Assembly: GCA_029263395.1 (NCBI GenBank)
Contig: JAJCXO010000189.1
Span: 62,001-126,000, forward strand
DNA length: 64,000 nucleotides
Reading direction: 5' to 3'
Source of the DNA: Acidobacteriota bacterium
GTDB taxonomy: Bacteria > Acidobacteriota > Thermoanaerobaculia > Multivoradales > J023
Made by a program: the position numbers and the translations under genes. Under the pieces are notes generated by a model, which searched no databases, was not told the DNA's origin, and saw nothing but the letters and a program-made list of their open reading frames with translations. How positions within the stretch are numbered: the first letter of the stretch is position 1; each line of letters begins with the position of its first letter. Of this stretch, positions 1 to 64,000 are shown piece by piece.

Positions 1-2
1 AG

Positions 3-1151
3 GACGACTTCCCGTATCAAACCGCGGTGGCTCTGGCCTACGACAGCGGCAACTACGATGGCGCTATGGATCGAGCACTTGAGCTTTCGGGTTACGAAGC
101 GCTGCGGGCCGAACAAAAAAGGCGTCGGGAAGCTGGCGACACCAAGCTGATGGGTATCGGTATCTCGAGCTTCATCGAGGCTTGTGGTCTGGCGCCGTCG
201 CAGGTGGTCGGCGCCCTCGGTGCCCAGGCTGGACTGTATGAGTCGGGCAAGGTCCGGGTCCATCCCACCGGTTCGGTCACGGTCTACACCGGCTCTTCGG
301 CCCATGGTCAGGGGCACGAAACAACCTTCGCGCAGGTGGTCGCCGACAGACTGTCGATCGACGTCGATCAGGTGGAGGTGGTGCACGGTGACACCGGCGA
401 GGTGCCGTTTGGCATGGGCACCTACGGCAGTCGTTCCGCCGCCGTTGGCGGCAGTGCAATCTCGACCGCCCTCGACAAGGTGATCGCCAAGTCGCGCAAG
501 ATTGCGGCCCACATGCTGGAGGCCTCCGAAGACGACGTGGTGTTCGAGGACAACGCCTTCCACGTCCGCGGCGTACCGTCCAAGTCTCAGGGCTGGGGCG
601 ACGTGGTGCTGGCAGCCTACTTGGCGCACAACCTACCGGAGGGTCTCGAGCCCGGTTTGGAGGAGACCAGCTTCTACAACCCGGAAAACTTCACCTACCC
701 CTTCGGTACCCACATCTGTGTAGTCGAAATCGACTCCGAAACCGGTGCCGTCGAGTTGCAACGTTACGTCGCCGTCGACGACGTCGGCAATGTGATCAAC
801 CCGATGATCGTCGATGGGCAGGTTCACGGTGGGTTGGCCCAGGGCATTGGCCAGGCGTTGTGGGAACACGCGGTGTACAGCGACGATGGGCAGCTGCTGT
901 CGGGCACCCTGCTCGACTACGCCGTACCCCGGGCACATAACCTGCCCTTCTTCGAGACCGATCGTACGGTCACCCCATGTCCGCACAATCCATTGGGAGT
1001 CAAAGGCGTCGGTGAAGCCGGCTCGATCGCTTCCCCCGCCACCGTCACCAACGCCGTCGTCGACGCCTTGTCACCCTACGGTGTCAAACACATGGACATG
1101 CCGCTGACGCCGGAAAAGATCTGGCGCGCAATCCACCGCAACGGAGGCTGA
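3..1151 (+). CDS. coxL: Molybdopterin-binding large subunit, CO dehydrogenase/xanthine oxidase family (5' partial)
   Basis: The reading frame is open from the left edge, so only the C-terminal 382 residues of a protein normally near 780 are present. The segment matches the molybdopterin-binding half of aerobic CO dehydrogenase-like hydroxylases: HGQGHETTFAQVVAD near the start and GVKGVGEAGS close to the C-terminus, which carries the conserved active-site glutamate of the family. The loop that separates form I CoxL (AYxCSFR) from form II (AYRGAGR) lies upstream and is not visible. The FAD subunit follows after 3 nt. The order large-then-FAD subunit resembles form II (S-L-M) rather than form I (M-S-L) clusters, so the true substrate may not be CO. 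The iron-sulfur subunit gene is presumably just outside the window. Confidence 0.85.
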   Translation, partial: DDFPYQTAVALAYDSGNYDGAMDRALELSGYEALRAEQKRRREAGDTKLMGIGISSFIEACGLAPSQVVGALGAQAGLYESGKVRVHPTGSVTVYTGSSAHGQGHETTFAQVVADRLSIDVDQVEVVHGDTGEVPFGMGTYGSRSAAVGGSAISTALDKVIAKSRKIAAHMLEASEDDVVFEDNAFHVRGVPSKSQGWGDVVLAAYLAHNLPEGLEPGLEETSFYNPENFTYPFGTHICVVEIDSETGAVELQRYVAVDDVGNVINPMIVDGQVHGGLAQGIGQALWEHAVYSDDGQLLSGTLLDYAVPRAHNLPFFETDRTVTPCPHNPLGVKGVGEAGSIASPATVTNAVVDALSPYGVKHMDMPLTPEKIWRAIHRNGG

Positions 1152-1154
1152 TCG

Positions 1155-2018
1155 ATGTTTCCCGCAAATTTCGAATACTTCCGCGCCGCCAGTGTCGAGG
1201 AAGCGGTGGCCCTGCTCCATCGTCACAAGGACGCCAAAGTTTTAGCCGGCGGTCACAGCCTGCTCCCGATCATGAAGCTGCGATTGGCCGAACCGGCAGC
1301 ACTGATCGACATCGGTCACATCCACATCCTGAAGGGCATCAGCCATCACCGCAACGGGATCCGCATTGGCGCCTTGACCACCCACGCCACCATCGCACGG
1401 TCCGAGGTGTTACAGCGCGAGTGTTCGCTGTTGAGCGACGCTGCTGCGCATATCGGTGATCCGCAGGTGCGCAACAAGGGCACCATCGGCGGCAACATTG
1501 CCCATGCGGATCCGGCGTCGGATCTACCGGCGGTGCTGCTTGCCCTCGGTGCCCGTATCCAGATGGCGGGGCCAGCCGGTGATCGTACGGTGGCGGCCAG
1601 TGACTTCTTCACCGATCTGTTGGAGACCGAGTTGCGGGAGGACGAAGTCCTCACCGCGGTCGACGTGCCAGCCATCGCCGAGTCAGCCGGTGCCAGCTAC
1701 CTCAAGTTCGAACACCCGGCGTCGGGGTATGCGATCTGTGGTGCCGCCGCGGTGGTCGATATGGACGGTGGGTCGTGCCGTAGCGCAAGCCTGGCATTTA
1801 ATGGCGTGACTGCGATACCGCACCATGCAGTGGCTGTTGGCGATGCCCTCGCCGGTTCGGATATCAGTGACGAAGCCATCGCCGCCGCGATCGAAGCCAA
1901 CCTACGGATCGAAGAACCGTTGGGCGACATCCAGGCGTCGGGCGAGTACCGGGTCGAACTGGCCAAGGTATATGGTCGCCGGGCACTCCAACAGGCCCGG
2001 GATCGAGCGCGTTCGTAG
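1155..2018 (+). CDS. coxM: FAD-binding medium subunit, molybdenum hydroxylase (CoxM-like)
   Basis: This 287-residue protein has the usual length and both FAD signatures of CoxM/xanthine dehydrogenase FAD subunits: AGGHSLLP near residue 32 and TIGGNIAHADPASDLPA near residue 113, followed by the CO dehydrogenase flavoprotein C-terminal domain. It passes electrons between the iron-sulfur subunit and the external acceptor. The ATG is preceded by GGAGG at 1143-1147, which overlaps the coxL stop codon, so the two genes are almost certainly translationally coupled in one operon. Its physiological substrate depends on the large subunit and is not settled by this sequence. Confidence 0.9.
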   Translation: MFPANFEYFRAASVEEAVALLHRHKDAKVLAGGHSLLPIMKLRLAEPAALIDIGHIHILKGISHHRNGIRIGALTTHATIARSEVLQRECSLLSDAAAHIGDPQVRNKGTIGGNIAHADPASDLPAVLLALGARIQMAGPAGDRTVAASDFFTDLLETELREDEVLTAVDVPAIAESAGASYLKFEHPASGYAICGAAAVVDMDGGSCRSASLAFNGVTAIPHHAVAVGDALAGSDISDEAIAAAIEANLRIEEPLGDIQASGEYRVELAKVYGRRALQQARDRARS

Positions 2019-2041
2019 GCAGCTCCCCTTCACCCCCTAGC

Positions 2042-2095
2042 CCCCTCTCCCCCCTTCACACCCTGTTCCGGGGAAGGGCAACCCGGGAGAGAGGG
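2042..2095. repeat. C-rich / G-rich inverted repeat in the coxM-MoxR gap
   Basis: A C-rich arm (CCCCTCTCCCC) is followed after about 35 nt by GGGAGAGAGGG, giving an imperfect stem with a small bulge. It lies between coxM and the MoxR gene. There is no T-run, so it is more like a dispersed intergenic hairpin or mRNA-stabilising element than an intrinsic terminator. Confidence 0.4.
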
Positions 2096-2142
2096 AACCA
2101 CCAGAAGGAAGCCGATACGTCTATCATCGGCGGCTCTTAGGA

Positions 2143-3078
2143 TTGAGTACCCAGACAACTGACGAGCGGCCGCGGTCTATCGAACCGCATTCCATCGAAC
2201 CGCATTCCATCGAAGACCTCGAGACCCGCCTAGAGGCGGGTCTCTACTTCGCCGAACGCAGTCTGGCGACGTCGATTTTCCTTGCCCTGAAGCTCGGCAA
2301 GCCGCTGTTTCTGGAGGGTGAAGCGGGGGTTGGTAAAACCGAGGTTGCCAAAGCCCTCGCCAGCCTGCTCGACACGCGCTTGATCCGGCTGCAGTGTTAC
2401 GAAGGGCTCGACATCCCAACCGCGGTATATGAGTGGGACTATAGCCGCCAGATGTTGCAAATTCGGCTGCTCGAGGCCACCGGCGTGGACGATCTCGAGC
2501 ACGCACGGCGCAGCTTGTTCGCCCCGGACCTATTGCTCAAACGGCCATTGCTCGAAGCGATCGAGCCCAGCGCGGGCGGCCCACCGCCGGTGCTGCTGAT
2601 CGACGAGCTCGATCGCGCCGACGAAGAATTCGAAGCTTTCCTATTGGAGCTGCTGTCGGATTTCCAGATCACTATTCCGGAACTCGGCACGATCCGCGCC
2701 GAACAGCCACCGGTGGTCATCCTGACCTCCAACCGCACGCGGGAGATCCACGATGCATTGCGGCGACGCTGCCTCTACCATTGGATCGACTACCCGGATG
2801 CCGACAAGGAATATCGCATCGTCCGCTCGAAGGCACCGGATGCCGCTGCTGAGATGTCACGGCAAGTGGTCGACTTCGTGCAGGCCTTACGGCGCGAAGA
2901 TCTCTACAAACGTCCCGGCGTCGCTGAGACCCTCGACTGGGCCAACGCCCTATCTGCCCTCGAGGCCACGGCGTTGACCGCTGACAACGTCAATGCAACC
3001 CTCGGCGTGCTACTAAAGTATCAAGACGATATCGATCAAGTCCGAGGGCACGGTGTCGAGCGTCTACTCGCTGGGTGA
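2143..3078 (+). CDS. MoxR-family AAA+ ATPase (CoxD-like)
   Basis: This is a 311-residue AAA+ protein. Walker A GEAGVGKT lies at about residues 59-66, Walker B LLIDELDRADEEF near 152, and sensor 1 ILTSNRTREIHDALRRRC near 196. The sequence following Walker A (LQCYEGLDIPTAVYEWDY) is typical of the CoxD branch of MoxR ATPases, which help mature the metal centre of molybdenum hydroxylases; its position after coxLM fits. The usual partner, a CoxE-like VWA protein, is absent: proteases follow instead. The start is uncertain. TTG at 2143 is the only in-frame candidate before the AAA domain and has no well-spaced Shine-Dalgarno. The N-terminus contains a 15-bp tandem repeat coding SIEPH-SIEPH-SIEDL. 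Confidence 0.87.
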   Translation: MSTQTTDERPRSIEPHSIEPHSIEDLETRLEAGLYFAERSLATSIFLALKLGKPLFLEGEAGVGKTEVAKALASLLDTRLIRLQCYEGLDIPTAVYEWDYSRQMLQIRLLEATGVDDLEHARRSLFAPDLLLKRPLLEAIEPSAGGPPPVLLIDELDRADEEFEAFLLELLSDFQITIPELGTIRAEQPPVVILTSNRTREIHDALRRRCLYHWIDYPDADKEYRIVRSKAPDAAAEMSRQVVDFVQALRREDLYKRPGVAETLDWANALSALEATALTADNVNATLGVLLKYQDDIDQVRGHGVERLLAG

Positions 3079-3127
3079 TGTCAGCGTGTGATGTCAGCGT
3101 GTAACCTCGACGTGTAACCCAGTCAGG
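3076..3127 (+). repeat. 13-bp tandem repeat starting on the MoxR stop codon
   Basis: Four consecutive 13-bp units begin exactly at the stop codon: TGATGTCAGCGTG twice, then TAACCTCGACGTG, then TAACCCAGTCAGG. Every unit opens with TGA or TAA. Because 13 is not a multiple of 3, the repeated stops fall in successive reading frames. Confidence 0.85.
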
Positions 3128-3275
3128 CCTCTACGTCGTCAGACCGACCACGCGATCATGCCAACCTAGCCATGAGACGCACCGATTGCGGGACGGATCG
3201 GTTCATAGCTTACTAGCGCTTACGATAATCTTGATTCGCTTTCCCCCCGCCCAAGACCTAGCCAAGGAGACCCCA

Positions 3276-4616
3276 TTGAAGAAAACTTTCGGAACCTTGC
3301 TGCTCGTCAGCTTGCTGCTGGCGCTGCCGGTGGCCGCTCAGGACGCCGAGCCCAAGATCTTTCCATACGAGACCCACGTCGAGACCCTCGACAACGGCCT
3401 CAAAGTCGTTTTGATCCCGATGAGCGCCGGTGGCCTGGTGGCCTACTGGACAATCGTCCGTACCGGCGCCCGCGACGAGTATGAACCGGGTCGTACCGGC
3501 TTTGCCCACTTTTTCGAGCACATGATGTTCCGGGGCACCGAAAAATACCCCGCCGACGTCTACAACGATCTGATCACCCGCCTGGGTGCCGACACCAACG
3601 CCTTCACCTCGGATGACATGACGGCCTATTACCTCAATATCACCAAGGATGATGTCGAGACCGTGATGGATTTCGAGAGTGACCGTTTTCGCAATCTGGC
3701 TTATCCCGAAGATATGTTCAGGACCGAAGCGGGCGCGGTGTATGGCGAATACCGTAAGAACCGCACCAATCCCTTCTTCACGCTCTTTGAGGCGACCTAC
3801 AACGAGGCCTTCGACCACCACACCTACGGCCACACCGCGATGGGTTACGAAGAAGACATCAAGCTCATGCCGACCCTCTTCGACTACTCGAAGTCGTTCT
3901 TCGATCGGTATTACCGGCCGGACAACGCGGTCCTGCTGATCGTCGGATCGATCGAGGTCGAGCCGACCCGCGAGCTGGTCCAAAAGTACTACGGTGAGTG
4001 GGAGGCCGGCTATGTGGCACCCAAGGTCATCCCTGAGCCGCCCCAAACCGGCGAACGCCGGATCGATGTGGCCTACGAAGGGCGCACCTTACCGATCGTC
4101 ATGATGTCCTACAAAGGCACCGCGTTCGATCCGTCCGACACCACCCAGATGGCCGGTGCGTTGCTCTGCGATCTCGCCTTCGGCAGCACCAGCAACATCT
4201 ACAAAAAGTTGGTGCTGGACGAGCAGGTGGTCGAATCGATTGGTGCCGATCTCAATTTCAACCGTGATCCCGGCCTGATCGACGTCTTCGCTCGGGTCAA
4301 GGATCCGGAAAGAGTCGACTACGTGATCGCCGAGATCGATCGCGTGATCGCAGAGGTCCAGGCTTCGCCACCAGACGCCAAACGCCTGAAGGATTTACAG
4401 AGCCGGCTCAAGTACAACTTCTTGATGAATCTCGACACCCCGGCCAATATCGCCCGCGGGTTGGTACGCTTCTTGGCGGTCACCGCCGACATGGGCTCGG
4501 TCGACACGCTTTACCGGACCTACGACGCCGTCACCCCCCAAGACGTCCAGACTGCCGCCCAAAAGTACTTTGTCAGCGACCGCCGCACGATCGGTGTTTT
4601 GAGAGGAGAGAACTGA
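3276..4616 (+). CDS. M16 family zinc metallopeptidase, catalytic subunit
   Basis: This pitrilysin/insulinase-type peptidase carries the inverted zinc motif HxxEH as HFFEH at residues 78-82 and the downstream acidic ligand in GAVYGEYRKN. The N-terminus (KKTFGTLLLVSLLLALPVAAQ) is a Sec signal peptide, so it acts in the periplasm or outside the cell. I chose TTG at 3276 because AAGGAGA at 3264-3270 lies 5 nt upstream and the signal peptide then begins directly; the frame is open further upstream, to 3186. The length of 446 residues is normal for bacterial two-subunit M16 enzymes. The next gene overlaps it by 1 nt and encodes the motif-less partner, giving the usual heterodimer. Confidence 0.92.
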   Translation: MKKTFGTLLLVSLLLALPVAAQDAEPKIFPYETHVETLDNGLKVVLIPMSAGGLVAYWTIVRTGARDEYEPGRTGFAHFFEHMMFRGTEKYPADVYNDLITRLGADTNAFTSDDMTAYYLNITKDDVETVMDFESDRFRNLAYPEDMFRTEAGAVYGEYRKNRTNPFFTLFEATYNEAFDHHTYGHTAMGYEEDIKLMPTLFDYSKSFFDRYYRPDNAVLLIVGSIEVEPTRELVQKYYGEWEAGYVAPKVIPEPPQTGERRIDVAYEGRTLPIVMMSYKGTAFDPSDTTQMAGALLCDLAFGSTSNIYKKLVLDEQVVESIGADLNFNRDPGLIDVFARVKDPERVDYVIAEIDRVIAEVQASPPDAKRLKDLQSRLKYNFLMNLDTPANIARGLVRFLAVTADMGSVDTLYRTYDAVTPQDVQTAAQKYFVSDRRTIGVLRGEN

Positions 4617-6142
4617 TGTGCTGCCCCCGCTTCACCCACTCTTTTGTTGCGGCCTTGATGCTGTTCAGCCTCGGCTGTGGCGGCTCCACTCCGGATGCAC
4701 CTGACCACTCCGGGCACGTCTTGTTGCCGGTGGCGGACGATCCGACGATCAGCTTCATGATCTGGTTCAAGGTCGGCTCGCAAGACGATCCCAATGGCAA
4801 AGAGGGCCTCGCCCGACTGACTGGCGCGATGCTCTCGAGTGGTTCGACCACCGCCAATACCTATGAAGATATTCTCGACAAACTTTACCCGTTGGCTTCG
4901 TCCTACTCGGTCAGAGTCGACAAAGAGATGACCACCCTTTCGGGTCGGACGCATCGGGACAACCTCGACACTTTCTTCGGCCTGCTCCAGGATGCTTACC
5001 TGAGACCTGCGTTCAGCGAAGAAGACTTCGACCGCCTGCGTAGCGACCAGTTGAACTTCATCGAAAAGACCCTGCGTTTCGCCTCGGATGAAGAGCTCGG
5101 CAAGGCCACTCTCACCGACAGCATCTTCGCCGGTACTCCCTACAGCCATCCGATTGCCGGCACGGTTGCTGGCATCAACGCGTTGACCGTCGACGATGTT
5201 CGCCAGTTCTACGCCGGCCACTACACCCGCGACAATGCGGTCATCGCCCTCGGCGGCGGCTATGACGACGGCCTGGTCACTCGGTTTGCCGACAGCATCG
5301 CAACCCTACCGGTAGCAACCGCACCGCCAGCGGTTGCGACAGTCAAACCGCAAGCCATCTCCGGCCGCCAGGTGACCTTGGTTTCGAAACCTGGTGCTGA
5401 CGCTTCGATCAACTTTGGTTTCCCGATTGATCTACACCGTGGAAGCCGCGAGTTTTATGCTCTGTGGCTCGCCAACTCTTGGCTGGGTGAACATCGCAAC
5501 TCGTCGAGCCACCTCTACAACGTCATCCGCGAGACCCGCGGCATGAACTACGGTGACTACTCGTATATCGAATCTTTTCCCGAGGGTGGCCGCCGGCAGA
5601 TGCCACCAACTGGCATCGGTAGGAAACATCAAATCTTCGAGGTCTGGATTCGGACCCTGCCCAACAATCAAGCGCTGTTCGCTCTGCGCGCCGCGTTGCG
5701 GGAGGTCGACAAGCTGATCAACGATGGTATGAGTCAGGAGGCGTTCGAGCTGACGCGCTCTTTCCTCAGCAAGTATTACCTGCATTATGCGGAGTCCACC
5801 GGCCGTCGCCTCGGCTACCGCGTCGACGACCATTTCTATGGTATCGAAGGGGACGGTCATCTGGCGCAGTTTGCCGAGATGATCTCTTCGTTGACCCACG
5901 AAGAAGTCAACGCTGCGATCAAGAAACATTGGCAGTTGGACAATCTCCAGATCGCCATGGTGACCGGAGAAGCCGACACTCTGAAAGCGGCTCTGCTCGC
6001 CGATACCCCGAGCCCGATGACTTACGCTTCAGAGAAGTCGGCGGAAGTGTTGGCCGAAGACAAGGAAATCGAGAGCTTCCCCTTGAGTATCGCTGCCGAC
6101 GGTGTCCGCGTCGTGCCGGTGAGCGAAATCTTCGGAGGGTAA
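4616..6142 (+). CDS. M16 family peptidase-like lipoprotein, non-catalytic partner
   Basis: This is a 508-residue M16-fold protein. The region aligning with the zinc motif reads GLARLTGAMLSSG, so HxxEH is missing and the subunit should be catalytically inactive. It retains the C-terminal M16 half (ITRDNAVIALGGG-like region and R/Y-rich substrate region RETRGMNYGDYSYIE). The start MCCPRFTHSFVAALMLFSLGC ends in a lipobox-like LGC, suggesting a lipid anchor. The ATG overlaps the TGA of the catalytic subunit and GAGGAGAG lies upstream, so 1:1 coupled synthesis is expected. Confidence 0.88.
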   Translation: MCCPRFTHSFVAALMLFSLGCGGSTPDAPDHSGHVLLPVADDPTISFMIWFKVGSQDDPNGKEGLARLTGAMLSSGSTTANTYEDILDKLYPLASSYSVRVDKEMTTLSGRTHRDNLDTFFGLLQDAYLRPAFSEEDFDRLRSDQLNFIEKTLRFASDEELGKATLTDSIFAGTPYSHPIAGTVAGINALTVDDVRQFYAGHYTRDNAVIALGGGYDDGLVTRFADSIATLPVATAPPAVATVKPQAISGRQVTLVSKPGADASINFGFPIDLHRGSREFYALWLANSWLGEHRNSSSHLYNVIRETRGMNYGDYSYIESFPEGGRRQMPPTGIGRKHQIFEVWIRTLPNNQALFALRAALREVDKLINDGMSQEAFELTRSFLSKYYLHYAESTGRRLGYRVDDHFYGIEGDGHLAQFAEMISSLTHEEVNAAIKKHWQLDNLQIAMVTGEADTLKAALLADTPSPMTYASEKSAEVLAEDKEIESFPLSIAADGVRVVPVSEIFGG

Positions 6143-6177
6143 CTCGACGAGCAACACTGGCAAGGAAACACTTCGAA

Positions 6178-7182
6178 ATGAGCCCAGCCCAAACGGCGAT
6201 CGAGGACGATCGCGCCACGCAAGCGATCGAGCACCAGACCATCACTCAGCAGGTCCTCGACGACGCCCATGACCGCGTCCGGGCTCACGCCCATTGGACG
6301 CCGGTGATGCGGTCGACCACCTTCGATCGCCGTTTTGAGGCTGAGCTCTTCTTCAAGTGTGAAAACCTTCAACGGGTTGGTGCCTTCAAATTCCGTGGCG
6401 CGATCAACGCCGTGTTCCAGCTGTCCCCAGAAGAGCTGGAGCGTGGCGTCACCACCCATTCTTCGGGTAATCACGCCCAGGCGTTGAGTCTGGCGGCTCG
6501 AATCGCCGGTACTCAGGCTCGGATTGTCATGCCCAAGAACGCACCGGCGGTCAAGCTGGCGGCGGTGCGCGGTTATGGCGCCGAGGTGATTCTCTGCGAG
6601 CCGAACTTGGCGGCTCGCGAGGACACCACCGCCAAGGTGATGGAGGACACCGGCGCGGTCCTGATCCATCCCTACGACAACCACCGGATCATCGCCGGCC
6701 AGGCGACCGCGGCCAAGGAGCTGATCGAAGACGTACCGGAGTTGGACATGATTCTGATGCCGGTTGGTGGCGGCGGCCTGGCTGCCGGCACCGCACTGGC
6801 GGCGCATTATTTGTCGCCCGCAACCGAGGTCATCGCCGTCGAACCGAGTGGCGCCGATGACGCCTACCGTTCCTTCCAAGCGGGGCATATCTTGCCGTCG
6901 GTATCCCCCAAGACCCTTGCCGACGGCCTGATGTCCTCGCTCGGTGAGCGCAACTTCCCGATCCTCAGAGAACGCCTGCGGTCGATCGTAACGGTGGATG
7001 ACGCCGACATCATCACCGCCATGCGCACATTGTGGGAACGCATGAAACTGGTGGTCGAACCGTCGGGGGCGGTCCCCTTCGCCGCGCTCACCGCCAGCAA
7101 GCTCGACGTCGCCGGCAAACGGATCGGTATCATTCTGTCCGGCGGCAACGTCGACCTCGACCGCCTGCCCTGGGCGACTTAG
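6178..7182 (+). CDS. PLP-dependent threonine/serine dehydratase or serine racemase
   Basis: A fold-type II PLP enzyme of 334 residues. The Schiff-base lysine is K71 in VGAFKFRGA, the substrate loop SSGNHAQALSLAAR lies near 97, and the phosphate-binding glycine loop GGGGLAAG near 196. There is no C-terminal ACT domain, so it is the short, catabolic or serine-racemase-like form rather than full biosynthetic IlvA. ATG 6178 is chosen: AAGGAAA lies about 10 nt upstream and homology begins soon after, while the open frame upstream overlaps the M16 gene. The sequence alone does not separate threonine deamination from serine racemisation. Confidence 0.88.
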   Translation: MSPAQTAIEDDRATQAIEHQTITQQVLDDAHDRVRAHAHWTPVMRSTTFDRRFEAELFFKCENLQRVGAFKFRGAINAVFQLSPEELERGVTTHSSGNHAQALSLAARIAGTQARIVMPKNAPAVKLAAVRGYGAEVILCEPNLAAREDTTAKVMEDTGAVLIHPYDNHRIIAGQATAAKELIEDVPELDMILMPVGGGGLAAGTALAAHYLSPATEVIAVEPSGADDAYRSFQAGHILPSVSPKTLADGLMSSLGERNFPILRERLRSIVTVDDADIITAMRTLWERMKLVVEPSGAVPFAALTASKLDVAGKRIGIILSGGNVDLDRLPWAT

Positions 7183-7206
7183 ATCCCGTCTAAGCCGATC
7201 GCTTGC

Positions 7207-8817
7207 TCAACCCAGCAAGCTGGTGGAGCCTTCGCGAGCCATTTTCTGTCGCAACAGCTCATCTTCGAAGGCGACTCCGACTTGCGAAGTGGCGAGATCG
7301 AGGATCTTGATGTCCTGGATCTCCTCGTCTGACTGGCCGTTATCGGTGTAGATGATCGAAATCGTGCGCTCTGCACCGAGCACCGGGAATATCACCACCT
7401 GGCCGGAGGCTGGGCGCCCGAGCAGCCCCTCGAGCTCGTCGCCGAGGTGTGCGTCGTCAAAATCGAGCGACTGCGGCTCGGCAACATCGAGCACACGGCG
7501 CAGCACAGAGCGCGAGTCCGGTCGCAGTTTGAGACCGCTGGCGAGCCCGGCAAGTCCTTCGCCAGCAGCTGAAAAACCAAAAGCCCCAACCGCAGTCAAC
7601 TCATCACCCTGGACCAAGAACAAGATCGCTCGTTCCACCGACTCGGAGATGACATGCATCAGGTTCAGCGCCATGGTGGCGGACAACAATCCAGAGCGGA
7701 CATCGTAGACCACGCGTCGAAAACGGGTGAAGCCGCCTTCGCCGCCGAACCCGAGGCCGGTGTGGATCTTGGAGTGCCGTGCGACCCGCACCAGGTTACG
7801 ACAGCAAGCGGTGATGGCCTGATCGTCGGCAGTCAAGAACACCGCCGAGGCCCCGGCGTCGTAGGCAGCGTCTATTTCCTCGGCGGTGTCGGCCACCACC
7901 ACCACCGATGCAGCAGGTCGGGTTCGCGCCAGCGATGAGATCTCTTCCATACCGACGTCTTCTTGCCGCAAGTCGAAGATCACGATCGGAGACGTCGCCT
8001 CGCCTGGAACTCGAGTACCAGCCTCGCGGGGGCGCACTGCAACCACCCGGGCCGAATCACTGGCCAAGTTCTGTTGCAGTCGGGTCAGCAGCCCGCGGTC
8101 TTGACTGACCACCTGGCAGCGGATCGGCTCGCTCGACGGTTTTGCGACCGTCGATTGATAAGGCGCCGGTCGTGAGCCACTACCGGTTTTGGCCGACGAC
8201 CGAGCCAGCCCAGCCAACCGCAAACGACGGTCGAGCTCACTGCCACCATCGTCGTCGTCGCTGGCGTCAGGAGCTTCTTCGTCCGGCCCTGCCTCCTCGG
8301 TCTTGCGCGGATGCTCGTCGAAACTACGGGCAGCCTCGAGCAACACCATTTGGGTATTCAAGTCGAGATCGTCGAGCACATCACCAGGCACCAGGCCGAT
8401 GTCATCGATCGGCCGCCGCTCGTCCATCTCGAAGTGGAAACTGCCGAAACGCCACGTCAGCAGATCAAAGATCGACGCCTGCACCTGCTCCTTCATCACC
8501 CGATGGACGTCTTGGCGAGTGATCACCCCTTCAGTGAGCAAGATCTGGCCGAGGATACGCTCGCCATCTTCTTGTTGCTGCAACTTCAGAGCCGCGTCGA
8601 GAGCTTGCTGATTGATGATCCCAGCAGCAATCAACAGATCACCGAGACGGCGATGCCCTGGCGACCAAGCGCTGACGATTCGACCGTCATGAAAGCCGAT
8701 CTCGGCCCGACGCTCGTCCTGACGCCATAGGTACAACGTACCGGTACGTCGGCTCAAGTGCACGAATTGGAGGACATCAGCGAGCGCCAAGTCCTCGAGC
8801 ACCCCATTGATGCTCAT
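7207..8817 (-). CDS. DUF4388 (PatA N-terminal) regulator with receiver-like and GAF-like regions
   Basis: The N-terminus (MSINGVLEDLALADVLQFVHLSRRTGTLYL) is a clear DUF4388 domain at residues 1-100. Next comes a GspE-N-like helical region (LGQILLTEGVITRQDVHRVMKEQV) to about 180, a charged linker, a receiver-like domain around 235-350 and a GAF-like C-terminal third. In the receiver-like part an aspartate stands at the expected acceptor position (IVIFDLRQ), but the conserved lysine after beta-5 is replaced (AVFLTADD), so normal phosphorelay switching is doubtful. Such proteins are common in Acidobacteriota and Myxococcota, where they link to motility or gene control. The gene is divergent from heme A synthase. 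Confidence 0.75.
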   Translation of the reverse strand: MSINGVLEDLALADVLQFVHLSRRTGTLYLWRQDERRAEIGFHDGRIVSAWSPGHRRLGDLLIAAGIINQQALDAALKLQQQEDGERILGQILLTEGVITRQDVHRVMKEQVQASIFDLLTWRFGSFHFEMDERRPIDDIGLVPGDVLDDLDLNTQMVLLEAARSFDEHPRKTEEAGPDEEAPDASDDDDGGSELDRRLRLAGLARSSAKTGSGSRPAPYQSTVAKPSSEPIRCQVVSQDRGLLTRLQQNLASDSARVVAVRPREAGTRVPGEATSPIVIFDLRQEDVGMEEISSLARTRPAASVVVVADTAEEIDAAYDAGASAVFLTADDQAITACCRNLVRVARHSKIHTGLGFGGEGGFTRFRRVVYDVRSGLLSATMALNLMHVISESVERAILFLVQGDELTAVGAFGFSAAGEGLAGLASGLKLRPDSRSVLRRVLDVAEPQSLDFDDAHLGDELEGLLGRPASGQVVIFPVLGAERTISIIYTDNGQSDEEIQDIKILDLATSQVGVAFEDELLRQKMAREGSTSLLG

Positions 8818-8980
8818 CGCTCAACTCGCAATCGGAATCTCCATCAGCTCGATAGTTCGCGGATCAGAAGAGATAATAGCCCAAGAAGAGAGGCTCGCGG
8901 CAATCCATCTACCCTCCGGTACGGTCAAACGCGACCAGGAGCCTAGCGGAAAAACAGTTGACCCGCGACCTATCGCCACC

Positions 8981-9009
8981 TTGCCCACCTGGCGACCATC
9001 ACGTAGAGT
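8981..9009 (+). promoter_or_regulatory. Candidate promoter of the heme A synthase gene
   Basis: TTGCCC at 8981-8986 and TAGAGT at 9004-9009 are separated by 17 nt. The hexamer nearer the gene ends 7 nt before GTG 9017, so transcription should begin at or next to the start codon, giving a leaderless message. No Shine-Dalgarno sequence is seen. Confidence 0.4.
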
Positions 9010-9016
9010 GCTCACC

Positions 9017-10021
9017 GTGATGAACAGGGATCGATTCACCCGCTACGCCTGGGGCGTCATTGTCGCCAATCTGGTGGTCATTCTGTGGGGCGCCTTCGTC
9101 CGCGGTACTGGCTCCGGCGCCGGTTGCGGCAACAGTTGGCCAACCTGCAACGGCGAGATCATCCCCCGCTCTCCTTCACTGGAGACGATCATCGAGCTCT
9201 CTCACCGGGTAACCAGCGGCATCGCGCTGCTGATGGTGGTAGGGCTACTGGTGTGGGCTTGGCGCCTCTTCGAGCCGGGGCATCCAGTCCGCCTCGGAGC
9301 GATGCTCTCGATGATTTTGATGCTGGTTGAAGCTGCCATCGGTGCTGGTATCGTCCTTTTCGAGATGGTGACGGACAACGCCTCAATGGCGCGGGCCTTG
9401 TTCATGGCGGTCCATCTCGGCAATACCTTCCTGCTGGTCGCCGCCTTGACCCTCACCGCTTATTGGGCCGGCGGCGGAGCCAAGATCAATCTGCGCGGCC
9501 AAGGCTCACGACTGAGGCTGGCGCTACTCGCCCTTCTGGGTACGATGATGATTGGCGTCAGTGGTGCGGTGGCTGCACTCGGAGACACGCTCTTCCCGTC
9601 GTCCTCACTCGCCGAAGCCTTACGCCAAGACTTTTCTTCGACCTCACACCTGCTGATTCAGCTGCGGATTTATCACCCGCTGATCGCAGTCATCACCAGC
9701 CTGCTGCTGCTCTATTACATTGGAACCGTACGCAAAGACGCTCGCCGAGATTCCCGGCGACGGGCCGCTCTGCGACCTGCCAATGCCCTCAACCTGTTGA
9801 TTTTTGTTCAACTGGCAGCGGGTGCGGTCAACGTCATTCTGCTCGCTCCCCTTTGGATGCAGCTCTTGCATCTGCTGCTCGCCGACTTCCTTTGGATCAG
9901 TCTGGTGTTGACCTGCGCCATGAGTCTGGCAGCCTTGGACAACGAACCCTTGGCAGATCGGTCAGAACCGACGACGGAAACAGAGCACGGCGCCACGGTA
10001 AGCGCTGCCGCTCCAACCTAG
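9017..10021 (+). CDS. ctaA: Heme A synthase, COX15/CtaA family
   Basis: This is an integral membrane protein of about 334 residues with eight predicted hydrophobic segments. The first external loop, FVRGTGSGAGCGNSWPTCNGE, contains the paired cysteines typical of the COX15/CtaA family. Conserved histidines in the helices (ELSHRVTSG, AVHLGNTFLL, RIYHPLIA, LLHLLLAD) are the expected heme ligands. It converts heme O to heme A for cytochrome oxidase, indicating aerobic respiration. GTG 9017 fits a leaderless start; ATG 9020, one codon later, is equally possible. No cytochrome oxidase genes are in the window. Confidence 0.88.
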   Translation: MMNRDRFTRYAWGVIVANLVVILWGAFVRGTGSGAGCGNSWPTCNGEIIPRSPSLETIIELSHRVTSGIALLMVVGLLVWAWRLFEPGHPVRLGAMLSMILMLVEAAIGAGIVLFEMVTDNASMARALFMAVHLGNTFLLVAALTLTAYWAGGGAKINLRGQGSRLRLALLALLGTMMIGVSGAVAALGDTLFPSSSLAEALRQDFSSTSHLLIQLRIYHPLIAVITSLLLLYYIGTVRKDARRDSRRRAALRPANALNLLIFVQLAAGAVNVILLAPLWMQLLHLLLADFLWISLVLTCAMSLAALDNEPLADRSEPTTETEHGATVSAAAPT

Positions 10022-10045
10022 CCACCCGGCATTCCGCAGCGCCCT

Positions 10046-11137
10046 ATGAGGATCGCAACGTTCGTGTCCGCCCACGGCTTCGGCCATGCGGCAAGAACCT
10101 GCGGTGTCATCGAGGCCACGCGACGCCTGTCGCCCGAAGCACGATTCGAAGTCTTCACGACCGTCCCCGACTGGTTCTTCGAGCAGTCGTTGAGCGATCC
10201 AGTCGGCTACCATCACACACCAACTGATCTTGGGCTGGTGCAACGCAGCTCGTTGGTCGAGGACCTCGCGGAAACCGTCCGTCAGCTGCGGTGCTGGATC
10301 CCGTTTCGAGAGCACCGGATCGCGGGGCTGGCTAGCGCTGTCACTGACCTCGGCTGTGATCGTGTGCTCTGCGACATCTCACCCCTCGGACTGGCGGTGG
10401 CACAACGCTGCGGCCTGCCGGCCATGTTGGTCGAAAACTTCACCTGGGACTGGATCTATCGCGGATACACCGAGGCTGAGCCGGCATTTGCTGACATCGC
10501 CAACTATCTGGAGGAAGTCTTCGCTACCGCCGACGTCCGGATCCAGGCCGAACCCTTCTGCCAACGAGCTGATCCGGCGATCATCTGCCCGCCGATCAGC
10601 CGCATGCCACGCCAAACCTGCACCGAGGTCCGTCGCCGATTGCGGATTCCGCTCGAGGCTCGGCTAGTGATGTTGACTATGGGTGGGGTGGAATGGGACT
10701 ACGCAGGTATCGATGCCCAGCTGAAAAGGCTCGAGGATTTCGAACAGGAAACCTGGCTGGTGGTCCCTGGTAGCACCGACCAACCGCGACGCGTCGGACG
10801 AACCGTGCTGTTGCCACATCGCTCCGAGTTTTACCACCCAGATCTGATACTGGCTGCTGACGCGGTCCTCGGCAAGCTCGGCTATAGCACGATCGCCGAG
10901 GTTCACCGCGCCGGCGTGCCGTTCGGCTATGTCCCGAGACCAACCTTTCCAGAATCACCGCCGCTCGAGACCTGGGTCCAACACCACTTGCCCCATCGTC
11001 GAATTGCTGCCGAGGCGTTTGTAACCTGGGGTTGGCTCGACGAGATCGAACCCCTCCTCAGCCAACCGAGGAAACCCCCAACATCGCCAGATGGCAGTGA
11101 GAGGGTCGCCCGAATCCTAGTGGATTTGAAACGCTGA
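10046..11137 (+). CDS. MurG/GT-B-like glycosyltransferase (UDP-sugar transferase fold)
   Basis: A 363-residue protein that opens with MRIATFVSAHGFGHAARTCGVIEA, the glycine-rich N-terminal loop of GT-B enzymes related to the N-terminal half of L-arabinokinases and to MurG. The C-terminal half has the donor-site pattern LAADAVLGKLGYSTIAEVHRAGVPFGYVPR. Length and both halves agree with a complete GT-B protein. The acceptor and donor are unknown. It starts 24 nt after the heme A synthase stop and is probably cotranscribed with it, and it converges with psuG. Confidence 0.7.
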   Translation: MRIATFVSAHGFGHAARTCGVIEATRRLSPEARFEVFTTVPDWFFEQSLSDPVGYHHTPTDLGLVQRSSLVEDLAETVRQLRCWIPFREHRIAGLASAVTDLGCDRVLCDISPLGLAVAQRCGLPAMLVENFTWDWIYRGYTEAEPAFADIANYLEEVFATADVRIQAEPFCQRADPAIICPPISRMPRQTCTEVRRRLRIPLEARLVMLTMGGVEWDYAGIDAQLKRLEDFEQETWLVVPGSTDQPRRVGRTVLLPHRSEFYHPDLILAADAVLGKLGYSTIAEVHRAGVPFGYVPRPTFPESPPLETWVQHHLPHRRIAAEAFVTWGWLDEIEPLLSQPRKPPTSPDGSERVARILVDLKR

Positions 11138-11140
11138 GAT

Positions 11141-12082
11141 CTACGACGCGCGTGTCGCGATCAAAGCCTTGGCCAACCGAGCGCCAACCCGGGCGTTATT
11201 CTCGATCAACGCCCGATTCGCCACCAAGCTATCACCACCGGTCAGGGACTCGATCCGGGACAACAAAAACGGCGTGACCGCTTTGCCAGTGATCCCTGCC
11301 GCCTCAGCTTCCTCGACTGCTTGGCGAATCGCCTCGTCGACGTCAGCTGGCGCCATCTCTGCTGGCTCGGGTATCGGGTTGGCTACCACCACACCACCGC
11401 CTAGCCCAAGATCCCATTTGACGCGCACGATCGCGGCCAACTCGGCTTCTGAGTCGACCCGAGCATCCACTCCATAACCGCTATCACGAAGAAAAAAGGC
11501 CGGGAAACGGTCCGTCCCGAAGCCCAGCACCGGCACTCCGTGGGACTCCAAAACTTCGAGGGTCAACCCGAGGTCGAGGATCGACTTGGCCCCGGCACAA
11601 ACGACGGCGACCGGGGTTCTGGCCAACTCCAACAGGTCAGCAGAGACGTCGAAGGTCTCGGGAGCGCCCCGGTGAACCCCGCCAATCCCTCCGGTCACGA
11701 AGGTCTCGATACCAGCCATTGCGGCAATAATCATTGTGGCGGCGACGGTCGTCGCACCATCTAGCCCTCGGGCAACGATGAGCGCAAGATCCCGACGGCT
11801 GACTTTGGCAACATCGTCCCTGGCAGCGAAGGACGCCAGCTCGTCGTCCGAAAGGCCAACCCGAAGCACGCCACCGATCACGGCGATGGTCGCGGGAATC
11901 GCGCCCTCTTGGCGGACGATACTCTCCACTCGCTCAGCGGTCGCCAGGTTCTCCGGAAAAGGCATACCGTGGGCGATGATCGTCGACTCGAGGGCAACCA
12001 CGGGTTGACCAGCCCTCAAACCATCACGCACCTCGGAGGATAGTTTCAGAAAGCGCTGCATTGATCGACTGGGTGAGCTCAA
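11141..12082 (-). CDS. psuG: Pseudouridine-5'-phosphate glycosidase
   Basis: The enzyme splits pseudouridine 5'-phosphate into uracil and ribose 5-phosphate. Family signatures are continuous: VVALESTIIAHGMPFPENL, GAIPATIAVIGGVLRVGLSDDEL, TVAATMIIAAMAGIETFVTGGIGGVHRG and AGAKSILDLGLTLEVLESHGVPVLGF. The length (306-313 residues) is normal. Two starts are possible: TTG 12082, which overlaps the upstream TGA as TTGA, a junction seen elsewhere in this window, or ATG 12061, where homology begins. No adjacent PsuK-type kinase is present; the PfkB protein at 32.5 kb is far away and more like an adenosine-kinase-type enzyme. Confidence 0.92.
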   Translation of the reverse strand: MSSPSRSMQRFLKLSSEVRDGLRAGQPVVALESTIIAHGMPFPENLATAERVESIVRQEGAIPATIAVIGGVLRVGLSDDELASFAARDDVAKVSRRDLALIVARGLDGATTVAATMIIAAMAGIETFVTGGIGGVHRGAPETFDVSADLLELARTPVAVVCAGAKSILDLGLTLEVLESHGVPVLGFGTDRFPAFFLRDSGYGVDARVDSEAELAAIVRVKWDLGLGGGVVVANPIPEPAEMAPADVDEAIRQAVEEAEAAGITGKAVTPFLLSRIESLTGGDSLVANRALIENNARVGARLAKALIATRAS

Positions 12083-13491
12083 TGGATTCGATCTTCACGC
12101 AACGGAAATGACGCCGATAGGCCGGAACTGCCGACACGACGCAAGGCATCAACGTCCGGCAGTGGAAACGCGTCGACAACCCGCGGGTTGACCGAGTCAA
12201 TCTCTTTGCGGAGGGCGGCGGCCTGCGGTGTTTGACCAGTCAACTCCAACGTGCGTAACAAGTTGAGCTGGTTGAACAGCTTGATGTTGGCACGCTCGCC
12301 TCCCCAATAGCCCAGCCCTTCGTCGGCCTCGGCCAACAACTCGGCAGCGAGGTTCAAGTCCCCTGCGGCTAGCGCTTGAATACCCTGCATGTGGGCCAGG
12401 AGCGATGTCAGAAACTGAACGTGAATCGGCCGACCTGCGGCTGACACCTTGTCGGCGTATCGACAGAGCTTCTCCTCCATCTTGGCCCCAAGCTCGGCTT
12501 GTCCATTCATCACCGCGATGCGATGGGCCAGCAGATCAAACCCGTCGAGACGCTCCAGACAACCTTCTCCGAGGTACTCTCGTGCGCGGCTGGTGTCCCC
12601 GCCGAGGTAACTCACCCAGGCATTCAGACTGCAAACTGTCCCGCGATCTCTCAGCCGTGAACAAGCCTCGATCGACTCCAACTGCTGGAGGCCCTTCTCG
12701 GCAAGATCCAGTCGACCAGACATCATGCCGAGCTCCACTTGCTGCGTGTAAGCATCGCAAAAGTCAGCCTTGATACGGATCGTTTCGTCGATCTCCGCCT
12801 CGGCTTCCTCATAACGACCGATCACGGTCAACAGCATCGCCAACGAGTGTCGAGGATTGGCTTGGTCCGGCGCCAGATAACGATAGGTCTGGAATCGTTC
12901 CTCGGCTCCAGCGAACTGCCCTCGGCCCATCGCAATGTAGCCCAGGTTGTTGTGAGCCTCGACCCAATTTGGATGCAGGTCCAACAGATGGTGGTAACAC
13001 GCCTCCGCAGCCTCCCACCGCTGAGACTCCCAATCGACTCGGCATTGGACCCGGATACCGTAGGGATCTTCCGGAGACTCCTCACGGAAGGTCAGCAGGG
13101 CCTGAGTCGCATCACCTTCTCGTCCCTCTGCCCGGGCCAAGTAGTAGTGCAGCAGAAAACGCTCCCGCGAGGTCAGTTCTGTCGACTCAGCCTCGCGTAA
13201 CGCTTCGATCACCCGCATCCGCTCCGAGCGCGAGGGATAAAGCAGCGCCAAATGCAGCTTGGCCATGACAAACGTAGGATCGAGCGCTAGCGCGTCCTCG
13301 AAATGGCGCACGGCATCCATCGTGTACATCTTGGCCAGATCAGCCAGCCCAGTCTCGAACTCCCGAATCGCTTTGGGCGAGGCACTGGTCCAATCGGGTT
13401 CCGGTTGGCGAAGCCACAGGATCGCGAGGCCAACACAAATCGCCACGGCGGAGACCAACACCAGTGCAGTGATGAGGAAAACTCGTTTCAT
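12079..13491 (-). CDS. Membrane-anchored TPR protein
   Basis: A 470-residue protein with one N-terminal hydrophobic segment (VFLITALVLVSAVAICVGLAILWL), which serves as signal anchor, followed by several TPR units across residues 35-300 (for example HFEDALALDPTFVMAKLHLALLYP and ACYHHLLDLHPNWVEAHNNLGYIAMGRGQFAGAEERF). It is likely a periplasmic or extracytoplasmic scaffold. ATG 13491 is chosen because it begins the signal anchor and lies 10 nt after the stop codon of the SpoIIE phosphatase, so the two are in one operon. Its stop overlaps the psuG TTG start. No catalytic domain is seen. Confidence 0.72.
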   Translation of the reverse strand: MKRVFLITALVLVSAVAICVGLAILWLRQPEPDWTSASPKAIREFETGLADLAKMYTMDAVRHFEDALALDPTFVMAKLHLALLYPSRSERMRVIEALREAESTELTSRERFLLHYYLARAEGREGDATQALLTFREESPEDPYGIRVQCRVDWESQRWEAAEACYHHLLDLHPNWVEAHNNLGYIAMGRGQFAGAEERFQTYRYLAPDQANPRHSLAMLLTVIGRYEEAEAEIDETIRIKADFCDAYTQQVELGMMSGRLDLAEKGLQQLESIEACSRLRDRGTVCSLNAWVSYLGGDTSRAREYLGEGCLERLDGFDLLAHRIAVMNGQAELGAKMEEKLCRYADKVSAAGRPIHVQFLTSLLAHMQGIQALAAGDLNLAAELLAEADEGLGYWGGERANIKLFNQLNLLRTLELTGQTPQAAALRKEIDSVNPRVVDAFPLPDVDALRRVGSSGLSASFPLREDRIH

Positions 13492-13501
13492 CGCAAGCGC
13501 C

Positions 13502-16021
13502 TCATACTGCGACGTCCCGGCGCCCCACCGCCACCAAGGTGACATCATCATACTGCAACCCGCCGCTAGTGAACTCTCCTACTGCTTCCAGCACGTTGCG
13601 CACCACCGCATGGGCTTCTGCCGGCGACGCGATCATCACCTCGCGTAGACGATCGTAGCCAAAGAACTCGCCATCGGGTGAGCGAGAGTCGATCACCCCG
13701 TCCGAGTACCCAAGCACCAGGTCCCCTGGTTCGATGGGCTGCTCGAGCTCGCTGTAGTTGCCAACTGGCATGGCGCCGATCGGAATCCGATGATCCGGCA
13801 GCGGCAACTCGCTGACCTCGCCGTCGCGTCGACGCAGCAGGGGTGGCGGTTGCCCAGCCACCAAATAACGCAAGTTGCACCCGTCAGCACTGGCAGCAAA
13901 ATAGCCAAGTGCCACGAAGCTGCGTTTGCCGAGCTCGTAGAGCCGTCGGTTGGTGAGGCGAAACAGCTCGGAGGGTTGCGGCCGCGTCATCGCCAACGCG
14001 TACAGCGCTTCGTGGGCCGCCATCATCATCAGCGCGCCGGCGACGGACTTACCGGAGACATCACCAAAAATCACAGCTGACTGGTGGTCGTCCCCAGTCG
14101 GTAGCTGAGCGAAGAAATCACCACCCACAATCCGTGCAGGTCGACACTCCGCCGCTACTTCCCAACCTTCGGCAAACTTCAGCTCTGCCGGCAAGAGCTG
14201 CGACTGGATCGTCGCGGCAATCTCCATTTCACGTTCGAGCTCTGCCTTCTGAGTGCGCTCGTCGAGCAACATGCTGGTTTCGAGAGCCAGCGCAGCCTGA
14301 TGTAGCAGCCGTTCCAGGAGCTCGAGCTCCTCCCGCTCGAACGCGATCTGCCCTTTCTTGCCGGCCAGGACTACCATACCTATATGGCGTCGACGGGAGG
14401 CCAGGTTGCCAAAGAACTCGACCCGTTCTGCTGCTAGTTGTTCCACCAGGGTCGCCACTTCTCGCGAGCGCAGCGGCAACGCACCGAGCTGATCGAGCCG
14501 GGTCAGCTTGCCACGACGCTGTAAATGGCGCTCGAGCTCGGGCAGCACTGGTAGCGTCTCCGGTAGCTGCTCAGGGCCAGCGACCCGCTCCAGCCGGTAG
14601 CCTCTGAGCAAATACAAGGCAGCGAACCGCAAATCCATGAGCTGCGGCAGCTTCTCCACCAACTCTTCGACCACTGTTTGTAGATCCATCTGGGCATTCA
14701 TTGCCTCGCCGAGGTCGACCATCGCACGCTCCAGACGCGAACGGCCGGCGAAGAAGTAGCGATCGATGACCTCCTGAACCCGGCGACGCAAAGGATCAAA
14801 CAGCAGGACAATCGCCAGCGCCAAAAAGATCGGGAAGTAGCCCGACTTGACCAACGTCGAGTTGCGAAAGAGGGCGTTGAAGGTGGCGATACCGCCAGCA
14901 TAGAGACCTGTGACCAGAGCGGTGGTGACCGTGTACAGCAGGCTGCGACGCAGAATGACCCGGATATCGAGTAACTGGAAACGCACGATAGCGTAGGCGA
15001 AGGTCACAGGCACCAGGACCAGAGGCATCACTCCGAGGAAAAAAAATCGATCGGAATGCTGCCCCGAGGTGAACAACAGGCTCGCGATCACAAACGGTGC
15101 CAGCCCGAAGAACGAACCGATCATCACCAGTGCCATCCCACGCCGCTCGCGTGAGCTCTTCAGTCGTCGAGAGTTGGCCAATAAAGCGGCCAAGCCGAGC
15201 AGCATGAACAAAGCCAACAGCCACCAATTGGCAGCTGGGGCACCGTGAGTGAGCTGTTGGCGAACTCCGAGCGACTCGCCAACCTGACGACTGACCCAGA
15301 ATACGAAGGGTGGGAGCACATAAATCAGCGGCCAACCACGTCGCCACAATCGAGCGACCGGTCGCCAGAGAGTGCTTTCGGCGGCTGCATTGAGCCAAGC
15401 AGGCCGCGGAAACAGCAGGTAGAAATGCAGCAGCGCGGCAGGCAGCAACAAGAAGGCGATGGTACCGATACCGAGCACCAACGAGTCGATACTGGAATAA
15501 GCCGCCGGTCGCATGCGGCAGACCAACAGCAGCAAGAACAGACCGCAAAGCAGAAAAAAGATTTGGCTGACTTGCAACGTCGGTTGTCGTACCAAGACGA
15601 ACAACCCGACCAGGAAAAAGGCGAATCCCAACGTCGACGAATAGAGATAGGCGCCGTCTCCGATTCGTCGTACTCCCAGCCGAACCTCGGGCACGACAAT
15701 TTCGCCACTGGGCCTCTTGACCAGATAGACGACCTCATCACCGCTGCGGTAGCGGTTCAGTACACGTGCCGCTCGTCCAGCACTCGACACCGCCTCTCGA
15801 GCGATGCCTTTAATCTCATCCCCTGGCTGAATTCCGGCACGATCGGCCCCCGAGTCCGGGATCACCTCGCGCACGACGAGCCGCCCGACCACATCGGCTG
15901 GGACGACCCCGTCGTAGGGACGGGGCACAAACATGTCGGCAATCGACAAGCCTGCAAGGCCAAAGGCGACCAGCCCGAAAGCCAGCAGCAACGGCGTATA
16001 GTTGAACGATCTCGATTCCAT
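13502..16021 (-). CDS. Membrane PDZ-GAF-SpoIIE (PP2C) serine phosphatase
   Basis: An 839-residue regulator of RsbU type. One N-terminal membrane helix is followed by a PDZ-like domain at about 40-110 (VREVIPDSGADRAGIQPGDEI), a cluster of about seven membrane segments to about 390, a GAF domain near 440-580, and a C-terminal PP2C/SpoIIE phosphatase with metal-binding motifs IVGGDFF and IFGDVSGKSVAGALMMMAAHEAL and GYSDGVIDSR. It probably dephosphorylates an anti-sigma-factor antagonist in response to an envelope signal; no partner kinase or antagonist is encoded nearby. ATG 16021 is chosen because it opens the first helix; the open frame extends to 16096. Confidence 0.85.
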   Translation of the reverse strand: MESRSFNYTPLLLAFGLVAFGLAGLSIADMFVPRPYDGVVPADVVGRLVVREVIPDSGADRAGIQPGDEIKGIAREAVSSAGRAARVLNRYRSGDEVVYLVKRPSGEIVVPEVRLGVRRIGDGAYLYSSTLGFAFFLVGLFVLVRQPTLQVSQIFFLLCGLFLLLLVCRMRPAAYSSIDSLVLGIGTIAFLLLPAALLHFYLLFPRPAWLNAAAESTLWRPVARLWRRGWPLIYVLPPFVFWVSRQVGESLGVRQQLTHGAPAANWWLLALFMLLGLAALLANSRRLKSSRERRGMALVMIGSFFGLAPFVIASLLFTSGQHSDRFFFLGVMPLVLVPVTFAYAIVRFQLLDIRVILRRSLLYTVTTALVTGLYAGGIATFNALFRNSTLVKSGYFPIFLALAIVLLFDPLRRRVQEVIDRYFFAGRSRLERAMVDLGEAMNAQMDLQTVVEELVEKLPQLMDLRFAALYLLRGYRLERVAGPEQLPETLPVLPELERHLQRRGKLTRLDQLGALPLRSREVATLVEQLAAERVEFFGNLASRRRHIGMVVLAGKKGQIAFEREELELLERLLHQAALALETSMLLDERTQKAELEREMEIAATIQSQLLPAELKFAEGWEVAAECRPARIVGGDFFAQLPTGDDHQSAVIFGDVSGKSVAGALMMMAAHEALYALAMTRPQPSELFRLTNRRLYELGKRSFVALGYFAASADGCNLRYLVAGQPPPLLRRRDGEVSELPLPDHRIPIGAMPVGNYSELEQPIEPGDLVLGYSDGVIDSRSPDGEFFGYDRLREVMIASPAEAHAVVRNVLEAVGEFTSGGLQYDDVTLVAVGRRDVAV

Positions 16022-16117
16022 AACAGCCGTTACCTGATACGGCTTTCGGGCAGCGAAGTTAACGCTGGGGCAATGCGACGAAAAAGCCTCGTGCACCGGA
16101 CCCTAGCACGCTCCCGC

Positions 16118-16198
16118 TCAACCTTGCCAAGGATACTCGTTTGGTGTCGCTTCGCTGCCACCAACGATCCCGGCTCGAATAGGGGTATCGACCTTCAT
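16118..16198 (-). CDS. 26-codon micro-ORF encoding the N-terminal signature of trypsin
   Basis: ATG 16198 is preceded by GGAGGTG (16204-16210) at ideal spacing, one of the strongest ribosome binding sites in the window. The product reads MKVDTPIRAG then IVGGSEATPNEYPWQ then G and stop. IVGG-EATP-EYPWQ is the diagnostic N-terminus of mature S1 serine proteases, which begins after zymogen cleavage. There is no signal peptide, and the catalytic His, Asp and Ser regions do not follow in any frame. It sits between the TPR lipoprotein gene and the phosphatase gene in the same direction. It may be the remains of a deleted protease gene or a translated leader peptide. Confidence 0.55.
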   Translation of the reverse strand: MKVDTPIRAGIVGGSEATPNEYPWQG

Positions 16199-16258
16199 AG
16201 TTTCACCTCCTTTCGCGCTCTGATCCATGATTGCAGGTGTAGCGATGACTCGACAGGA

Positions 16259-17428
16259 CTAAATCTGGCCGGCTCCGATCAACTGCGCTAGGCGAACGGT
16301 GCGAGCGTTGTCGTCGTCGATCTTGCGCGCCCGGCGCAGCATCTTGCGGGCGGTTCTCAGGTCACCACTGGCGACTGCAACTTGGCCGAGGGCGGCATAA
16401 ATATCAGCGTCGTCACGATTGAGACTCGCGGCCCGCCGATAGAAACGCTTCGCCTCTTCCAACCGGCCGTTCCGCAGACTAATGTCTCCAAGGGAGATGT
16501 AGGAATACGGATTCCGGTTCGGGGTCTTCTGCAGCATCGCCAGGAAGTTCCGAGCTTCTTCCGCACGCCCCTGCATCTGCAACAATGCGGCTAGATTCTG
16601 ATAGGCCGAAACCATCCGTGGATCAATCTCGAGAGCGTGTTTGTAAGCATCCTCCGCGCCCCTGAAATCTCCGGAACGTCGTAACACCACGCCTAAGTTG
16701 ACCCAAGCCGGTACCAGCTCGGGATCGATCGCTACCGCAGTCCGCAACCAACGAACCGCCGCCTCACCGTCCCCATCTTGCAGCAACTCAGCGCCACGAT
16801 TGGAGTGAAACATGGCCAGGGCGGTCAGATCCGACACCGGCTCTACATTGCGATAGCCAGCGTCACGATTCTGGGAAAAGTCCAGTATCAAAAGCTCGAC
16901 GCCAGGATCTCCGTAACCCACCGCCACATGGTCTGAAACCACCACCAAGTCGCCTTCCTTACGGAAGGTCTCGACGCGCTCAACCGCCAGATAGTAGACC
17001 GGCACACCAACCTCTCTGGCCATGCCGACGAATAGGTTGGTGAATGCCAGGCAATTCGCTTTTTGCTGCTGGAAAACTTCACGGGCTGTACCCGTAAAGC
17101 CCCAAGAGTATTCGAGCTTCATATGTTCGCCATCGAGCAAAGCGTCCCGCAGGTACTGCAACTTGACTTCTGGACTGAGTAACTTCGGCACCACTTCGTG
17201 GGCCCACCGACGCATTTCGTCGGTCAACTCGTATGGAATGATGACCAGCTCGGGATCCAACCCGCGATGTCGCAAACCTTGCCTCACGACTTCTTCGTTG
17301 CTGATCGCACTGGTCGCCACACAGCCACCAGCCACTAGGATCAACGCGGCAAGGAGTCCAACCTCGATAGCTGTCTGAGCCTGGACCGGGATCGATCGCG
17401 ACCTGCTGTGCTGCGCAAGTCTGTTCAT
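16259..17428 (-). CDS. TPR lipoprotein with transglutaminase-like N-terminal domain
   Basis: A 389-residue protein whose N-terminus holds a signal ending in LILVAGGC, a lipobox, so it is probably lipid-anchored. Residues about 80-200 resemble a transglutaminase-like fold (QQQKANCLAFTNLFVGMAREVGVPVYYLAVERV with cysteine, then SDHVAVGYG with histidine). Four or more TPR units fill 210-380. ATG 17428 has GGAGGT (17435-17440) 6 nt upstream. A TATAGT hexamer at 17457-17452 could be its -10 element. It heads the run lipoprotein, micro-ORF, SpoIIE phosphatase, TPR protein, PsuG. Confidence 0.8.
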   Translation of the reverse strand: MNRLAQHSRSRSIPVQAQTAIEVGLLAALILVAGGCVATSAISNEEVVRQGLRHRGLDPELVIIPYELTDEMRRWAHEVVPKLLSPEVKLQYLRDALLDGEHMKLEYSWGFTGTAREVFQQQKANCLAFTNLFVGMAREVGVPVYYLAVERVETFRKEGDLVVVSDHVAVGYGDPGVELLILDFSQNRDAGYRNVEPVSDLTALAMFHSNRGAELLQDGDGEAAVRWLRTAVAIDPELVPAWVNLGVVLRRSGDFRGAEDAYKHALEIDPRMVSAYQNLAALLQMQGRAEEARNFLAMLQKTPNRNPYSYISLGDISLRNGRLEEAKRFYRRAASLNRDDADIYAALGQVAVASGDLRTARKMLRRARKIDDDNARTVRLAQLIGAGQI

Positions 17429-17708
17429 TCGAGCACCTCCAATACCGTCCAACTATACTCCAGCTGCCCGGAGCAAACCGCCTACCCCCGTTCTTCGTCC
17501 CGCACACTTTCGGTGCCGGCTGCATGGTCGAAGAGAGACCCTAGGCGGCTCAAGCTGGTCGGAGATTCGCATCTTCGCCAACCCGAGAACCTCTCACGAT
17601 ATTACGCGCTCGAGCGATCGAAGTTGAGGCTGCTCGCCACGGGATAGCTTCCACTCGCCCCGCCCAGTGCTGCAGCGTCCGCGGGCGGTCTAACACGCTC
17701 TGTGTCCG

Positions 17709-19376
17709 TTACCTTAGGCGCCGACGACCTCGTCCTAGCCAGAGCTCGATCTCAGGTGCATCGCGCCACCAGGCGGCGCCAAGATAGGACAGAACATAAC
17801 AAGGCAAAACGATCGCGGCCTGAGCGGCAACACCCCAGGCTGGCAGCAACCTCCACAACATCAACCCAGGGATAGCCAACAAGACTGCCCAACCAAAGCT
17901 GGTGAGTATTTGTTTCACAGGGATACGCAGCTCGGGCACCTGACGCCCCAATGCCCGTTGTAGCAGCGCCAGTTCGCACCAGGCACCAATACTCGCTGCC
18001 AAGCCCAAACCAACCGCGCCAAGGAACAGATCGTCTCCGGTAGCCGGCAGATCGAACGTCGAACGGACCGAGAAACGATCGAGGATCAACATCAAAGCCG
18101 CTCCAAAAACAGCTGACGTCGCCAGGCGAACAGAGGCGATACGGGCTGGTGTGCGCGTATCGCGCAAAGCGAAGAAGGCATTCTGCAACAACCGGGATAT
18201 CGTCGAGGCTAATAAACCCAAGGTGTAGGCACAAAGCACTAGATAGACCAGCAAATTATCCTCAGAAGTGAAACTACCACCGCGGAAGACGAACCCCGCC
18301 ACGAGGTAGCCGAACACCAGGAAGCCGACGATCGAGGGCGCAACGACAAACGCCGACTGGCAAAGAGCACGCCGGATGCGCTTGGTCATTCGATTCCCCA
18401 CGTGCTCGGGGTCGGCGCTCGCCAGCTCTGGGAGCTCAGCCGCCGCTACCGACATGCCAAAAACCCCAAGCGGCAGATTGATCAGAATCACCGCATATCC
18501 GATAGCGCTTAATGCCCCGCCTGCCAGCCAGCTACCGAGGAACATGTCGACATAGATCGACAACTGGACAACTCCACGGCCGGCGAGTGCCGGTCCGAGG
18601 GCTCGCAACGCGGCACGCACCCCTTCCACCCGAGGCGAGACTGAAAATCGGAAGCCCTTCATCAACCGCAGTACCAAGGGCATCTGCACCCCGAATTGCA
18701 ACAGACCACCCGCTAAAGCACCGAAACAGACTGCGAACAGCCAGCGCTCGAGGTCAACCAGCGAAGCGCCAGCCGAACTTATGCCCCCGAGGCCGCCAGC
18801 AGCCCACAACAAAGCGCTGATGATCGACGCATTCCACACGAGCGGTGAAAGGTACGGCAATAGAAATCGTCGATGACTGTTGAGAACACCCAAAGCCCAA
18901 GCCGACAACACTAGGAAAGCGGTCATTGGGAAGATGATGCGAACAGCTCGCACTGTGAGTGGGAACCTGTCTACCGTGATTTCCCCGGCGGCAACCAGCG
19001 CTGCGTCCGCCCGGAATCCAGCCGCCAACACCGAGACAATGGCCGGAGCCAACAACATGCCAAGAATCGCCAAGCCGGCGACCAAAACCACCAACAGTCC
19101 GAAGACAGCTCCAGCAAAGCGCCCCGCATCTTCGCGGCGGCCCTCCGCCAGCATTCGCGAGTAAAAAGGTATGAAAGCAGCTGACAAAGTCTGCTCACCC
19201 AATAGGTTCTGTAGGACGTTGGGAGCGCGCAGGGCACTACGACAGACGTCGGCGTGAGGCCCCACGCCAAAAAACCGTGCGAAGACCATCTCGCGCGCCA
19301 AGCCGCCCAATTTGCTCAACAAAATGCCGAGGGCAGCAAAACGTGCACCGCTGGGTGTGTCGTCGGGGGAACTCAT
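17709..19376 (-). CDS. murJ: Lipid II flippase MurJ (MviN family)
   Basis: A 555-residue polytopic membrane protein with about 14 hydrophobic segments. The N-terminal region (ILLSKLGGLAREMVFARFFGVGPHADVCRSALRAPNVLQNLLGEQTLSAAFIPFYSRML) is highly typical of MurJ, with the conserved A-P-N-L-GEG-like loop. It flips lipid II to the periplasmic face for peptidoglycan synthesis. Length is slightly above E. coli MurJ. It is transcribed alone, divergently from the PilZ gene, and is separated by about 280 nt of featureless sequence from the lipoprotein gene downstream. Confidence 0.92.
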   Translation of the reverse strand: MSSPDDTPSGARFAALGILLSKLGGLAREMVFARFFGVGPHADVCRSALRAPNVLQNLLGEQTLSAAFIPFYSRMLAEGRREDAGRFAGAVFGLLVVLVAGLAILGMLLAPAIVSVLAAGFRADAALVAAGEITVDRFPLTVRAVRIIFPMTAFLVLSAWALGVLNSHRRFLLPYLSPLVWNASIISALLWAAGGLGGISSAGASLVDLERWLFAVCFGALAGGLLQFGVQMPLVLRLMKGFRFSVSPRVEGVRAALRALGPALAGRGVVQLSIYVDMFLGSWLAGGALSAIGYAVILINLPLGVFGMSVAAAELPELASADPEHVGNRMTKRIRRALCQSAFVVAPSIVGFLVFGYLVAGFVFRGGSFTSEDNLLVYLVLCAYTLGLLASTISRLLQNAFFALRDTRTPARIASVRLATSAVFGAALMLILDRFSVRSTFDLPATGDDLFLGAVGLGLAASIGAWCELALLQRALGRQVPELRIPVKQILTSFGWAVLLAIPGLMLWRLLPAWGVAAQAAIVLPCYVLSYLGAAWWRDAPEIELWLGRGRRRLR

Positions 19377-19582
19377 AGCAAACTATCTTCGGCCGACATT
19401 ATGGTCGTTATCGAGCCAGAACGTGGCACTTTCGAGGCGCGAGTTCCAACACCACCCTAAAAGGTGCTGAGCAATAGCAGAATCGTAATCTCTGTCGTAA
19501 TATAGACCGTTCAGAATATAACAAGGATTGTTGTCAACTTCTCATCACAGATCGATTCGACCAGGTTTTTGCTCAAAAGCTC

Positions 19583-20737
19583 ATGGGTGTCGCCAAACTC
19601 TCTCCAAATGCTGAAACGCAGCACTCGCTGACCCACCAGACTCAGCAGTTGCGGCGTAACTTGCAAACTCCTATCCCGGCCACGCGGGTTGCCCTGGAGC
19701 GCAAGATAAGCCTGAAATTCCCACACTTCCGGGGATTTCTGACCGAGACGTCCTCGAACATCTCGATCACCGGCATGTTCATCCAAACCACTAATGCCCA
19801 AGCTCCTGGCACCCTGGTCGAGTTTGAGTTCGCTCTGGTCGATGGTCTCGAACTAATTCGAGGTCGAGGTGAAGTCGTCTGGGCTCGCAGGCAAAACAGG
19901 GGGACCGGCCAGCCTCCCGGCATGGGAGTTCGATTCCTTCGCCTCGATGCAAAGAGCAGGCGCTTGATTCGCTGGGCAGTTGAAAAACAGATCGCAGAAG
20001 GTACTGAACCCTTCGACCTCGAAGATCGACCGATGCAAGAGGCAAATCGGAGTCAGCGAACTGAGAATGTTACCCCACTCGAGACCCCTAAGTCCCCGTC
20101 CCCTGCTACCAGCTCCGATATTCGCAAGCTGCCCCCCTATGCGGGCTACGCTATGGTCAAAGGTTCCAAATGGTGGGTCTCTGGATGGCGACAACCCTGG
20201 CCTGTGATTGTCGGCGGTGCGGTTGTTCTCGGCGTTCTACTCCTAGCACTCTCTTGGCCTCTAACGAGTCGCGAGTCTTCGACGCCTTCCCAGCAACAGG
20301 CAGGATTGAGCCCTTCGCCGGAAGCCGTGTCACAGAACACTTCAGCTCGACAAACAGCAGCACCTGTTGATGACGCCCCCCAGCGCCAAATGTACGACAT
20401 GACCGAACACTGGGCGACCGCCTGGGCAGAGCAGCGCCCAGCTGACTATGTCGGTTTCTACTCTCAGCACTTTGAGCCACCTCATGCAATGGGTCGTAAA
20501 GCCTGGGAGACGTTGCGCGCTCGACGCATCAGGAGCCCAAAATTCATTCAAGTCGGCATCAGCAACCTCGAAAGCCAATTGTTGGCCCCTGATCGTGGCC
20601 TGGTGACCTTTGACCAGAGCTATCGGTCGGACAACTTCCGCGATAACACGCGCAAGACCCTCGAGTTAGTGCTCGAAGACAACGAGTGGAAGATCGTGGC
20701 CGAACGCATCTCCAGTCGAGAGGCGCTGGCACTATAA
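19583..20737 (+). CDS. PilZ domain protein with membrane anchor and NTF2/Cds6-like C-terminal domain
   Basis: Residues about 30-140 form a PilZ-like domain (NISITGMFIQTTNAQAPGTLVEFEF, GEVVWARRQN, GMGVRFLRLD), although the arginine-rich RxxxR c-di-GMP motif is not convincingly present (RVALERKISLKF). One membrane helix follows near 210-230 (PVIVGGAVVLGVLLLALSWPL), then a Gln/Ser-rich linker, and an NTF2-like domain at 265-384 (MTEHWATAWAEQRPADYVGFYSQHF ... LELVLEDNEWKIVAE) similar to the Cds6 domain of some L,D-transpeptidases. It may relay an intracellular signal to the cell wall. No Shine-Dalgarno sequence precedes the chosen ATG. Confidence 0.72.
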   Translation: MGVAKLSPNAETQHSLTHQTQQLRRNLQTPIPATRVALERKISLKFPHFRGFLTETSSNISITGMFIQTTNAQAPGTLVEFEFALVDGLELIRGRGEVVWARRQNRGTGQPPGMGVRFLRLDAKSRRLIRWAVEKQIAEGTEPFDLEDRPMQEANRSQRTENVTPLETPKSPSPATSSDIRKLPPYAGYAMVKGSKWWVSGWRQPWPVIVGGAVVLGVLLLALSWPLTSRESSTPSQQQAGLSPSPEAVSQNTSARQTAAPVDDAPQRQMYDMTEHWATAWAEQRPADYVGFYSQHFEPPHAMGRKAWETLRARRIRSPKFIQVGISNLESQLLAPDRGLVTFDQSYRSDNFRDNTRKTLELVLEDNEWKIVAERISSREALAL

Positions 20738-20791
20738 GTCAGTACCTTTTTGGAAGACACTCTTCCCTAGAGGTACCGCGAACGTCGACCG

Positions 20792-22165
20792 CTAAAAGAC
20801 GACGGGCCCATCAAGTGCTGCGGCGTCGATCATCCGGCTCATACGTTGCGCTACCAGCAGTGCCAACTCGAGAGCTTGCTCGTAATTCAACCGCGGATCG
20901 ACAAATGTCTTGTAGGACTCCTTGAGGCCTTGATCTGACAAGCCGCGAGCTCCGCCCGTACATTCAGTCACGTTGTCACCGGTCAGCTCGATGTGGACGC
21001 CACCGAGATAGGTGCCGATGTCCGCATGAATATCGAAGGCTTGCTCGAGTTCAGAGACGATGTGATCGAACCGGCGCGTCTTGATGCCCTCGGCGGTCCG
21101 GATAGTATTGCCATGCATTGGGTCACAACACCACAACACTCGATGCCCCTTGCGCCGCACGGCTTCGACGAGCGGTGGTAGCCCGGAGGCGATCTTGTCG
21201 GCGCCGAAACGACAAATCAACGTCAAACGTCCGGGCTCGTTCAGCGGGTTGAGACGTTCGATCAAATCGAGCAGCATGTCGGGCTCGACACCCGATCCGA
21301 TCTTGACTCCGATGGGATTGGCAATGCCGCGAAAGTACTCGACGTGGGCGCCGTCTGGGTCTGCGGTACGCATGCCGATCCAGGGCATGTGAGCCGCCAA
21401 GTTGAACCAACCCGGGCGATGCGGTACCCGTCGCGTTTGAGCCTGCTCATAAAGCAAATGCAGGCCCTCGTGACTGGAGAAGAAATCGACCCGATTGATC
21501 TCACCCACCTGGCGACCAGCCAACGTCTCCATGAACCGTAGTGAGTCGCCGATGTTCTCGACCAGTTTCTGATACTCCGCCGCTCGCGGCGAATGCTTGA
21601 CAAAGTCGAGATCCCAATACTCCGGGTGATGCAAGTCAGCAAACCCACCATCGACCAGTGAGCGGATGAAATTGAGCGTCAACGCTGCCCGCTCGTAGCC
21701 ACGTAACAAACGCTCCGGATCATTGAAGCGATCTTCAGCATTAAAACCAATCTTGTTGACCAGGTCACCGCGGTAGCTCGGGTGAGTCTCACCTTCGCGG
21801 GTTTCGAAATCGTCCGACCGCGGCTTGGCGTACTGTCCCGCAAACCGCCCGACACGGATCACTCGCCGCTTACCGCCATGTACCAAGACCAAGCTCATCT
21901 GCAGCAAGATCTTCAACTTATTGGCGATGATCGGCGACTCGCATTCGGAGAAAACCTCCGCGCAATCACCGCCTTGGAGCAAGAAACGGCGACCTTCGGC
22001 GGCTTCCGCGAGCTGCTTCTTCAGGCCCTCAATTTCCCATGAGGTGACGAGCGGCGGCAATTTCGAGAGTCTCTCGACCGCCGAGTTGAGGGCCTGGCTA
22101 TCGAGATAGATAGGCTGTTGTTTGACTTGCTTCTGCTGCCAGGATGTCAGGGTCCAATGCGTCAT
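20792..22165 (-). CDS. aroG: Class II 3-deoxy-7-phosphoheptulonate synthase (DAHP synthase)
   Basis: A 457-residue plant/mycobacterial-type DAHP synthase, the first enzyme of the shikimate pathway. Signatures include LLQGGDCAEVF, VIRVGRFAGQYAKPRS, GDLVNKIGFNAEDR, WIGMRTADPDGAHVEYFRGIANPIGVKIG, VLWCCDPMHGN and ELTGDNVTECTGG. GGTGAG lies just upstream of the ATG. Its length and motif set are complete. It converges with the PilZ gene, with a small perfect inverted repeat (20752-20757 and 20761-20766) in the gap. The symbol follows common class II usage. Confidence 0.93.
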   Translation of the reverse strand: MTHWTLTSWQQKQVKQQPIYLDSQALNSAVERLSKLPPLVTSWEIEGLKKQLAEAAEGRRFLLQGGDCAEVFSECESPIIANKLKILLQMSLVLVHGGKRRVIRVGRFAGQYAKPRSDDFETREGETHPSYRGDLVNKIGFNAEDRFNDPERLLRGYERAALTLNFIRSLVDGGFADLHHPEYWDLDFVKHSPRAAEYQKLVENIGDSLRFMETLAGRQVGEINRVDFFSSHEGLHLLYEQAQTRRVPHRPGWFNLAAHMPWIGMRTADPDGAHVEYFRGIANPIGVKIGSGVEPDMLLDLIERLNPLNEPGRLTLICRFGADKIASGLPPLVEAVRRKGHRVLWCCDPMHGNTIRTAEGIKTRRFDHIVSELEQAFDIHADIGTYLGGVHIELTGDNVTECTGGARGLSDQGLKESYKTFVDPRLNYEQALELALLVAQRMSRMIDAAALDGPVVF

Positions 22166-22437
22166 CTTCAGCTCACCTTTCAGAACCTACAAGGCTCAGT
22201 CCGCCGACAGATCACTCGCTTGGTTTGGGACAGTCTTAAACTCGGGAAACGCTCAACATCCGCGCTGCAATCATGCGGCGCCGAATTATACTTGCCACAT
22301 TGCGACCGTGAAGCCGAATTCTCAACGGCTTTGAGGAACTCTAGAGCGACAACCTTACGTCTGGCGTGACGAATCGTCTGGATCAACGGACAATCTTCAT
22401 CTGGAATCGCACGCCACAACGCAACCGGAGCTGCATG

Positions 22438-22935
22438 ATGCCGATTTACGAGTTCTACTGCCCCGATTGCCACATTCTCTTCAACTTTTTCTCCGCACGT
22501 ATCGACACCACAGCCCAGCCCACCTGTCCGCGCTGCGACAAGCCAGAGCTCGCCCGCAAACCGTCCCGTTTTGCCATGCTCAAACACACATCCAACGATG
22601 CCGAAGACGTTACCCCATTTGACAACCTCGATGAGTCGAAGCTCGAAGGCGCGATGGGTACGTTGATGCAAGAAATGGGACATCTCGAGAATGAAGACGA
22701 TCCCCGCACAATGGGTCAAATGATGAGACGTTTCAGCGAGCTCTCCGGCCTCGAGATGGGAGATCGCATGGAGGAAATGGTCGCCCGGCTGGAGACCGGG
22801 GAGGATCCCGATAGCCTCGAGCAGGAGATGGGAGGTGAACCGGGCGAAGATGACTTCGACGATTTCTTCAAGCTCAAGAAGGTCGTCTCGACGCGCCGCC
22901 GCCCCCGGGTCGACGACGAGCTCTACTTTCTTTAA
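22438..22935 (+). CDS. FmdB-type zinc-ribbon protein
   Basis: The product begins MPIYEFYCPDC, the hallmark of the FmdB/CxxC-CxxC regulatory-protein family, with the second cysteine pair in CPRCDKPELARKPS. The remaining 120 residues are acidic and helical (MGTLMQEMGHLENEDDPRTMGQMMRRF), ending in a basic-acidic tail. GGAG at 22427-22430 supports ATG 22435 or 22438. The tail is longer than in most FmdB proteins, which are often under 110 residues. Function in this family is poorly known; a role in gene regulation or chaperoning is inferred only. Confidence 0.8.
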   Translation: MPIYEFYCPDCHILFNFFSARIDTTAQPTCPRCDKPELARKPSRFAMLKHTSNDAEDVTPFDNLDESKLEGAMGTLMQEMGHLENEDDPRTMGQMMRRFSELSGLEMGDRMEEMVARLETGEDPDSLEQEMGGEPGEDDFDDFFKLKKVVSTRRRPRVDDELYFL

Positions 22936-22998
22936 CTTTGCCTGAGAGCTCGGCTGGCCTTGTGGGCTGCGTCGCAGCTCCGAGGGGTTGGATCTAGA

Positions 22999-23185
22999 CT
23001 AGATCCCATCCAAGAAGAGCCTCGAGTTCATTCGGCCCAGTGGGCTGCGTGTGCAGCTGCGTGACTCGCCTCGGCGTTCTCAACTCTCCAAACAGCCTGA
23101 TTTACAAGAGCTTGGAGAGTTAATAATTGGTGTCATGCTCATACATACTCGCTGCGTACTCGCTCCCCTGGGCCTCTCTTGAGGG
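22999..23185. repeat. Dispersed intergenic repeat, copy A
   Basis: About 187 bp. Its first 60 bases and last 50 bases match copy B at 50684-50872 (shared blocks CTAGATCCCA-CCA-GAA, GGGCTGCG--GCAGCT, and CTCGCTGC-T-CTCGCTCC), while the middle differs. The middle of this copy holds a perfect 10-bp inverted repeat, AACTCTCCAA at 23082-23091 with TTGGAGAGTT at 23112-23121. A further partial copy of the GGGCTGCG-CGCAGCTC palindrome lies just before it at 22944-22983. No ORF or transposase is associated. Confidence 0.6.
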
Positions 23186-23215
23186 CGAGAATGGCGTTTC
23201 TGGACGGACTCTAGG

Positions 23216-24859
23216 CTAGCGAATCTTGGGATCGATTTCGATCTTGGTCGAAAGGATCTTGCCCGAGGGTTTGTCGTAAAGTGAAACCACGAGATCATGC
23301 TTTTTCTTGCGCACTTTCATCTGGGTTTCGTAGACCGTGCCCTGCCCAGGCTTCGGGATGGTATTCGCTTTGATGCCAAGCGGGATCACCGGGATTTCCG
23401 AACGATTTCCATCTTCGTCGAGGACCGCGATCCGCAGCTCTGTATCAGCAACGAAGCCGCCGTCCGCGGGGAGAAACGTCAATTCGTCGGTGGGGATCAG
23501 TACTTTCAACGGCACCAATACCTTGCCACGCCCGGCCCGCTGGCCCGGGCTAATCTCGGCACCGAGTGGTGAAGCGCCCGGCGGATTGCCGAACAACAAC
23601 GCGCTCTCGACCATCATTGAGACTTCGGTCTGCCGGGACAAATCCGAGAAACCTTTGCGGGACCGCACCTCGAGCTCCTTTCGTCTCGCCTTGATCTTGA
23701 TCTTGTGCGCAGCATCGTCACCCTGCCACGTCGGGGTGAAGCCGAGCCAGTAGTAGGACCGAGTATCCTCGAAGGCCCGTTGAAACGCTGTACCACTGGC
23801 ACCATCGATCAGGGCACGCCCACCGGTCTCGCGTGCCAACGCATGCAGAGTTGCTTCTTCCTCCCGCTCACGCTCTCCGAACTCGACGCGGTTGCGATCG
23901 ATGTCGACGCTCGACAGCTCCGCCGAGATTGCGCTCGCGGAATCAAGCCCCGGCATATCCACCGGATAGAGGGTATAACTCAACCGATTCGCGGTCTCAG
24001 CCAGCGGGCTATAAATCTCATCGCCGCTCACGAATGTAGTGCTGTAGAGAACTCGATTGGGATTGCGCACTACCCACTGAGCCGGATTGTAGGGCCAGCC
24101 ACCGGAGAAAAGCAGCATCACCTTGCGTCCTGGCGGGTTGGCAAAGCTGCGCAGAGCGGAAGACGCTGCTAGCACAGCACGTTTAACTTGACTGACAAGT
24201 TCCTCGGCTCGAACCCTCTCATCGATCTCGAGGTCGTTGGGCACAACGTTATTCGCGCGGCCGGTTAGTGGATCGATACCGGCAGTACGGGTCGATTCGA
24301 ACAGACGTTGCTCGGCCCGCCTAGCCAGGCCAAAGGCCGGACGATCAACAGCTTTCTTGAGGACCCGTTCGAGGGCCGAGACCGACTGACTCCAGGTACT
24401 GAGCATTTCGACTTTCCGACCATCAAACGCAACGATCGCCATTCGATCCTTGGGTGACAAGTAGGCTAGTTGGTCGATCAATCGACGGACCAACCGGTTG
24501 CGATCCGAAGGCAGCGCAAAGTACTCATCAATAAACACCAAGTAGCTGGTACCCACCTCGATGCCCGGAGCCAAGGCAGGAACCGTCGAGCCGGAGGTCT
24601 CGTCGTCTCTCAACACTGCCGTACCACCAAGCACTTCAGTAAAGTATTCGATTGAAGCTTCCTTGCCATCGACGGTCAACACGAAGTCTTCGGGCCCCAA
24701 CCCCGTCACTCGCTGACCTTTGTCGATCACGACAACTTCTAGATTGACCACTCGGACATCGATGACTTCGCCGAACGTCCCATCCTGCGCCATTATGGGT
24801 GGGCCGACCGCCCCAGCGACCAACAGCAGAATCCCAACTGCGACGCTCTTGATTCTCAT
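23216..24859 (-). CDS. Secreted VWFA-related Acidobacterial-domain protein
   Basis: The N-terminus carries a signal peptide (SVAVGILLLVAGAVGPPIMAQ). The mature part begins with the family hallmark, a strand-rich region reading VRVVNLEVVVIDKGQRVTGLGPEDFVLTVDGKEASIEYF, then a von Willebrand A-like domain. The usual metal site DxSxS is replaced by IDEYFALPSDRN, so MIDAS metal binding is doubtful. The conserved ALARETGGRALIDG and YYWLGFTP segments follow, and a beta-rich C-terminal domain. GGAGA upstream supports the ATG. Family function is unknown; it is largely confined to Acidobacteriota, which makes it the best taxonomic marker here. Confidence 0.88.
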   Translation of the reverse strand: MRIKSVAVGILLLVAGAVGPPIMAQDGTFGEVIDVRVVNLEVVVIDKGQRVTGLGPEDFVLTVDGKEASIEYFTEVLGGTAVLRDDETSGSTVPALAPGIEVGTSYLVFIDEYFALPSDRNRLVRRLIDQLAYLSPKDRMAIVAFDGRKVEMLSTWSQSVSALERVLKKAVDRPAFGLARRAEQRLFESTRTAGIDPLTGRANNVVPNDLEIDERVRAEELVSQVKRAVLAASSALRSFANPPGRKVMLLFSGGWPYNPAQWVVRNPNRVLYSTTFVSGDEIYSPLAETANRLSYTLYPVDMPGLDSASAISAELSSVDIDRNRVEFGEREREEEATLHALARETGGRALIDGASGTAFQRAFEDTRSYYWLGFTPTWQGDDAAHKIKIKARRKELEVRSRKGFSDLSRQTEVSMMVESALLFGNPPGASPLGAEISPGQRAGRGKVLVPLKVLIPTDELTFLPADGGFVADTELRIAVLDEDGNRSEIPVIPLGIKANTIPKPGQGTVYETQMKVRKKKHDLVVSLYDKPSGKILSTKIEIDPKIR

Positions 24860-24960
24860 TCTGCGGATCTCCCTTTCTTAGGCTTGACTCGGGCACTCAC
24901 ACCGTCACGATGGTCTATCCCCTGTCCAGGCTACCCCATCTCCCCCTCGGGTGTCGCGCT

Positions 24961-26658
24961 TTATTGAGGTTCGAACACCAGACGACGGGCAAGGAATAGC
25001 CCGCTGACCGGGTCGTGCAGCGAAATCAACAATCGGTGAGATTTCCGCCGGAGTTTCAATAGCGTCTCGTAGCGACTCGTCGCCCCTGCCTCGGGAAGCC
25101 CGGGTAACTCGATAGAGATCGGGAGCACTGGCAGATCGGCGCTATCACCGTCCTCGTCAGTTGCCGCAACACGCAATTCCAAACGTGTTATGTAGCCCTC
25201 GTTCTGCGGTAGTAGGGTCACTTGATCCAGAGGAACGTCGAGGCGGAGCGGCAACAACACCTTACCGAATCCACCCTGGCCGGGCTGGCCGAGTTCGACT
25301 GCCAGTGGCAAACTATCGCCCAACGGAGCGTCGAATAGATGAGCACTCTCGATCCACATAGAAACTTCGCTTTGGCGGGACAAGTCTTGAAACCCGCGGC
25401 GCGATCGTACTTTTAGCCCCTTGCTACGTAACTTGACCTCCACCCGATGGGCAGCATCGTCCTGCTGCCAACTTGGCGTAAACCCTAGCCAATAGTAAGA
25501 CCGGGTGTCCGCGACAACTCGCTTCAGGGCGGTCAAACGGGCGCCTGCAAGGAAGGCCTTGCCACCGGTTTGATCTGCCAGGTGATGCAAGGTGTCGTGC
25601 CCCAGCGCTTGCACTTGCTGCGCGCTGCGGGCACGGAGCCGGCCGCTTCCGAGAGTACTGTTCTCCGCGTTTCCCGCGCTGAATCCCAGATCGCCTTGGA
25701 CATCGATCGGATACAGAGTGTAGCCAAGGCGGTTGGCGGTATCGACCAGCGGAGCAAAAAGCTGCCGACGGTACTCCAGACGCCGCAGGCCATCGATACC
25801 GCGCCAGGGTGTTGGGGTCGGCCAGTCGCCAGCCAGCAGCAGCATGACCTTACGTCCCGGGGGTCGGGCGAATCCTCGCAGGGCGGAAGCCGCAGCTCGC
25901 ACGACCCGAGAAACTTGGTTACCGGAATCTTCGTAGCGTAACTCCGGTGTTGGTGAGCTGGCCAAGGCCCGCCCCAACCCCAAGAACCCGGTGCTGGAAA
26001 AGCTGCTACCGCGCGGGGAACGTGTACTGGATCGCTGGAGGTTCGAGGACACCCGCCAACGCTCGCTGCGATGTTGTAGTCCATAGGCCCGCCTATCCTG
26101 CGCCTCTTCCAAGACCGTCTCGAGGCGGGAGAGGGAACGCGTCCAACTGCTCAGCAGCTCCACTTGGCGACCATCAAACGCCACCACTGCCATCTGGTCG
26201 TATGGCTGCAACAAGTCGAGCTGATCTGCCAGTTCACTGAGGACTTGGTTGCGGGTTGATGGCACCGAGAAGTCGTCGTCAATAAACACCAGGTAACGGG
26301 TACCAACCTCACCGCCAGTAGGCACAGCTGGAGCGACCTCGTCGAGTGCGGTATTTCCCGTCAACTCAACAGCTACAGGCGTAGCAACTCGACCGCCCGA
26401 GATCTCGCTGAAGAACTCAATCGGCAGCTCTTCACCATCCACCAACAAACGAAAGTCTCCGGCTCTCAGGCCAGTGACCCGGTCACCATGGCGGGTGACC
26501 GTGGCCTCGAGGTTGATCACCTTGACGTCTACAACTTCGCTGAAGCCAGGCAGCCGGACGGGCTCATCAGCTATCGCGGTGGATCCCCAAGACATCAACG
26601 CCAGCACCCAAGGGTTGAGACGCCGTCTGTGGAATGGGTCGAACACTGATCTATTCAA
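24961..26658 (-). CDS. Secreted VWFA-related Acidobacterial-domain protein, paralogue
   Basis: This 565-residue protein is collinear with its neighbour: VKVINLEATVTRHGDRVTGLRAGDFRLLVDGEELPIEFF, then YLVFIDDDFSVPSTRNQVL, LADQTGGKAFLAG, TRSYYWLGFTPSWQQDDAAH and SRRGFQDLSRQSEVSMWIESAHLF. Again the DxSxS metal motif is lost. It carries an extra Ser/Arg-rich insertion near residues 200-230. The two genes are 101 bp apart on one strand, a tandem duplication that has diverged considerably. The start is uncertain: TTG 26658 is the longest option and a GTG lies five codons later; tandem repeats occupy the DNA just upstream. Confidence 0.85.
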   Translation of the reverse strand: MNRSVFDPFHRRRLNPWVLALMSWGSTAIADEPVRLPGFSEVVDVKVINLEATVTRHGDRVTGLRAGDFRLLVDGEELPIEFFSEISGGRVATPVAVELTGNTALDEVAPAVPTGGEVGTRYLVFIDDDFSVPSTRNQVLSELADQLDLLQPYDQMAVVAFDGRQVELLSSWTRSLSRLETVLEEAQDRRAYGLQHRSERWRVSSNLQRSSTRSPRGSSFSSTGFLGLGRALASSPTPELRYEDSGNQVSRVVRAAASALRGFARPPGRKVMLLLAGDWPTPTPWRGIDGLRRLEYRRQLFAPLVDTANRLGYTLYPIDVQGDLGFSAGNAENSTLGSGRLRARSAQQVQALGHDTLHHLADQTGGKAFLAGARLTALKRVVADTRSYYWLGFTPSWQQDDAAHRVEVKLRSKGLKVRSRRGFQDLSRQSEVSMWIESAHLFDAPLGDSLPLAVELGQPGQGGFGKVLLPLRLDVPLDQVTLLPQNEGYITRLELRVAATDEDGDSADLPVLPISIELPGLPEAGATSRYETLLKLRRKSHRLLISLHDPVSGLFLARRLVFEPQ

Positions 26659-26684
26659 GGATGCCGTTCATCCAATGGCCAACG

Positions 26685-26739
26685 GTGTCGGGAACAAAAC
26701 ACGTGTCGGGAACAAAACACGGTGTCAGGAACAAACACT
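26685..26739. repeat. 18-bp tandem repeat, three units
   Basis: GTGTCGGGAACAAAACAC occurs twice head to tail, then a third variant GTGTCAGGAACAAACAC. Each unit starts GTGT and ends ACAC, so every unit is itself bounded by a short inverted repeat. A second, 16-bp pair (CTATCGGGACAGGTCT / CTATCGGGACAGGACT) follows at about 26775-26806. Confidence 0.8.
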
Positions 26740-26929
26740 CGTCGCTGGAAGTCGCAATTTTTTGAAGTTCGTTGCTATCGGGACAGGTCTCTATCGGGAC
26801 AGGACTCTCTCGATACACCCTGCCGTCAAAACTCAGAGCAAAACATATACCAAGCTGCAGTCTGGCTCCATCGGCTAGCCAGCTGCTAGTTACGCCGCAT
26901 CGAGGGCCGGGAGGCAACCATCAAGCGAG

Positions 26930-26959
26930 TCGCGAGGGGTCGCCCCCGACCTCCCGCGA
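26930..26959. other. Strong GC-rich hairpin upstream of leuS
   Basis: TCGCGAGGGGTCG pairs with CGACCTCCCGCGA (11 of 13 positions) around a loop of about 4 C residues. It lies about 130 nt before leuS and before the candidate promoter, so it may serve as a terminator-like barrier or protein-binding site rather than a leuS leader structure. Confidence 0.4.
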
Positions 26960-26992
26960 GGACGGCGACGCCATGGGGCACACCAGCGACTC

Positions 26993-27022
26993 TTGTCTCT
27001 AAGACCAGCAGCTTGCTATCCT
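26993..27022 (+). promoter_or_regulatory. Candidate leuS promoter
   Basis: TTGTCT at 26993-26998 and TATCCT at 27017-27022 with an 18-nt spacer. This would give a leader of roughly 60 nt before the leuS ATG. It rests on hexamer similarity only. Confidence 0.3.
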
Positions 27023-27091
27023 GCCCGCTTCGCCGCCTGAGCCTAGCCGCTCTTTACGCTCCAGATTCCGCTGACTACGAGTCACCATACC

Positions 27092-29629
27092 ATGCGCTAC
27101 AACCCCGCCGAGATCGAGCCGAAATGGCAGCAAGTCTGGCAGGACCGAGAGGCCTATCGTACGCCTACGGACCTCCAGGTGCTGCGCCAGAAACCCAAAT
27201 ATTATGTGCTCGATATGTTCCCCTACCCTTCTGGTAGTGGGCTGCACGTCGGTCATGCCGAGGGCTATACCGCTACCGATGTCGTCGCTCGCTTCAAACG
27301 CATGACGGGGCATCACGTACTGCACCCCATGGGTTGGGATGCTTTCGGATTGCCTGCGGAACGCGCAGCGGTACGAGAGAACATCCATCCAGCGGTCATC
27401 ACCAAGCGCAACACCGATACCTTCACTCGCCAGATCAAACGACTTGGGTTCAGTTACGACTGGAACCGGGAAGTCAACACCTCGCAGAAGGACTATTACC
27501 GCTGGACGCAGTGGATTTTCCTCAAGCTGCACGAGCAAGGCCTCGCCTACCTCGCCGAGGTTCCGGTCAACTGGTGTCCAGCTCTCGGCACTGTCCTGGC
27601 CAACGAGGAGGTCAAGGACGGCCGCTACGTCGAAACAGGGGATTTGGTCGAACGTCGCGATATGCGCCAGTGGATGCTGCGTATCACTGCTTATGCCGAG
27701 CGGCTGCTGCAAGATCTCGACGATGTCGACTGGCCCGAAAGCGTCAAAGACATGCAACGCAACTGGATCGGTAAATCCATTGGCGCAGATATTCGTTTTC
27801 AAGTCGCCGATTCCGATCTCTCGTTCTCGGTCTTCACGACGCGCCCCGACACCTTGTTCGGAGCAACTTATTGTGTGTTGGCCCCAGAATCGCCGTTGGT
27901 CGACCACATCACCACCGACGCCCAGCGCACCGAAGTCGAGACTTACGTCGCTGCAGCCAAACAAAAGACCGATCTGCTGCGCACCGATCTGGCCAAAGAG
28001 AAGACCGGCGTGTTTACCGGTGGCCATGCCATTCACCCGGTTACTGGCACACTGATACCGATCTGGATTGCCGACTATGTGCTGATGACTTATGGCACCG
28101 GCGCCATCATGGCGGTACCAGGGCAAGATCAGCGTGACTGGGATTTCGCCGAAGTCTACGATCTGCCAATTGTGCGCACTGTCCAGCCGGCCGCAGACTT
28201 CGAAGGTAAAGCCTACACCGGCGACGGGCCGGCAATCGCTAGCGATTTCCTGAACGGGCTCCAAATTGCGGACGCCAAAGCCAAGATGATCGGGTGGCTG
28301 GAAGCCAACGACAAGGGTACCGCCAAAGTCCAGTACAAGCTGCGCGACTGGCTGTTTTCTCGCCAACGTTATTGGGGTGAGCCTTTCCCAATTCTGCATC
28401 TCGAGGACGGTACGATCCTGCCGCTACCGGAGAGTGACCTACCGGTCGAGATCCCGCACATCGACGAATACCGCCCCACCGAGGACGGTCGGCCACCGCT
28501 AGCCCGCGCCGGTGACGATTGGCTGATGGTCGAGCTACCTGATGGTCGCCGCGGCATACGCGAGACCAACACCATGCCACAGTGGGCAGGCTCTTGTTGG
28601 TACTACCTACGCTATATCGACGCCAATAACGATCGAGCGGCGTGGGACCCCGAACTGGAAAAGTATTGGCTGCCGGTTGATCTCTATGTTGGCGGTGTCG
28701 AACATGCAGTGCTGCACTTGCTCTACGCCCGTTTCTGGCACAAGGTCTTGTTCGATTGTGGACTGGTGAGTCACCCAGAGCCATTTCAAAAGCTGTTCAA
28801 CCAAGGCATGATCCTGGCTACCAGCTACCGTAGCCAGGGCGGCAAGTATTACCCACGAGAAGCCCTGATCGAGCGCGATGGCAAACTCTATCCTGAAGGC
28901 GAAGACGACCCGGTCTCGGTCCAGGTTGAACGCATGGGCAAGTCAAAGCTCAACGGCGTGGACCCGATGCGTGTCATCGAAGAGTATGGCGCTGATGCAG
29001 TTCGACTCTACGAGTTGTTCATGGGCCCTCTGGAGCAGACCAAACCTTGGCAGATGGAAGGCTTGGAAGGTATTCACCGTTTCCTCTCCCGGGTTTGGCG
29101 CCTGATTGTCGACGAACGCACCGGCGAGCTGGCCTCCAAGCTCACTGACGCCCCGCCGAGCAGCGAAGCAACACTCGAAAAGTCCCTGCACAAGACTCTC
29201 AAGAAAGTACACGACGATACCGCTGGCCTGCGCTTCAACACTGCGATTGCCCAAATGATGATTTTTGTCAACGAAGCTACCAGTGCTTCGACACTACCGC
29301 GCGAAACCCTCAAGACCTTCCTGCTGGCTCTCTCGCCCTATGCACCACACGTGGCAGAAGAGGCCTGGAAGCTGTTGGGCGCCGAAGGACTCATCGTTCA
29401 GAGTGATTGGCCGGCACACGATGAGGCGCTGTGCGCCGAAGACATGATCACCCTCATTGTCCAAGTCAACGGCAAACTACGCGACCGAATCGAGGTTGCG
29501 CAGGGCACCAACCGGGAGCGTCTCGAAGAGTTGGCGCTGGCGTCTCCTCAAACGCAGCGCTTCCTCGAGGGCAAAACTCCACGTAAAGTGATCGTGGTAC
29601 CGAATCGACTGGTCAATGTGGTGGTCTGA
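27092..29629 (+). CDS. leuS: Leucyl-tRNA synthetase
   Basis: A full-length bacterial LeuRS of 845 residues. The class I HIGH signature is HVGH in [16 protein letters not shown] near residue 47, with [11 protein letters not shown] after it. The CP1 editing domain contains [19 protein letters not shown] and [13 protein letters not shown]. The KMSKS loop appears as MGKSKLNG near 612. The C-terminal anticodon-binding domain ends with [13 protein letters not shown] and [15 protein letters not shown]. It charges tRNA-Leu in the cytoplasm. The ATG is preceded by no obvious Shine-Dalgarno sequence. The sirtuin gene follows after 14 nt. Confidence 0.97.
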
Positions 29630-29643
29630 GTCTGGCGTCGCAA

Positions 29644-30474
29644 ATGAGCTCTAGTGTCGACCAGCTCGCGGATGCGATCGGGCAGGTCGGCAGCGGCTTG
29701 TTTCTGGTCGTCACCGGGGCTGGTATCAGCCTCGCCAGCGGCATCCCGACGTTTCGCGGTAGCGACCCAGACGCGGTGTGGACACGAGATGTCACCGAAC
29801 TCGGCACCTACCGCTATTTCCAAGAGGATCCTGTCGGCAGTTGGAGCTGGTACCTGAGTCGATTCAACAAGGTGATCGGCGCTCAGCCGAACGCTGCCCA
29901 CCATGCCCTGGTCGCCCTCGAAGCCTGGCAGATCTCCCGCGGCGGCAGCACTTTGCTGGTGACTCAAAACGTCGACACCCTGCACCGCACCGCGGGTGCT
30001 GAGCATTTGGTCGAAGTGCATGGCGCCGCCGACCGGCTACGATGCCCGGTTGATGGCTGCCGCTACGGTGCGCCCCGGGGCTCTCTGGCCCGATCCGAGT
30101 TCGACCTCGGGCCTTTCCTCGCCGATCCTATTGCTGAACATCTGCCGCACTGCCCAGACTGCAACATGATCCTGCGCCAACACGTGTTGTGGTTCGACGA
30201 GTTTTATACCAGTCATGAAGACTACCAGTGGGCTCGGGTGCAATCCGCCGCTGGCCTTATGCGGCTGGTCCTCTTTATCGGCACATCCTTTGCTGTCGGT
30301 GTAACTGACATGCTCGTACAACGGGGGTTACTCAGCCAGGTACCTATTTACTCTATCGATCCCGGTGGCACGCCACCTCCCTATCCAGGGATCCATGTTT
30401 TGGCCGACAAAGCAGAAGAGTTGTTACCCGCGGTATGCCAGCGCCTCGGTGCCACCCTGCCGTTGAGTCACTGA
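29644..30474 (+). CDS. Sir2 family NAD-dependent protein deacylase
   Basis: The 276-residue protein has the sirtuin motifs in order: GAGISLASGIPTFRG near 25, TQNVDTLHRTAG near 103 and the catalytic histidine in VEVHG near 120. A zinc ribbon is formed by CPVDGC and CPDC. The C-terminus holds LFIGTSFAVGV and IYSIDPGG, the NAD-binding segments. It removes acyl groups from lysines using NAD. FRGSD replaces the more usual FR-pattern of the class I enzymes, and acyl preference cannot be read from the sequence. It lies 14 nt after leuS and is likely cotranscribed. Confidence 0.9.
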   Translation: MSSSVDQLADAIGQVGSGLFLVVTGAGISLASGIPTFRGSDPDAVWTRDVTELGTYRYFQEDPVGSWSWYLSRFNKVIGAQPNAAHHALVALEAWQISRGGSTLLVTQNVDTLHRTAGAEHLVEVHGAADRLRCPVDGCRYGAPRGSLARSEFDLGPFLADPIAEHLPHCPDCNMILRQHVLWFDEFYTSHEDYQWARVQSAAGLMRLVLFIGTSFAVGVTDMLVQRGLLSQVPIYSIDPGGTPPPYPGIHVLADKAEELLPAVCQRLGATLPLSH

Positions 30475-30533
30475 CAGCGGCACGACGCTGGCTGCTTTCT
30501 GGGATTGTCTTCTAGCCCTTCGCTGCTGGGCGT

Positions 30534-31043
30534 TCAGAATAGCCCGGGATCCAGCTCTTCGATCAGTTCGACTCGTTGGATCACCCATTCGCGACCTTCC
30601 TTGACCCAACGGAAGGCGAACCGGAATCGACGCCGGGATAGATTGCCGTCGATTGTTGCGGCAGCAATACCAGTAGTGGTCATATCGGCACCACGATCAT
30701 CCGCGTCCAGTTGAATGTCGATATCCCTGAACGTAACTTCGACCCGACTTGGTGGGGTCCGATATCGCAACAAGGCCTGGGCAATCTGTTGGCGCCCGGA
30801 CGCAGCAGCCGAGCCGTAGCCGCCGAGGTTGACTTCGAATTCTCGCGCAAACAACGAACCCACCGTGTGCGCCTTGTTGGCAGCAGTGAGCGGGCTCTCC
30901 GAACCCTCTTTACCGAGCAGGGCCTGTAATGTGTCGAGACGTTTCTCGATCTGCCTGCGTTCGCCCCCCAGTTGGCCGAACAGCCAAACCGTAACCGCGA
31001 CCACAAGTACACCGTACAGAAGGTAGGAGACTCGACCTTGCAT
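30534..31043 (-). CDS. Small membrane-anchored protein with NTF2-like domain
   Basis: The 169-residue product has one membrane helix at about 6-23 (SYLLYGVLVVAVTVWLFGQL), a short coiled segment, then an NTF2/SnoaL-like domain (TVGSLFAREFEVNLGGYGSAAASGRQQIAQALLRY ... RRFRFAFRWVKEGREWVIQRVELIEE). I chose ATG 31043 because it opens the helix and has a TAnnnT hexamer 6 nt upstream; the frame stays open upstream to 31319 but overlaps the divergent phosphatase gene. The role is unknown. The domain resembles the C-terminal part of the PilZ fusion at 19.6 kb. Confidence 0.7.
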   Translation of the reverse strand: MQGRVSYLLYGVLVVAVTVWLFGQLGGERRQIEKRLDTLQALLGKEGSESPLTAANKAHTVGSLFAREFEVNLGGYGSAAASGRQQIAQALLRYRTPPSRVEVTFRDIDIQLDADDRGADMTTTGIAAATIDGNLSRRRFRFAFRWVKEGREWVIQRVELIEELDPGLF

Positions 31044-31049
31044 GGCTAG

Positions 31050-31078
31050 AGGGTACCCCGACTCTCCTGACTTCACAA
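31050..31078 (-). promoter_or_regulatory. Candidate promoter of the NTF2-like gene
   Basis: Read on the minus strand, TTGTGA (31078-31073), a 17-nt spacer and TACCCT (31055-31050) end 6 nt before ATG 31043. This predicts a leaderless transcript. No Shine-Dalgarno sequence is present. Confidence 0.4.
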
Positions 31079-31166
31079 TCGGTGTCCTATGATCCAGGTA
31101 GGACAGCAACCGGATATTCTCCGTCACGACGCATACTGATACGATGTTTGATAAATCGGCCACCTG

Positions 31167-32324
31167 ATGTCCAAGCTGACTCACAATCTCCAGGATCTCG
31201 CCGAGCGCTCCAGCCGCTTCGGCAAAGAGTTCACTGCCGGCATCAACCGCCGCGAGGTTGCACGTCTCTTCGACCAGGATGCTCGAGGTGCCTACAAAGC
31301 ACTGGCGACCGACGATCAAGCCTCCGGCGAGAATGACGACTTAAAGCGCTTCGTGCTCCAGGTGAAGGGGTTTTTCGTCGGCTTTGCGCTCAAACTCTCA
31401 CCCGGGCGTCGGTTGCTCTTCGCATGCTGCATGTTCTGTCCGCTCTTGGGTTTCCTCGATCTCGATGCCACGATCGGTGCTTATCGCCTGACGATCGACT
31501 TTTCACCATTGTGGTTTCTGACCAGCATCGCCGGATTGACCCTGCTCCTCGCCTTGGAATTAGTCGATCGCTTGCGGGTTCGCGACGAGCTCGAAGTCGC
31601 CCGCCAACTGCAACGGGATCTGCTACCACAACAGGCGCCCATTATCCCTGGGTTCAGAATTGCCCATTCTTATCGCACTGCTAATGAGATCGGCGGCGAC
31701 TTCTATGATTTCCTGCCGCTACCCGATGGGCGGGTGGTGCTGACGGTCGGAGATGCCAGCGGCCATGGCATCAGCGCCGGCTTGGTGATGGCGATCGCTA
31801 ACGCCACCCTCAAGACTGCTATCGATGTCGATCCCAATCCCGACGCGGTTCTCCGCCAGCTCAACAGAGTGTTGGCTCGCACTGGCAGCAATCGTGCCTT
31901 CATGACTCTGTTCTACGGCGTGCTCGATCCCCACACAGGGATGTTCGAATATGCGGTGGCCGGACATCCTTTCCCGTTCCTTCGACGGGCGGACGGAACG
32001 ATCGAAGAGCTCGGCGAGGGCGCCCTACCCCTCGGCCTCAACAGGCAGGAGTGCTTCCCCAGCGGTCTAGTGACGATCGAGCACGGTGATCTTTTAGTGC
32101 TATACAGCGATGGTATTCCCGAGGCCATCGGGGGCGAACACACGGACAGTTTTGGCTTTGGTCAGATGGTTAGGCTGCTAGCAAGCCCCGAAACTCCCCA
32201 GCGTGTCCATGATCGCATCCTGCGAGCGGTCGATCGCCACGTTGGCGAGGCCTCGATCGATGACGATCTGACCCTGGTTGTGCTCGATCGGGCTCCAGCC
32301 CTTCTGCTGCCGAGCGCTGACTAA
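31167..32324 (+). CDS. Membrane SpoIIE/PP2C serine phosphatase
   Basis: A 385-residue phosphatase with two hydrophobic segments near 88-140 (LLFACCMFCPLLGFLDLDA, LWFLTSIAGLTLLLALELV). A short coiled linker with VARQLQRDLLPQQ, typical of RsbU-like enzymes, leads to the PP2C domain. Metal-binding motifs are EIGGDFYDFLPLPDG, VGDASGHGISAGLVMAIANATL and VLYSDGIPEA, and all acidic ligands seem intact. It is divergent from the NTF2-like gene. Like the 13.5-kb phosphatase, it has no recognisable anti-sigma partner beside it. The PfkB gene downstream begins 156 nt later. Confidence 0.85.
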   Translation: MSKLTHNLQDLAERSSRFGKEFTAGINRREVARLFDQDARGAYKALATDDQASGENDDLKRFVLQVKGFFVGFALKLSPGRRLLFACCMFCPLLGFLDLDATIGAYRLTIDFSPLWFLTSIAGLTLLLALELVDRLRVRDELEVARQLQRDLLPQQAPIIPGFRIAHSYRTANEIGGDFYDFLPLPDGRVVLTVGDASGHGISAGLVMAIANATLKTAIDVDPNPDAVLRQLNRVLARTGSNRAFMTLFYGVLDPHTGMFEYAVAGHPFPFLRRADGTIEELGEGALPLGLNRQECFPSGLVTIEHGDLLVLYSDGIPEAIGGEHTDSFGFGQMVRLLASPETPQRVHDRILRAVDRHVGEASIDDDLTLVVLDRAPALLLPSAD

Positions 32325-32480
32325 GGACCTAGCAGTCAGCTAGCCGCATCCGGTTGCGGCGATCCCTGTGGGCGAAAAACTTTTGCCATCGAGCTGCGCA
32401 TCTGAGATCATGTGCGGCTGCCGGCCACACCAGCATCATCCCTCCCCTCCGAATTGCCTCAACCCCAGGAGCTCTTCAGC

Positions 32481-33494
32481 GTGTCCAGTTCTACTCTCCC
32501 GGTCCGCCCGGATGGCCAGGTCATTGTGACCGGGTCGCTGGCTTTCGATCAAATCATGGTCTTCCCTGGCAGCTTCAAGGATCACATCCTGCCTGACAAG
32601 CTCCACATCATCAACATCTCATTCCTGGTCAGCGAGATGCGGAAGCAGCGCGGCGGCTGTGCTGGCAACATCGCCTACACCCTCGCATTACTTGGCCATG
32701 ACTCCCGAATCGTCGCCGCTGCCGGTAACGATTTCGAAAGCTACGCAGAGTGGCTACTCGAACATGGCGTCGACCTAGACGGCGTCGAAACGTTCACCGA
32801 CGAAACCACCGCTTCGTGTCATATCACCACCGATCAGGACGACAATCAGATCACCGGCTTCTTCGTCGGCGCGATGGCACGGGCAGGCGAGCTCAGCCTC
32901 AAGCAGCGCATGGGGGACCGGCCGGCACTTTGCATCGTCGCTCCCGATGACCCTGGCGCCATGATGCGACACTGCCAAGAAGCACGCGAAGCAGGGCTCC
33001 CCTTTCTTTTCGATCCATCGTTTCAAGTCACAGCTATGGACGGCGAGTCGCTGGCCAAGGCCGCCCAGGGAGCTGCGATGCTGGCCGTCAATGACTACGA
33101 GTACGCGGTCTTTCTGCAGAAAACCGGCAAGGACGATGACACCCTGTTCGAGCTGGTCGACATGGCGATCGTCACCCTCGGCGGTGAAGGCAGCAAGATT
33201 CGCCGTAAAGGCCGTGAAGACATCAACATCCCACCGGCCAAGGCGGAGCTCATCGATCCCACGGGTGCTGGCGACGCTTTCCGCTCCGGCTTTGTTGCCG
33301 GCTTGATGCGGGGCCAAAACCTTGACGTGTGCGGCCGAATGGGCAGCGTGACCTCTGCCTATGCGGTGGAGTGCAACGGCACCCAGAGCCACCACTACAC
33401 TGAGCAAGAGTTCGAACAGCGTTATGCCGACAACTTCGGTCCATTGCCGATACCGGCGGCGGAATCTACTGACAAAGTGCCGACGGTCGGTTAG
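32481..33494 (+). CDS. PfkB family sugar/nucleoside kinase
   Basis: A 337-residue ribokinase-fold enzyme. It begins VTGSLAFDQIMVFPGSF, contains RGGCAGNIAYTLALLG and AAAGNDFESYAEWLLEHGVDL, and ends with the catalytic DPTGAGDAFRSGF motif followed by YAVECNGTQSHHYT. The overall arrangement is closest to adenosine-kinase-like bacterial PfkB proteins, but the substrate is not determined. GTG 32481 is preferred over an upstream GTG at 32412 because AGGAG lies about 9 nt before it and conservation starts right after it. Confidence 0.82.
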   Translation: MSSSTLPVRPDGQVIVTGSLAFDQIMVFPGSFKDHILPDKLHIINISFLVSEMRKQRGGCAGNIAYTLALLGHDSRIVAAAGNDFESYAEWLLEHGVDLDGVETFTDETTASCHITTDQDDNQITGFFVGAMARAGELSLKQRMGDRPALCIVAPDDPGAMMRHCQEAREAGLPFLFDPSFQVTAMDGESLAKAAQGAAMLAVNDYEYAVFLQKTGKDDDTLFELVDMAIVTLGGEGSKIRRKGREDINIPPAKAELIDPTGAGDAFRSGFVAGLMRGQNLDVCGRMGSVTSAYAVECNGTQSHHYTEQEFEQRYADNFGPLPIPAAESTDKVPTVG

Positions 33495-33598
33495 CCTGCT
33501 GAGACCAGTACCGCTAGGGCCAGAGCCGCCAAACCAGTACCCCCAAGGCCGGTGCCACACAAAACCGTGATCGAGTAAAGACCGGGAGCCCCGATTCG

Positions 33599-34069
33599 AT
33601 GGCACAGAATTATTGGCTTTTCAAGAGTGAGCCCGACGTTTACAGCATTGATGACCTGGCAAAAGACGGCACCACCCACTGGGATGGTGTCCGCAACTAT
33701 CAGGCTCGTAACCTGATACGTGACGAGATGAAGAACGGCGACTTGGTGCTCTATTATCATTCTCGGATCAAGCCGATGGGCATTTTTGGAGTAGCTCGCA
33801 TTTGTCGCGAGGCTTATCCCGACTTCACACAATTTGACGACTCGTCCAGGTACTACGATCCCAAAGCCACTGAAGAGGCCCCTCGCTGGTTCATGGTTGA
33901 TATCGAATTTGTCACCAAATTCGACCAGCCGATCACGCTCGCCGAACTCAAAGAGGATGACGCCCTCGACGGCATGAAAGTCACCATGAAGGGGCAGCGG
34001 CTGTCAGTACAACCGGTCGAGAAGCATCATTGGGACCACGTCTGCCACCTGGCAGCATGGAACGGCTAA
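33599..34069 (+). CDS. EVE domain protein (UPF0310 / thymocyte nuclear protein 1 type)
   Basis: A compact 156-residue protein that is essentially one EVE domain: YWLFKSEPDVYSIDDL, THWDGVRNYQARNLIRDEMKNGDLVLYYHS, IFGVARICREAYPD and APRWFMVDIEF. EVE domains have a PUA-like fold and bind modified bases in DNA or RNA. The family is close to universal in aerobic bacteria, so a defence role need not be assumed. It lies about 100 nt after the PfkB gene and converges with the VWA gene. Confidence 0.9.
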   Translation: MAQNYWLFKSEPDVYSIDDLAKDGTTHWDGVRNYQARNLIRDEMKNGDLVLYYHSRIKPMGIFGVARICREAYPDFTQFDDSSRYYDPKATEEAPRWFMVDIEFVTKFDQPITLAELKEDDALDGMKVTMKGQRLSVQPVEKHHWDHVCHLAAWNG

Positions 34070-34095
34070 AGCTGCTCGCCAAACTCGAGCAACGG

Positions 34096-36882
34096 TCAGC
34101 GTTGGGTTCGCCGACGTGCTCGACGCCGAGCCTTGCTCAAGGCGTCCATCACACTCGGCGCCTCGCTCTCGGTTTCCAGAGCAGGAACCGATGGCGGTCG
34201 ACCCAGTGCTGGTTCTGGTGCAGATTCTGCCACCGGGTTGTCCGAATCCGACGGTCCAGCTGACGTCCCGATCCTCTGCCGGCCCCCATGTCGTGTGGAG
34301 AGCTGAGACAACAAGGCCGTCCGGCGCTCGAAGATCTCGAGAAGTAGCAGACCAATGCCACAGAGCACCAACCATCGTGTCAGTGCAACTCGCTGTGGTC
34401 GCCGCGGGAAAGCGCGCCAAACATCACTGACATCGAGGTGCTGGCGTCCGCCGGTTACGGTCGCGAGTGACTCCAGAGTCAGCCGGGCTCGGTCTGAATC
34501 CATCGGTGCAAATTCCGGTGAATAGGGCAGCCTTACTGGGGGCAGAGTTTTTGAACCTCGACCAGGAATCACTACCGCCGTCAATACAACTTCGTCACCA
34601 GCGACCGGAATACTGGCCTCGAGCGTAGCAGGATCGACCCATCGCATGGTGCTGCGCTCGGCTGCTGGAGGTTGCCTGGGAAGTCCGCGCAGGACTGAAA
34701 CTTCAGGTAGGCCGACAAACGGATCGTTGGACCGTTCCGGGTCGAGGTGAAGACGTACCCTCAACTGCCCGCCAATGAGATCCCCCGTCACCAACAAGTC
34801 GCCCAGACCATCTTGTTCGCCGGCGGTCCAACGCGCCAGACTCGTGAGTAACTGGTTGAAATTTGGCCAGTCGGCAAGCGGATTGGCGTATTCACCCGCC
34901 ACCTCCGCCGTGTAGACCAGAGTGCGCCCTAGCCCTACCTGCCAAGATGCGACGATCGGGGCCTGTGTTTCGTCTGTCGTCACAGCAGCCAGATTTGCTT
35001 CGGGCCGCAGATACGTCAGGTTGTAGCCACCCACTGGCGGCGCTGGAGATTCCCTCGGGTTGCTGACCTGGCCGGTCAGCCGAGAGAGTCCGACCGTCCG
35101 ACGCCATGGGGTCGGCTCTTCGACGAATGCTGACCGAGCTACAATGAAGGTATCCTGTGCGAATAGACGAGGCAGCTCATCGGCACTTTCGGTGAAGAAG
35201 ACCCGTCCGCCACCCCGTGTCGCAATATCGCGTAACAGGTCAGCATCCGGATCGGTCGAGCGTCCAAGACCTACGACGCTAATCGTGATGCCAGCAGCCC
35301 GAGAAGTGGCAATCAATTCTCGGTATGCTCCTGGATTCTCGGCGTCGGCCGCGTCGGCGAACAGCAGAATGTGACGGGTTCCAGCCTCGGCTCTCAGCAA
35401 TTGCTCCGCTGCCGCATGCAGCGCCTCGTATACAAAGATACCTCCTCCCATCGAACCGATGCGCAGGATCATTTGTCGTGTCGCCGGCACCTTGTCAACC
35501 GGCGCCAGCGGCGCCACGAGGTGAGGGGTCGAGTCCACCGCTACGACCCCGAACTCGTCGAGAGGTGAGAGCAACTCGAGAACTTCAGCCGTTGCCAGGT
35601 TGGCGAGATCCATCTTGGTGCGTCCGCCGGCCACCGGAGCCGCCATCGAGCCTGATCGATCGAGGGCCACCACCATCGCCAATGCTAGCTTCCGATGTTC
35701 TTGGCGAAGCTCCATCGAAACCGGCAGGATGGGATCGAGAGGTGAACGGAAGTACCCCCCCGGACCAAACGAACGCGGCCCACCGGTCAGCATCAGGCCG
35801 CCGCCACCGCTCCTGACCCAGGAGGCAAGATGATGTTGCGCTAACTCGGGCCCAAGCTCTGCCCCCAGGTCACCCGCTGAAACGCCTTCCAAGATCACTG
35901 CCGAAACGCCAGCAAGGGTTTCGAGCCCTGCTGAGAAGAGATCGGGTTGGACGCTGCGCATATCGAGACCGCCAGCTCGCAGCAGCGTGCTCAAACCAAC
36001 GGCCGGCTGGTTGGTAACCACCAGCAATGGACGCGGCCCCTCCACCCCAACGAGAAAACGAGCCTCGTTATTTTCGGGTACCGGATCTTCGGAAGAAGCC
36101 TGCACCGTGAGTCGGAAAGAAGCGACACCTGGTTCGACCACAAGGTCACGGAACGTAAAACGGTTGCTTCCCGCTTGAACTTGCCGTCGGCCGCTCACCA
36201 AGGTCTCGTCACCGCGCAACAATTCGACCGAAACCTCCTGGTTGACTGGCGAATGCACCCAGGCAGTGATCAAGAAACCTTCCCCCGGCGTAACCTCACC
36301 CGGTGCATCAACCTCTTCGATCGCCACATCACCGGCCTGACTTCGCTCCAACAAACGGTAGTCGATGGCGACCCCTCGCAACGCTGCACGCCCACCTATC
36401 GCTCGCGGATCGTCTCCGGTGAAGCGGCCGTCCGAGAGCACCAACACGCGGGAAGCCTCGCCCGCTGGAGCCAAAGCCAACGCGGTTTTGAGCGCCGATG
36501 CCAGGTCTGATCGATCGTCGCCTACCGCAGCTGAAAATGCTTTCAGAGGTTCCTCACCGGGAAGCTGCTCGACGGCCGAACGCCCACCGAACGACACCAC
36601 CGCCAAACGATCGCCGCCGCTGCGACTGGACTCCAACCGCCCGAGAATTTCCAGTTCGGTGGCAGTTGCGTCGACCGGCATCGACGCGCTGCGATCCGCG
36701 ATCACCACCAAGGTTCCACTGCGCCGTGGCAGTCTCAGCACGGGCTCACAGAGGGCCACTATCAGCAACAGGCTCGACGTCCCGCGCAGCCAGCGGCGCC
36801 AGCCAGGTGGTGGCGGCCAGCGTCTCCAGGCGAGAGCCCACGGCACTACCAGAATCAGCCACAGTGGACGCAGTAGGATCAT
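34096..36882 (-). CDS. Large membrane protein with two VWA domains and a GATase-like domain
   Basis: A 928-residue protein. Two N-terminal hydrophobic segments (LWLILVVPWALAWR, GTSSLLLIVALCEPVLRL) precede a first VWA domain with DRSAS in VVIADRSASMPVDA. A beta-rich region and a glutamine-amidotransferase-like segment follow (LLVVTNQPAVGLSTLLRAGGL ... WVRSGGGGLMLTGGPRSFGPGGY). A second VWA domain carries DRSGS in VVALDRSGSMAAPV with the downstream metal threonine region. One more helix lies near the C-terminus (WLVLCGIGLLLLEIF) before a basic tail. ATG 36882 overlaps the BatA-like stop as ATGA. It is the last gene of the MoxR cluster and was probably fused from two VWA ancestors. Confidence 0.8.
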   Translation of the reverse strand: MILLRPLWLILVVPWALAWRRWPPPPGWRRWLRGTSSLLLIVALCEPVLRLPRRSGTLVVIADRSASMPVDATATELEILGRLESSRSGGDRLAVVSFGGRSAVEQLPGEEPLKAFSAAVGDDRSDLASALKTALALAPAGEASRVLVLSDGRFTGDDPRAIGGRAALRGVAIDYRLLERSQAGDVAIEEVDAPGEVTPGEGFLITAWVHSPVNQEVSVELLRGDETLVSGRRQVQAGSNRFTFRDLVVEPGVASFRLTVQASSEDPVPENNEARFLVGVEGPRPLLVVTNQPAVGLSTLLRAGGLDMRSVQPDLFSAGLETLAGVSAVILEGVSAGDLGAELGPELAQHHLASWVRSGGGGLMLTGGPRSFGPGGYFRSPLDPILPVSMELRQEHRKLALAMVVALDRSGSMAAPVAGGRTKMDLANLATAEVLELLSPLDEFGVVAVDSTPHLVAPLAPVDKVPATRQMILRIGSMGGGIFVYEALHAAAEQLLRAEAGTRHILLFADAADAENPGAYRELIATSRAAGITISVVGLGRSTDPDADLLRDIATRGGGRVFFTESADELPRLFAQDTFIVARSAFVEEPTPWRRTVGLSRLTGQVSNPRESPAPPVGGYNLTYLRPEANLAAVTTDETQAPIVASWQVGLGRTLVYTAEVAGEYANPLADWPNFNQLLTSLARWTAGEQDGLGDLLVTGDLIGGQLRVRLHLDPERSNDPFVGLPEVSVLRGLPRQPPAAERSTMRWVDPATLEASIPVAGDEVVLTAVVIPGRGSKTLPPVRLPYSPEFAPMDSDRARLTLESLATVTGGRQHLDVSDVWRAFPRRPQRVALTRWLVLCGIGLLLLEIFERRTALLSQLSTRHGGRQRIGTSAGPSDSDNPVAESAPEPALGRPPSVPALETESEAPSVMDALSKARRRARRRTQR

Positions 36883-38663
36883 TCGCGAAACTCGCGCCGG
36901 GTAGTCCAGGCAAGATGTACTGCCAGCCCGACCATAGCCAACAGCAAAAAGATCCAACCGATACCCTGTCGTTCCCAACCTTCAGCTGCTGCTCCCCAAT
37001 CACCCCATCGACCACTGCTTGCTGATCGCAGATCCGACTCTTCTGCTGCGAGCGCATTAACCGACCAACGATCCACAACACCACCGTGGGTCACCTGGAA
37101 AAGCCCCAGCTGGTCGGCGTCAACTTCGAGCTGCCCAATACTCGAGGTCAAAGTTCGCCGCGTGCCATCAGGTAGTAGCAACGTCGCGGTCTCGCTGCGC
37201 AAACCGACAACCGCACGCGACCCGAGCCGATAATTTGACACCTGCAGCCCAGGCACCGAACGAGACCGCCATGACAACAGATTCCACCATAGGATCGGCC
37301 AATTGGTCGTTTGCTGCACATTGGACAGATCGGGATTCCAAAACAAGTTCAACAGCTGACGCCCCTGGGCTGTCCCGCGACCGGACAACAATGGGATTTC
37401 ACCAGCAGCAATAATCGTGGTGTCCAACGGGTGGCGCGCCCCTTTGCCAGCCCCCCAGATGACACCTTCGAGGCTTAGACCCTCGGTGAGTGGATGGCTG
37501 CGGTCGAAAATAAACGGCCCCAGATAAGGCACCGCGGGTTCCACCGCACGAACGCGCAATTGCCAGGTCTCCTCCGAGACAGCTTCAGACGCCATTTCAG
37601 AACCGTCGGAGATCCACAACTCAGGCCGTTCCTTTACAAGATCCGCAAACTGCGTTGCACCGACAGCGGACGCCACCTGCTGTTTGATCTCAGGATTAGA
37701 GAGCTCGAGGCTCACCCGGACTCTACGGTCGGGTTGCGGTAGCAGAAGGACTTGATCGTCGAGGCTCGAGGCATCTGCAGCAGAACCTTCGATCGCCAAC
37801 CGCAACTTGGCCGTCGCTGCCTTAGGCGCTGTGAAACGCCAACGTGCCAGCCCACCGGCAGCCAGTTCGAGACGTTCGGGTGGCATATTTTCCTCTCCCA
37901 GGACCAAGAGAGGTCGGACAACAACGGACTGCGCCGAAAAATTTGCAATCTCCACCAGACAGCTGTCGAGGCTCTCTCGACTTTCATCCCGACTACGCAG
38001 CGCGTTGACAATCGCCACGTTGGCAGCCGCCTGTCCGAAAGCCCACCACTTCACACGCTCGCCGAGCTCAGGCGGAGCTAGGTCTTCGATGGGAGGTGGA
38101 CGATCGCTCACCACCAGAATCCGAGCCCGCGGCCCACCGATCTCTGCAGCCAGACCCACAGCCTCGTCGATCCGTGCCACCGCAGCTCGCGGATGCCAAG
38201 ACGCCAACTCTGCAACCGCCTCTTCGGAGGTGACCGCTCCTGCGCCGATCACTTGCGGCTGCTGCCCCGCAAGGATCAGAGTCACCGACTTGTGCGAGGT
38301 GTCTCTCAACTCACGTTGCAGCGCGACCATTGCAGCCGCCTGAGGCGACTCAGTGCCCCCAGCTGCCATTGAGAGCGAGTCGTCTAGCACCAGCACGAGC
38401 GGAGCCCGAGCAGCCGGCGCCATCACCTGAGGTCCGGCGGCGGCTAGCACCAGCAGGGACAGGATCAGAGCCTCGAGCCAGAACAGCTTCGAGGCCTTGA
38501 ATCGATCCAGCCTTCGTCCACTCGAACGACTGAACGGCTGCGGGCGCCACAGCATCAAACTCGATACGGTGTGGCGTTGTGCGCGCTGGCGCAGCCAATA
38601 GATCGCAACCAGGGCTGGCAGCGCCAAGAAACCGACAAAAGCCCACGGCCCAGCGAACGTCAA
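36879..38663 (-). CDS. BatA-like VWA protein with N-terminal double membrane segment
   Basis: The N-terminus (FAGPWAFVGFLALPALVAIYWLRQRAQRHTVSSLMLWR) is the aerotolerance-regulator N-terminal domain of BatA proteins, followed by a second helix and a VWA domain with DDSLS in LVLVLDDSLSMAAGG. The C-terminal half is beta-rich, with a GATase-like portion (HPLTEGLSLEGVIWGAG) and a final helix (GIGWIFLLLAMVGLAVHLAW). BatA proteins work with MoxR ATPases. The start is TTG, and its first base pairs overlap the penicillin acylase stop as TTGA, so translation is probably coupled. Confidence 0.82.
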   Translation of the reverse strand: MTFAGPWAFVGFLALPALVAIYWLRQRAQRHTVSSLMLWRPQPFSRSSGRRLDRFKASKLFWLEALILSLLVLAAAGPQVMAPAARAPLVLVLDDSLSMAAGGTESPQAAAMVALQRELRDTSHKSVTLILAGQQPQVIGAGAVTSEEAVAELASWHPRAAVARIDEAVGLAAEIGGPRARILVVSDRPPPIEDLAPPELGERVKWWAFGQAAANVAIVNALRSRDESRESLDSCLVEIANFSAQSVVVRPLLVLGEENMPPERLELAAGGLARWRFTAPKAATAKLRLAIEGSAADASSLDDQVLLLPQPDRRVRVSLELSNPEIKQQVASAVGATQFADLVKERPELWISDGSEMASEAVSEETWQLRVRAVEPAVPYLGPFIFDRSHPLTEGLSLEGVIWGAGKGARHPLDTTIIAAGEIPLLSGRGTAQGRQLLNLFWNPDLSNVQQTTNWPILWWNLLSWRSRSVPGLQVSNYRLGSRAVVGLRSETATLLLPDGTRRTLTSSIGQLEVDADQLGLFQVTHGGVVDRWSVNALAAEESDLRSASSGRWGDWGAAAEGWERQGIGWIFLLLAMVGLAVHLAWTTRREFRE

Positions 38664-40837
38664 TCGGGCCTACCTATATCGGGACCTCCGGGTCGGTATT
38701 CGCGAGCTAAATGGCTGCGTACCTCAGCCTCATACATCCACACCGGTTTTGTTTGGCGTTGGGCAAAGAGGACCGCTTGATCCGCATAGTGCGGCGAGTC
38801 CTCATCTTGCGTGGCACTTCCGAACTGATGAACGCTGTCGGAGCGCAGGTTCCCTTCGGAGCTCCAGGCAACCCGCAGAATATAGGAATCGCCTGCCAAG
38901 CCGACCAGGCGGCCATCATCCGCCAACTCACCATAAATCGCCCGCAGGACGTCGGGCGCACCTCCAACCGCCAAGTCCGCAGGACCGTGGCGCAGCCGGT
39001 TGACTTCCCCCCACCGTACATCCAAGCGACCATGGTGCTGCAACAACTGTTGCGCCGCTTGCGATACGGCCGCCACCAGCGCCTCGTCGCTCGGTGGCTC
39101 GACCTCCCCTAGGATCGGCAGAAACTGGGCCAACGACAAGATCGCCAATGCAGCCCGTGGATTGTCGACATCAGTCTCGAAGTTCCAATCAGCCAAAACA
39201 TCCCAGGCTTCGCTCGACGCTCCGATGGGTCGCGGCAAGGCCAACACCCGTTCGACCAGCTGTGCCATGGTCGACTGCGTGGAATAGGCCGTGTCGTATT
39301 TGATCGCGTCGAGCTCTTCGAGGGTGATGGATGAATCTGCGCCCAACAGCTCCAACGCCCGTTGCCCACGGTTAGTGACCCGCCGTTCAATGCCAATGGG
39401 ATAGTCAGCCGGGGATGGATTTTCTGGTCCGTGTGTGGTCGCGAATGGATGATTGTTGCAGTTCTGGACAAAACCAGACGACGGGTTCAAGACTTGCGGA
39501 AGCTCGTCGAGCGCCATGGTTTCCGTCCACAACGTCTCGGAAGTGTCCCCGGGTAGATATTGCGACCAGTCATACCCCGAAGACCGCTTCGGCAAAAGAG
39601 CGTTGTAGAGATAGAAGATGTTGCCTTCGCGGTCCGCATAAGCGGTATTGAACATCGGCAAGGCTTGGCGACGCACCGCGGCTTGCCACTCGTCGAAGGT
39701 GCGCGCCTGGTTCATCCGGTACCACTGCTCAACGTGTCCCACTTCACCAAACGACGCAAACCGCACCGCATAGGTACCGTGCGGACGACGGACCACCGGT
39801 CCATGGACCGACCACAAAACCTCGCGCTCGACGGTCCAGCGCAACGGCCCCCATAACTTCACTTCGATGGCTGCCGTACGCTCTTCGAGCGTCCGCCACT
39901 CGCCGTCAAACCGATACCGATCTGGATCCTCGGGGTCAACATCCAGAACATAAACGTCAACCAAGTCGGGCTTGTTGACGGTATGGGCCCAGCCGAGGTC
40001 ACGATTGTGGCCGTGGAGGACTAGCGGTGCGCCTGGGAACACTCCGCCAACCATGTCCCATCCCTGCTCGCTGTGCAGATGGGCTTCATACCAGGCGACC
40101 GGTCCTTCCCAGGGCTGGTGAGAATTGATGACGAGAAACGTACTACCGTCGGCAGTCCGAGTCGGACCCACCGCGAAGGTGTTGGAGCCTGTCACCGGCC
40201 CCAGCTCAAAACCTCGTCGTGCAGTCTTGCGCTCCGTCAAGGGGCGCTGTCGTTCGTCTTCGAACAGTTCTTTCAATGCCTGGTCAACACCGAAAAACAA
40301 CGGTAACTTGTGGACAAAACCAGCCACGACATCTTCACCCCGCAAGGGGTAGGCCCAAGCAATAGCCTGATCCGGGTGAGTGGCGGCAAAATGATTGATG
40401 CCATCGGCATAGGCCTCACACAGCGCTCGCACATCCGCGGCTAGAGTGGGATAACCCGCGGTCACCACCTCCTGTACCCGCAGTAGTTGGACCATGTAGT
40501 CGTTGGCAGCGCCGTCCTGACCGATCATTGCCGCCAAACGACCACGCGACGCCACCAACGCACCTTGAATAGTCTCGAAGTCATCCTCGGCATGAGCCCA
40601 AGCGAGACCATAAGCAACATCGGCATCGCTGCGGCCGAAGTGGTGTGGCACCCCCCAGGTATCGCGCAAGATCCGGACATCGTAAGTGCCCTCAGGTGGC
40701 ACTAAATCTGGTGGCAGAGACGACGATGGAGCGGTCAGCGTTGCGACCACAAACACTGCAGCGACCACGGACATGGTCGCTGCTACCACGACAACACCCC
40801 ACCGGACGAAACCGCCGCCGATGAGTCGACGCCTCAT
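38660..40837 (-). CDS. Penicillin acylase family Ntn-hydrolase
   Basis: A 725-residue precursor with one N-terminal membrane segment (VRWGVVVVAATMSVVAAVFVVATL). The alpha chain contains VRILRDTWGVPHHFG and YGLAWAHAEDDFETIQ. The autocatalytic cleavage site with the nucleophilic serine is GPVTGSNTFAVGP, Ser218. The beta chain contains INSHQPWEGPVAWYEAHL, LHGHNRDLGWAHTVNKPDLVDVYV and WSVHGPVV. These enzymes cleave amide bonds in acylated amines such as homoserine lactones, acyl amino acids or beta-lactams; which applies is unknown. ATG 40837 or GTG 40840 could start translation. Its place inside a VWA/MoxR operon is unusual. Confidence 0.9.
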   Translation of the reverse strand: MRRRLIGGGFVRWGVVVVAATMSVVAAVFVVATLTAPSSSLPPDLVPPEGTYDVRILRDTWGVPHHFGRSDADVAYGLAWAHAEDDFETIQGALVASRGRLAAMIGQDGAANDYMVQLLRVQEVVTAGYPTLAADVRALCEAYADGINHFAATHPDQAIAWAYPLRGEDVVAGFVHKLPLFFGVDQALKELFEDERQRPLTERKTARRGFELGPVTGSNTFAVGPTRTADGSTFLVINSHQPWEGPVAWYEAHLHSEQGWDMVGGVFPGAPLVLHGHNRDLGWAHTVNKPDLVDVYVLDVDPEDPDRYRFDGEWRTLEERTAAIEVKLWGPLRWTVEREVLWSVHGPVVRRPHGTYAVRFASFGEVGHVEQWYRMNQARTFDEWQAAVRRQALPMFNTAYADREGNIFYLYNALLPKRSSGYDWSQYLPGDTSETLWTETMALDELPQVLNPSSGFVQNCNNHPFATTHGPENPSPADYPIGIERRVTNRGQRALELLGADSSITLEELDAIKYDTAYSTQSTMAQLVERVLALPRPIGASSEAWDVLADWNFETDVDNPRAALAILSLAQFLPILGEVEPPSDEALVAAVSQAAQQLLQHHGRLDVRWGEVNRLRHGPADLAVGGAPDVLRAIYGELADDGRLVGLAGDSYILRVAWSSEGNLRSDSVHQFGSATQDEDSPHYADQAVLFAQRQTKPVWMYEAEVRSHLAREYRPGGPDIGRPD

Positions 40838-40862
40838 CACGCCATCTCGAACGAGTGAAGCG

Positions 40863-41606
40863 CTAGCGACCCCACATGCCCGAGCCGGAATCGAGCTTGC
40901 GGAAAAATTCGAGTTCATGGTCGGCAATGGCGCGAGCCCGCGCATAACCACGATCCCCGTGATCGGCGGTCTGCAAAACCTCGAACTCACATTCCTCGAT
41001 CACCGCCTTCAGACCCGCAGGGTTAGGGGCCCATTTGTTGGTGCCGTCCTGATGCAGCGTGCTGCGCGGGAAATAGTGCCACAGCGGCACATCGCTGTTG
41101 TGGACGGTGGGGTCCGTCGACAACTGGGTCTCGACGAACATCAGACCGCCATCAGCAACCACACTGCGGACGCGATCAAATGCCAGCATCGGGTTGCGCA
41201 AGTGGTACAACACACCGAGAAACAACACAATATCGAACGCCCCGAAACGCTCGCGGCTGAGCTCGTAGACATTGGCGGTATGGTGCTCGACTTGGCTGCC
41301 GAGCACACTGCTGGCGATCGAAAAGCCTGTGATCTCCGGATCCGCGTAGTCGAGGCCGACAACCTCTGCACCACGGCGTTCCATCTCGAACGAAAAGAAG
41401 CCGTCCATACAGCCGATGTCGAGGACCCGCTTGCCCGAGCAGTCCGCTGGCAGCCCTAACGCATCGAGGTAGACGAGCCCCAGGCTCGAATTGTGGCTCC
41501 CTGGAGTCGTAACTCCGGGGGCCAACTCAACCTGGTGATACCAATTCGCATGCCCCGCGACGAGCTCTTTGATCCGTGCGGAGTCGGTGATCTTCTGGGT
41601 GCCCAA
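40863..41606 (-). CDS. CmoB-like SAM-dependent methyltransferase
   Basis: A 247-residue class I methyltransferase. The N-terminal ANWYHQVELAPGVTTPG matches the substrate-binding part of CmoB/DUF1698 proteins, and motif I is VLDIGCMDGFFSFEMERRGAEVVGLDYAD. VLFLGVLYHLRNPMLAFD and VETQLSTDP follow. Real CmoB transfers a carboxymethyl group to tRNA U34 and needs CmoA, which is not seen here, and is longer (about 320 residues). This protein may therefore methylate another substrate. The start is TTG 41606, with AGAGAGG about 6 nt upstream. The penicillin acylase gene follows after 25 nt. Confidence 0.7.
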   Translation of the reverse strand: MGTQKITDSARIKELVAGHANWYHQVELAPGVTTPGSHNSSLGLVYLDALGLPADCSGKRVLDIGCMDGFFSFEMERRGAEVVGLDYADPEITGFSIASSVLGSQVEHHTANVYELSRERFGAFDIVLFLGVLYHLRNPMLAFDRVRSVVADGGLMFVETQLSTDPTVHNSDVPLWHYFPRSTLHQDGTNKWAPNPAGLKAVIEECEFEVLQTADHGDRGYARARAIADHELEFFRKLDSGSGMWGR

Positions 41607-41804
41607 TTCGACCTCTCTCTATGGAAACGTAAACCGCCTGATCGCCACCCCTGTGGCTCGAGCGGGAAGTTGGTTTGCAAGAAAACTCAGGATGAGCCGA
41701 CAATCAGCATTCAGCCAAAGCCAACGCAGGATCTTATCAAGCCGTGGCTGCTTCTCGAGAACTTCCCGGCCTCGACCTCTACTCGCTCGCCTCACGGCCT
41801 CGAC

Positions 41805-42704
41805 TTAGAGGGCTTCCCGCGTCCCCAACTCGACCATTCCCTGCCGCTCCAGCTCGACCAGGACTTCGGACGGCCAACCATCGACTAACGCTTCCGCGGT
41901 CAACGTCACGAAGCGCGCCCCAACTTGCCGACAAGCCTGGCGCCAACTCTCGCGGAGGGTGCCGAGGGTTCTACGATAATCCTCAACCGCCGGTTGATCT
42001 ATGAACACGTCACGCAACTCGCCGGTTTCGGCGTCCTCCAGACGGCTGAAGCCTGTCACAGATGGTTCTATCTCCTTTGCCGCTAGTACTTGCACGACCC
42101 ACAACGCCGCAGCTCCTCGCGAGATTCGGCCAAGCAGCCGTTGTGGCTCGTCACGCCACAGCAGATCCGAGATCAGGATACGAATCCCTCCTGGACGCCA
42201 GCGTGGTGGCAGCCGTTCGACCGACGCCGGTAAACTACCTCGATAGTCAAAATCTACTCCGTCCCAATGCTGAGCCGACTGGCCGGGTTCCGCTAACCGT
42301 CGACAGCCCTCCCCAGCTTGCCAGGCAGCCTGGCTGAGACCGGCATGGGTTGCAGCACGGGCGAAGAAGGCCATCAGACCGATCGCAGCCCCCGCCTTGT
42401 CGGTACCGGCTAAAGCCATCGAACGCGAGCCGTCGATCAGTAGGTCGACGTGAGGCTGCACTTCTTCCCGGTAGAGTTTGACCACCAAGCGATCACTGCG
42501 AGCATATGCTGACCAGTCGAGATGGCGCAGATCATCGCCGGGCTGGTACTGACGATGATCCTGGAACTCCATCGAGCTACCGCTACGACGACCCAGCCGT
42601 GAGCTGCCAGCTGCTGCTCGCCGTGGCATCGTCAACACATAACGAGCCGCGGCGCGTTCCCCTTCTGCTATGAAACGTGGCTCCAGCATCGGCGACCTAT
42701 CCAT
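41805..42704 (-). CDS. DUF58 protein
   Basis: The 299-residue protein contains the DUF58 signature SMEFQDHRQYQPGDDLRHLDWSAYARSDRLVVKLYREE and a VWA-like core with DGSRS in DLLIDGSRSMALAGTDKA. DUF58 proteins are standard partners of MoxR ATPases. ATG 42704 overlaps the end of the permease gene (stop at 42697-42699), so it belongs to that operon. It lacks the N-terminal membrane helices found in many DUF58 proteins and seems cytoplasmic. A gap of 198 bp separates it from the methyltransferase gene, in which nothing is recognised. Confidence 0.85.
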   Translation of the reverse strand: MDRSPMLEPRFIAEGERAAARYVLTMPRRAAAGSSRLGRRSGSSMEFQDHRQYQPGDDLRHLDWSAYARSDRLVVKLYREEVQPHVDLLIDGSRSMALAGTDKAGAAIGLMAFFARAATHAGLSQAAWQAGEGCRRLAEPGQSAQHWDGVDFDYRGSLPASVERLPPRWRPGGIRILISDLLWRDEPQRLLGRISRGAAALWVVQVLAAKEIEPSVTGFSRLEDAETGELRDVFIDQPAVEDYRRTLGTLRESWRQACRQVGARFVTLTAEALVDGWPSEVLVELERQGMVELGTREAL

Positions 42705-44172
42705 CGCTGGGCATCGGCACAAATTGCCGGAATTGTGCCAGGAACCAGGATCGAGCCAACACCAACATCACCACCGCCCAACCCAGAGCGAATCGCATCG
42801 CGAAGGTGTCAAACGCATCGCTGTAAACCGAGAAGGGACTCAGGATCAACCACAGTCCGAACGTCATTGAACCGGCGACTGACTCCGGCGACAGCAGAAA
42901 GCCGATCATCGGCAGCAGCGCGCTGAACAAGGTGATCAGGATCAGGGCCAGCACCCAAGTCTGCGATCGCCGAACCCAAGGTGACAACCACCCCCGCTGC
43001 AGCAGCAACGCCAGCAACGCATAACTCAAGATATACGCACAGAAACCTAACTGAGGCCCAGCCAGCTCTTCGAACTCGACATTGAGCCGATGGTTGAAGA
43101 GCAGGTGGATTGCCGCGGTCAACGCCACCATCACCACCGCCCAAACCAGGCCATTGGCCGAGCCGCTGAACCACAGAAAAGCTGGACCACGAAACAGCTG
43201 CGATCGCGGCACCTCGGATGCGACTCTTTGAGTCATCTGATCGCGGGCGCAGATCGCCGACAGCATCACAACCGCAAAAAACCAGTAGATGACCAGTCCC
43301 CATACGGTGACCAGATCCTGCCGACCGTCTACGAAGCAGTCGACAGCCGCGCCAGCCGTCAACACCAACCAAGCCACCGTCACAAAACGCCGCACTGGCA
43401 ACGCCCGATTCGCAGTGGCCGGAGTCACCAACGCAACTGTCAACACGAACACCAGGCCAAACAAAACGCTGCAGATCACCACACTGAACAGGGTCGGTCC
43501 CCAAATGTTGGAACGCGTGAAGTAGCTCGCAACCCCGAGCTGCCGCAAGGCGAAAGCCAGGCCGAGCGAGACCGAGAGCAAGGTGATCAACCAGCCGAGT
43601 CCGGCCAGTGAGATCAGCAGCTTGAGAAGCTTTGACACCTGCAAGGACGCCAGGAACACCGCCGACAGAATGCCCGCTGCGGAGGCGACAAAACCTACTG
43701 CCAGTGCTGCAAACACAGTCGGTAAATCGATGCCACGCAAGAAGTAGGTGAAGCTCAAGTACGGCAGGCAGGCGCTGAACAACAGCAGTGTGACAATCAA
43801 GTTCGAGCCCAACTTGCCGGTGATGACACGGCTCGGAGACAGAGTCGAAATGTAGAAGAGCGCTAATCCGTGCCCGGAGCGTTCCGCCTGCATCCGCACC
43901 GCGGCATAAATCGGAATGCAGAACACCGCGGCGAAGAACAGCAGAGAAATCAAAATGCCGAAGACTTCCTCACCATAACTCGCTCCCTCGAGCAAGTTGA
44001 TGTCAGAGGTTCCCTTGGACATCAAATAGATACCCAGCGTCCCTAACTGGAAGCACAGAAATGCCAACAGAATCGACGGCAAGAATCGTCCGTGAACCGC
44101 CTGTCGTACCTCCTTGACAACAATCGGATTGACCGCGTCATCGAGCCACTCCATCCACCGCCGACCGCTCAT
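42697..44172 (-). CDS. ABC-2 type transporter permease
   Basis: A 491-residue membrane protein with about a dozen hydrophobic segments. The first part (NPIVVKEVRQAVHGRFLPSILLAFLCFQLGTLGIYLM) resembles the N-terminus of ABC-2 permeases, including the VKE-R motif; the segment SGHGLALFYISTLSPSRVITGKLGSNL is typical of Nat/ABC-2 exporters. It starts with ATG overlapping the TGA of the ATPase gene by 4 nt. With the ATPase it should form a two-gene exporter. The substrate is unknown. Confidence 0.85.
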   Translation of the reverse strand: MSGRRWMEWLDDAVNPIVVKEVRQAVHGRFLPSILLAFLCFQLGTLGIYLMSKGTSDINLLEGASYGEEVFGILISLLFFAAVFCIPIYAAVRMQAERSGHGLALFYISTLSPSRVITGKLGSNLIVTLLLFSACLPYLSFTYFLRGIDLPTVFAALAVGFVASAAGILSAVFLASLQVSKLLKLLISLAGLGWLITLLSVSLGLAFALRQLGVASYFTRSNIWGPTLFSVVICSVLFGLVFVLTVALVTPATANRALPVRRFVTVAWLVLTAGAAVDCFVDGRQDLVTVWGLVIYWFFAVVMLSAICARDQMTQRVASEVPRSQLFRGPAFLWFSGSANGLVWAVVMVALTAAIHLLFNHRLNVEFEELAGPQLGFCAYILSYALLALLLQRGWLSPWVRRSQTWVLALILITLFSALLPMIGFLLSPESVAGSMTFGLWLILSPFSVYSDAFDTFAMRFALGWAVVMLVLARSWFLAQFRQFVPMPSDG

Positions 44173-45098
44173 TGGACCTCACCGTCGGTGACGTTCATGA
44201 AAACCTCTTCTAGACCTCCTTGGCGCGGCTGGAACTCGATGACGCGATGGCCGGCCTGAATCAGATGCGCCAACACCTCCGCGGCGGCCTCTTCCCCACC
44301 TTCAATCTCGATCTCCAAACCGTCCCCAACTAGACGCGCTGTCTCGACACCCGGGATCGTCAACACCTCACGGTGCAACTCGGCAACCTCACCCAACGCT
44401 CGCAACCGTACGACGAGATGTTGCGTCCTGTCCTGCAACAAGTCGCGAATAGCACCAGCGCGCAGCATCCGACCGTGTTCCAAGATCACTGCACCGTGGC
44501 AGATCTCTGACAACTCGGTCAGAATGTGGGAGCTGATCAACACCGCCTTACCTTGCTCAGCAAGAACCAACAGTAGCTCTCGTAGCTCAACCCGTGCCCG
44601 CGGATCGAGCCCGGCTGCCGGCTCGTCGAGGATCAAGACACCGGGGTCGTGGATCAACGCCCGCGCCAAGCTGACGCGCTGTTTCATGCCCTTGGACAAG
44701 GTGTGGATCAGTTTGTGACGGATGCCGGCCAGGTTGGTGAAATCCTCAATGTCTGCCACCACGCGGCGTCTATGCCCGGCCCGCAGTCCATACGCTCGGG
44801 CAAAGAAGTCCAGGTAGTCGTCCACCGACATATCGCGGTGAGTCGGCAGTTGGTCGGGCATAAAACCGAGGGTCCGACGCGCCCACTCGGGCTGTTGGAC
44901 CAGCGACACGCCATCGAGCAGGGCATCTCCGGCGGTGGGTTCATCGAGGGTGGCGAGAATACGCATCGTGGTTGTCTTGCCGGCACCGTTTGGGCCGACG
45001 AACCCGTAAATTTCCCCCGCCGCGACCGAAAACGACACGTCATCGACCGCCTTGATGTCGCCAAACGAGCGTTTCAGGTGTTCAACGCGCAGTCTCAA
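44169..45098 (-). CDS. ABC transporter ATP-binding protein
   Basis: A 309-residue ATPase of the ABC-2/DRA family. Walker A is GPNGAGKTT near residue 34, the signature motif is LSKGMKQRVSLARAL near 140, and Walker B VLILDEPAAGLDPRARVE near 160, followed by ISSHILTELSEICHGAVIL. The C-terminal 80 residues form the usual regulatory extension (EVLAHLIQAGHRVIEFQPRQGGLEEVFMNVTDGE). The start is TTG 45098, the last and most diverged unit of a 17-bp tandem repeat whose earlier units all carry ATG. Its translation appears to depend on reinitiation from a mini-cistron. Confidence 0.92.
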   Translation of the reverse strand: MRLRVEHLKRSFGDIKAVDDVSFSVAAGEIYGFVGPNGAGKTTTMRILATLDEPTAGDALLDGVSLVQQPEWARRTLGFMPDQLPTHRDMSVDDYLDFFARAYGLRAGHRRRVVADIEDFTNLAGIRHKLIHTLSKGMKQRVSLARALIHDPGVLILDEPAAGLDPRARVELRELLLVLAEQGKAVLISSHILTELSEICHGAVILEHGRMLRAGAIRDLLQDRTQHLVVRLRALGEVAELHREVLTIPGVETARLVGDGLEIEIEGGEEAAAEVLAHLIQAGHRVIEFQPRQGGLEEVFMNVTDGEVQ

Positions 45099-45149
45099 AA
45101 TGCAACCCGTCTCATGACATAAACCGTCTCATGACACAAACCGTCTCAT
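45095..45149 (-). repeat. 17-bp tandem repeat forming three overlapping mini-cistrons
   Basis: Read on the minus strand, the units start at 45149, 45132, 45115 and 45098. The first is ATGAGACGGTTTGTGTC. Each ATG opens a frame of six codons plus stop: MRRFVS (45149-45129), MRRFMS (45132-45112), MRRVAF (45115-45095). Each stop overlaps the next start as ATGA, and the last as TTGA with the ABC ATPase start. The first ATG overlaps the stop codon of the GldG-like gene. Thus every stop-start step across this junction is a 4-nt overlap. Confidence 0.8.
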
Positions 45150-46942
45150 GGCCCAAGCTCCGCTGACGTTGGATCCGGCGAGATGCCATAAATGACCGTC
45201 GATCGTCTGTTTCGGTCGACCCGGTCTAGCCCATCCTCCAAGAAAGGCGTGTCGTCGGTGATTGCCAAGTAGGTTCCGGGACGCAAGAATTCTGCCGGCT
45301 CTTGCTCGAGTTGCAATGAGCGGCCCGGGAGGTCACCTTGGTAGATCCGACGTAGCGCATCGGCACCGCCCTTTGCAGTGTCCTCAGCCAGTTCGAGCGC
45401 AACCGACGCCCCCGCCGCCAACGGCTGATCGGCCCGATACAGACGACCGGACGGACCGGCAACCCACAACGCCTTGAGGCTGACTCCGAGCCCGTTTACC
45501 ACCTCCAGCCCGCCGTCCGCAGACCATCGCAGACTCAAACGTTCGCGGCGCTGTTCACTCTTGCGGACGATAAAGTACGACGGCAGACGCGCCCGCAGCC
45601 ATCCCTTGTCGAGATGCTGGGTTTCGCCCCAGGCTATCGAGCGCGAGATGTCCTGGGGTTTATCACCGGTCCATGCCAAAACCGGCGAGACCTCGGTCTC
45701 GAGGCCGAATCTCAGGCCATCCCCAGGCGTCAAGGTCGCATAGTAGCCAGCCCAGCCGTAACTGGTCGCCCGGTGCAACCGTTCGTCGAGCACGGTCACC
45801 ACTTCAGACCGTTGGAAACGGACCACTCCTTCTTTTGCCAAAACCCAACCCATCACGGCCAGACAGGCAAGGAGCGAAAGCCCCGGCACCGTCCACAACA
45901 GCCACATTCGCCGGTTGCGTCGTGACAGCCAGATCAGATTGACCGGCCCGATCAAGATCGTGAACAACAACACAACCACAAACAAACTGCGCACCGGAAC
46001 TTCGATTTTGGCTGCAACCGGAAATTGTCGATGCATCGAGACCGGATCTCGCGCCCGGGCCCAAGGCTCACGGCTGCGGTGCCAGGCCGCCTCAAGGCGA
46101 TCCACTTGGCCCGGGCTTGCGGCCGCCACGGTTGCTGCCTCGGCGCTGAGCACCACACCAAAGCCAACGTAGTCGACGTCGACGCCCTGCTCGAACGCCG
46201 ACGCCTGGGCCCGCCTTCGACGCTGGCTGAGCCACGGGCTGTCTGCCGGTGCGCTTCCCAAGCTGACCAAAACGCCGCCCGTCTCGACGTAATGCCACAA
46301 AGCTTCCAACACCGCTCGCGGGGCCTGTTCCAACTCCCCAACCGTCGTCACGATGCCATCGTACCCAGAGTACGCCAGCCAGTTCTCGCTCCATGCCGAC
46401 AACCCTATCGTGGCGCGTGAGACACGGTAGTCGTCGTCGGAATGGGGTGGGAAGCTGTCCTCGTCCAATCGTTGGCTGATCAGCAGACGCCGAGAATCAG
46501 GCCCGAGGCTCGGGATGTGCCGCGGATTGCCGACCCAATACTCGGGATGGGCGGAGACCCAAGGCACGAGCTCGCGCTGCAACTGACCGTCGAGCCGCAC
46601 CTCGAGGCTGTTGCCGAAAACCGGCAACGGTGGCTGGACAAGATCAAGGCGAGCCGTTGAACCCGGTCCGACGGTGACGCTGCGCTCGATCTGGCTCAGG
46701 CCTTGGAGTCCGACATCAACCTGTGACGACTGGGGACCGGACAGCGTCACCCGGCGGGACGCCACCGGCGACTCATTGATCACCAAGAACGAAAATTCGT
46801 GGTAACCATGGGTGGTCGTCTGCGGCAAGTCCGGCAGCGGCCGGATGACCAAATCGCCGTAGCGGACCTCACGCGCCTCGGCCGGAGCTACGCCGAACCC
46901 TGATGCCACGATGCAGGTGACGAGAATCGCTACGATCTGCAT
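45146..46942 (-). CDS. GldG/DUF4350-like membrane protein of the ABC cluster
   Basis: A 598-residue protein. The N-terminal signal (QIVAILVTCIVASGFGVAPAEA) leads into an extracytoplasmic beta-rich region to about 160. A domain like the GATase-type ABC auxiliary domain follows, with YDGIVTTVGELEQAPRAVLEALWHYVETGGVLVSLG. Two membrane helices lie near 325-385 (LFVVVLLFTILIGPVNLIWL, WTVPGLSLLACLAVMGWVL), then a C-terminal beta-rich domain. Such proteins accompany ABC-2 exporters and MoxR genes. ATG 46942 opens the signal; the frame continues upstream through 15-bp repeats to TTG 47008 and is in frame with MoxR across one stop codon. Confidence 0.72.
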   Translation of the reverse strand: MQIVAILVTCIVASGFGVAPAEAREVRYGDLVIRPLPDLPQTTTHGYHEFSFLVINESPVASRRVTLSGPQSSQVDVGLQGLSQIERSVTVGPGSTARLDLVQPPLPVFGNSLEVRLDGQLQRELVPWVSAHPEYWVGNPRHIPSLGPDSRRLLISQRLDEDSFPPHSDDDYRVSRATIGLSAWSENWLAYSGYDGIVTTVGELEQAPRAVLEALWHYVETGGVLVSLGSAPADSPWLSQRRRRAQASAFEQGVDVDYVGFGVVLSAEAATVAAASPGQVDRLEAAWHRSREPWARARDPVSMHRQFPVAAKIEVPVRSLFVVVLLFTILIGPVNLIWLSRRNRRMWLLWTVPGLSLLACLAVMGWVLAKEGVVRFQRSEVVTVLDERLHRATSYGWAGYYATLTPGDGLRFGLETEVSPVLAWTGDKPQDISRSIAWGETQHLDKGWLRARLPSYFIVRKSEQRRERLSLRWSADGGLEVVNGLGVSLKALWVAGPSGRLYRADQPLAAGASVALELAEDTAKGGADALRRIYQGDLPGRSLQLEQEPAEFLRPGTYLAITDDTPFLEDGLDRVDRNRRSTVIYGISPDPTSAELGP

Positions 46943-46963
46943 CCTGCCAGCAATCACCGGCAA

Positions 46964-47008
46964 GACACCGTCAGCCACGACACCGTCAGTTGAGGCGCCG
47001 TCAGCCAA
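46964..47008 (-). repeat. 15-bp tandem repeat between MoxR and the GldG-like gene
   Basis: Three 15-bp units read on the minus strand: TTGGCTGACGGCGCC, TCAACTGACGGTGTC, GTGGCTGACGGTGTC. They are followed by a truncated fourth, and a related piece precedes them across the MoxR stop codon. The length keeps one reading frame open and codes a pentapeptide pattern (LADGA / STDGV / VADGV). Confidence 0.75.
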
Positions 47009-47014
47009 GACGCC

Positions 47015-48094
47015 TCAGTCGAGCTCGACGCCGGCCGGCAGATCGAGCCCCGTCTCATCAACGGTCGCCAACAGCCGGTCGACGACCCTCGCGGTATCGA
47101 TGCGGTCGAAGCGCGCTTGGTAGTTGAGGATGAGTCGATGGCGGAGGATCGGTAAAACGACCGCCCGTACATCGTCGAAGCCAACCGTCGGGCGACCCGC
47201 CAACAGCGCATGGGCACGGCTCGCCTCCGCCATCGCGATGGCTGCCCGAGGTGATGCGCCATATCCGACGTACTCCGACACCTCCTTCGGACTGCCGTCC
47301 GCTCCCGGGCGAGTCGCCGCAACCAAACGTGCGATATAGCTAGCGACCGCCCGTGGCAGGAAGATGTGATCCATGGTCTCGAACAGCAGGCGCAGGCTGG
47401 CACTGTCGAGCACCGCCTCGGAAGCTGCGGCCTCGCCGCGCCGACGAGTAGCGATGATCTCCTCCAGGACACCAACCGCGGGATCTTCCACCTGCAACTT
47501 GAATAGAAAACGATCGAGTTGAGCCTCCGGCAAAGGATAGGTGCCCTCGAGCTCGATCGGATTCTGCGACGCCAACACAAAAAACGGTTCAGGCAAAGGC
47601 CGAGTTGAGCCGAGGAGGGTGACTGCCCCCTCCTGCATCGCTTCGAGCAACGCCGACTGGGTCTTGGGCGAGGCGCGATTGATTTCGTCCGCCAACAAGA
47701 TTTGGGTAAACACCGGCCCCGGCTGAAACGTCATCTCGCGCCGACCGTCGGTGTTCTCCTGCAGAATGTGACTACCCAGGATATCTCCGGGCATCAGATC
47801 CGGGGTGAACTGCACGCGACTGGTGGCGAGCCCGAGCACCTCCCCCAACGTCTTGATCAAAACGGTCTTGCCTACTCCCGGCACCCCTTCGAGCAAGATA
47901 TGGCCACGACTCAAGATGCCTACCATCACCAGGCGATGAAACTCCTGGCGGCCAAGCAGCACCCGATCGAGGGCTTGCAAAGCACCCTGTGCCAGCTTCA
48001 CTCTGGGTTCGAGCTCCTGCGGTGACAATAGGATCGCAGTGCGAGGCAGGGGCGCTGAGTGGGGCGCCTCAGCGGGCGATGCGGTGTCACTCAT
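47015..48094 (-). CDS. MoxR-family AAA+ ATPase
   Basis: A 359-residue protein with the standard MoxR core: Walker A GVPGVGKT near 79, FTPDLMPGDILGSHILQ, Walker B ILLADEINRASPKTQSALLEAMQEG and sensor 1 VLASQNPIELEGTYPLPEAQLDRFLFKL, and C-terminal YGASPRAAIAMAEASRAHALL. It belongs to the main MoxR subfamily, unlike the CoxD-like protein at 2.1 kb. MoxR ATPases act with DUF58 and VWA proteins as chaperone-like machines, and those partners are encoded downstream. ATG 48094 overlaps the preceding gene's stop as ATGA. Confidence 0.93.
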   Translation of the reverse strand: MSDTASPAEAPHSAPLPRTAILLSPQELEPRVKLAQGALQALDRVLLGRQEFHRLVMVGILSRGHILLEGVPGVGKTVLIKTLGEVLGLATSRVQFTPDLMPGDILGSHILQENTDGRREMTFQPGPVFTQILLADEINRASPKTQSALLEAMQEGAVTLLGSTRPLPEPFFVLASQNPIELEGTYPLPEAQLDRFLFKLQVEDPAVGVLEEIIATRRRGEAAASEAVLDSASLRLLFETMDHIFLPRAVASYIARLVAATRPGADGSPKEVSEYVGYGASPRAAIAMAEASRAHALLAGRPTVGFDDVRAVVLPILRHRLILNYQARFDRIDTARVVDRLLATVDETGLDLPAGVELD

Positions 48095-49548
48095 GGGGCC
48101 TCCGTCGAAGGTTTAGGACCTGCGGGACGGTCGAAGTAACGCCGCACCGCACCCCGGTGACGCGGCAACAGCGTCTGGGTAACCGCGGTGCCTTCGGTGG
48201 CGCCGGGAACAGCCTCAGCGGTGCCGGAACCGGCTCCTTCGGCTGACGCCGGAAGCCGACTGAGCGGCCGCATCGGGTCAGCCGCAGACAACCCAATCAG
48301 CCGATTGGGGCCCAGTTGCGCCATCGAGCCAGCCTCGAGAATCTGCTCGCGAAATCGAGCCCCATCCGAAGAGGACCCTTCCTGCCAACGCATCGGCGCA
48401 TCTCCCCGACCACGATCGACTCCACCCCTCCCTGGCCGCATCGATCCGCCGGGCACAAAGGCTTGGGAGGCTTCCAGCCCGTTCTCGGCGAGAAATCTGG
48501 CGAGCGACTCAGAGCCGCGACCCAACGCGTCACGGGCACTTAGCAACTCGGCGAGATCCATCGCGCCACCGGCCTGAAGTCGATCGAGTTTAGCGTTCAG
48601 GCTGCCCTTGCCTCGGCCTAGGGCGGCCAACATCTCACTGGCACCAGCGCCGGCAGCAGAGGCCATCGCGTCAGCCGCTGAGCGTTCGAGCAAGCGGCTC
48701 TCCGCCGCAGAGCGGGCGGTCAAACTCGCCAACTCGGCCACCGCTTCAGCGAGTTGCTTACCGTCAGCTGGTGAACTTTCTGTCGCTGAACTGCCTGTCG
48801 CCAAACCGTCTGCCGCTTCGGCAGCCGACAGCGCTTCAGCTAGGGCCTCGGCTATCGCCAACTGCTCACCTTCGGCGAGAGCGTTCTCCGCCACTGCTTC
48901 GGCCGTTCGGTCCACCAAGTCTTGTAGGTGATCCAGTGTCGCCCAGGCACTGGCTGGATCGTCACCGGACGCCTCGTCTACCAGCTGCTGCAATGCGTTC
49001 TCAAAACGCGTCGCCTGATCCTCTTCGAGCAACCCTTCGTCCGCCAAGGTCTCGAGACGCTGCGCCAACTGAGCCACCTCGTCACCGATCTCCAGCGATC
49101 GCGTCGTTTCCAGGTCGGCCACCACCGCCGGCATCCACATCGCTGCCATTACAAAACCGACACCAGCGGCCAGCAGTCCCCACGAAGGCTGCACCCGCAA
49201 CCGCGGCAGAGAAAGCTCACCAACCTGGTCTTGCCACTTGCCGAGCTCGGCTTCACCAGAAGCCATCACCAGGCCCCCTTGGTGGTTATGCTGATCGATC
49301 AGGGCTCGCACTGCGGTGCGCGGCGGTCGCCCCTGCCAACCCGTCCGCAATGCCAGAACCAACACCATCAAAACCCCGACCAGCCCCAAAAATCCGCCGT
49401 TGCCGGCGTGGCCCACACCAGCGCGCAAGATCACGACCACACAACCCCAAACGAGGCACCAACCGGCCAACAAACGGACCCCGGAGACCAGCGCAACCTG
49501 CAGTGCTAGAAGGCGTCTGAATCGATCGATCAGAGAATCCAGGATCAA
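48091..49548 (-). CDS. Membrane protein with long alanine-rich coiled coil (DUF4175-like position)
   Basis: The first 85 residues hold two or three hydrophobic segments (LLAGWCLVWGCVVVILRAGVG, FLGLVGVLMVLVLALRTGW), a further one lies near 140 (GLLAAGVGFVMAAMWMPAVVA). Residues 170-350 are acidic, alanine-rich and helical, probably coiled coil. The C-terminal part is low-complexity Gly/Ser/Pro. It holds the place often filled by DUF4175-type proteins in MoxR/VWA clusters, but I cannot assign it to that family. Start is TTG 49548, overlapping the truD stop as TTGA. Confidence 0.65.
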   Translation of the reverse strand: MILDSLIDRFRRLLALQVALVSGVRLLAGWCLVWGCVVVILRAGVGHAGNGGFLGLVGVLMVLVLALRTGWQGRPPRTAVRALIDQHNHQGGLVMASGEAELGKWQDQVGELSLPRLRVQPSWGLLAAGVGFVMAAMWMPAVVADLETTRSLEIGDEVAQLAQRLETLADEGLLEEDQATRFENALQQLVDEASGDDPASAWATLDHLQDLVDRTAEAVAENALAEGEQLAIAEALAEALSAAEAADGLATGSSATESSPADGKQLAEAVAELASLTARSAAESRLLERSAADAMASAAGAGASEMLAALGRGKGSLNAKLDRLQAGGAMDLAELLSARDALGRGSESLARFLAENGLEASQAFVPGGSMRPGRGGVDRGRGDAPMRWQEGSSSDGARFREQILEAGSMAQLGPNRLIGLSAADPMRPLSRLPASAEGAGSGTAEAVPGATEGTAVTQTLLPRHRGAVRRYFDRPAGPKPSTEAP

Positions 49549-50558
49549 GGCGCCTCCGTGACCGACGACTCGGGGCCCTCGGTGAATCCACCAGGTAACA
49601 ACTCCTCTAACAACACGGTGGCATAACTTCCTGCCGATAACTCAAAACTCAGCTGCAACGCTCCGTCGTCCCAGGTGATCTCGGCTGCCTTGGGTTGGAT
49701 CCGCAAGGATCGGCGATCTCCAAACAGACGCAGGCCCCGTGGCAGGTTGAGCCGTCTGAGATCAGGCAGGTCAAACTCTGCCATCGCACGCTGTTCGATG
49801 TCAGCGGTTTCGCCTCGCGCCCACTTCATCTTGGTGCCGAACATTGGCCCCGTAGGACTGAGCTCAAAACGCTGTAGTCGCTCGACGTCCGGGAGCTCGC
49901 CAACCAGGAACACGTCGCCGGTGGCATGGTTCAGGGCAACGTCACCCGGTAGCAACTCGTCGAGCGCTGCCCGGCGCAGCTCGAGGACCCGATTGAACAC
50001 GGCCGATTGCAGGGCCGAAACCATCAACCAGGCGGCACGACGGTTGCCTTTTGCCCGTCCCTGGCGCAGGATCCCGGCACCACGCTCGGCGTTTTTACCG
50101 TCCCGTCCGAAGCGCTGGCTGCCGAAACGATTCGGCATCCCAAAACGCACCAGCTCCGCCAGACGCTCGGTGGCCGCCTGCGCAACGTCCTCGGCAACGT
50201 CGCGCACGACCAACCGAAAACTATTGCCTTGCAACTGGCCAATGCGCAGTCGCTCGTTGTGGAGTTGACGCGAGAGGATCTGCGTACCGGGGCATTGCCA
50301 GGCGTCGAGTGCCGCCGCAGCAGTATTGGGCACCGAAAACCACTGGCGAGTCACCGCGATACGGTCTTTACGGCCGGCGTAGCCAACCTCTTGCCGCGGC
50401 AACGACAGTGCCTCGGCTAAAGAACGCGCCACATCGTCGGTGTTGCACAGGCGCTTCTCGATCTGGAGATAAAGATGGGATCCCGATCCGCGAGGTGGAT
50501 AGAGGAGCCGCTCCTCGACGGCAAAGTCTTCGGGGGTGGTGCGGATGCGAGGCAACAT
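49545..50558 (-). CDS. truD: tRNA pseudouridine(13) synthase TruD
   Basis: The 337-residue enzyme shows the TruD order of motifs: TTPEDFAVEERLLYPPRGSGSHLYLQIEKR at the N-terminus, the catalytic aspartate in VGYAGRKDRIAVTRQWFSV, then GNSFRLVVRD and NRFGSQRFGRDGKN, and VSALQSAVFNRVLELR. It makes pseudouridine at position 13 of tRNA-Glu. It heads the minus-strand run of the MoxR cluster with a 4-nt overlap, an apparently fortuitous operon partner. The insertion domain seems complete. Confidence 0.92.
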   Translation of the reverse strand: MLPRIRTTPEDFAVEERLLYPPRGSGSHLYLQIEKRLCNTDDVARSLAEALSLPRQEVGYAGRKDRIAVTRQWFSVPNTAAAALDAWQCPGTQILSRQLHNERLRIGQLQGNSFRLVVRDVAEDVAQAATERLAELVRFGMPNRFGSQRFGRDGKNAERGAGILRQGRAKGNRRAAWLMVSALQSAVFNRVLELRRAALDELLPGDVALNHATGDVFLVGELPDVERLQRFELSPTGPMFGTKMKWARGETADIEQRAMAEFDLPDLRRLNLPRGLRLFGDRRSLRIQPKAAEITWDDGALQLSFELSAGSYATVLLEELLPGGFTEGPESSVTEAP

Positions 50559-50683
50559 GAAGATGAAGAGTCGAAGCCGCTAGCGCCGATATTCCGAAGA
50601 CGCCGTATTGAAGACCTAGCCAGCAAAACGAGTTACAAACTGACCCGGCCAGTATAACAGCGGCGGCGCCAGTCCAACGCCAA

Positions 50684-50872
50684 CTAGATCCCACCCAGGA
50701 ACGTATCGAGAGCTCGGTCGGTCTTGCGGGCTGCGCAGCAGCTCCGGAAACTCGCCGGATCTCTTGCAGGTTGCCTATGCCCTCTTGGTGCCAAATGGAT
50801 GCGAGAAGCCAACGGGTTCTAAGCTCAAACACGCTCGCTGCTTGCTCGCTCCACAAGACCTCCCTCACTGAG
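50684..50872. repeat. Dispersed intergenic repeat, copy B
   Basis: About 189 bp, almost the same length as copy A at 22999-23185 and in the same orientation. It opens with CTAGATCCCACCCAGGAA, holds GGGCTGCGCAGCAGCTCC, a short palindrome, and closes with CTCGCTGCTTGCTCGCTCC. The central part is not alike in the two copies. No coding capacity is apparent. Confidence 0.6.
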
Positions 50873-51076
50873 CCGAAAACGGCAAAACGGGAAGGGATCT
50901 GACTAGCTCTTCACGGTCCTCATCGTCGAGTCTTCAAATCGAAGATGCACTCTGCTCGAGCCACAAAGTCCAACCCTAACGTTGCGACACCTGCCCAGAA
51001 CTACTGACCAGCGATGGATTACGAACAGAAACCAGAGCTTTGGGTCCGTCGAGAGAGACCACCCGGCCCGTGTCGT

Positions 51077-51099
51077 ACAATTCTGACAAATCGAATTGT
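51077..51099. promoter_or_regulatory. Inverted repeat, possible operator
   Basis: ACAATTC and GAATTGT form a perfect 7-bp inverted repeat with a 9-nt spacer, about 180 nt upstream of the lamin-tail protein gene. It could be a dimeric regulator site. No matching regulator is identified. Confidence 0.3.
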
Positions 51100-51279
51100 C
51101 GCGCCCGAGCTCGCTCCCGCGAGCTAGTCCAGGCATGTCCGTGTGTCTTTGTTTGACGGCAACCAGTTTGCTCCGACGTGTGGCCGAGTTCCTCATCTCT
51201 CAGTCAACTCGCCCTGTCTGTCCGCGCCACGCGTCCCACCCGACCAGATCATTCGATCCGCACCAGAAAGGAATTCCAG

Positions 51280-54200
51280 ATGATGCCTCGAGCTTTTCGT
51301 ATCCTGTCTGTCCTCCTATTGCTCGCCCTGCCGGCCCAAGGCCAATTCCTGCGGGTTTATTACCCCGACATCGAACAAGGTAGCTCTACTCTGATTGTCT
51401 CCCCCACCGGTGAAGCCGTCCTGATCGATGCTGGCACCGGTCTCAAGACGCAAGAAGACGAGATCGAGAATTTCATCAATGACCTGATCGACGCCGGAGT
51501 GGTCACCAGTGTCACCTACACCATCGCCACCCACTACGACGAAGACCACATCGGACGGATGGAAAATGTCTTCCAGTTGGTGCCGCTGTCCGCCGGGGCG
51601 ATCGCCTATGACCGTGGTGAGGACGGTGGCACGCCGGGTACCTTCGCCTACTCCGACTACAAATTCGGCGCCGAGATGTTCAATCGCACCACTATCACGC
51701 CCAACACCACCATCACCTTGGGTGGTGGCGTGACAATCCGCTGTTATGTCGTCAACGCTGAGTTGCCCGACGCCACCTCGGTGGACCTCACCGGCACCAG
51801 CCAGCAAGAGAACGCCCGCTCCGTGGCGATGGTGATCGAATATGGCGACGTCGACGTCTGGATCGGTGGTGATCTGACCGGCAACGCGGCCAAGGGTGTC
51901 GCCGAAGTTGAACAAGAAGCCGCCCCTTGGGCCGGTGATGTCGACGTCTACACCTTCAACCACCACGGCAGTGAAACCAGCTCGGTCCCAGCCTTCCTCA
52001 GCACCCTCAAGGCCGAGCTCGGACTGGCGCAGATGTCGGCCTCGAACGGCTTCGGTCACCCGCGTGCGGTGGTGGTGCAAGACTTCCTCAACACTCTCGA
52101 CACCAACGGTCAGACGCCAATTTTCATCCAACAGAATCCCGGTGACCCCAACGACACTCGCTCCGACGACACCCTAGCCGACGGTATCGGCGATTGTGAC
52201 GATGTCGACGGCGCCTTTGGTCTGCCCGGCACCGTTGCGCTCTACTCCGATGGCACCAGCTACCGAGTCCACGCTTGCGGCGTGTCACCCTCAGCCTTCT
52301 CCGCTGACGAAGGGCTCGGCACCATCGGCGACTATCCGCCGGCGGTGATGCGTGTTCTGCGCACGCCACTCGTGCCCCTCGCCACCGAAGGCGTCACCGT
52401 CGAAGCCGACGTCGAGGATCTCGATGGCGCGGTCACCGTCGAGCTGCAATACGACCTCAACGGCATCGCCCAAACTCCGATCGCCATGACCCTGTCGTCC
52501 GGTGTGACCTACACCGCTGTCATCCCCGCCCAAACCAACGGCACCCAGGTGCGCTTCCGGGTCGAAGCCACCGACAGCGCCACCCAAACCGAGCTCTCAC
52601 CGGCGCAGGGTTATTACTCCGGCACCACTTCGATCTCCACCCTCCGGGTGAATAACGGTGACGGTGTGTTGGTGCCCAAAACCTACGGTGCACGAGTGCA
52701 AGGCAACATGCTGATTGCCCCGGACGTCTTCAACACCTTCGTCACCCAGGCCTGGGTGCAAGACGGTACCGGCGGCATCCAGATTTTCGACTCCAGCATC
52801 GACAACACAATCGAACGCGGTGACGACGTGATCTGGGTCGGCGAACTGGAGCAATTCGGTGGCGCCACCGAGCTCAGCGCAGCGGGCGGCTTCGGTAATT
52901 TCGGCCACACCCGGATCGGTTCCGGCAGCGTGCCAGCGGCGCAGGTTGTCACCGTCTCCCAAGTCGGCGAAAGCGTCGAAGGGTCCTTGATCCGCATCAA
53001 CGGCCTCAGCATCGTCTCGGGATCGATTCCGGAAAGTGGCAGCGGCAACTTGACGGTCACCGACGATGGCGGCATTTCGACCGTGACCCTGCGCATCGAC
53101 GGTGATACCGATATCCCCGGTTCCAACACCCCCAGCCAAAGTTTCGATCTGATCGGTATCGCCAGCCAGTTCGACTCCTGGGTGCCGTTCACCTCCGGTT
53201 ACCAGATCATTCCCCGCGACAAGGCTGACTTCCTGACCGACGAGGTCAACTTACCGCCGGTGATTATTTCCGAGACTCACGCCGATCCAGCCTCTGGCCT
53301 GGCCGGCGACGCCAATGGCGACGGCTCGCGCTCGGCGACCCAAGACGAATTCATCGAATTGCTCAATCCGAGCTTCTCAGCGGTCGACATCAGTGGTTGG
53401 ACGCTGTCCGATGGCCTCAACGTACGCCATACATTTGCTGCCGGCACCACCTTGCCGGCCCGTGAGGCGACCGTCGTCTTCGGCGGCGGCTCCCCCACCG
53501 GCAACTTCGGTAATGCCGCTGCCAACAGCCTGGTATTCACCGCTTCGACCGGCACCTTGTCGCTCAACAACAGTGGCGACACCGTGACCTTGAAAGACGA
53601 CCTGGGCGTTGTCGTCCAGACCGTGACCTACAACGGTGCTGGCGGCGACAACCAATCCCTGGTGCGCGATCCGGACTTCACCAACGCACCGTTCGTCAAA
53701 CACACCGTGGCGGTTGGATCCGGCGGCAGCGCCTACTCGCCTGGTGCCCGTATCAGCGGCCAAGCGTTCACCGTGCCGACCGGTGCGTTGTTGTTGACCG
53801 AAGTACTCTACGACGCCAGCAGCAGCGACGATGATCACGAATGGGTCGAGCTGTACAACAACACGGCAAATTCGATCGATCTCGGAGACCTGTGCATCGG
53901 CAGCGGCGGTTCGAGCTACACCACCAGCATGGTCAGCTTGTCTGGGACCGTCGCAGCTGGCGCGACGTTTGTCGTCGGCGGCCCGATCTCCGATGCCAAC
54001 AACGGCAGTCCGACGTTCGATCAAGCCATCGACTTCAGCCCGGACTTCCAGAACTCCGGGACCGACGCCGACGGCGTGGCGCTATTCAATGTTCGGTGCT
54101 CCCAGGTCTCCGGCTCGACGGTGCCGATCGACGCCGTGGTCTACGGCGTCAACAACACCAGCGGCCTGATCGACGAAACCGGCGTCGCCAATGTTCCCGA

Positions 54201-54828
54201 TACCGGCGACGCCACCTCTGGCCAGTCGGTGGAACGCATCGACATCGCGGGCAACTGGCAGGTCCAACCGCTGCCCAACCCCAACGTCGCCTTCCCGGCG
54301 CCGCCCCCGGGTGGACTCCTTCTGTCCGAGGTGTTCTACGACCGCAGTGGTACCGACAATGGTTATGAGTGGGTCGAGATCTACAACTCGAGCGCCCAAT
54401 CGATCGACCTGGCGCCGTTCAGCCTCGGCAACGGCGGTACCAACTACACCTCGAGCACCGTGCAACTCTCCGGCACCATCGCCGCCGGAGCCACCTTCGT
54501 GGTGGGTGGTCTGACCTCCGACGCGAGCAACGCCAGCCCAACCTTCGATCAAGCGATCGACTTCAGCCCGGACTTCCAGAACTCGGGCGCAACCGGTGAC
54601 GGTGTTGCCCTGTTCAATGTCCCAGCCGTCGCCATCACCTCCAGCACCGTGCCGATCGACGCCGTCGTCTACGGCTCCAACAACAACAGTGGCCTAATCG
54701 ACGAAACCGGGTCCGCCAACGCCCCCGAAGTTGGGGACGCAGCGGGCGGTTCGTCGATCGAACGGACCGACCTTGCCGGTAGCTGGCAGATCCAGTCCAG
54801 TCCGACGCCGAATTCGACGTCACTGTAG
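51280..54828 (+). CDS. Secreted metallo-beta-lactamase-fold protein with OB-like and three lamin-tail domains
   Basis: A 1182-residue exported protein. The signal (FRILSVLLLLALPAQG) is followed at 20-330 by a ComEC-like metallo-beta-lactamase fold: LIDAGTG, THYDEDHIGRM (HxxxDH), DVWIGGDLTG and FNHHGSE. Next comes an Ig-like segment at about 365-440, an OB-like domain of secreted nucleases at about 455-650 (VQGNMLIAPDVFNTFVTQAWVQDGTGGIQIFDS), then three lamin-tail domains near 665-820, 835-985 and 1010-1165. The last two are close duplicates (DFSPDFQNSG and STVPIDAVVYG in both). AAAGGAA precedes the ATG. An extracellular nuclease or phosphodiesterase is the likeliest role. Confidence 0.85.
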   Translation: MMPRAFRILSVLLLLALPAQGQFLRVYYPDIEQGSSTLIVSPTGEAVLIDAGTGLKTQEDEIENFINDLIDAGVVTSVTYTIATHYDEDHIGRMENVFQLVPLSAGAIAYDRGEDGGTPGTFAYSDYKFGAEMFNRTTITPNTTITLGGGVTIRCYVVNAELPDATSVDLTGTSQQENARSVAMVIEYGDVDVWIGGDLTGNAAKGVAEVEQEAAPWAGDVDVYTFNHHGSETSSVPAFLSTLKAELGLAQMSASNGFGHPRAVVVQDFLNTLDTNGQTPIFIQQNPGDPNDTRSDDTLADGIGDCDDVDGAFGLPGTVALYSDGTSYRVHACGVSPSAFSADEGLGTIGDYPPAVMRVLRTPLVPLATEGVTVEADVEDLDGAVTVELQYDLNGIAQTPIAMTLSSGVTYTAVIPAQTNGTQVRFRVEATDSATQTELSPAQGYYSGTTSISTLRVNNGDGVLVPKTYGARVQGNMLIAPDVFNTFVTQAWVQDGTGGIQIFDSSIDNTIERGDDVIWVGELEQFGGATELSAAGGFGNFGHTRIGSGSVPAAQVVTVSQVGESVEGSLIRINGLSIVSGSIPESGSGNLTVTDDGGISTVTLRIDGDTDIPGSNTPSQSFDLIGIASQFDSWVPFTSGYQIIPRDKADFLTDEVNLPPVIISETHADPASGLAGDANGDGSRSATQDEFIELLNPSFSAVDISGWTLSDGLNVRHTFAAGTTLPAREATVVFGGGSPTGNFGNAAANSLVFTASTGTLSLNNSGDTVTLKDDLGVVVQTVTYNGAGGDNQSLVRDPDFTNAPFVKHTVAVGSGGSAYSPGARISGQAFTVPTGALLLTEVLYDASSSDDDHEWVELYNNTANSIDLGDLCIGSGGSSYTTSMVSLSGTVAAGATFVVGGPISDANNGSPTFDQAIDFSPDFQNSGTDADGVALFNVRCSQVSGSTVPIDAVVYGVNNTSGLIDETGVANVPDTGDATSGQSVERIDIAGNWQVQPLPNPNVAFPAPPPGGLLLSEVFYDRSGTDNGYEWVEIYNSSAQSIDLAPFSLGNGGTNYTSSTVQLSGTIAAGATFVVGGLTSDASNASPTFDQAIDFSPDFQNSGATGDGVALFNVPAVAITSSTVPIDAVVYGSNNNSGLIDETGSANAPEVGDAAGGSSIERTDLAGSWQIQSSPTPNSTSL

Positions 54829-54853
54829 GAAAGCGACACCTCAGATAAAGCAT

Positions 54854-54880
54854 GCGTCCCTCTCGCGGAGAGGGGGACGC
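54854..54880 (+). terminator. GC-rich hairpin after the lamin-tail protein gene
   Basis: GCGTCCCTCTC pairs with GAGAGGGGGACGC (two bulged G) around a 3-nt loop, 25 nt past the stop codon. No U-tract follows, so termination activity is uncertain. Its composition recalls the hairpin at 2042-2095. Confidence 0.35.
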
Positions 54881-54893
54881 AACCTGGCGATGC

Positions 54894-54923
54894 TTGACAT
54901 ATTGATGCCACTGCCAGTAGCGT
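54894..54923 (+). promoter_or_regulatory. Candidate vapBC promoter
   Basis: A consensus TTGACA at 54894-54899, an 18-nt spacer and TAGCGT at 54918-54923, which ends 6 nt before the antitoxin ATG. This implies a leaderless antitoxin message. No Shine-Dalgarno sequence is seen. Confidence 0.4.
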
Positions 54924-54929
54924 TGATGC

Positions 54930-55181
54930 ATGCGCACTACTGTACGGCTAGACGATGATCTCTTGAGGCTGGTCAAACAATACGCGGCGGAAAGACAAAT
55001 AACGCTTACGGCTGTGTTCGAACAAGCTCTCCGCGAGATGTTAGCGGTGAGACTCGAGCTGAACCAACGCGAAACCGTTCGACTGCCTACATTTCAAGGC
55101 CGGGGGCTCCAGGCAGGGGTTGATCTCAACAATTCGGCAGCGCTTCTGTCCTTGATGGAACGCGTCGATGCTGTTGTTTGA
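54930..55181 (+). CDS. VapB-type ribbon-helix-helix antitoxin
   Basis: An 83-residue protein. The N-terminus MRTTVRLDDDLLRLVKQYAAERQITLTAVFEQALREML is a ribbon-helix-helix DNA-binding fold, and the C-terminal 30 residues are the probable toxin-wrapping tail (LPTFQGRGLQAGVDLNNSAALLSLME). It overlaps the PIN toxin gene by 14 nt, typical of co-translated type II modules. It should bind its own promoter as part of the VapBC complex. Confidence 0.85.
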   Translation: MRTTVRLDDDLLRLVKQYAAERQITLTAVFEQALREMLAVRLELNQRETVRLPTFQGRGLQAGVDLNNSAALLSLMERVDAVV

Positions 55182-55593
55182 CGTCAACATCCTGATCTAC
55201 GCTTACCGCGAAGACGCTCCCGACCACCGTTTCTTTCGTAGCTGGCTCGAGAACGTCATCGCTTCCGACAGCAGTTTCGGCATCTCGAATCTGGTCCTCA
55301 GCGGGTTTCTCCGGGTGGTGACTCATCCGAAGATTTTCGACCCACCGAGCCCTCTCGGCCACGCGCTGGAGTTCACCGAAGTGCTGCTCTCTCAGCCTAA
55401 TTACGTGCCGATCCAACCGGGTCCACGTCACTGGCAGATCTTCACTCGGCTATGCAGAGAATCCAACGCCCGCGGCAATTTGATTCCTGATGCCTACCTC
55501 GCGGCGATAGCGATCGAGTCCGGTTGCGAATGGATCACGACGGATCGCGACTTCAGCAAGTTTCCGGGCCTTCGGTGGAAAATCCCTAGTTGA
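55168..55593 (+). CDS. PIN domain ribonuclease toxin (VapC type)
   Basis: A 141-residue PIN domain with acidic residues in place: D5 in LLFDVNILIYAYRED, the glutamate-free central region HRFFRSWLENVIA, D in LIPDAYLAAIAIESG and D in WITTDRDFSKFPGLRW. The sequence YAYREDAPDH and FLRVVTHPKIF place it in the VapC/TA-system PIN subgroup. It probably cleaves an RNA such as a tRNA or rRNA loop. Its 3' end overlaps the convergent BNR protein gene by 8 nt. Confidence 0.88.
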   Translation: MLLFDVNILIYAYREDAPDHRFFRSWLENVIASDSSFGISNLVLSGFLRVVTHPKIFDPPSPLGHALEFTEVLLSQPNYVPIQPGPRHWQIFTRLCRESNARGNLIPDAYLAAIAIESGCEWITTDRDFSKFPGLRWKIPS

Positions 55594-57382
55594 TCCATTC
55601 CAGATCGTTCGGCGTCTTCACGACTGTCCTTGGTGGACGACTCGACGACCAAGCCCCCGTATCCCCAGACTCGAAGCCATCCGCGAAGATCGATTCGCCA
55701 GTGGCGAAGCCAGCGGCATAAATGTCCACCGAGTCGACACTACCGCCGGCCTCGTCGCGGTTGTCGGTGAAGGTGGCGACGGCCTGCCCGGCCAGGACTG
55801 CGAGACCGTTGTAGTCACCGAACTGGAACTCATCGTTGGGGCTTTGGGACGCAACCGCGGTGAGTCGGCGAGGTTCGGACCAGGTCACCCCACCGTCCAT
55901 CGAGACGCTGCGCATCAGGTCAACAGACGTACGACTGGGGTCGCGCAGGGTGCTGTAGAAGGTCATATGGAGATGCCCCGAGGCATCGACGGCAAGCCAG
56001 GGATTGAATCGGTCAACGGTCAAGCTGTCCGCGGTGGGATGAGGACTCGACTCTTGCCAGGTAACGCCACCGTCGCGAGACCTGGCCACGACGATCCGGC
56101 TGTGCACGTCGCTGCCTGCGGCCCGCACTCCAGCAGTGACCCGATCGGACCACGCAGCGTAGAGGCTGCCGTCATGAAGCCCACCGGTGAGGTCAGCATC
56201 CGCTGTGATGATCATGGCAACTCCCCGGGCTCCCTGAGCAGGTGGAGTGAATCGAAACGATGCGTTGTTGGTCGCCACCTGGGTTGGAACCTCGAACGTG
56301 GCCCCGCCATCCGTCGATCGCGCCACCAAAACCGCTTGTTGGGTCGGGTCGTGCCAAAGCAGGAACAGCCGACCACTCCGATCGGACACCAGATCGGCCC
56401 CTATCCCCTGCGCTCCAGCAACCACGGTGGTGGACCAGGTGTTGCCAAAATCTGCCGAGTGGGCCACCTTCATCCCCTGACCGAAGCCCCACCACACCAA
56501 GTAGACCCGATCGAGGAACGGTGATTCGGAGTGGGTGTCGACGTGTAGATACTCTTTGTCGGCTGGTTGGCCGAATTCCCGTCGTGGATCACCAGGGGTC
56601 TCCTGCTCGAGACCACCCCAACTCTGGCCACCGTCATCACTGCGATAGAGGTGCAGATCGCAGCCCCCGGCCTGACCACAGCTGGCGAGGCTTCCGAAGT
56701 AGGCCTTCGTGCCGTCAGCAGACCAGGCGACGGTCGGATCGGCGGAGGTTTCGTCCAGGGGGACGGTAGTGCGTTGCCAACTCGCACCACCATCCGTCGA
56801 TAGATGGGTCCAGACCGCGCTGAAGTCGGGGCCGTTGGAAGCGGCAATCAGGCGCTGAGGATCCCCCGGCCGCACCGCCACCGCAGATTCCGCCGAGCCG
56901 GACGGACTGGAGACGCGGCTTGTCCCGTCCAACGCCACGGTAGAGGTTGTGTCCTTCACCGTCGGCGCTGAGAGATCGAGGCGCAAGCGACCGTTGATGC
57001 GATGTAGTTGGCGGTAGTGGCGACCTCGAACCTGAAACCCACCAAATCGTCGTTGGAAGATCTCTGGCGCCGACAAGGGATACTGCCAAGCTCCATATTG
57101 CGGCAGATCCAGCTCCCGACGCAGAACAACACGAAAGAACGCCGGAATCGGCAGGTCGAGACTCGCCTCCTCCGGCGACAAAAGATCGAGAGCTTCTTGG
57201 GTTAACGCGTAGTTGCGATCATCCCAAGGACCAAACGCAACGAGCGAGGCGTAGTCGACCCGCGCGTCGACACCGCGGGACGGATCGATCGGCGCCTGTG
57301 CCAGCAGGCCCGACGATCCCAGACAAACGGCCATCACACCGAAAAGACCCAACTGAAGTTGCCGTCTCGACCAAGCCATCAT
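55586..57382 (-). CDS. Secreted BNR/Asp-box repeat protein (sialidase-like fold)
   Basis: A 598-residue protein with a signal peptide (LQLGLFGVMAVCLGSSGLLAQ). It contains at least six Asp-box repeats: STDGGASWQ near 195, RSDDGGQSWG, SADFGNTWS, RSTDGGATFE, RSRDGGVTWQ and SMDGGVTWSE near 495, as in sialidase-like beta-propellers. No full sialidase catalytic set is recognised, so enzymatic activity is not claimed. The C-terminus ends with IFADGFESGDTGAWSS and a short tail. ATG 57382 has GGAGG about 7 nt upstream. A 30-bp part of this gene recurs at 60439-60468. Confidence 0.78.
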   Translation of the reverse strand: MMAWSRRQLQLGLFGVMAVCLGSSGLLAQAPIDPSRGVDARVDYASLVAFGPWDDRNYALTQEALDLLSPEEASLDLPIPAFFRVVLRRELDLPQYGAWQYPLSAPEIFQRRFGGFQVRGRHYRQLHRINGRLRLDLSAPTVKDTTSTVALDGTSRVSSPSGSAESAVAVRPGDPQRLIAASNGPDFSAVWTHLSTDGGASWQRTTVPLDETSADPTVAWSADGTKAYFGSLASCGQAGGCDLHLYRSDDGGQSWGGLEQETPGDPRREFGQPADKEYLHVDTHSESPFLDRVYLVWWGFGQGMKVAHSADFGNTWSTTVVAGAQGIGADLVSDRSGRLFLLWHDPTQQAVLVARSTDGGATFEVPTQVATNNASFRFTPPAQGARGVAMIITADADLTGGLHDGSLYAAWSDRVTAGVRAAGSDVHSRIVVARSRDGGVTWQESSPHPTADSLTVDRFNPWLAVDASGHLHMTFYSTLRDPSRTSVDLMRSVSMDGGVTWSEPRRLTAVASQSPNDEFQFGDYNGLAVLAGQAVATFTDNRDEAGGSVDSVDIYAAGFATGESIFADGFESGDTGAWSSSRPPRTVVKTPNDLEWIN

Positions 57383-57537
57383 GGGAAGCCTCCGTTGCAT
57401 CGTGGGAAGGATGAAACCAAAGGGCGCTCATGCACCCAGCCTTCCAAGGCGGTAAAGAGGCTTCGATTCCCTCAACCCGCCAACGAACGCTCCCAGCTCA
57501 AAAGCTTGGCGAACGATCACTCGCCTCTCCTGACGGC

Positions 57538-59028
57538 TTACGTGCTACTTCCTTGCTGGTGCTTCTTCCGTTTCAGAGACACTCTCAATCCAGCCCGGGC
57601 AGAGAACTCTTGATCCACCTCGCCGCGAAACTCTGGGCGGTTGGCGTAGACCAGTGCCGCAGCGAGGGAAAGCTTCTCACTGACGCGTTGGGTGAACGTG
57701 GCGGTCGCGGTGAAACGAGCTTGTTTCTCTGAATCGCCAGTCACGTCGTCGTAGCGCGCTTCGATATCGACCCTCAGGTCTTCGATACCCTGCTCATCGA
57801 GACGCAGGGAGCGGCCAGCGTTGAGGGCTGCCATCCAAGACTCGGCTTCAGCCAGTTGCAGAGTGAAATCGTTGTCTGGATGGGAGAAATCGTAGGCATC
57901 GGTCCAGCTGTACTTACCTTCGATCGAAAATCGCCAGTTCTTCTGCAACGCCCCTGCTTGGCTTGCAACAAAACGATCAAAACAATCCAGGGTCATGTCA
58001 CCCTTACACTCCCGACGCAGCCCGTTGATGTTGGCCTGGCCTACTTCGTACTTGATCGAAGCTGCTACGTCATCCCGGCCCGCTGCCTCGTCACGGAATT
58101 TGCCGGAAGCCTCCAGCAAAAATTGTGGTTGATTGGCGACCAACTTGCCGTAGGCGTCGAAATTGAATGCCGCACAAGCATCTTGCAGCGTCTCGAACTC
58201 GAGCTGCTCGGCCTCGATCAGCGTCTTCATGTCAGCCAACATTCGATTGCGAACCTTCGAATCCGTGTCTGCAACCCGCTGACTAGAAAGTGTACTCGTG
58301 CCGCCGAAGACACGGTCAAACGCGCCACTCACCGCTTCAGCCTGCGCGGCCAGCTTCGCATTGGCGTCATTAATGAAGACTCCTGTCAACTTCTCATAAC
58401 CCGTCGTGACTCCATCAGGCCCTGAAATTGAACGCCCCCACCAAATGTTGGCCTTCTCATGATCACGCTGAATGGAAAACGTGAGCTTAGCTTCGACGTC
58501 GTCAAAGTCACCCAGTTCTTTGGTCAGCGTCTGCTGAAATTCCGTTTGCCCTGCTTCGCCGAGCTTCATGCTCAGGTCTTCGAAGAGTTTGGCTTCTTTG
58601 GTCTCTACCGAAACCCCGAAGACGCCATAAGTGATCGGGTTGAAGGTCCAAGCCAACCGCAAGCCGTTGTCGGTCTCTTCTAGACCATCGATCCCCAGGT
58701 CACCAACAAACCGCGACAACAAGTCCGTCAGGCTGCCGTCTTCCATCGACGCTGTCGACAACAACATTCCAACGACGCCGTTGTCAAACTCTTGGTTGGT
58801 TGCAATCGTCGATGCAGCCGTTTGACCGTCCGCGGCGGTGGCAATATTCATTGCCCGATCGCGTCGAGTTTCAACCACCGTCTGATCGAAGTCTTCATCG
58901 TTGAGAAGTCGTGTGAAACACGATGCCCAGGTCTCTTGATCATTACAAATCGGTTCCTCAGCTGCGACAGACATGCCGAACCAACTCGTCAACAGGAAAC
59001 CTGCGCCCAGCACTGTGAGATGTTTCAT
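57538..59028 (-). CDS. Exported protein with probable C-terminal beta-barrel strands, unknown function
   Basis: A 496-residue protein with a signal peptide (HLTVLGAGFLLTSWFGMSVAA). I do not recognise a family. The mid-region alternates charged and hydrophobic residues with repeated aromatic ends (AKLTFSIQRDHEKANIWWGR, WRFSIEGKYSWTDAYDF). The last 90 residues look like amphipathic strands (LRVDIEARYDD, ARFTATATFTQRVSEKLSLAAALVYAN, FSARAGLRVSLK), suggesting an outer-membrane protein, although the basic tail KRKKHQQGSST is not a standard barrel end. Its ATG overlaps the stop of the small upstream gene as ATGA. Confidence 0.55.
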   Translation of the reverse strand: MKHLTVLGAGFLLTSWFGMSVAAEEPICNDQETWASCFTRLLNDEDFDQTVVETRRDRAMNIATAADGQTAASTIATNQEFDNGVVGMLLSTASMEDGSLTDLLSRFVGDLGIDGLEETDNGLRLAWTFNPITYGVFGVSVETKEAKLFEDLSMKLGEAGQTEFQQTLTKELGDFDDVEAKLTFSIQRDHEKANIWWGRSISGPDGVTTGYEKLTGVFINDANAKLAAQAEAVSGAFDRVFGGTSTLSSQRVADTDSKVRNRMLADMKTLIEAEQLEFETLQDACAAFNFDAYGKLVANQPQFLLEASGKFRDEAAGRDDVAASIKYEVGQANINGLRRECKGDMTLDCFDRFVASQAGALQKNWRFSIEGKYSWTDAYDFSHPDNDFTLQLAEAESWMAALNAGRSLRLDEQGIEDLRVDIEARYDDVTGDSEKQARFTATATFTQRVSEKLSLAAALVYANRPEFRGEVDQEFSARAGLRVSLKRKKHQQGSST

Positions 59029-59408
59029 TGGCCACCCCCGTCAGCGGGAGCGTTGACCGTGACCACCACGCCACAGCGGTCCACCAACTTCGAATCCACC
59101 GCTTCGAGCACCCAGAAGCGATGTCGGATTTCCTGACCTTCCTTGAACACACGGATATCAATCCGCGCTTCCGCTCCCGCAGCGAGGACATGATGGATCC
59201 TCAACCAACTTAGGCCAGGACCCGCGAGGGCCGTCTCAACTCCTGCCTCGAGCTCGCTGAACGTCCATTCGCGGTCATCCACTTGGGGCGGACCGCTGAG
59301 GAAAATTCCCTTCCCGTGAACATTGCCATCCACAGCCGAAATCTGCGCCTTTAGTATCACGCCATCGGGCAGATCTTTGAATTCGTGAAAACGTTTTGTT
59401 GCTTGCAT
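59025..59408 (-). CDS. Small protein of unknown function paired with the exported protein
   Basis: A 127-residue soluble protein (MQATKRFHEFKDLPDGVILKAQ at its start) with no signal peptide and a strand-rich pattern (GEIRIDIRVFKEGQEIRHRFWVLEAV-like region near 95). GGAGG lies about 7 nt upstream of ATG 59408. It overlaps the exported-protein gene by 4 nt, so both are translated together. No family is recognised. Confidence 0.6.
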   Translation of the reverse strand: MQATKRFHEFKDLPDGVILKAQISAVDGNVHGKGIFLSGPPQVDDREWTFSELEAGVETALAGPGLSWLRIHHVLAAGAEARIDIRVFKEGQEIRHRFWVLEAVDSKLVDRCGVVVTVNAPADGGGQ

Positions 59409-59664
59409 CACACGCCTCCTTGGGTGGTTCGTAATAGCCTCGTCCCTTCAACCCCCCACAGCGCGAGACGGCCAGCAAACCACCCATCGGAGCCCAACTT
59501 TCCCAGCCGGCGATCAGACTTCGACACCTCGCAGGGTTGGCTAAGATGCCCCATCAGACGTTTCATCAGCCGCCCACTTCGGCAGGAAACAACGCTGGAT
59601 CCAGGCCTCGTTGAGCAGGTCAAGTCTCAACTGCGCTTGCCCCAGTCGCCCGTTGCTTTGGTCT

Positions 59665-59687
59665 ATGAGGCCACATGAGGCTACAAT
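59665..59687 (+). promoter_or_regulatory. Candidate Phd-PIN promoter with a 10-bp direct repeat
   Basis: ATGAGGCCAC is followed directly by ATGAGGCTAC, and TACAAT (59682-59687) overlaps the second copy, ending 6 nt before the antitoxin ATG. The repeat may be the operator for autoregulation. No Shine-Dalgarno sequence is present, suggesting a leaderless message. Confidence 0.4.
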
Positions 59688-59693
59688 TGCTGG

Positions 59694-59984
59694 ATGAGTA
59701 CGATAGGCATTCGAAAACTCAAGGATCATCTCAGCGAGTATGTCCGTCGGGCCGGAGCCGGAGAAAGAATCCAAGTGACCTCTCACGGCGAAGTTGTCGC
59801 AGAATTGCGCGCACCTGCGCCTGATCCTGAGGACGACACTCCCTCAGGTTTGCGAGAGCTCGCGCGGCGTGGCACAGCCCGCGGGATCGTCCGCAATGAC
59901 CCGACTCGCTATCGAACCTACGACCGCGCTCTGGCCAATACCACGGCCCGCGAGCTTCTGGATTGGGACCGCGACGATCGATGA
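59694..59984 (+). CDS. Phd/YefM-type antitoxin
   Basis: A 96-residue antitoxin. The N-terminus MSTIGIRKLKDHLSEYVRRAGAGERIQVTSHGEVVAEL is the classic Phd/YefM fold, and the C-terminal half is the toxin-neutralising tail. The stop codon overlaps the ATG of the PIN gene as ATGA. The protein is expected to repress its own operon through the repeat just upstream. Confidence 0.88.
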   Translation: MSTIGIRKLKDHLSEYVRRAGAGERIQVTSHGEVVAELRAPAPDPEDDTPSGLRELARRGTARGIVRNDPTRYRTYDRALANTTARELLDWDRDDR

Positions 59985-60403
59985 TCGTTTATGCCGAGTC
60001 CAGCGCCGTCCTCTCGTGGCTATTCGGAGAGCCGGCAGGCGCAGAGGTCCGGCAAACGCTAACAGCAGCGGACTTCGTTGTGACCTCCGATCTCACCCTC
60101 ATTGAATGTGATCGGGCCTTTCATCGCGCCCACAGCCTCGGCGAGCTCTCGCCTGACAAGTTCGTCGAGCTGCGCAGTGAGATTCGTCGCCTGGCTTCAG
60201 GCTGGATCGTCCTGCGACTAAGTGACGAAGTCGTCGAACGTGCCCGTGATTCGTTTCCAGAGGAGCCGATCCGCTCCCTCGATGCGCTCCATTTAGCTAC
60301 TGTCTTGCATGTCAGGACTTCCGATCCAGATGTTGCTGTCTTGACCCATGACGGCCGCGTTCGACGTTGCGCCAGGGCGCTAGGCTTGCAGGCAATGCCA
60401 TAA
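59981..60403 (+). CDS. PIN domain ribonuclease toxin
   Basis: A 140-residue PIN domain: MIVYAESSAVLSWLFGEPAG, TLIECDRAFHRA, SLDALHLATVLHV and VLTHDGRVRRCARALGL. The first catalytic position, normally Asp (YLDSSAL), is Glu in YAESSAV; this occurs in some family members and need not abolish activity. ATG 59981 is chosen for its overlap with the antitoxin stop. It is not closely related to the PIN protein at 55.2 kb and has a different antitoxin class. Confidence 0.88.
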   Translation: MIVYAESSAVLSWLFGEPAGAEVRQTLTAADFVVTSDLTLIECDRAFHRAHSLGELSPDKFVELRSEIRRLASGWIVLRLSDEVVERARDSFPEEPIRSLDALHLATVLHVRTSDPDVAVLTHDGRVRRCARALGLQAMP

Positions 60404-60438
60404 GCGTTGCCTTGGATCAGCTTCGTATTCCAGATTCC

Positions 60439-60490
60439 CCACAACTGGCGAGGCTTCCGAAGTAGGCCATCGAGCCATCAACGGAATCGA
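60439..60490 (-). pseudogene. Fragment of a BNR-repeat protein gene
   Basis: Thirty bases at 60439-60468 match 56676-56705 in the BNR gene with one difference, in the same orientation. On the minus strand the fragment reads VDSVDGSMAYFGSLASCGESG, corresponding to SADGTKAYFGSLASCGQAG of that protein. Nothing else of the gene is recognisable on either side. It is the remnant of a second copy or of a rearrangement. Confidence 0.7.
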
Positions 60491-60506
60491 CCTTCAACCC
60501 CACGGA

Positions 60507-60512
60507 TATAAT
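60507..60512 (+). promoter_or_regulatory. TATAAT hexamer immediately upstream of the CGNR gene
   Basis: A perfect TATAAT ends 6 nt before GTG 60519. No -35 hexamer at 16-18 nt and no Shine-Dalgarno sequence are seen. This predicts a leaderless message. Confidence 0.4.
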
Positions 60513-60518
60513 CGGCTC

Positions 60519-61169
60519 GTGCCGAGCAAAAAGAAGACACCGAGAGGGCCTCAACTGAAGATCGCCGGGGCGATCAGTGTCGCCTTCGTCAATACCGCCA
60601 GCGCCAGGGACAAGAACCGACAGGTCACGGTCGACTCCTACGCCACACTCGTCACCTGGTCGCAGGAGGCTGAGCTACTCTCGATGGAGGCAGCAGAGCG
60701 CTTGCGCAGGCGAGCAGCAATCGTGCCGAAGGAGACCGAGGCGGTGTTCGACCAGGCGCGTAACCTACGTAACGCCTTCACTCGGCTCTTCGTCGCTCGC
60801 GAGCAAGCCGAGATCGCTGATGCCAGCGACCTCGCGGTTGTCCATCAAGCTCTGGACGAACTCACGCCGCCCATGCGGTTGATCGCCAACGGGCCAAACC
60901 TGGTACGCCACTGGGTGATTCAAGAAGACAGTTTAGATCCCATGCTCTGGCCTATCCTCCAATCTGCTACGGAGTTGCTGACCTCTGAGACAAGAGTAGG
61001 GCGCTGCGCCGCCCCGGGCTGCGACCTGATGTTCGTCGATGATGCACCGAGAGGCCCACGACGATGGTGTGAAGCGAAAACCTGCGGCAACCGGATGAAG
61101 TCTTTGCGCTACTACCACCGCAAGGGCAAGGAAAGCCGCCGCGGACGCAAAGACTGGTTGTTCCGTTGA
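60519..61169 (+). CDS. CGNR zinc finger transcriptional regulator (ABATE domain)
   Basis: The C-terminal CGNR zinc finger is unmistakable: RCAAPGCDLMFVDDAPRGPRRWCEAKTCGNRMKSLRYYHR. The N-terminal two-thirds is the stress-related ABATE-like domain (AISVAFVNTASARDKNRQVTVDSYATLVTW). The protein is 216 residues and begins with GTG. CGNR proteins are presumed DNA-binding regulators, and no target is known here. The 43-bp repeat array begins 28 nt after its stop codon. Confidence 0.9.
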   Translation: MPSKKKTPRGPQLKIAGAISVAFVNTASARDKNRQVTVDSYATLVTWSQEAELLSMEAAERLRRRAAIVPKETEAVFDQARNLRNAFTRLFVAREQAEIADASDLAVVHQALDELTPPMRLIANGPNLVRHWVIQEDSLDPMLWPILQSATELLTSETRVGRCAAPGCDLMFVDDAPRGPRRWCEAKTCGNRMKSLRYYHRKGKESRRGRKDWLFR

Positions 61170-61196
61170 GGGCCCAGGCTGGACTACTCCGGGCCC

Positions 61197-61538
61197 GTCA
61201 GTGTCAAGCGGCATCTACCGCTAGACCTTTCCGAGGTGGGTGAACGTCAAGCGACACCGTCTGCTTGACTTCTCCGAGCCTGGTCAGCGTCAAGTGACAT
61301 CGCCCGCTTGACTTCTCCGAGCCATGTCAACGTCAAGCAGCAATATCTGCTTGATTTCTCTACACCACCTCAGGGTCAGCGACATCGTCTGCTCGACTCT
61401 TTCGAGGCACGTCAACGTCAAGCGACATCCTCTGCTTGACTTCTCCATGCTTCGTCAAGGTCAAGCGGCAACCTCTGCTTGGCTTCTCCGGGCCATCCCC
61501 GCGTCCAGCAGGATCTGTGTGCATCGAAACCTGAGCCC
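61197..61538. repeat. 43-bp tandem array with an inverted repeat in each unit
   Basis: Seven units start at 61197, 61240, 61283, 61326, 61369, 61411 and 61454; all are 43 bp except the fifth (42 bp). A decayed eighth follows to about 61538, and the end of a possible earlier unit lies at 61180-61196. The common core is GTCAAGCGACAT, then TCTGCTTGACTTCTCCG. GTCAAGC pairs with GCTTGAC within each unit around a loop of about 10 nt. Units differ at several positions, mostly in the loop and the 3' end. Confidence 0.85.
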
Positions 61539-61575
61539 GGTCTTTTGACCCGACGATCCAGGCGCCCGTGAGCAT

Positions 61576-61992
61576 CTAAGGCCCAGGACGGGCTTTGCCG
61601 TGCCGGTGGAAGAAATCGGCGATCTCGACCACCGGTAGAGCGCGCGCGGTCGAGAACTCGCCGTTCTTCTGGGCCACAACAACCGTCCCGTCGGGCTCGA
61701 GGACAGCCACGGCTGGAATACCGCGCTCCACCACCATCCCGTATTCGCCCATCAGCTCCAGGTTGCGGTCCCGCTGACCGACGTCTAACACCACAACCTC
61801 GAAGAAGTCGTCTACGAAGGGCGCAACGTACTGGCTCTGTAGGGACCGTTCGAAGGCCTGATGGTCGGGACACCAGTCGGCGCCAAAAACCACGGCCACC
61901 CGCTTGCCGGCGACTGCCGCCTGGTGCCGCGCCGCTTCGACCCGCCGCCGCGAATCCGCCGAGCCGTCGTCGTGAGTTGTCTCGCGTGTCAT
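61576..61992 (-). CDS. Thioredoxin-like protein with a single active-site cysteine
   Basis: A 138-residue cytoplasmic protein of thioredoxin fold: RVAVVFGADWCPDHQAFERSL, then FEVVVLDVGQRDRNLELMGEYGMVVERGIPAVAVLEPDG with the cis-proline in GIPAVAV. The CxxC site is WCPDH, with histidine replacing the second cysteine, so dithiol exchange is unlikely. ATG 61992 follows a TATAAT hexamer by 7 nt. The frame is open to 62067. No signal peptide. Confidence 0.75.
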   Translation of the reverse strand: MTRETTHDDGSADSRRRVEAARHQAAVAGKRVAVVFGADWCPDHQAFERSLQSQYVAPFVDDFFEVVVLDVGQRDRNLELMGEYGMVVERGIPAVAVLEPDGTVVVAQKNGEFSTARALPVVEIADFFHRHGKARPGP

Positions 61993-61999
61993 AGGAGCA

Positions 62000-62005
62000 A
62001 TTATA
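62000..62005 (-). promoter_or_regulatory. TATAAT hexamer upstream of the thioredoxin-like gene
   Basis: On the minus strand TATAAT (62005-62000) ends 7 nt before ATG 61992. There is no Shine-Dalgarno sequence in between and no clear -35 element. Confidence 0.35.
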
Positions 62006-62105
62006 GACGCACCTCGGCTTGCCGGCTTCGCCAGGGCTTCGCAGCCACACACCGCGCCGATCGTCAAGAAGGCGACTTGGGAAAAGGTCTCGTGGTGAGC
62101 GATCC

Positions 62106-62294
62106 GTGATTTTCTCCCAGGACATGAAGGACCTGGTCAGTATCTTCAATACGCATGAGGTTCAATATCTTCTCGTTGGTGGGCATGCAGTCAATTATTA
62201 TGGCTATGTCAGAGCGACTCAGGACATCGATTTTCTAATCTACCCGGTCTCCCTAGTGTTGCGTTACCCAGCCTGCTCGACGACTCGCACCTGA
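62106..62294 (+). pseudogene. Truncated nucleotidyltransferase (MNT/AbiEii-like N-terminus)
   Basis: From GTG 62106 the frame codes MIFSQDMKDLVSIFNTHEVQYLLVGGHAVNYYGYVRATQDIDFLI in overlapping motifs: LVGGHAVNYYGY and the DxD in TQDIDFLI are the nucleotidyltransferase start. Similarity is lost at about 62250, where the sequence runs into the 3' end of the convergent CRTAC1-like gene. The piece is visibly richer in A and T than its surroundings. It is the 5' remnant of a horizontally acquired gene. Confidence 0.75.
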
Positions 62295-64000
62295 TCGATC
62301 TCGACGTCGGCCAGCGTCTGCTTCGTGCCATCAGGCCAGGTAATGGTCACCGAGTCGACCCGGTCAGCCGTCCCCAGTCCGAAGGTGACGATCCGTTCGA
62401 CCTGACTCTGGTAGCTCCGCACCGGCATCACTTGTCGACGCTGGGTAACACCCCCCGCCACTAGCTCGATCCAGGCACCGATCGCGTCGCGGTTGGGAGC
62501 CTTGCCCCGTAGGTCTAAACGTAGCCAATGATGGCCAAGATCTTGATCGTTGCGCAACAGCAGCGGCGGACCGGCTAGCTGAGCGAGAACAACGTCAAGG
62601 TCGCCATCAGCGTCGATATCGGCGAAGGCGGAGCCGCGGCCGACGATGGGGTTGGCGAGATCGCCGGTGGTTGAGGCTTCGACCGGTACAAAACCTTCTT
62701 CCAGACCGGCATTCCAGAACAACTGTGCCGGCTGGCGATAACTCTGGCTGGGGTCGACGGTGGCGATTTCGCCTTCGAGATGGCCGTTGGTCTGCAAGGC
62801 GTCGAGACGACCGTCGAGGTCCACGTCGAACAGGAACACGCCAAAGGACAACATCCGACGACTGGGGGCGCCGATGCCTTCGACAATCGCCTCGTCAGCG
62901 AAGATACCGGGATCGTCCTGGCTGACATAAAACGAGGTCATTTCGTTGGCGAAGTTGCCGATCAGGAAACCGAGGTTGTGGTCGTTACGGTAGTGGGCGG
63001 CGTCAACCCCCATCGCACCGGTGGCGTTGCCGGCGCGGTCGTAGGCAATACCCACCAACTCCCCAACTTCCTCGAAGATCGGCTCACCCGCTGCCAAGCC
63101 TTCGCTGCCACGGTTGCGGAAGAAGAAGTTGCGCACCGTATCGTTGGCGATCAAGACGTCGATCCAGCCGTCGCTGTCGACGTCGACAGGCGCTAACGCC
63201 AAGGACTTGGCCATCGGCTTGCCGGTTGCCGAGTTGGCGACCTCGACACCAGCCGTGGCGGAGATGTCGGTGAAAACGATCTTGCTGCCCGAGCTGTCGT
63301 TACGGTAGAGATAGGGCACGGTGCCTTCGTAGTTTTGAGGCGGACCGTAAGCGCGGCCAACACCGGTGAGACGAAAGTCTTGCTCGAAGTCGATCTGCCG
63401 CGACCAGCGTACGTAGTTGCAAACGAAGAGATCGAGGTCGCCATCGTTGTCGATGTCGAAGAAACCGGCACTGGTTGACCAGGCATCGTTGGCGCCTGCA
63501 ACTCCAGCCGATGTGGTGACGTCCGTAAACACCCCGTCATCATTGCGGAACAAGTGATTCTTCCCCACCGCGGTGAGGAAAAGATCGAGATCACCATCGG
63601 CGTCCACGTCGGCGGCGGTCACACCCATGCCATAAAAACTGGCGTCGAGGCCCACCTTGACGGTGACGTTGGTGAAACTGCCGGTGCCGTCGTTGGCATA
63701 CAGCACCATCGTCGGCCGTGGCTTCAGCGGTGGATCTTCCGGCCAGCTGCTGGAGTTGACGAACAACAGATCTTGATCACCGTCGCCGTCGAAGTCGAGA
63801 AAAGCGACGCCACCGCCCATCGATTCGGGCAGCAGCTTGTCTCCGGTTGCACCGTTGGCGTGGACGAAGTCGATCCCGGCTTCGGTAGTAATCTCGGTGA
63901 AGCGCACCTTAGGCGCCTCCGCCGGTTGCTCTACGGTCTCAGGTGCAGCCGTTTCGATCTCAGTTTCCGGCGCATCGTCTTCGATCCGGCTACCGATCAA
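62264..64000 (-). CDS. CRTAC1-like FG-GAP / ASPIC-UnbV repeat protein (5' partial)
   Basis: The frame runs off the right edge, so the N-terminus, including any signal peptide, is missing or extends outside. Of the visible 578 residues, about 35-480 contain six calcium-binding FG-GAP-type repeats such as FLDFDGDGDQDLLFVN, VDADGDLDLFLT, IDNDGDLDLFVCNY, VDSDGWIDVLIAND, VDLDGRLDALQTNG and IDADGDLDVVLAQL. The last 80 residues are the ASPIC/UnbV domain (LDLRGKAPNRDAIGAWIELVAGG, VTITWPDGTKQ). Such proteins form secreted beta-propellers and are numerous in Acidobacteriota and Planctomycetota. Confidence 0.87.
   Translation of the reverse strand: MIGSRIEDDAPETEIETAAPETVEQPAEAPKVRFTEITTEAGIDFVHANGATGDKLLPESMGGGVAFLDFDGDGDQDLLFVNSSSWPEDPPLKPRPTMVLYANDGTGSFTNVTVKVGLDASFYGMGVTAADVDADGDLDLFLTAVGKNHLFRNDDGVFTDVTTSAGVAGANDAWSTSAGFFDIDNDGDLDLFVCNYVRWSRQIDFEQDFRLTGVGRAYGPPQNYEGTVPYLYRNDSSGSKIVFTDISATAGVEVANSATGKPMAKSLALAPVDVDSDGWIDVLIANDTVRNFFFRNRGSEGLAAGEPIFEEVGELVGIAYDRAGNATGAMGVDAAHYRNDHNLGFLIGNFANEMTSFYVSQDDPGIFADEAIVEGIGAPSRRMLSFGVFLFDVDLDGRLDALQTNGHLEGEIATVDPSQSYRQPAQLFWNAGLEEGFVPVEASTTGDLANPIVGRGSAFADIDADGDLDVVLAQLAGPPLLLRNDQDLGHHWLRLDLRGKAPNRDAIGAWIELVAGGVTQRRQVMPVRSYQSQVERIVTFGLGTADRVDSVTITWPDGTKQTLADVEIDQVRVVEQAG

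Follow-up and report, generated by a model that had tools for sequence, protein, structure and literature searches.

What becomes of translation when a short tandem array comes to lie on the junction between two genes? The question is raised by one gene pair in the 64,000-nucleotide stretch of DNA analysed here (the window; source genome G000), whose array (C189) is read on the minus strand throughout. Three 17-bp units begin at 45149 (ATGAGACGGTTTGTGTC), 45132 (ATGAGACGGTTTATGTC) and 45115 (ATGAGACGGGTTGCATT), as the first-pass annotation had placed them and as we confirm to the base, and the start of the ATPase gene follows at 45098 (TTGAGACTGCGCGTTGA). Each unit opens a mini-ORF of six codons and a stop (21 nt), and the step from one to the next is 17 nt, with 4-nt xTGA overlaps that read, in order, ATGA, ATGA and TTGA. 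This stop-on-start chain, its first ATG overlapping the TGA of the upstream gene (45148-45146), was likewise borne out by the minus-strand letters. Such an overlap is present at every link, as in gene pairs coupled by termination-reinitiation, and the upstream TGA and the ATPase TTG are separated by a 47-nt gap (Table 1).

The array is a genuine tandem repeat and not a chance match, since it is found by TRF (period 17, 2.8 copies, 90% matches, score 82); with a short unit in head-to-tail tandem copies, it is built like a minisatellite (VNTR). Units 1 and 3 differ at 4 of 17 positions. A diverged fourth copy had also been proposed at 45098. The TTG there is indeed the ATPase start, but the supposed copy is the gene's own start: the segment shares 9 of 17 positions with unit 1, the majority of them among its first seven bases, and its counterpart in the alignment with relatives is their ATG-AGG start. 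The chain of stops and starts arises by itself on duplication, because 17 is 2 mod 3. Since any duplication of an ATGA segment with a length of 2 mod 3 makes such a chain, the finding in the window, taken alone, would be ordinary.

Table 1. Features at and around the junction, in minus-strand order.
Feature	Position	Strand	Remarks
Second array, MoxR/upstream-gene junction, 15-bp units (TTGGCTGACGGTGTC type)	46961..47011	-	Found by TRF; absent in L009 (G001)
Upstream gene, 620-codon ORF, no family match	45146..47008	-	True start uncertain within 46940-47008; L009 ortholog ends at ATGA overlap
GGAG, Shine-Dalgarno-like	45158..45161	-	8 nt before ATG 45149; same spacing before ATPase ATG in same-genus relative
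Insertion, 51 bp (3 x 17), between upstream stop and ATPase start	45099..45149	-	Missing in L006/L009 (G001) and L007 (G002); TRF
Mini-ORF 1	45129..45149	-	ATG AGA CGG TTT GTG TCA TGA, peptide MRRFVS*
Mini-ORF 2	45112..45132	-	ATG AGA CGG TTT ATG TCA TGA, peptide MRRFMS*
Mini-ORF 3	45095..45115	-	ATG AGA CGG GTT GCA TTT TGA, peptide MRRVAF*; stop overlaps ATPase TTG start
ABC transporter ATPase, 309 aa, TTG start	44169..45098	-	ATG start in two nearest relatives
Downstream membrane protein	42697..44172	-	ATGA overlap with ATPase stop

The gene behind the array is, as had been annotated, certainly that of an ABC ATPase by its sequence (Pfam ABC_tran, 9e-29); its best NCBIfam models, GldA and DrrA, both score under their cut-offs. 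Over 309 codons, comparison with the same-genus relative G001 gives a pN of 0.10 and a pS of 0.61. The ATPase is thus under purifying selection and must be translated somehow. The start call at 45098 is right, since relatives begin M-R-L at the same place. The upstream protein matched no family in Pfam (E<=0.001) or in NCBIfam (E<=0.01), and the name "GldG-like" given to it earlier has no support at these thresholds. The second array, at 46961-47011, would lengthen the N-terminus of this protein in frame.

A search for the ATPase among 40 relatives returned four genomes at E<=1e-60, the source genome among them. In G001 (public contig JAJCXQ010000886.1; 82% identity) and in G002, of the same family (66%), the ATPase ATG directly overlaps the upstream TGA as ATGA, with GGAG or GGGGGAG upstream and no repeat unit, so that the unit number between species is three in the window genome versus zero in both relatives. 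G003 (39%) has a different gene context and is not comparable at the junction; a more distant Pirellulaceae homolog (L014, 53%) has the ATGA overlap at the junction, and other loci differ. Among 74 relative loci, 11 junctions were read, and the window array was present in none. The conservation check proposed with the original annotation therefore went against it: in both nearest relatives the ATPase begins with a normal ATG, preceded by a better Shine-Dalgarno match, and the repeat is missing, and by sequence comparison the array is not conserved at the ATPase locus. The empty ATGA site in G001 and G002, together with the absence of the array from all junctions read, indicates that the three units were gained in the window's lineage, where the ATG evidently turned into TTG. 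G001 (L009) is recorded as Acidobacteriota and the next best ATPase relatives as Planctomycetota, which reflects either a transferred operon or a label issue.

Initiation signals were compared as anti-Shine-Dalgarno energies, with the anti-SD sequence assumed and not read from the 16S, and with 1016 called genes and random sites as the comparison set. Unit 1 gives -5.8, units 2 and 3 -3.8 and the ATPase TTG -4.0, against a median of -3.8 for called genes (n=1016) and -2.7 for random sites; the relatives' ATPase ATG gives -6.6 (same-genus relative) and -8.4. The good Shine-Dalgarno sequence has stayed before unit 1, and the ATPase TTG has a weaker one of its own, which makes direct initiation there possible. 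No RNA structure was detected at the junction (z +1.81; 199 of 200 shuffles fold as well or better).

The window array is one of a recurrent class in G000 and some of its relatives. Seven repeated xTGA chains, the window's included, lie in 1,078,229 bases of G000; elsewhere there were none in 142,550 bases of G001, none in 117,720 bases of G002 and two, one of low complexity, in mixed loci. A twin of the window array, also a 3 x 17 chain, occupies the trpE-trpG junction (chorismate-binding enzyme and glutamine amidotransferase by Pfam). The products of these two genes form a complex, and trpG has matches in 37 of 40 genomes, its own included. Genome-wide in G000, four DTGA at spacing 17 gave 22 matches, corresponding to 12 distinct arrays, versus 11 in a reversed-pattern control, an enrichment of about twofold only; this pattern is matched in 7 of 40 genomes. 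Matches versus control at the other spacings were 1 vs 1 (13), 5 vs 0 (14), 22 vs 20 (15), 25 vs 1 (16), 19 vs 15 (18), 0 vs 7 (19) and 0 vs 0 (20). On these counts xTGA arrays in themselves are not tied to a single phase; location is what stands out.

Location was put to a phase test on arrays of spacing 13, 14, 16 and 17 in seven genomes, with genes scored by G000-trained codon usage. The test asked whether the array carries both a gene stop and a gene start, and whether a complete hop path leads from gene to gene. Both flanks were on the array in 11 of 34 arrays of period 14 or 17 versus 1 of 18 of period 13 or 16 (Fisher 0.039). Complete relays numbered 11 of 34 at 2 mod 3 versus 0 of 18 at 1 mod 3 (Fisher 0.0095), a bias that is partly built in, as the search demands xTGA and a period of 2 mod 3 favours a complete path. 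The bias was not significant with only the gene start required (16/34 vs 4/18, p 0.13) or only the gene stop (14/34 vs 4/18, p 0.23); the phase tests are all small, and several were tried. The test left out two spacing-20 matches, one spacing-19 match, C51 as read on its other strand, and the nine arrays of spacing 17 from G006, G018 and G021, genomes in which the search did not extend to spacings 13, 14 and 16. Put through it afterwards, G018 C60 proved to be a complete relay, a twelfth. G021 C90 was returned as one too, but no on-array start begins a called gene there, the chain having reached an off-array frame; none of the others was complete.

The 11 complete relays are G000 C30 (trpE-trpG), C61, C187, C189 (the window) and C285, G001 C67, G002 C54, C4 and C50, and G008 C106 and C217, with one to five hops each. 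Their flanks, as named by Pfam, include trpE to trpG, methyltransferase to glycosyltransferase, glycosyltransferase to epimerase, and phosphatidylserine decarboxylase to CDP-alcohol transferase. The weakest and most doubtful members are C187 (one hop, near-random units), C4 (followed, by eye, by a hairpin-like stretch) and C285 (upstream ORF of 115 aa with no family). The clearest case of divergence is G002 C50, where five GTGA follow each other at 14-nt steps in near-random filler, between a response regulator/SpoIIE phosphatase gene and a YhhN gene. Identity outside the xTGA has a median of 0.77 in complete relays versus 0.90 and 0.92 in other arrays (two-sided p 0.022). Selection acting on the steps would produce such a pattern, although every array has xTGA by the terms of the search. 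Few arrays have CTGA; the search ignores the outer bases, and the difference between CTGA and DTGA usage is too small to use. Array units resemble the start of their own gene at 6.4 of 13 positions versus 4.3 when permuted (p 0.0003), which fits local duplication of start segments and not a mobile element. The likeness of the window units to the ATPase start is weak (6/13), as is the likeness of units between loci (4.06/13 vs 3.40 shuffled, p 0.003).

Mini-ORFs also bridge genes without repeats. In a census with crude gene calls, xTGA hops were followed from 400 DTGA gene stops in 1,798,229 bases. The next gene was reached directly from 131 stops, through one mini-ORF from 29, through two from six, through three from two (the window and trpE-trpG) and through five from one. 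DTGA sites started a gene in 36 of 105 cases on the chain versus 253 of 1182 off it (Mantel-Haenszel odds 1.85, chi-square 7.0). Within 20 nt of the stop, single bridges numbered 17/32 versus 13/53 in matched controls lacking the first start codon (p 0.010); overall they numbered 29/88 versus 40/181 (p 0.07), with no excess beyond 20 nt. Bridging by one mini-cistron looks like a genuine junction type of modest extent, and most longer bridges may be due to chance.

Short arrays are common in this genome. With periods of 10-30, at least 2.5 copies and overlapping rows counted, there are 12.3 per 100 kb in G000 (424,303 bases), 6.3 in G001, 6.8 in G002, 8.4 in G006 (23,817 bases only) and 1.2 in 73 mixed loci (587,617 bases). 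Among 343 arrays of period 10-30 in 1,798,229 bases, 169 lie within called genes, 146 of them with periods that are multiples of three. Stop-overlapping arrays with no near downstream gene split 7/7/7 by phase. The count of TRF arrays bridging a junction (6/2/2 for 0/1/2 mod 3) is too small for a test by phase, and neither of the two at 1 mod 3 has a downstream start directly on the array.

Several arrays of other kinds were noted alongside. A near-identical 16-bp array (GTGACGCTTGGTGACG) forms a dispersed minisatellite at G000 C127:3995, C200:12448 and C230:24807 (L219, L228, L317). In G002, a 15-bp array (L115:7754-7819) adjoins the matched part of the ATPase ortholog, apparently within its C-terminal coding region. 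A period of 41-43 bp, about four helical turns, recurs in 28 arrays in 1,078,229 bases. Seven of these are intergenic by the crude caller (window 61178-61495; L084:5838-6013; L085:10402-10542; L094:19238-19500; L095:11617-11766; L097:361-515; L099:2449-2583), each with a different sequence and several, by eye, with an inverted repeat inside. At L085:10410-10533 (plus strand), three 41-bp units are chained by xTGA overlaps (41 being 2 mod 3) in a stretch called intergenic.

The reading we lean towards, with considerable reserve, is local duplication of start-codon segments, tolerated or kept since a termination-reinitiation relay preserves coupling. The start-codon segment at an ancestral ATGA overlap would have been tandemly duplicated in the window lineage, as in the birth of a minisatellite. 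With a unit length of 2 mod 3, each duplicated start would open a mini-cistron of six codons, ending in a TGA that overlaps the start after it. Ribosomes ending the upstream gene would then most likely terminate and reinitiate in 17-nt steps until they reach the ATPase across the gap, each step probably costing some of them. Arrays that break coupling would be selected against, and those that keep it tolerated or kept. In E. coli, according to the accessible text of PMC10666635, the last 15 nt of the upstream gene are enough for coupling, and with 38 nt between the genes coupling falls by 80-90% or is lost. An untranslated gap of 47 nt should therefore uncouple the ATPase, and chained overlaps would keep it coupled. 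The relay that the first-pass annotation had suggested survives in part: its layout is confirmed and is repeated at other junctions in the required phase, but the array has no counterpart at the relatives' ATPase locus. RRF depletion leaves coupling unchanged in E. coli (PMC7538156, accessible text), a finding at odds with reinitiation by the same ribosome as a general mechanism; passing ribosomes may instead hold sites open, and the mini-ORFs could equally serve this.

The relay reading must be weighed against a neutral one, in which the array is a by-product of a slippage-prone genome and the ATPase is begun directly at its TTG, either by 30S subunits or through nearby translation that keeps the mRNA open. 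The high density of short arrays in G000 fits this account, as do the weak anti-SD match of the TTG itself and the even phase split of stop-overlapping arrays with no near downstream gene; the preponderance of multiples of three in coding arrays suggests that mutation pressure with selection is general. Against it stand the phase difference at gene junctions, the greater divergence of complete relays, and an ATPase start that is a TTG with a poorer Shine-Dalgarno sequence than the relatives' ATG. We regard neutrality as the less likely of the two, though a possibility of some weight. It is improbable that the array is a selected, tunable attenuator in which slippage alters the copy number and so sets the ratio of ATPase to upstream protein. 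The relay layout, the difference in copy number between the window genome and two relatives, and the recurrence at trpE-trpG would suit such a device, but the divergence already present between units 1 and 3 lowers slippage, and no copy-number variation was seen within the species, for which one assembly provides one consensus MAG sequence.

Insertion of a mobile repeat at a DTGA site, as with the MIRUs of mycobacteria, would account for the target, the layout and the slight likeness of units between loci, yet the units resemble their own gene start. Besides units 1 and 2 themselves, a search of 10.7 Mb for the window unit at <=2 mismatches returned just two isolated matches; with no dispersed family at that threshold, a MIRU-type mobile family was rejected for this unit, and we hold the insertion reading to be very improbable. 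We give least credence to an assembly artefact or to an element that acts as DNA, with operator palindromes around TCATGA, or as RNA, in the form of a structured leader. By eye, an imperfect palindrome does mark every unit border, but the RNA is unstructured and other loci keep the xTGA and not the palindrome; the array is also far shorter than ordinary reads, and its units differ, which argues against collapse.

A bolder version of the preferred relay reading, which we think doubtful, is that in this lineage tandem mini-cistron arrays are a functional, repeatedly born regulatory device, in which the protein ratio of neighbouring genes (trpE-trpG, the ABC ATPase, lipid-synthesis genes) is set by how many steps there are and by their quality, and selection keeps the xTGA phase long after the filler has decayed. 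If the relay works, bacteria can use a series of very short cistrons to span a distance at which coupling should be lost, and under a simple rule (a period of 2 mod 3 at an ATGA site) slippage can generate relays without cost to the operon. The arrays would then also be natural constructs of one to five steps for measuring how often ribosomes terminate and restart consecutively, a measurement that bears on the dispute between reinitiation and independent initiation.

The copies of mycobacterial MIRUs chain to each other by overlaps. As described in the accessible part of a 2025 review (PMC12548453), MIRUs are repeats containing an ORF that is coupled, at -4 nt, to the gene downstream; for the senX3-regX3 junction, the accessible part of PMC4213456 reports three 77-bp MIRUs in H37Rv, and two of 77 and one of 53 bp in CDC1551. 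They are a described precedent for the layout, of which the original annotation knew no example. Like MIRUs, the window array is a tandem repeat at a translational-coupling site that is empty in relatives, its mini-ORF ends overlap the flanking genes at DTGA, and 77, 53 and 17 are all 2 mod 3. MIRUs differ in having longer units and in forming a family that is dispersed in mycobacteria and apparently mobile, whereas relay arrays have units of 14-17 bp that differ by locus and look locally born, here in a genome whose relatives are recorded as Acidobacteriota and Planctomycetota. The open-access library searched, which has few subscription papers, yielded no publication describing chains of tandem mini-ORFs on gene overlaps outside mycobacteria. 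Every link in the window is an overlap of the kind at which termination-reinitiation occurs (PMC6728339 and PMC10666635, accessible text); the relatives have a single one, to which the window adds three six-codon cistrons in series, and the accessible text of these coupling papers contains no test of such a series. The two-codon minigene before txe (PMC8708949, accessible text) likewise shows a tiny operon ORF altering translation of the next gene, with frame and distance mattering, but it is single and its effect is ascribed to mRNA protection. By its sequence, the window array appears to be a convergent, locally born relay array of short units, MIRU-like in layout and outside the MIRU family; if the relay works, a mycobacterial curiosity would extend to a convergent layout in unrelated bacteria.
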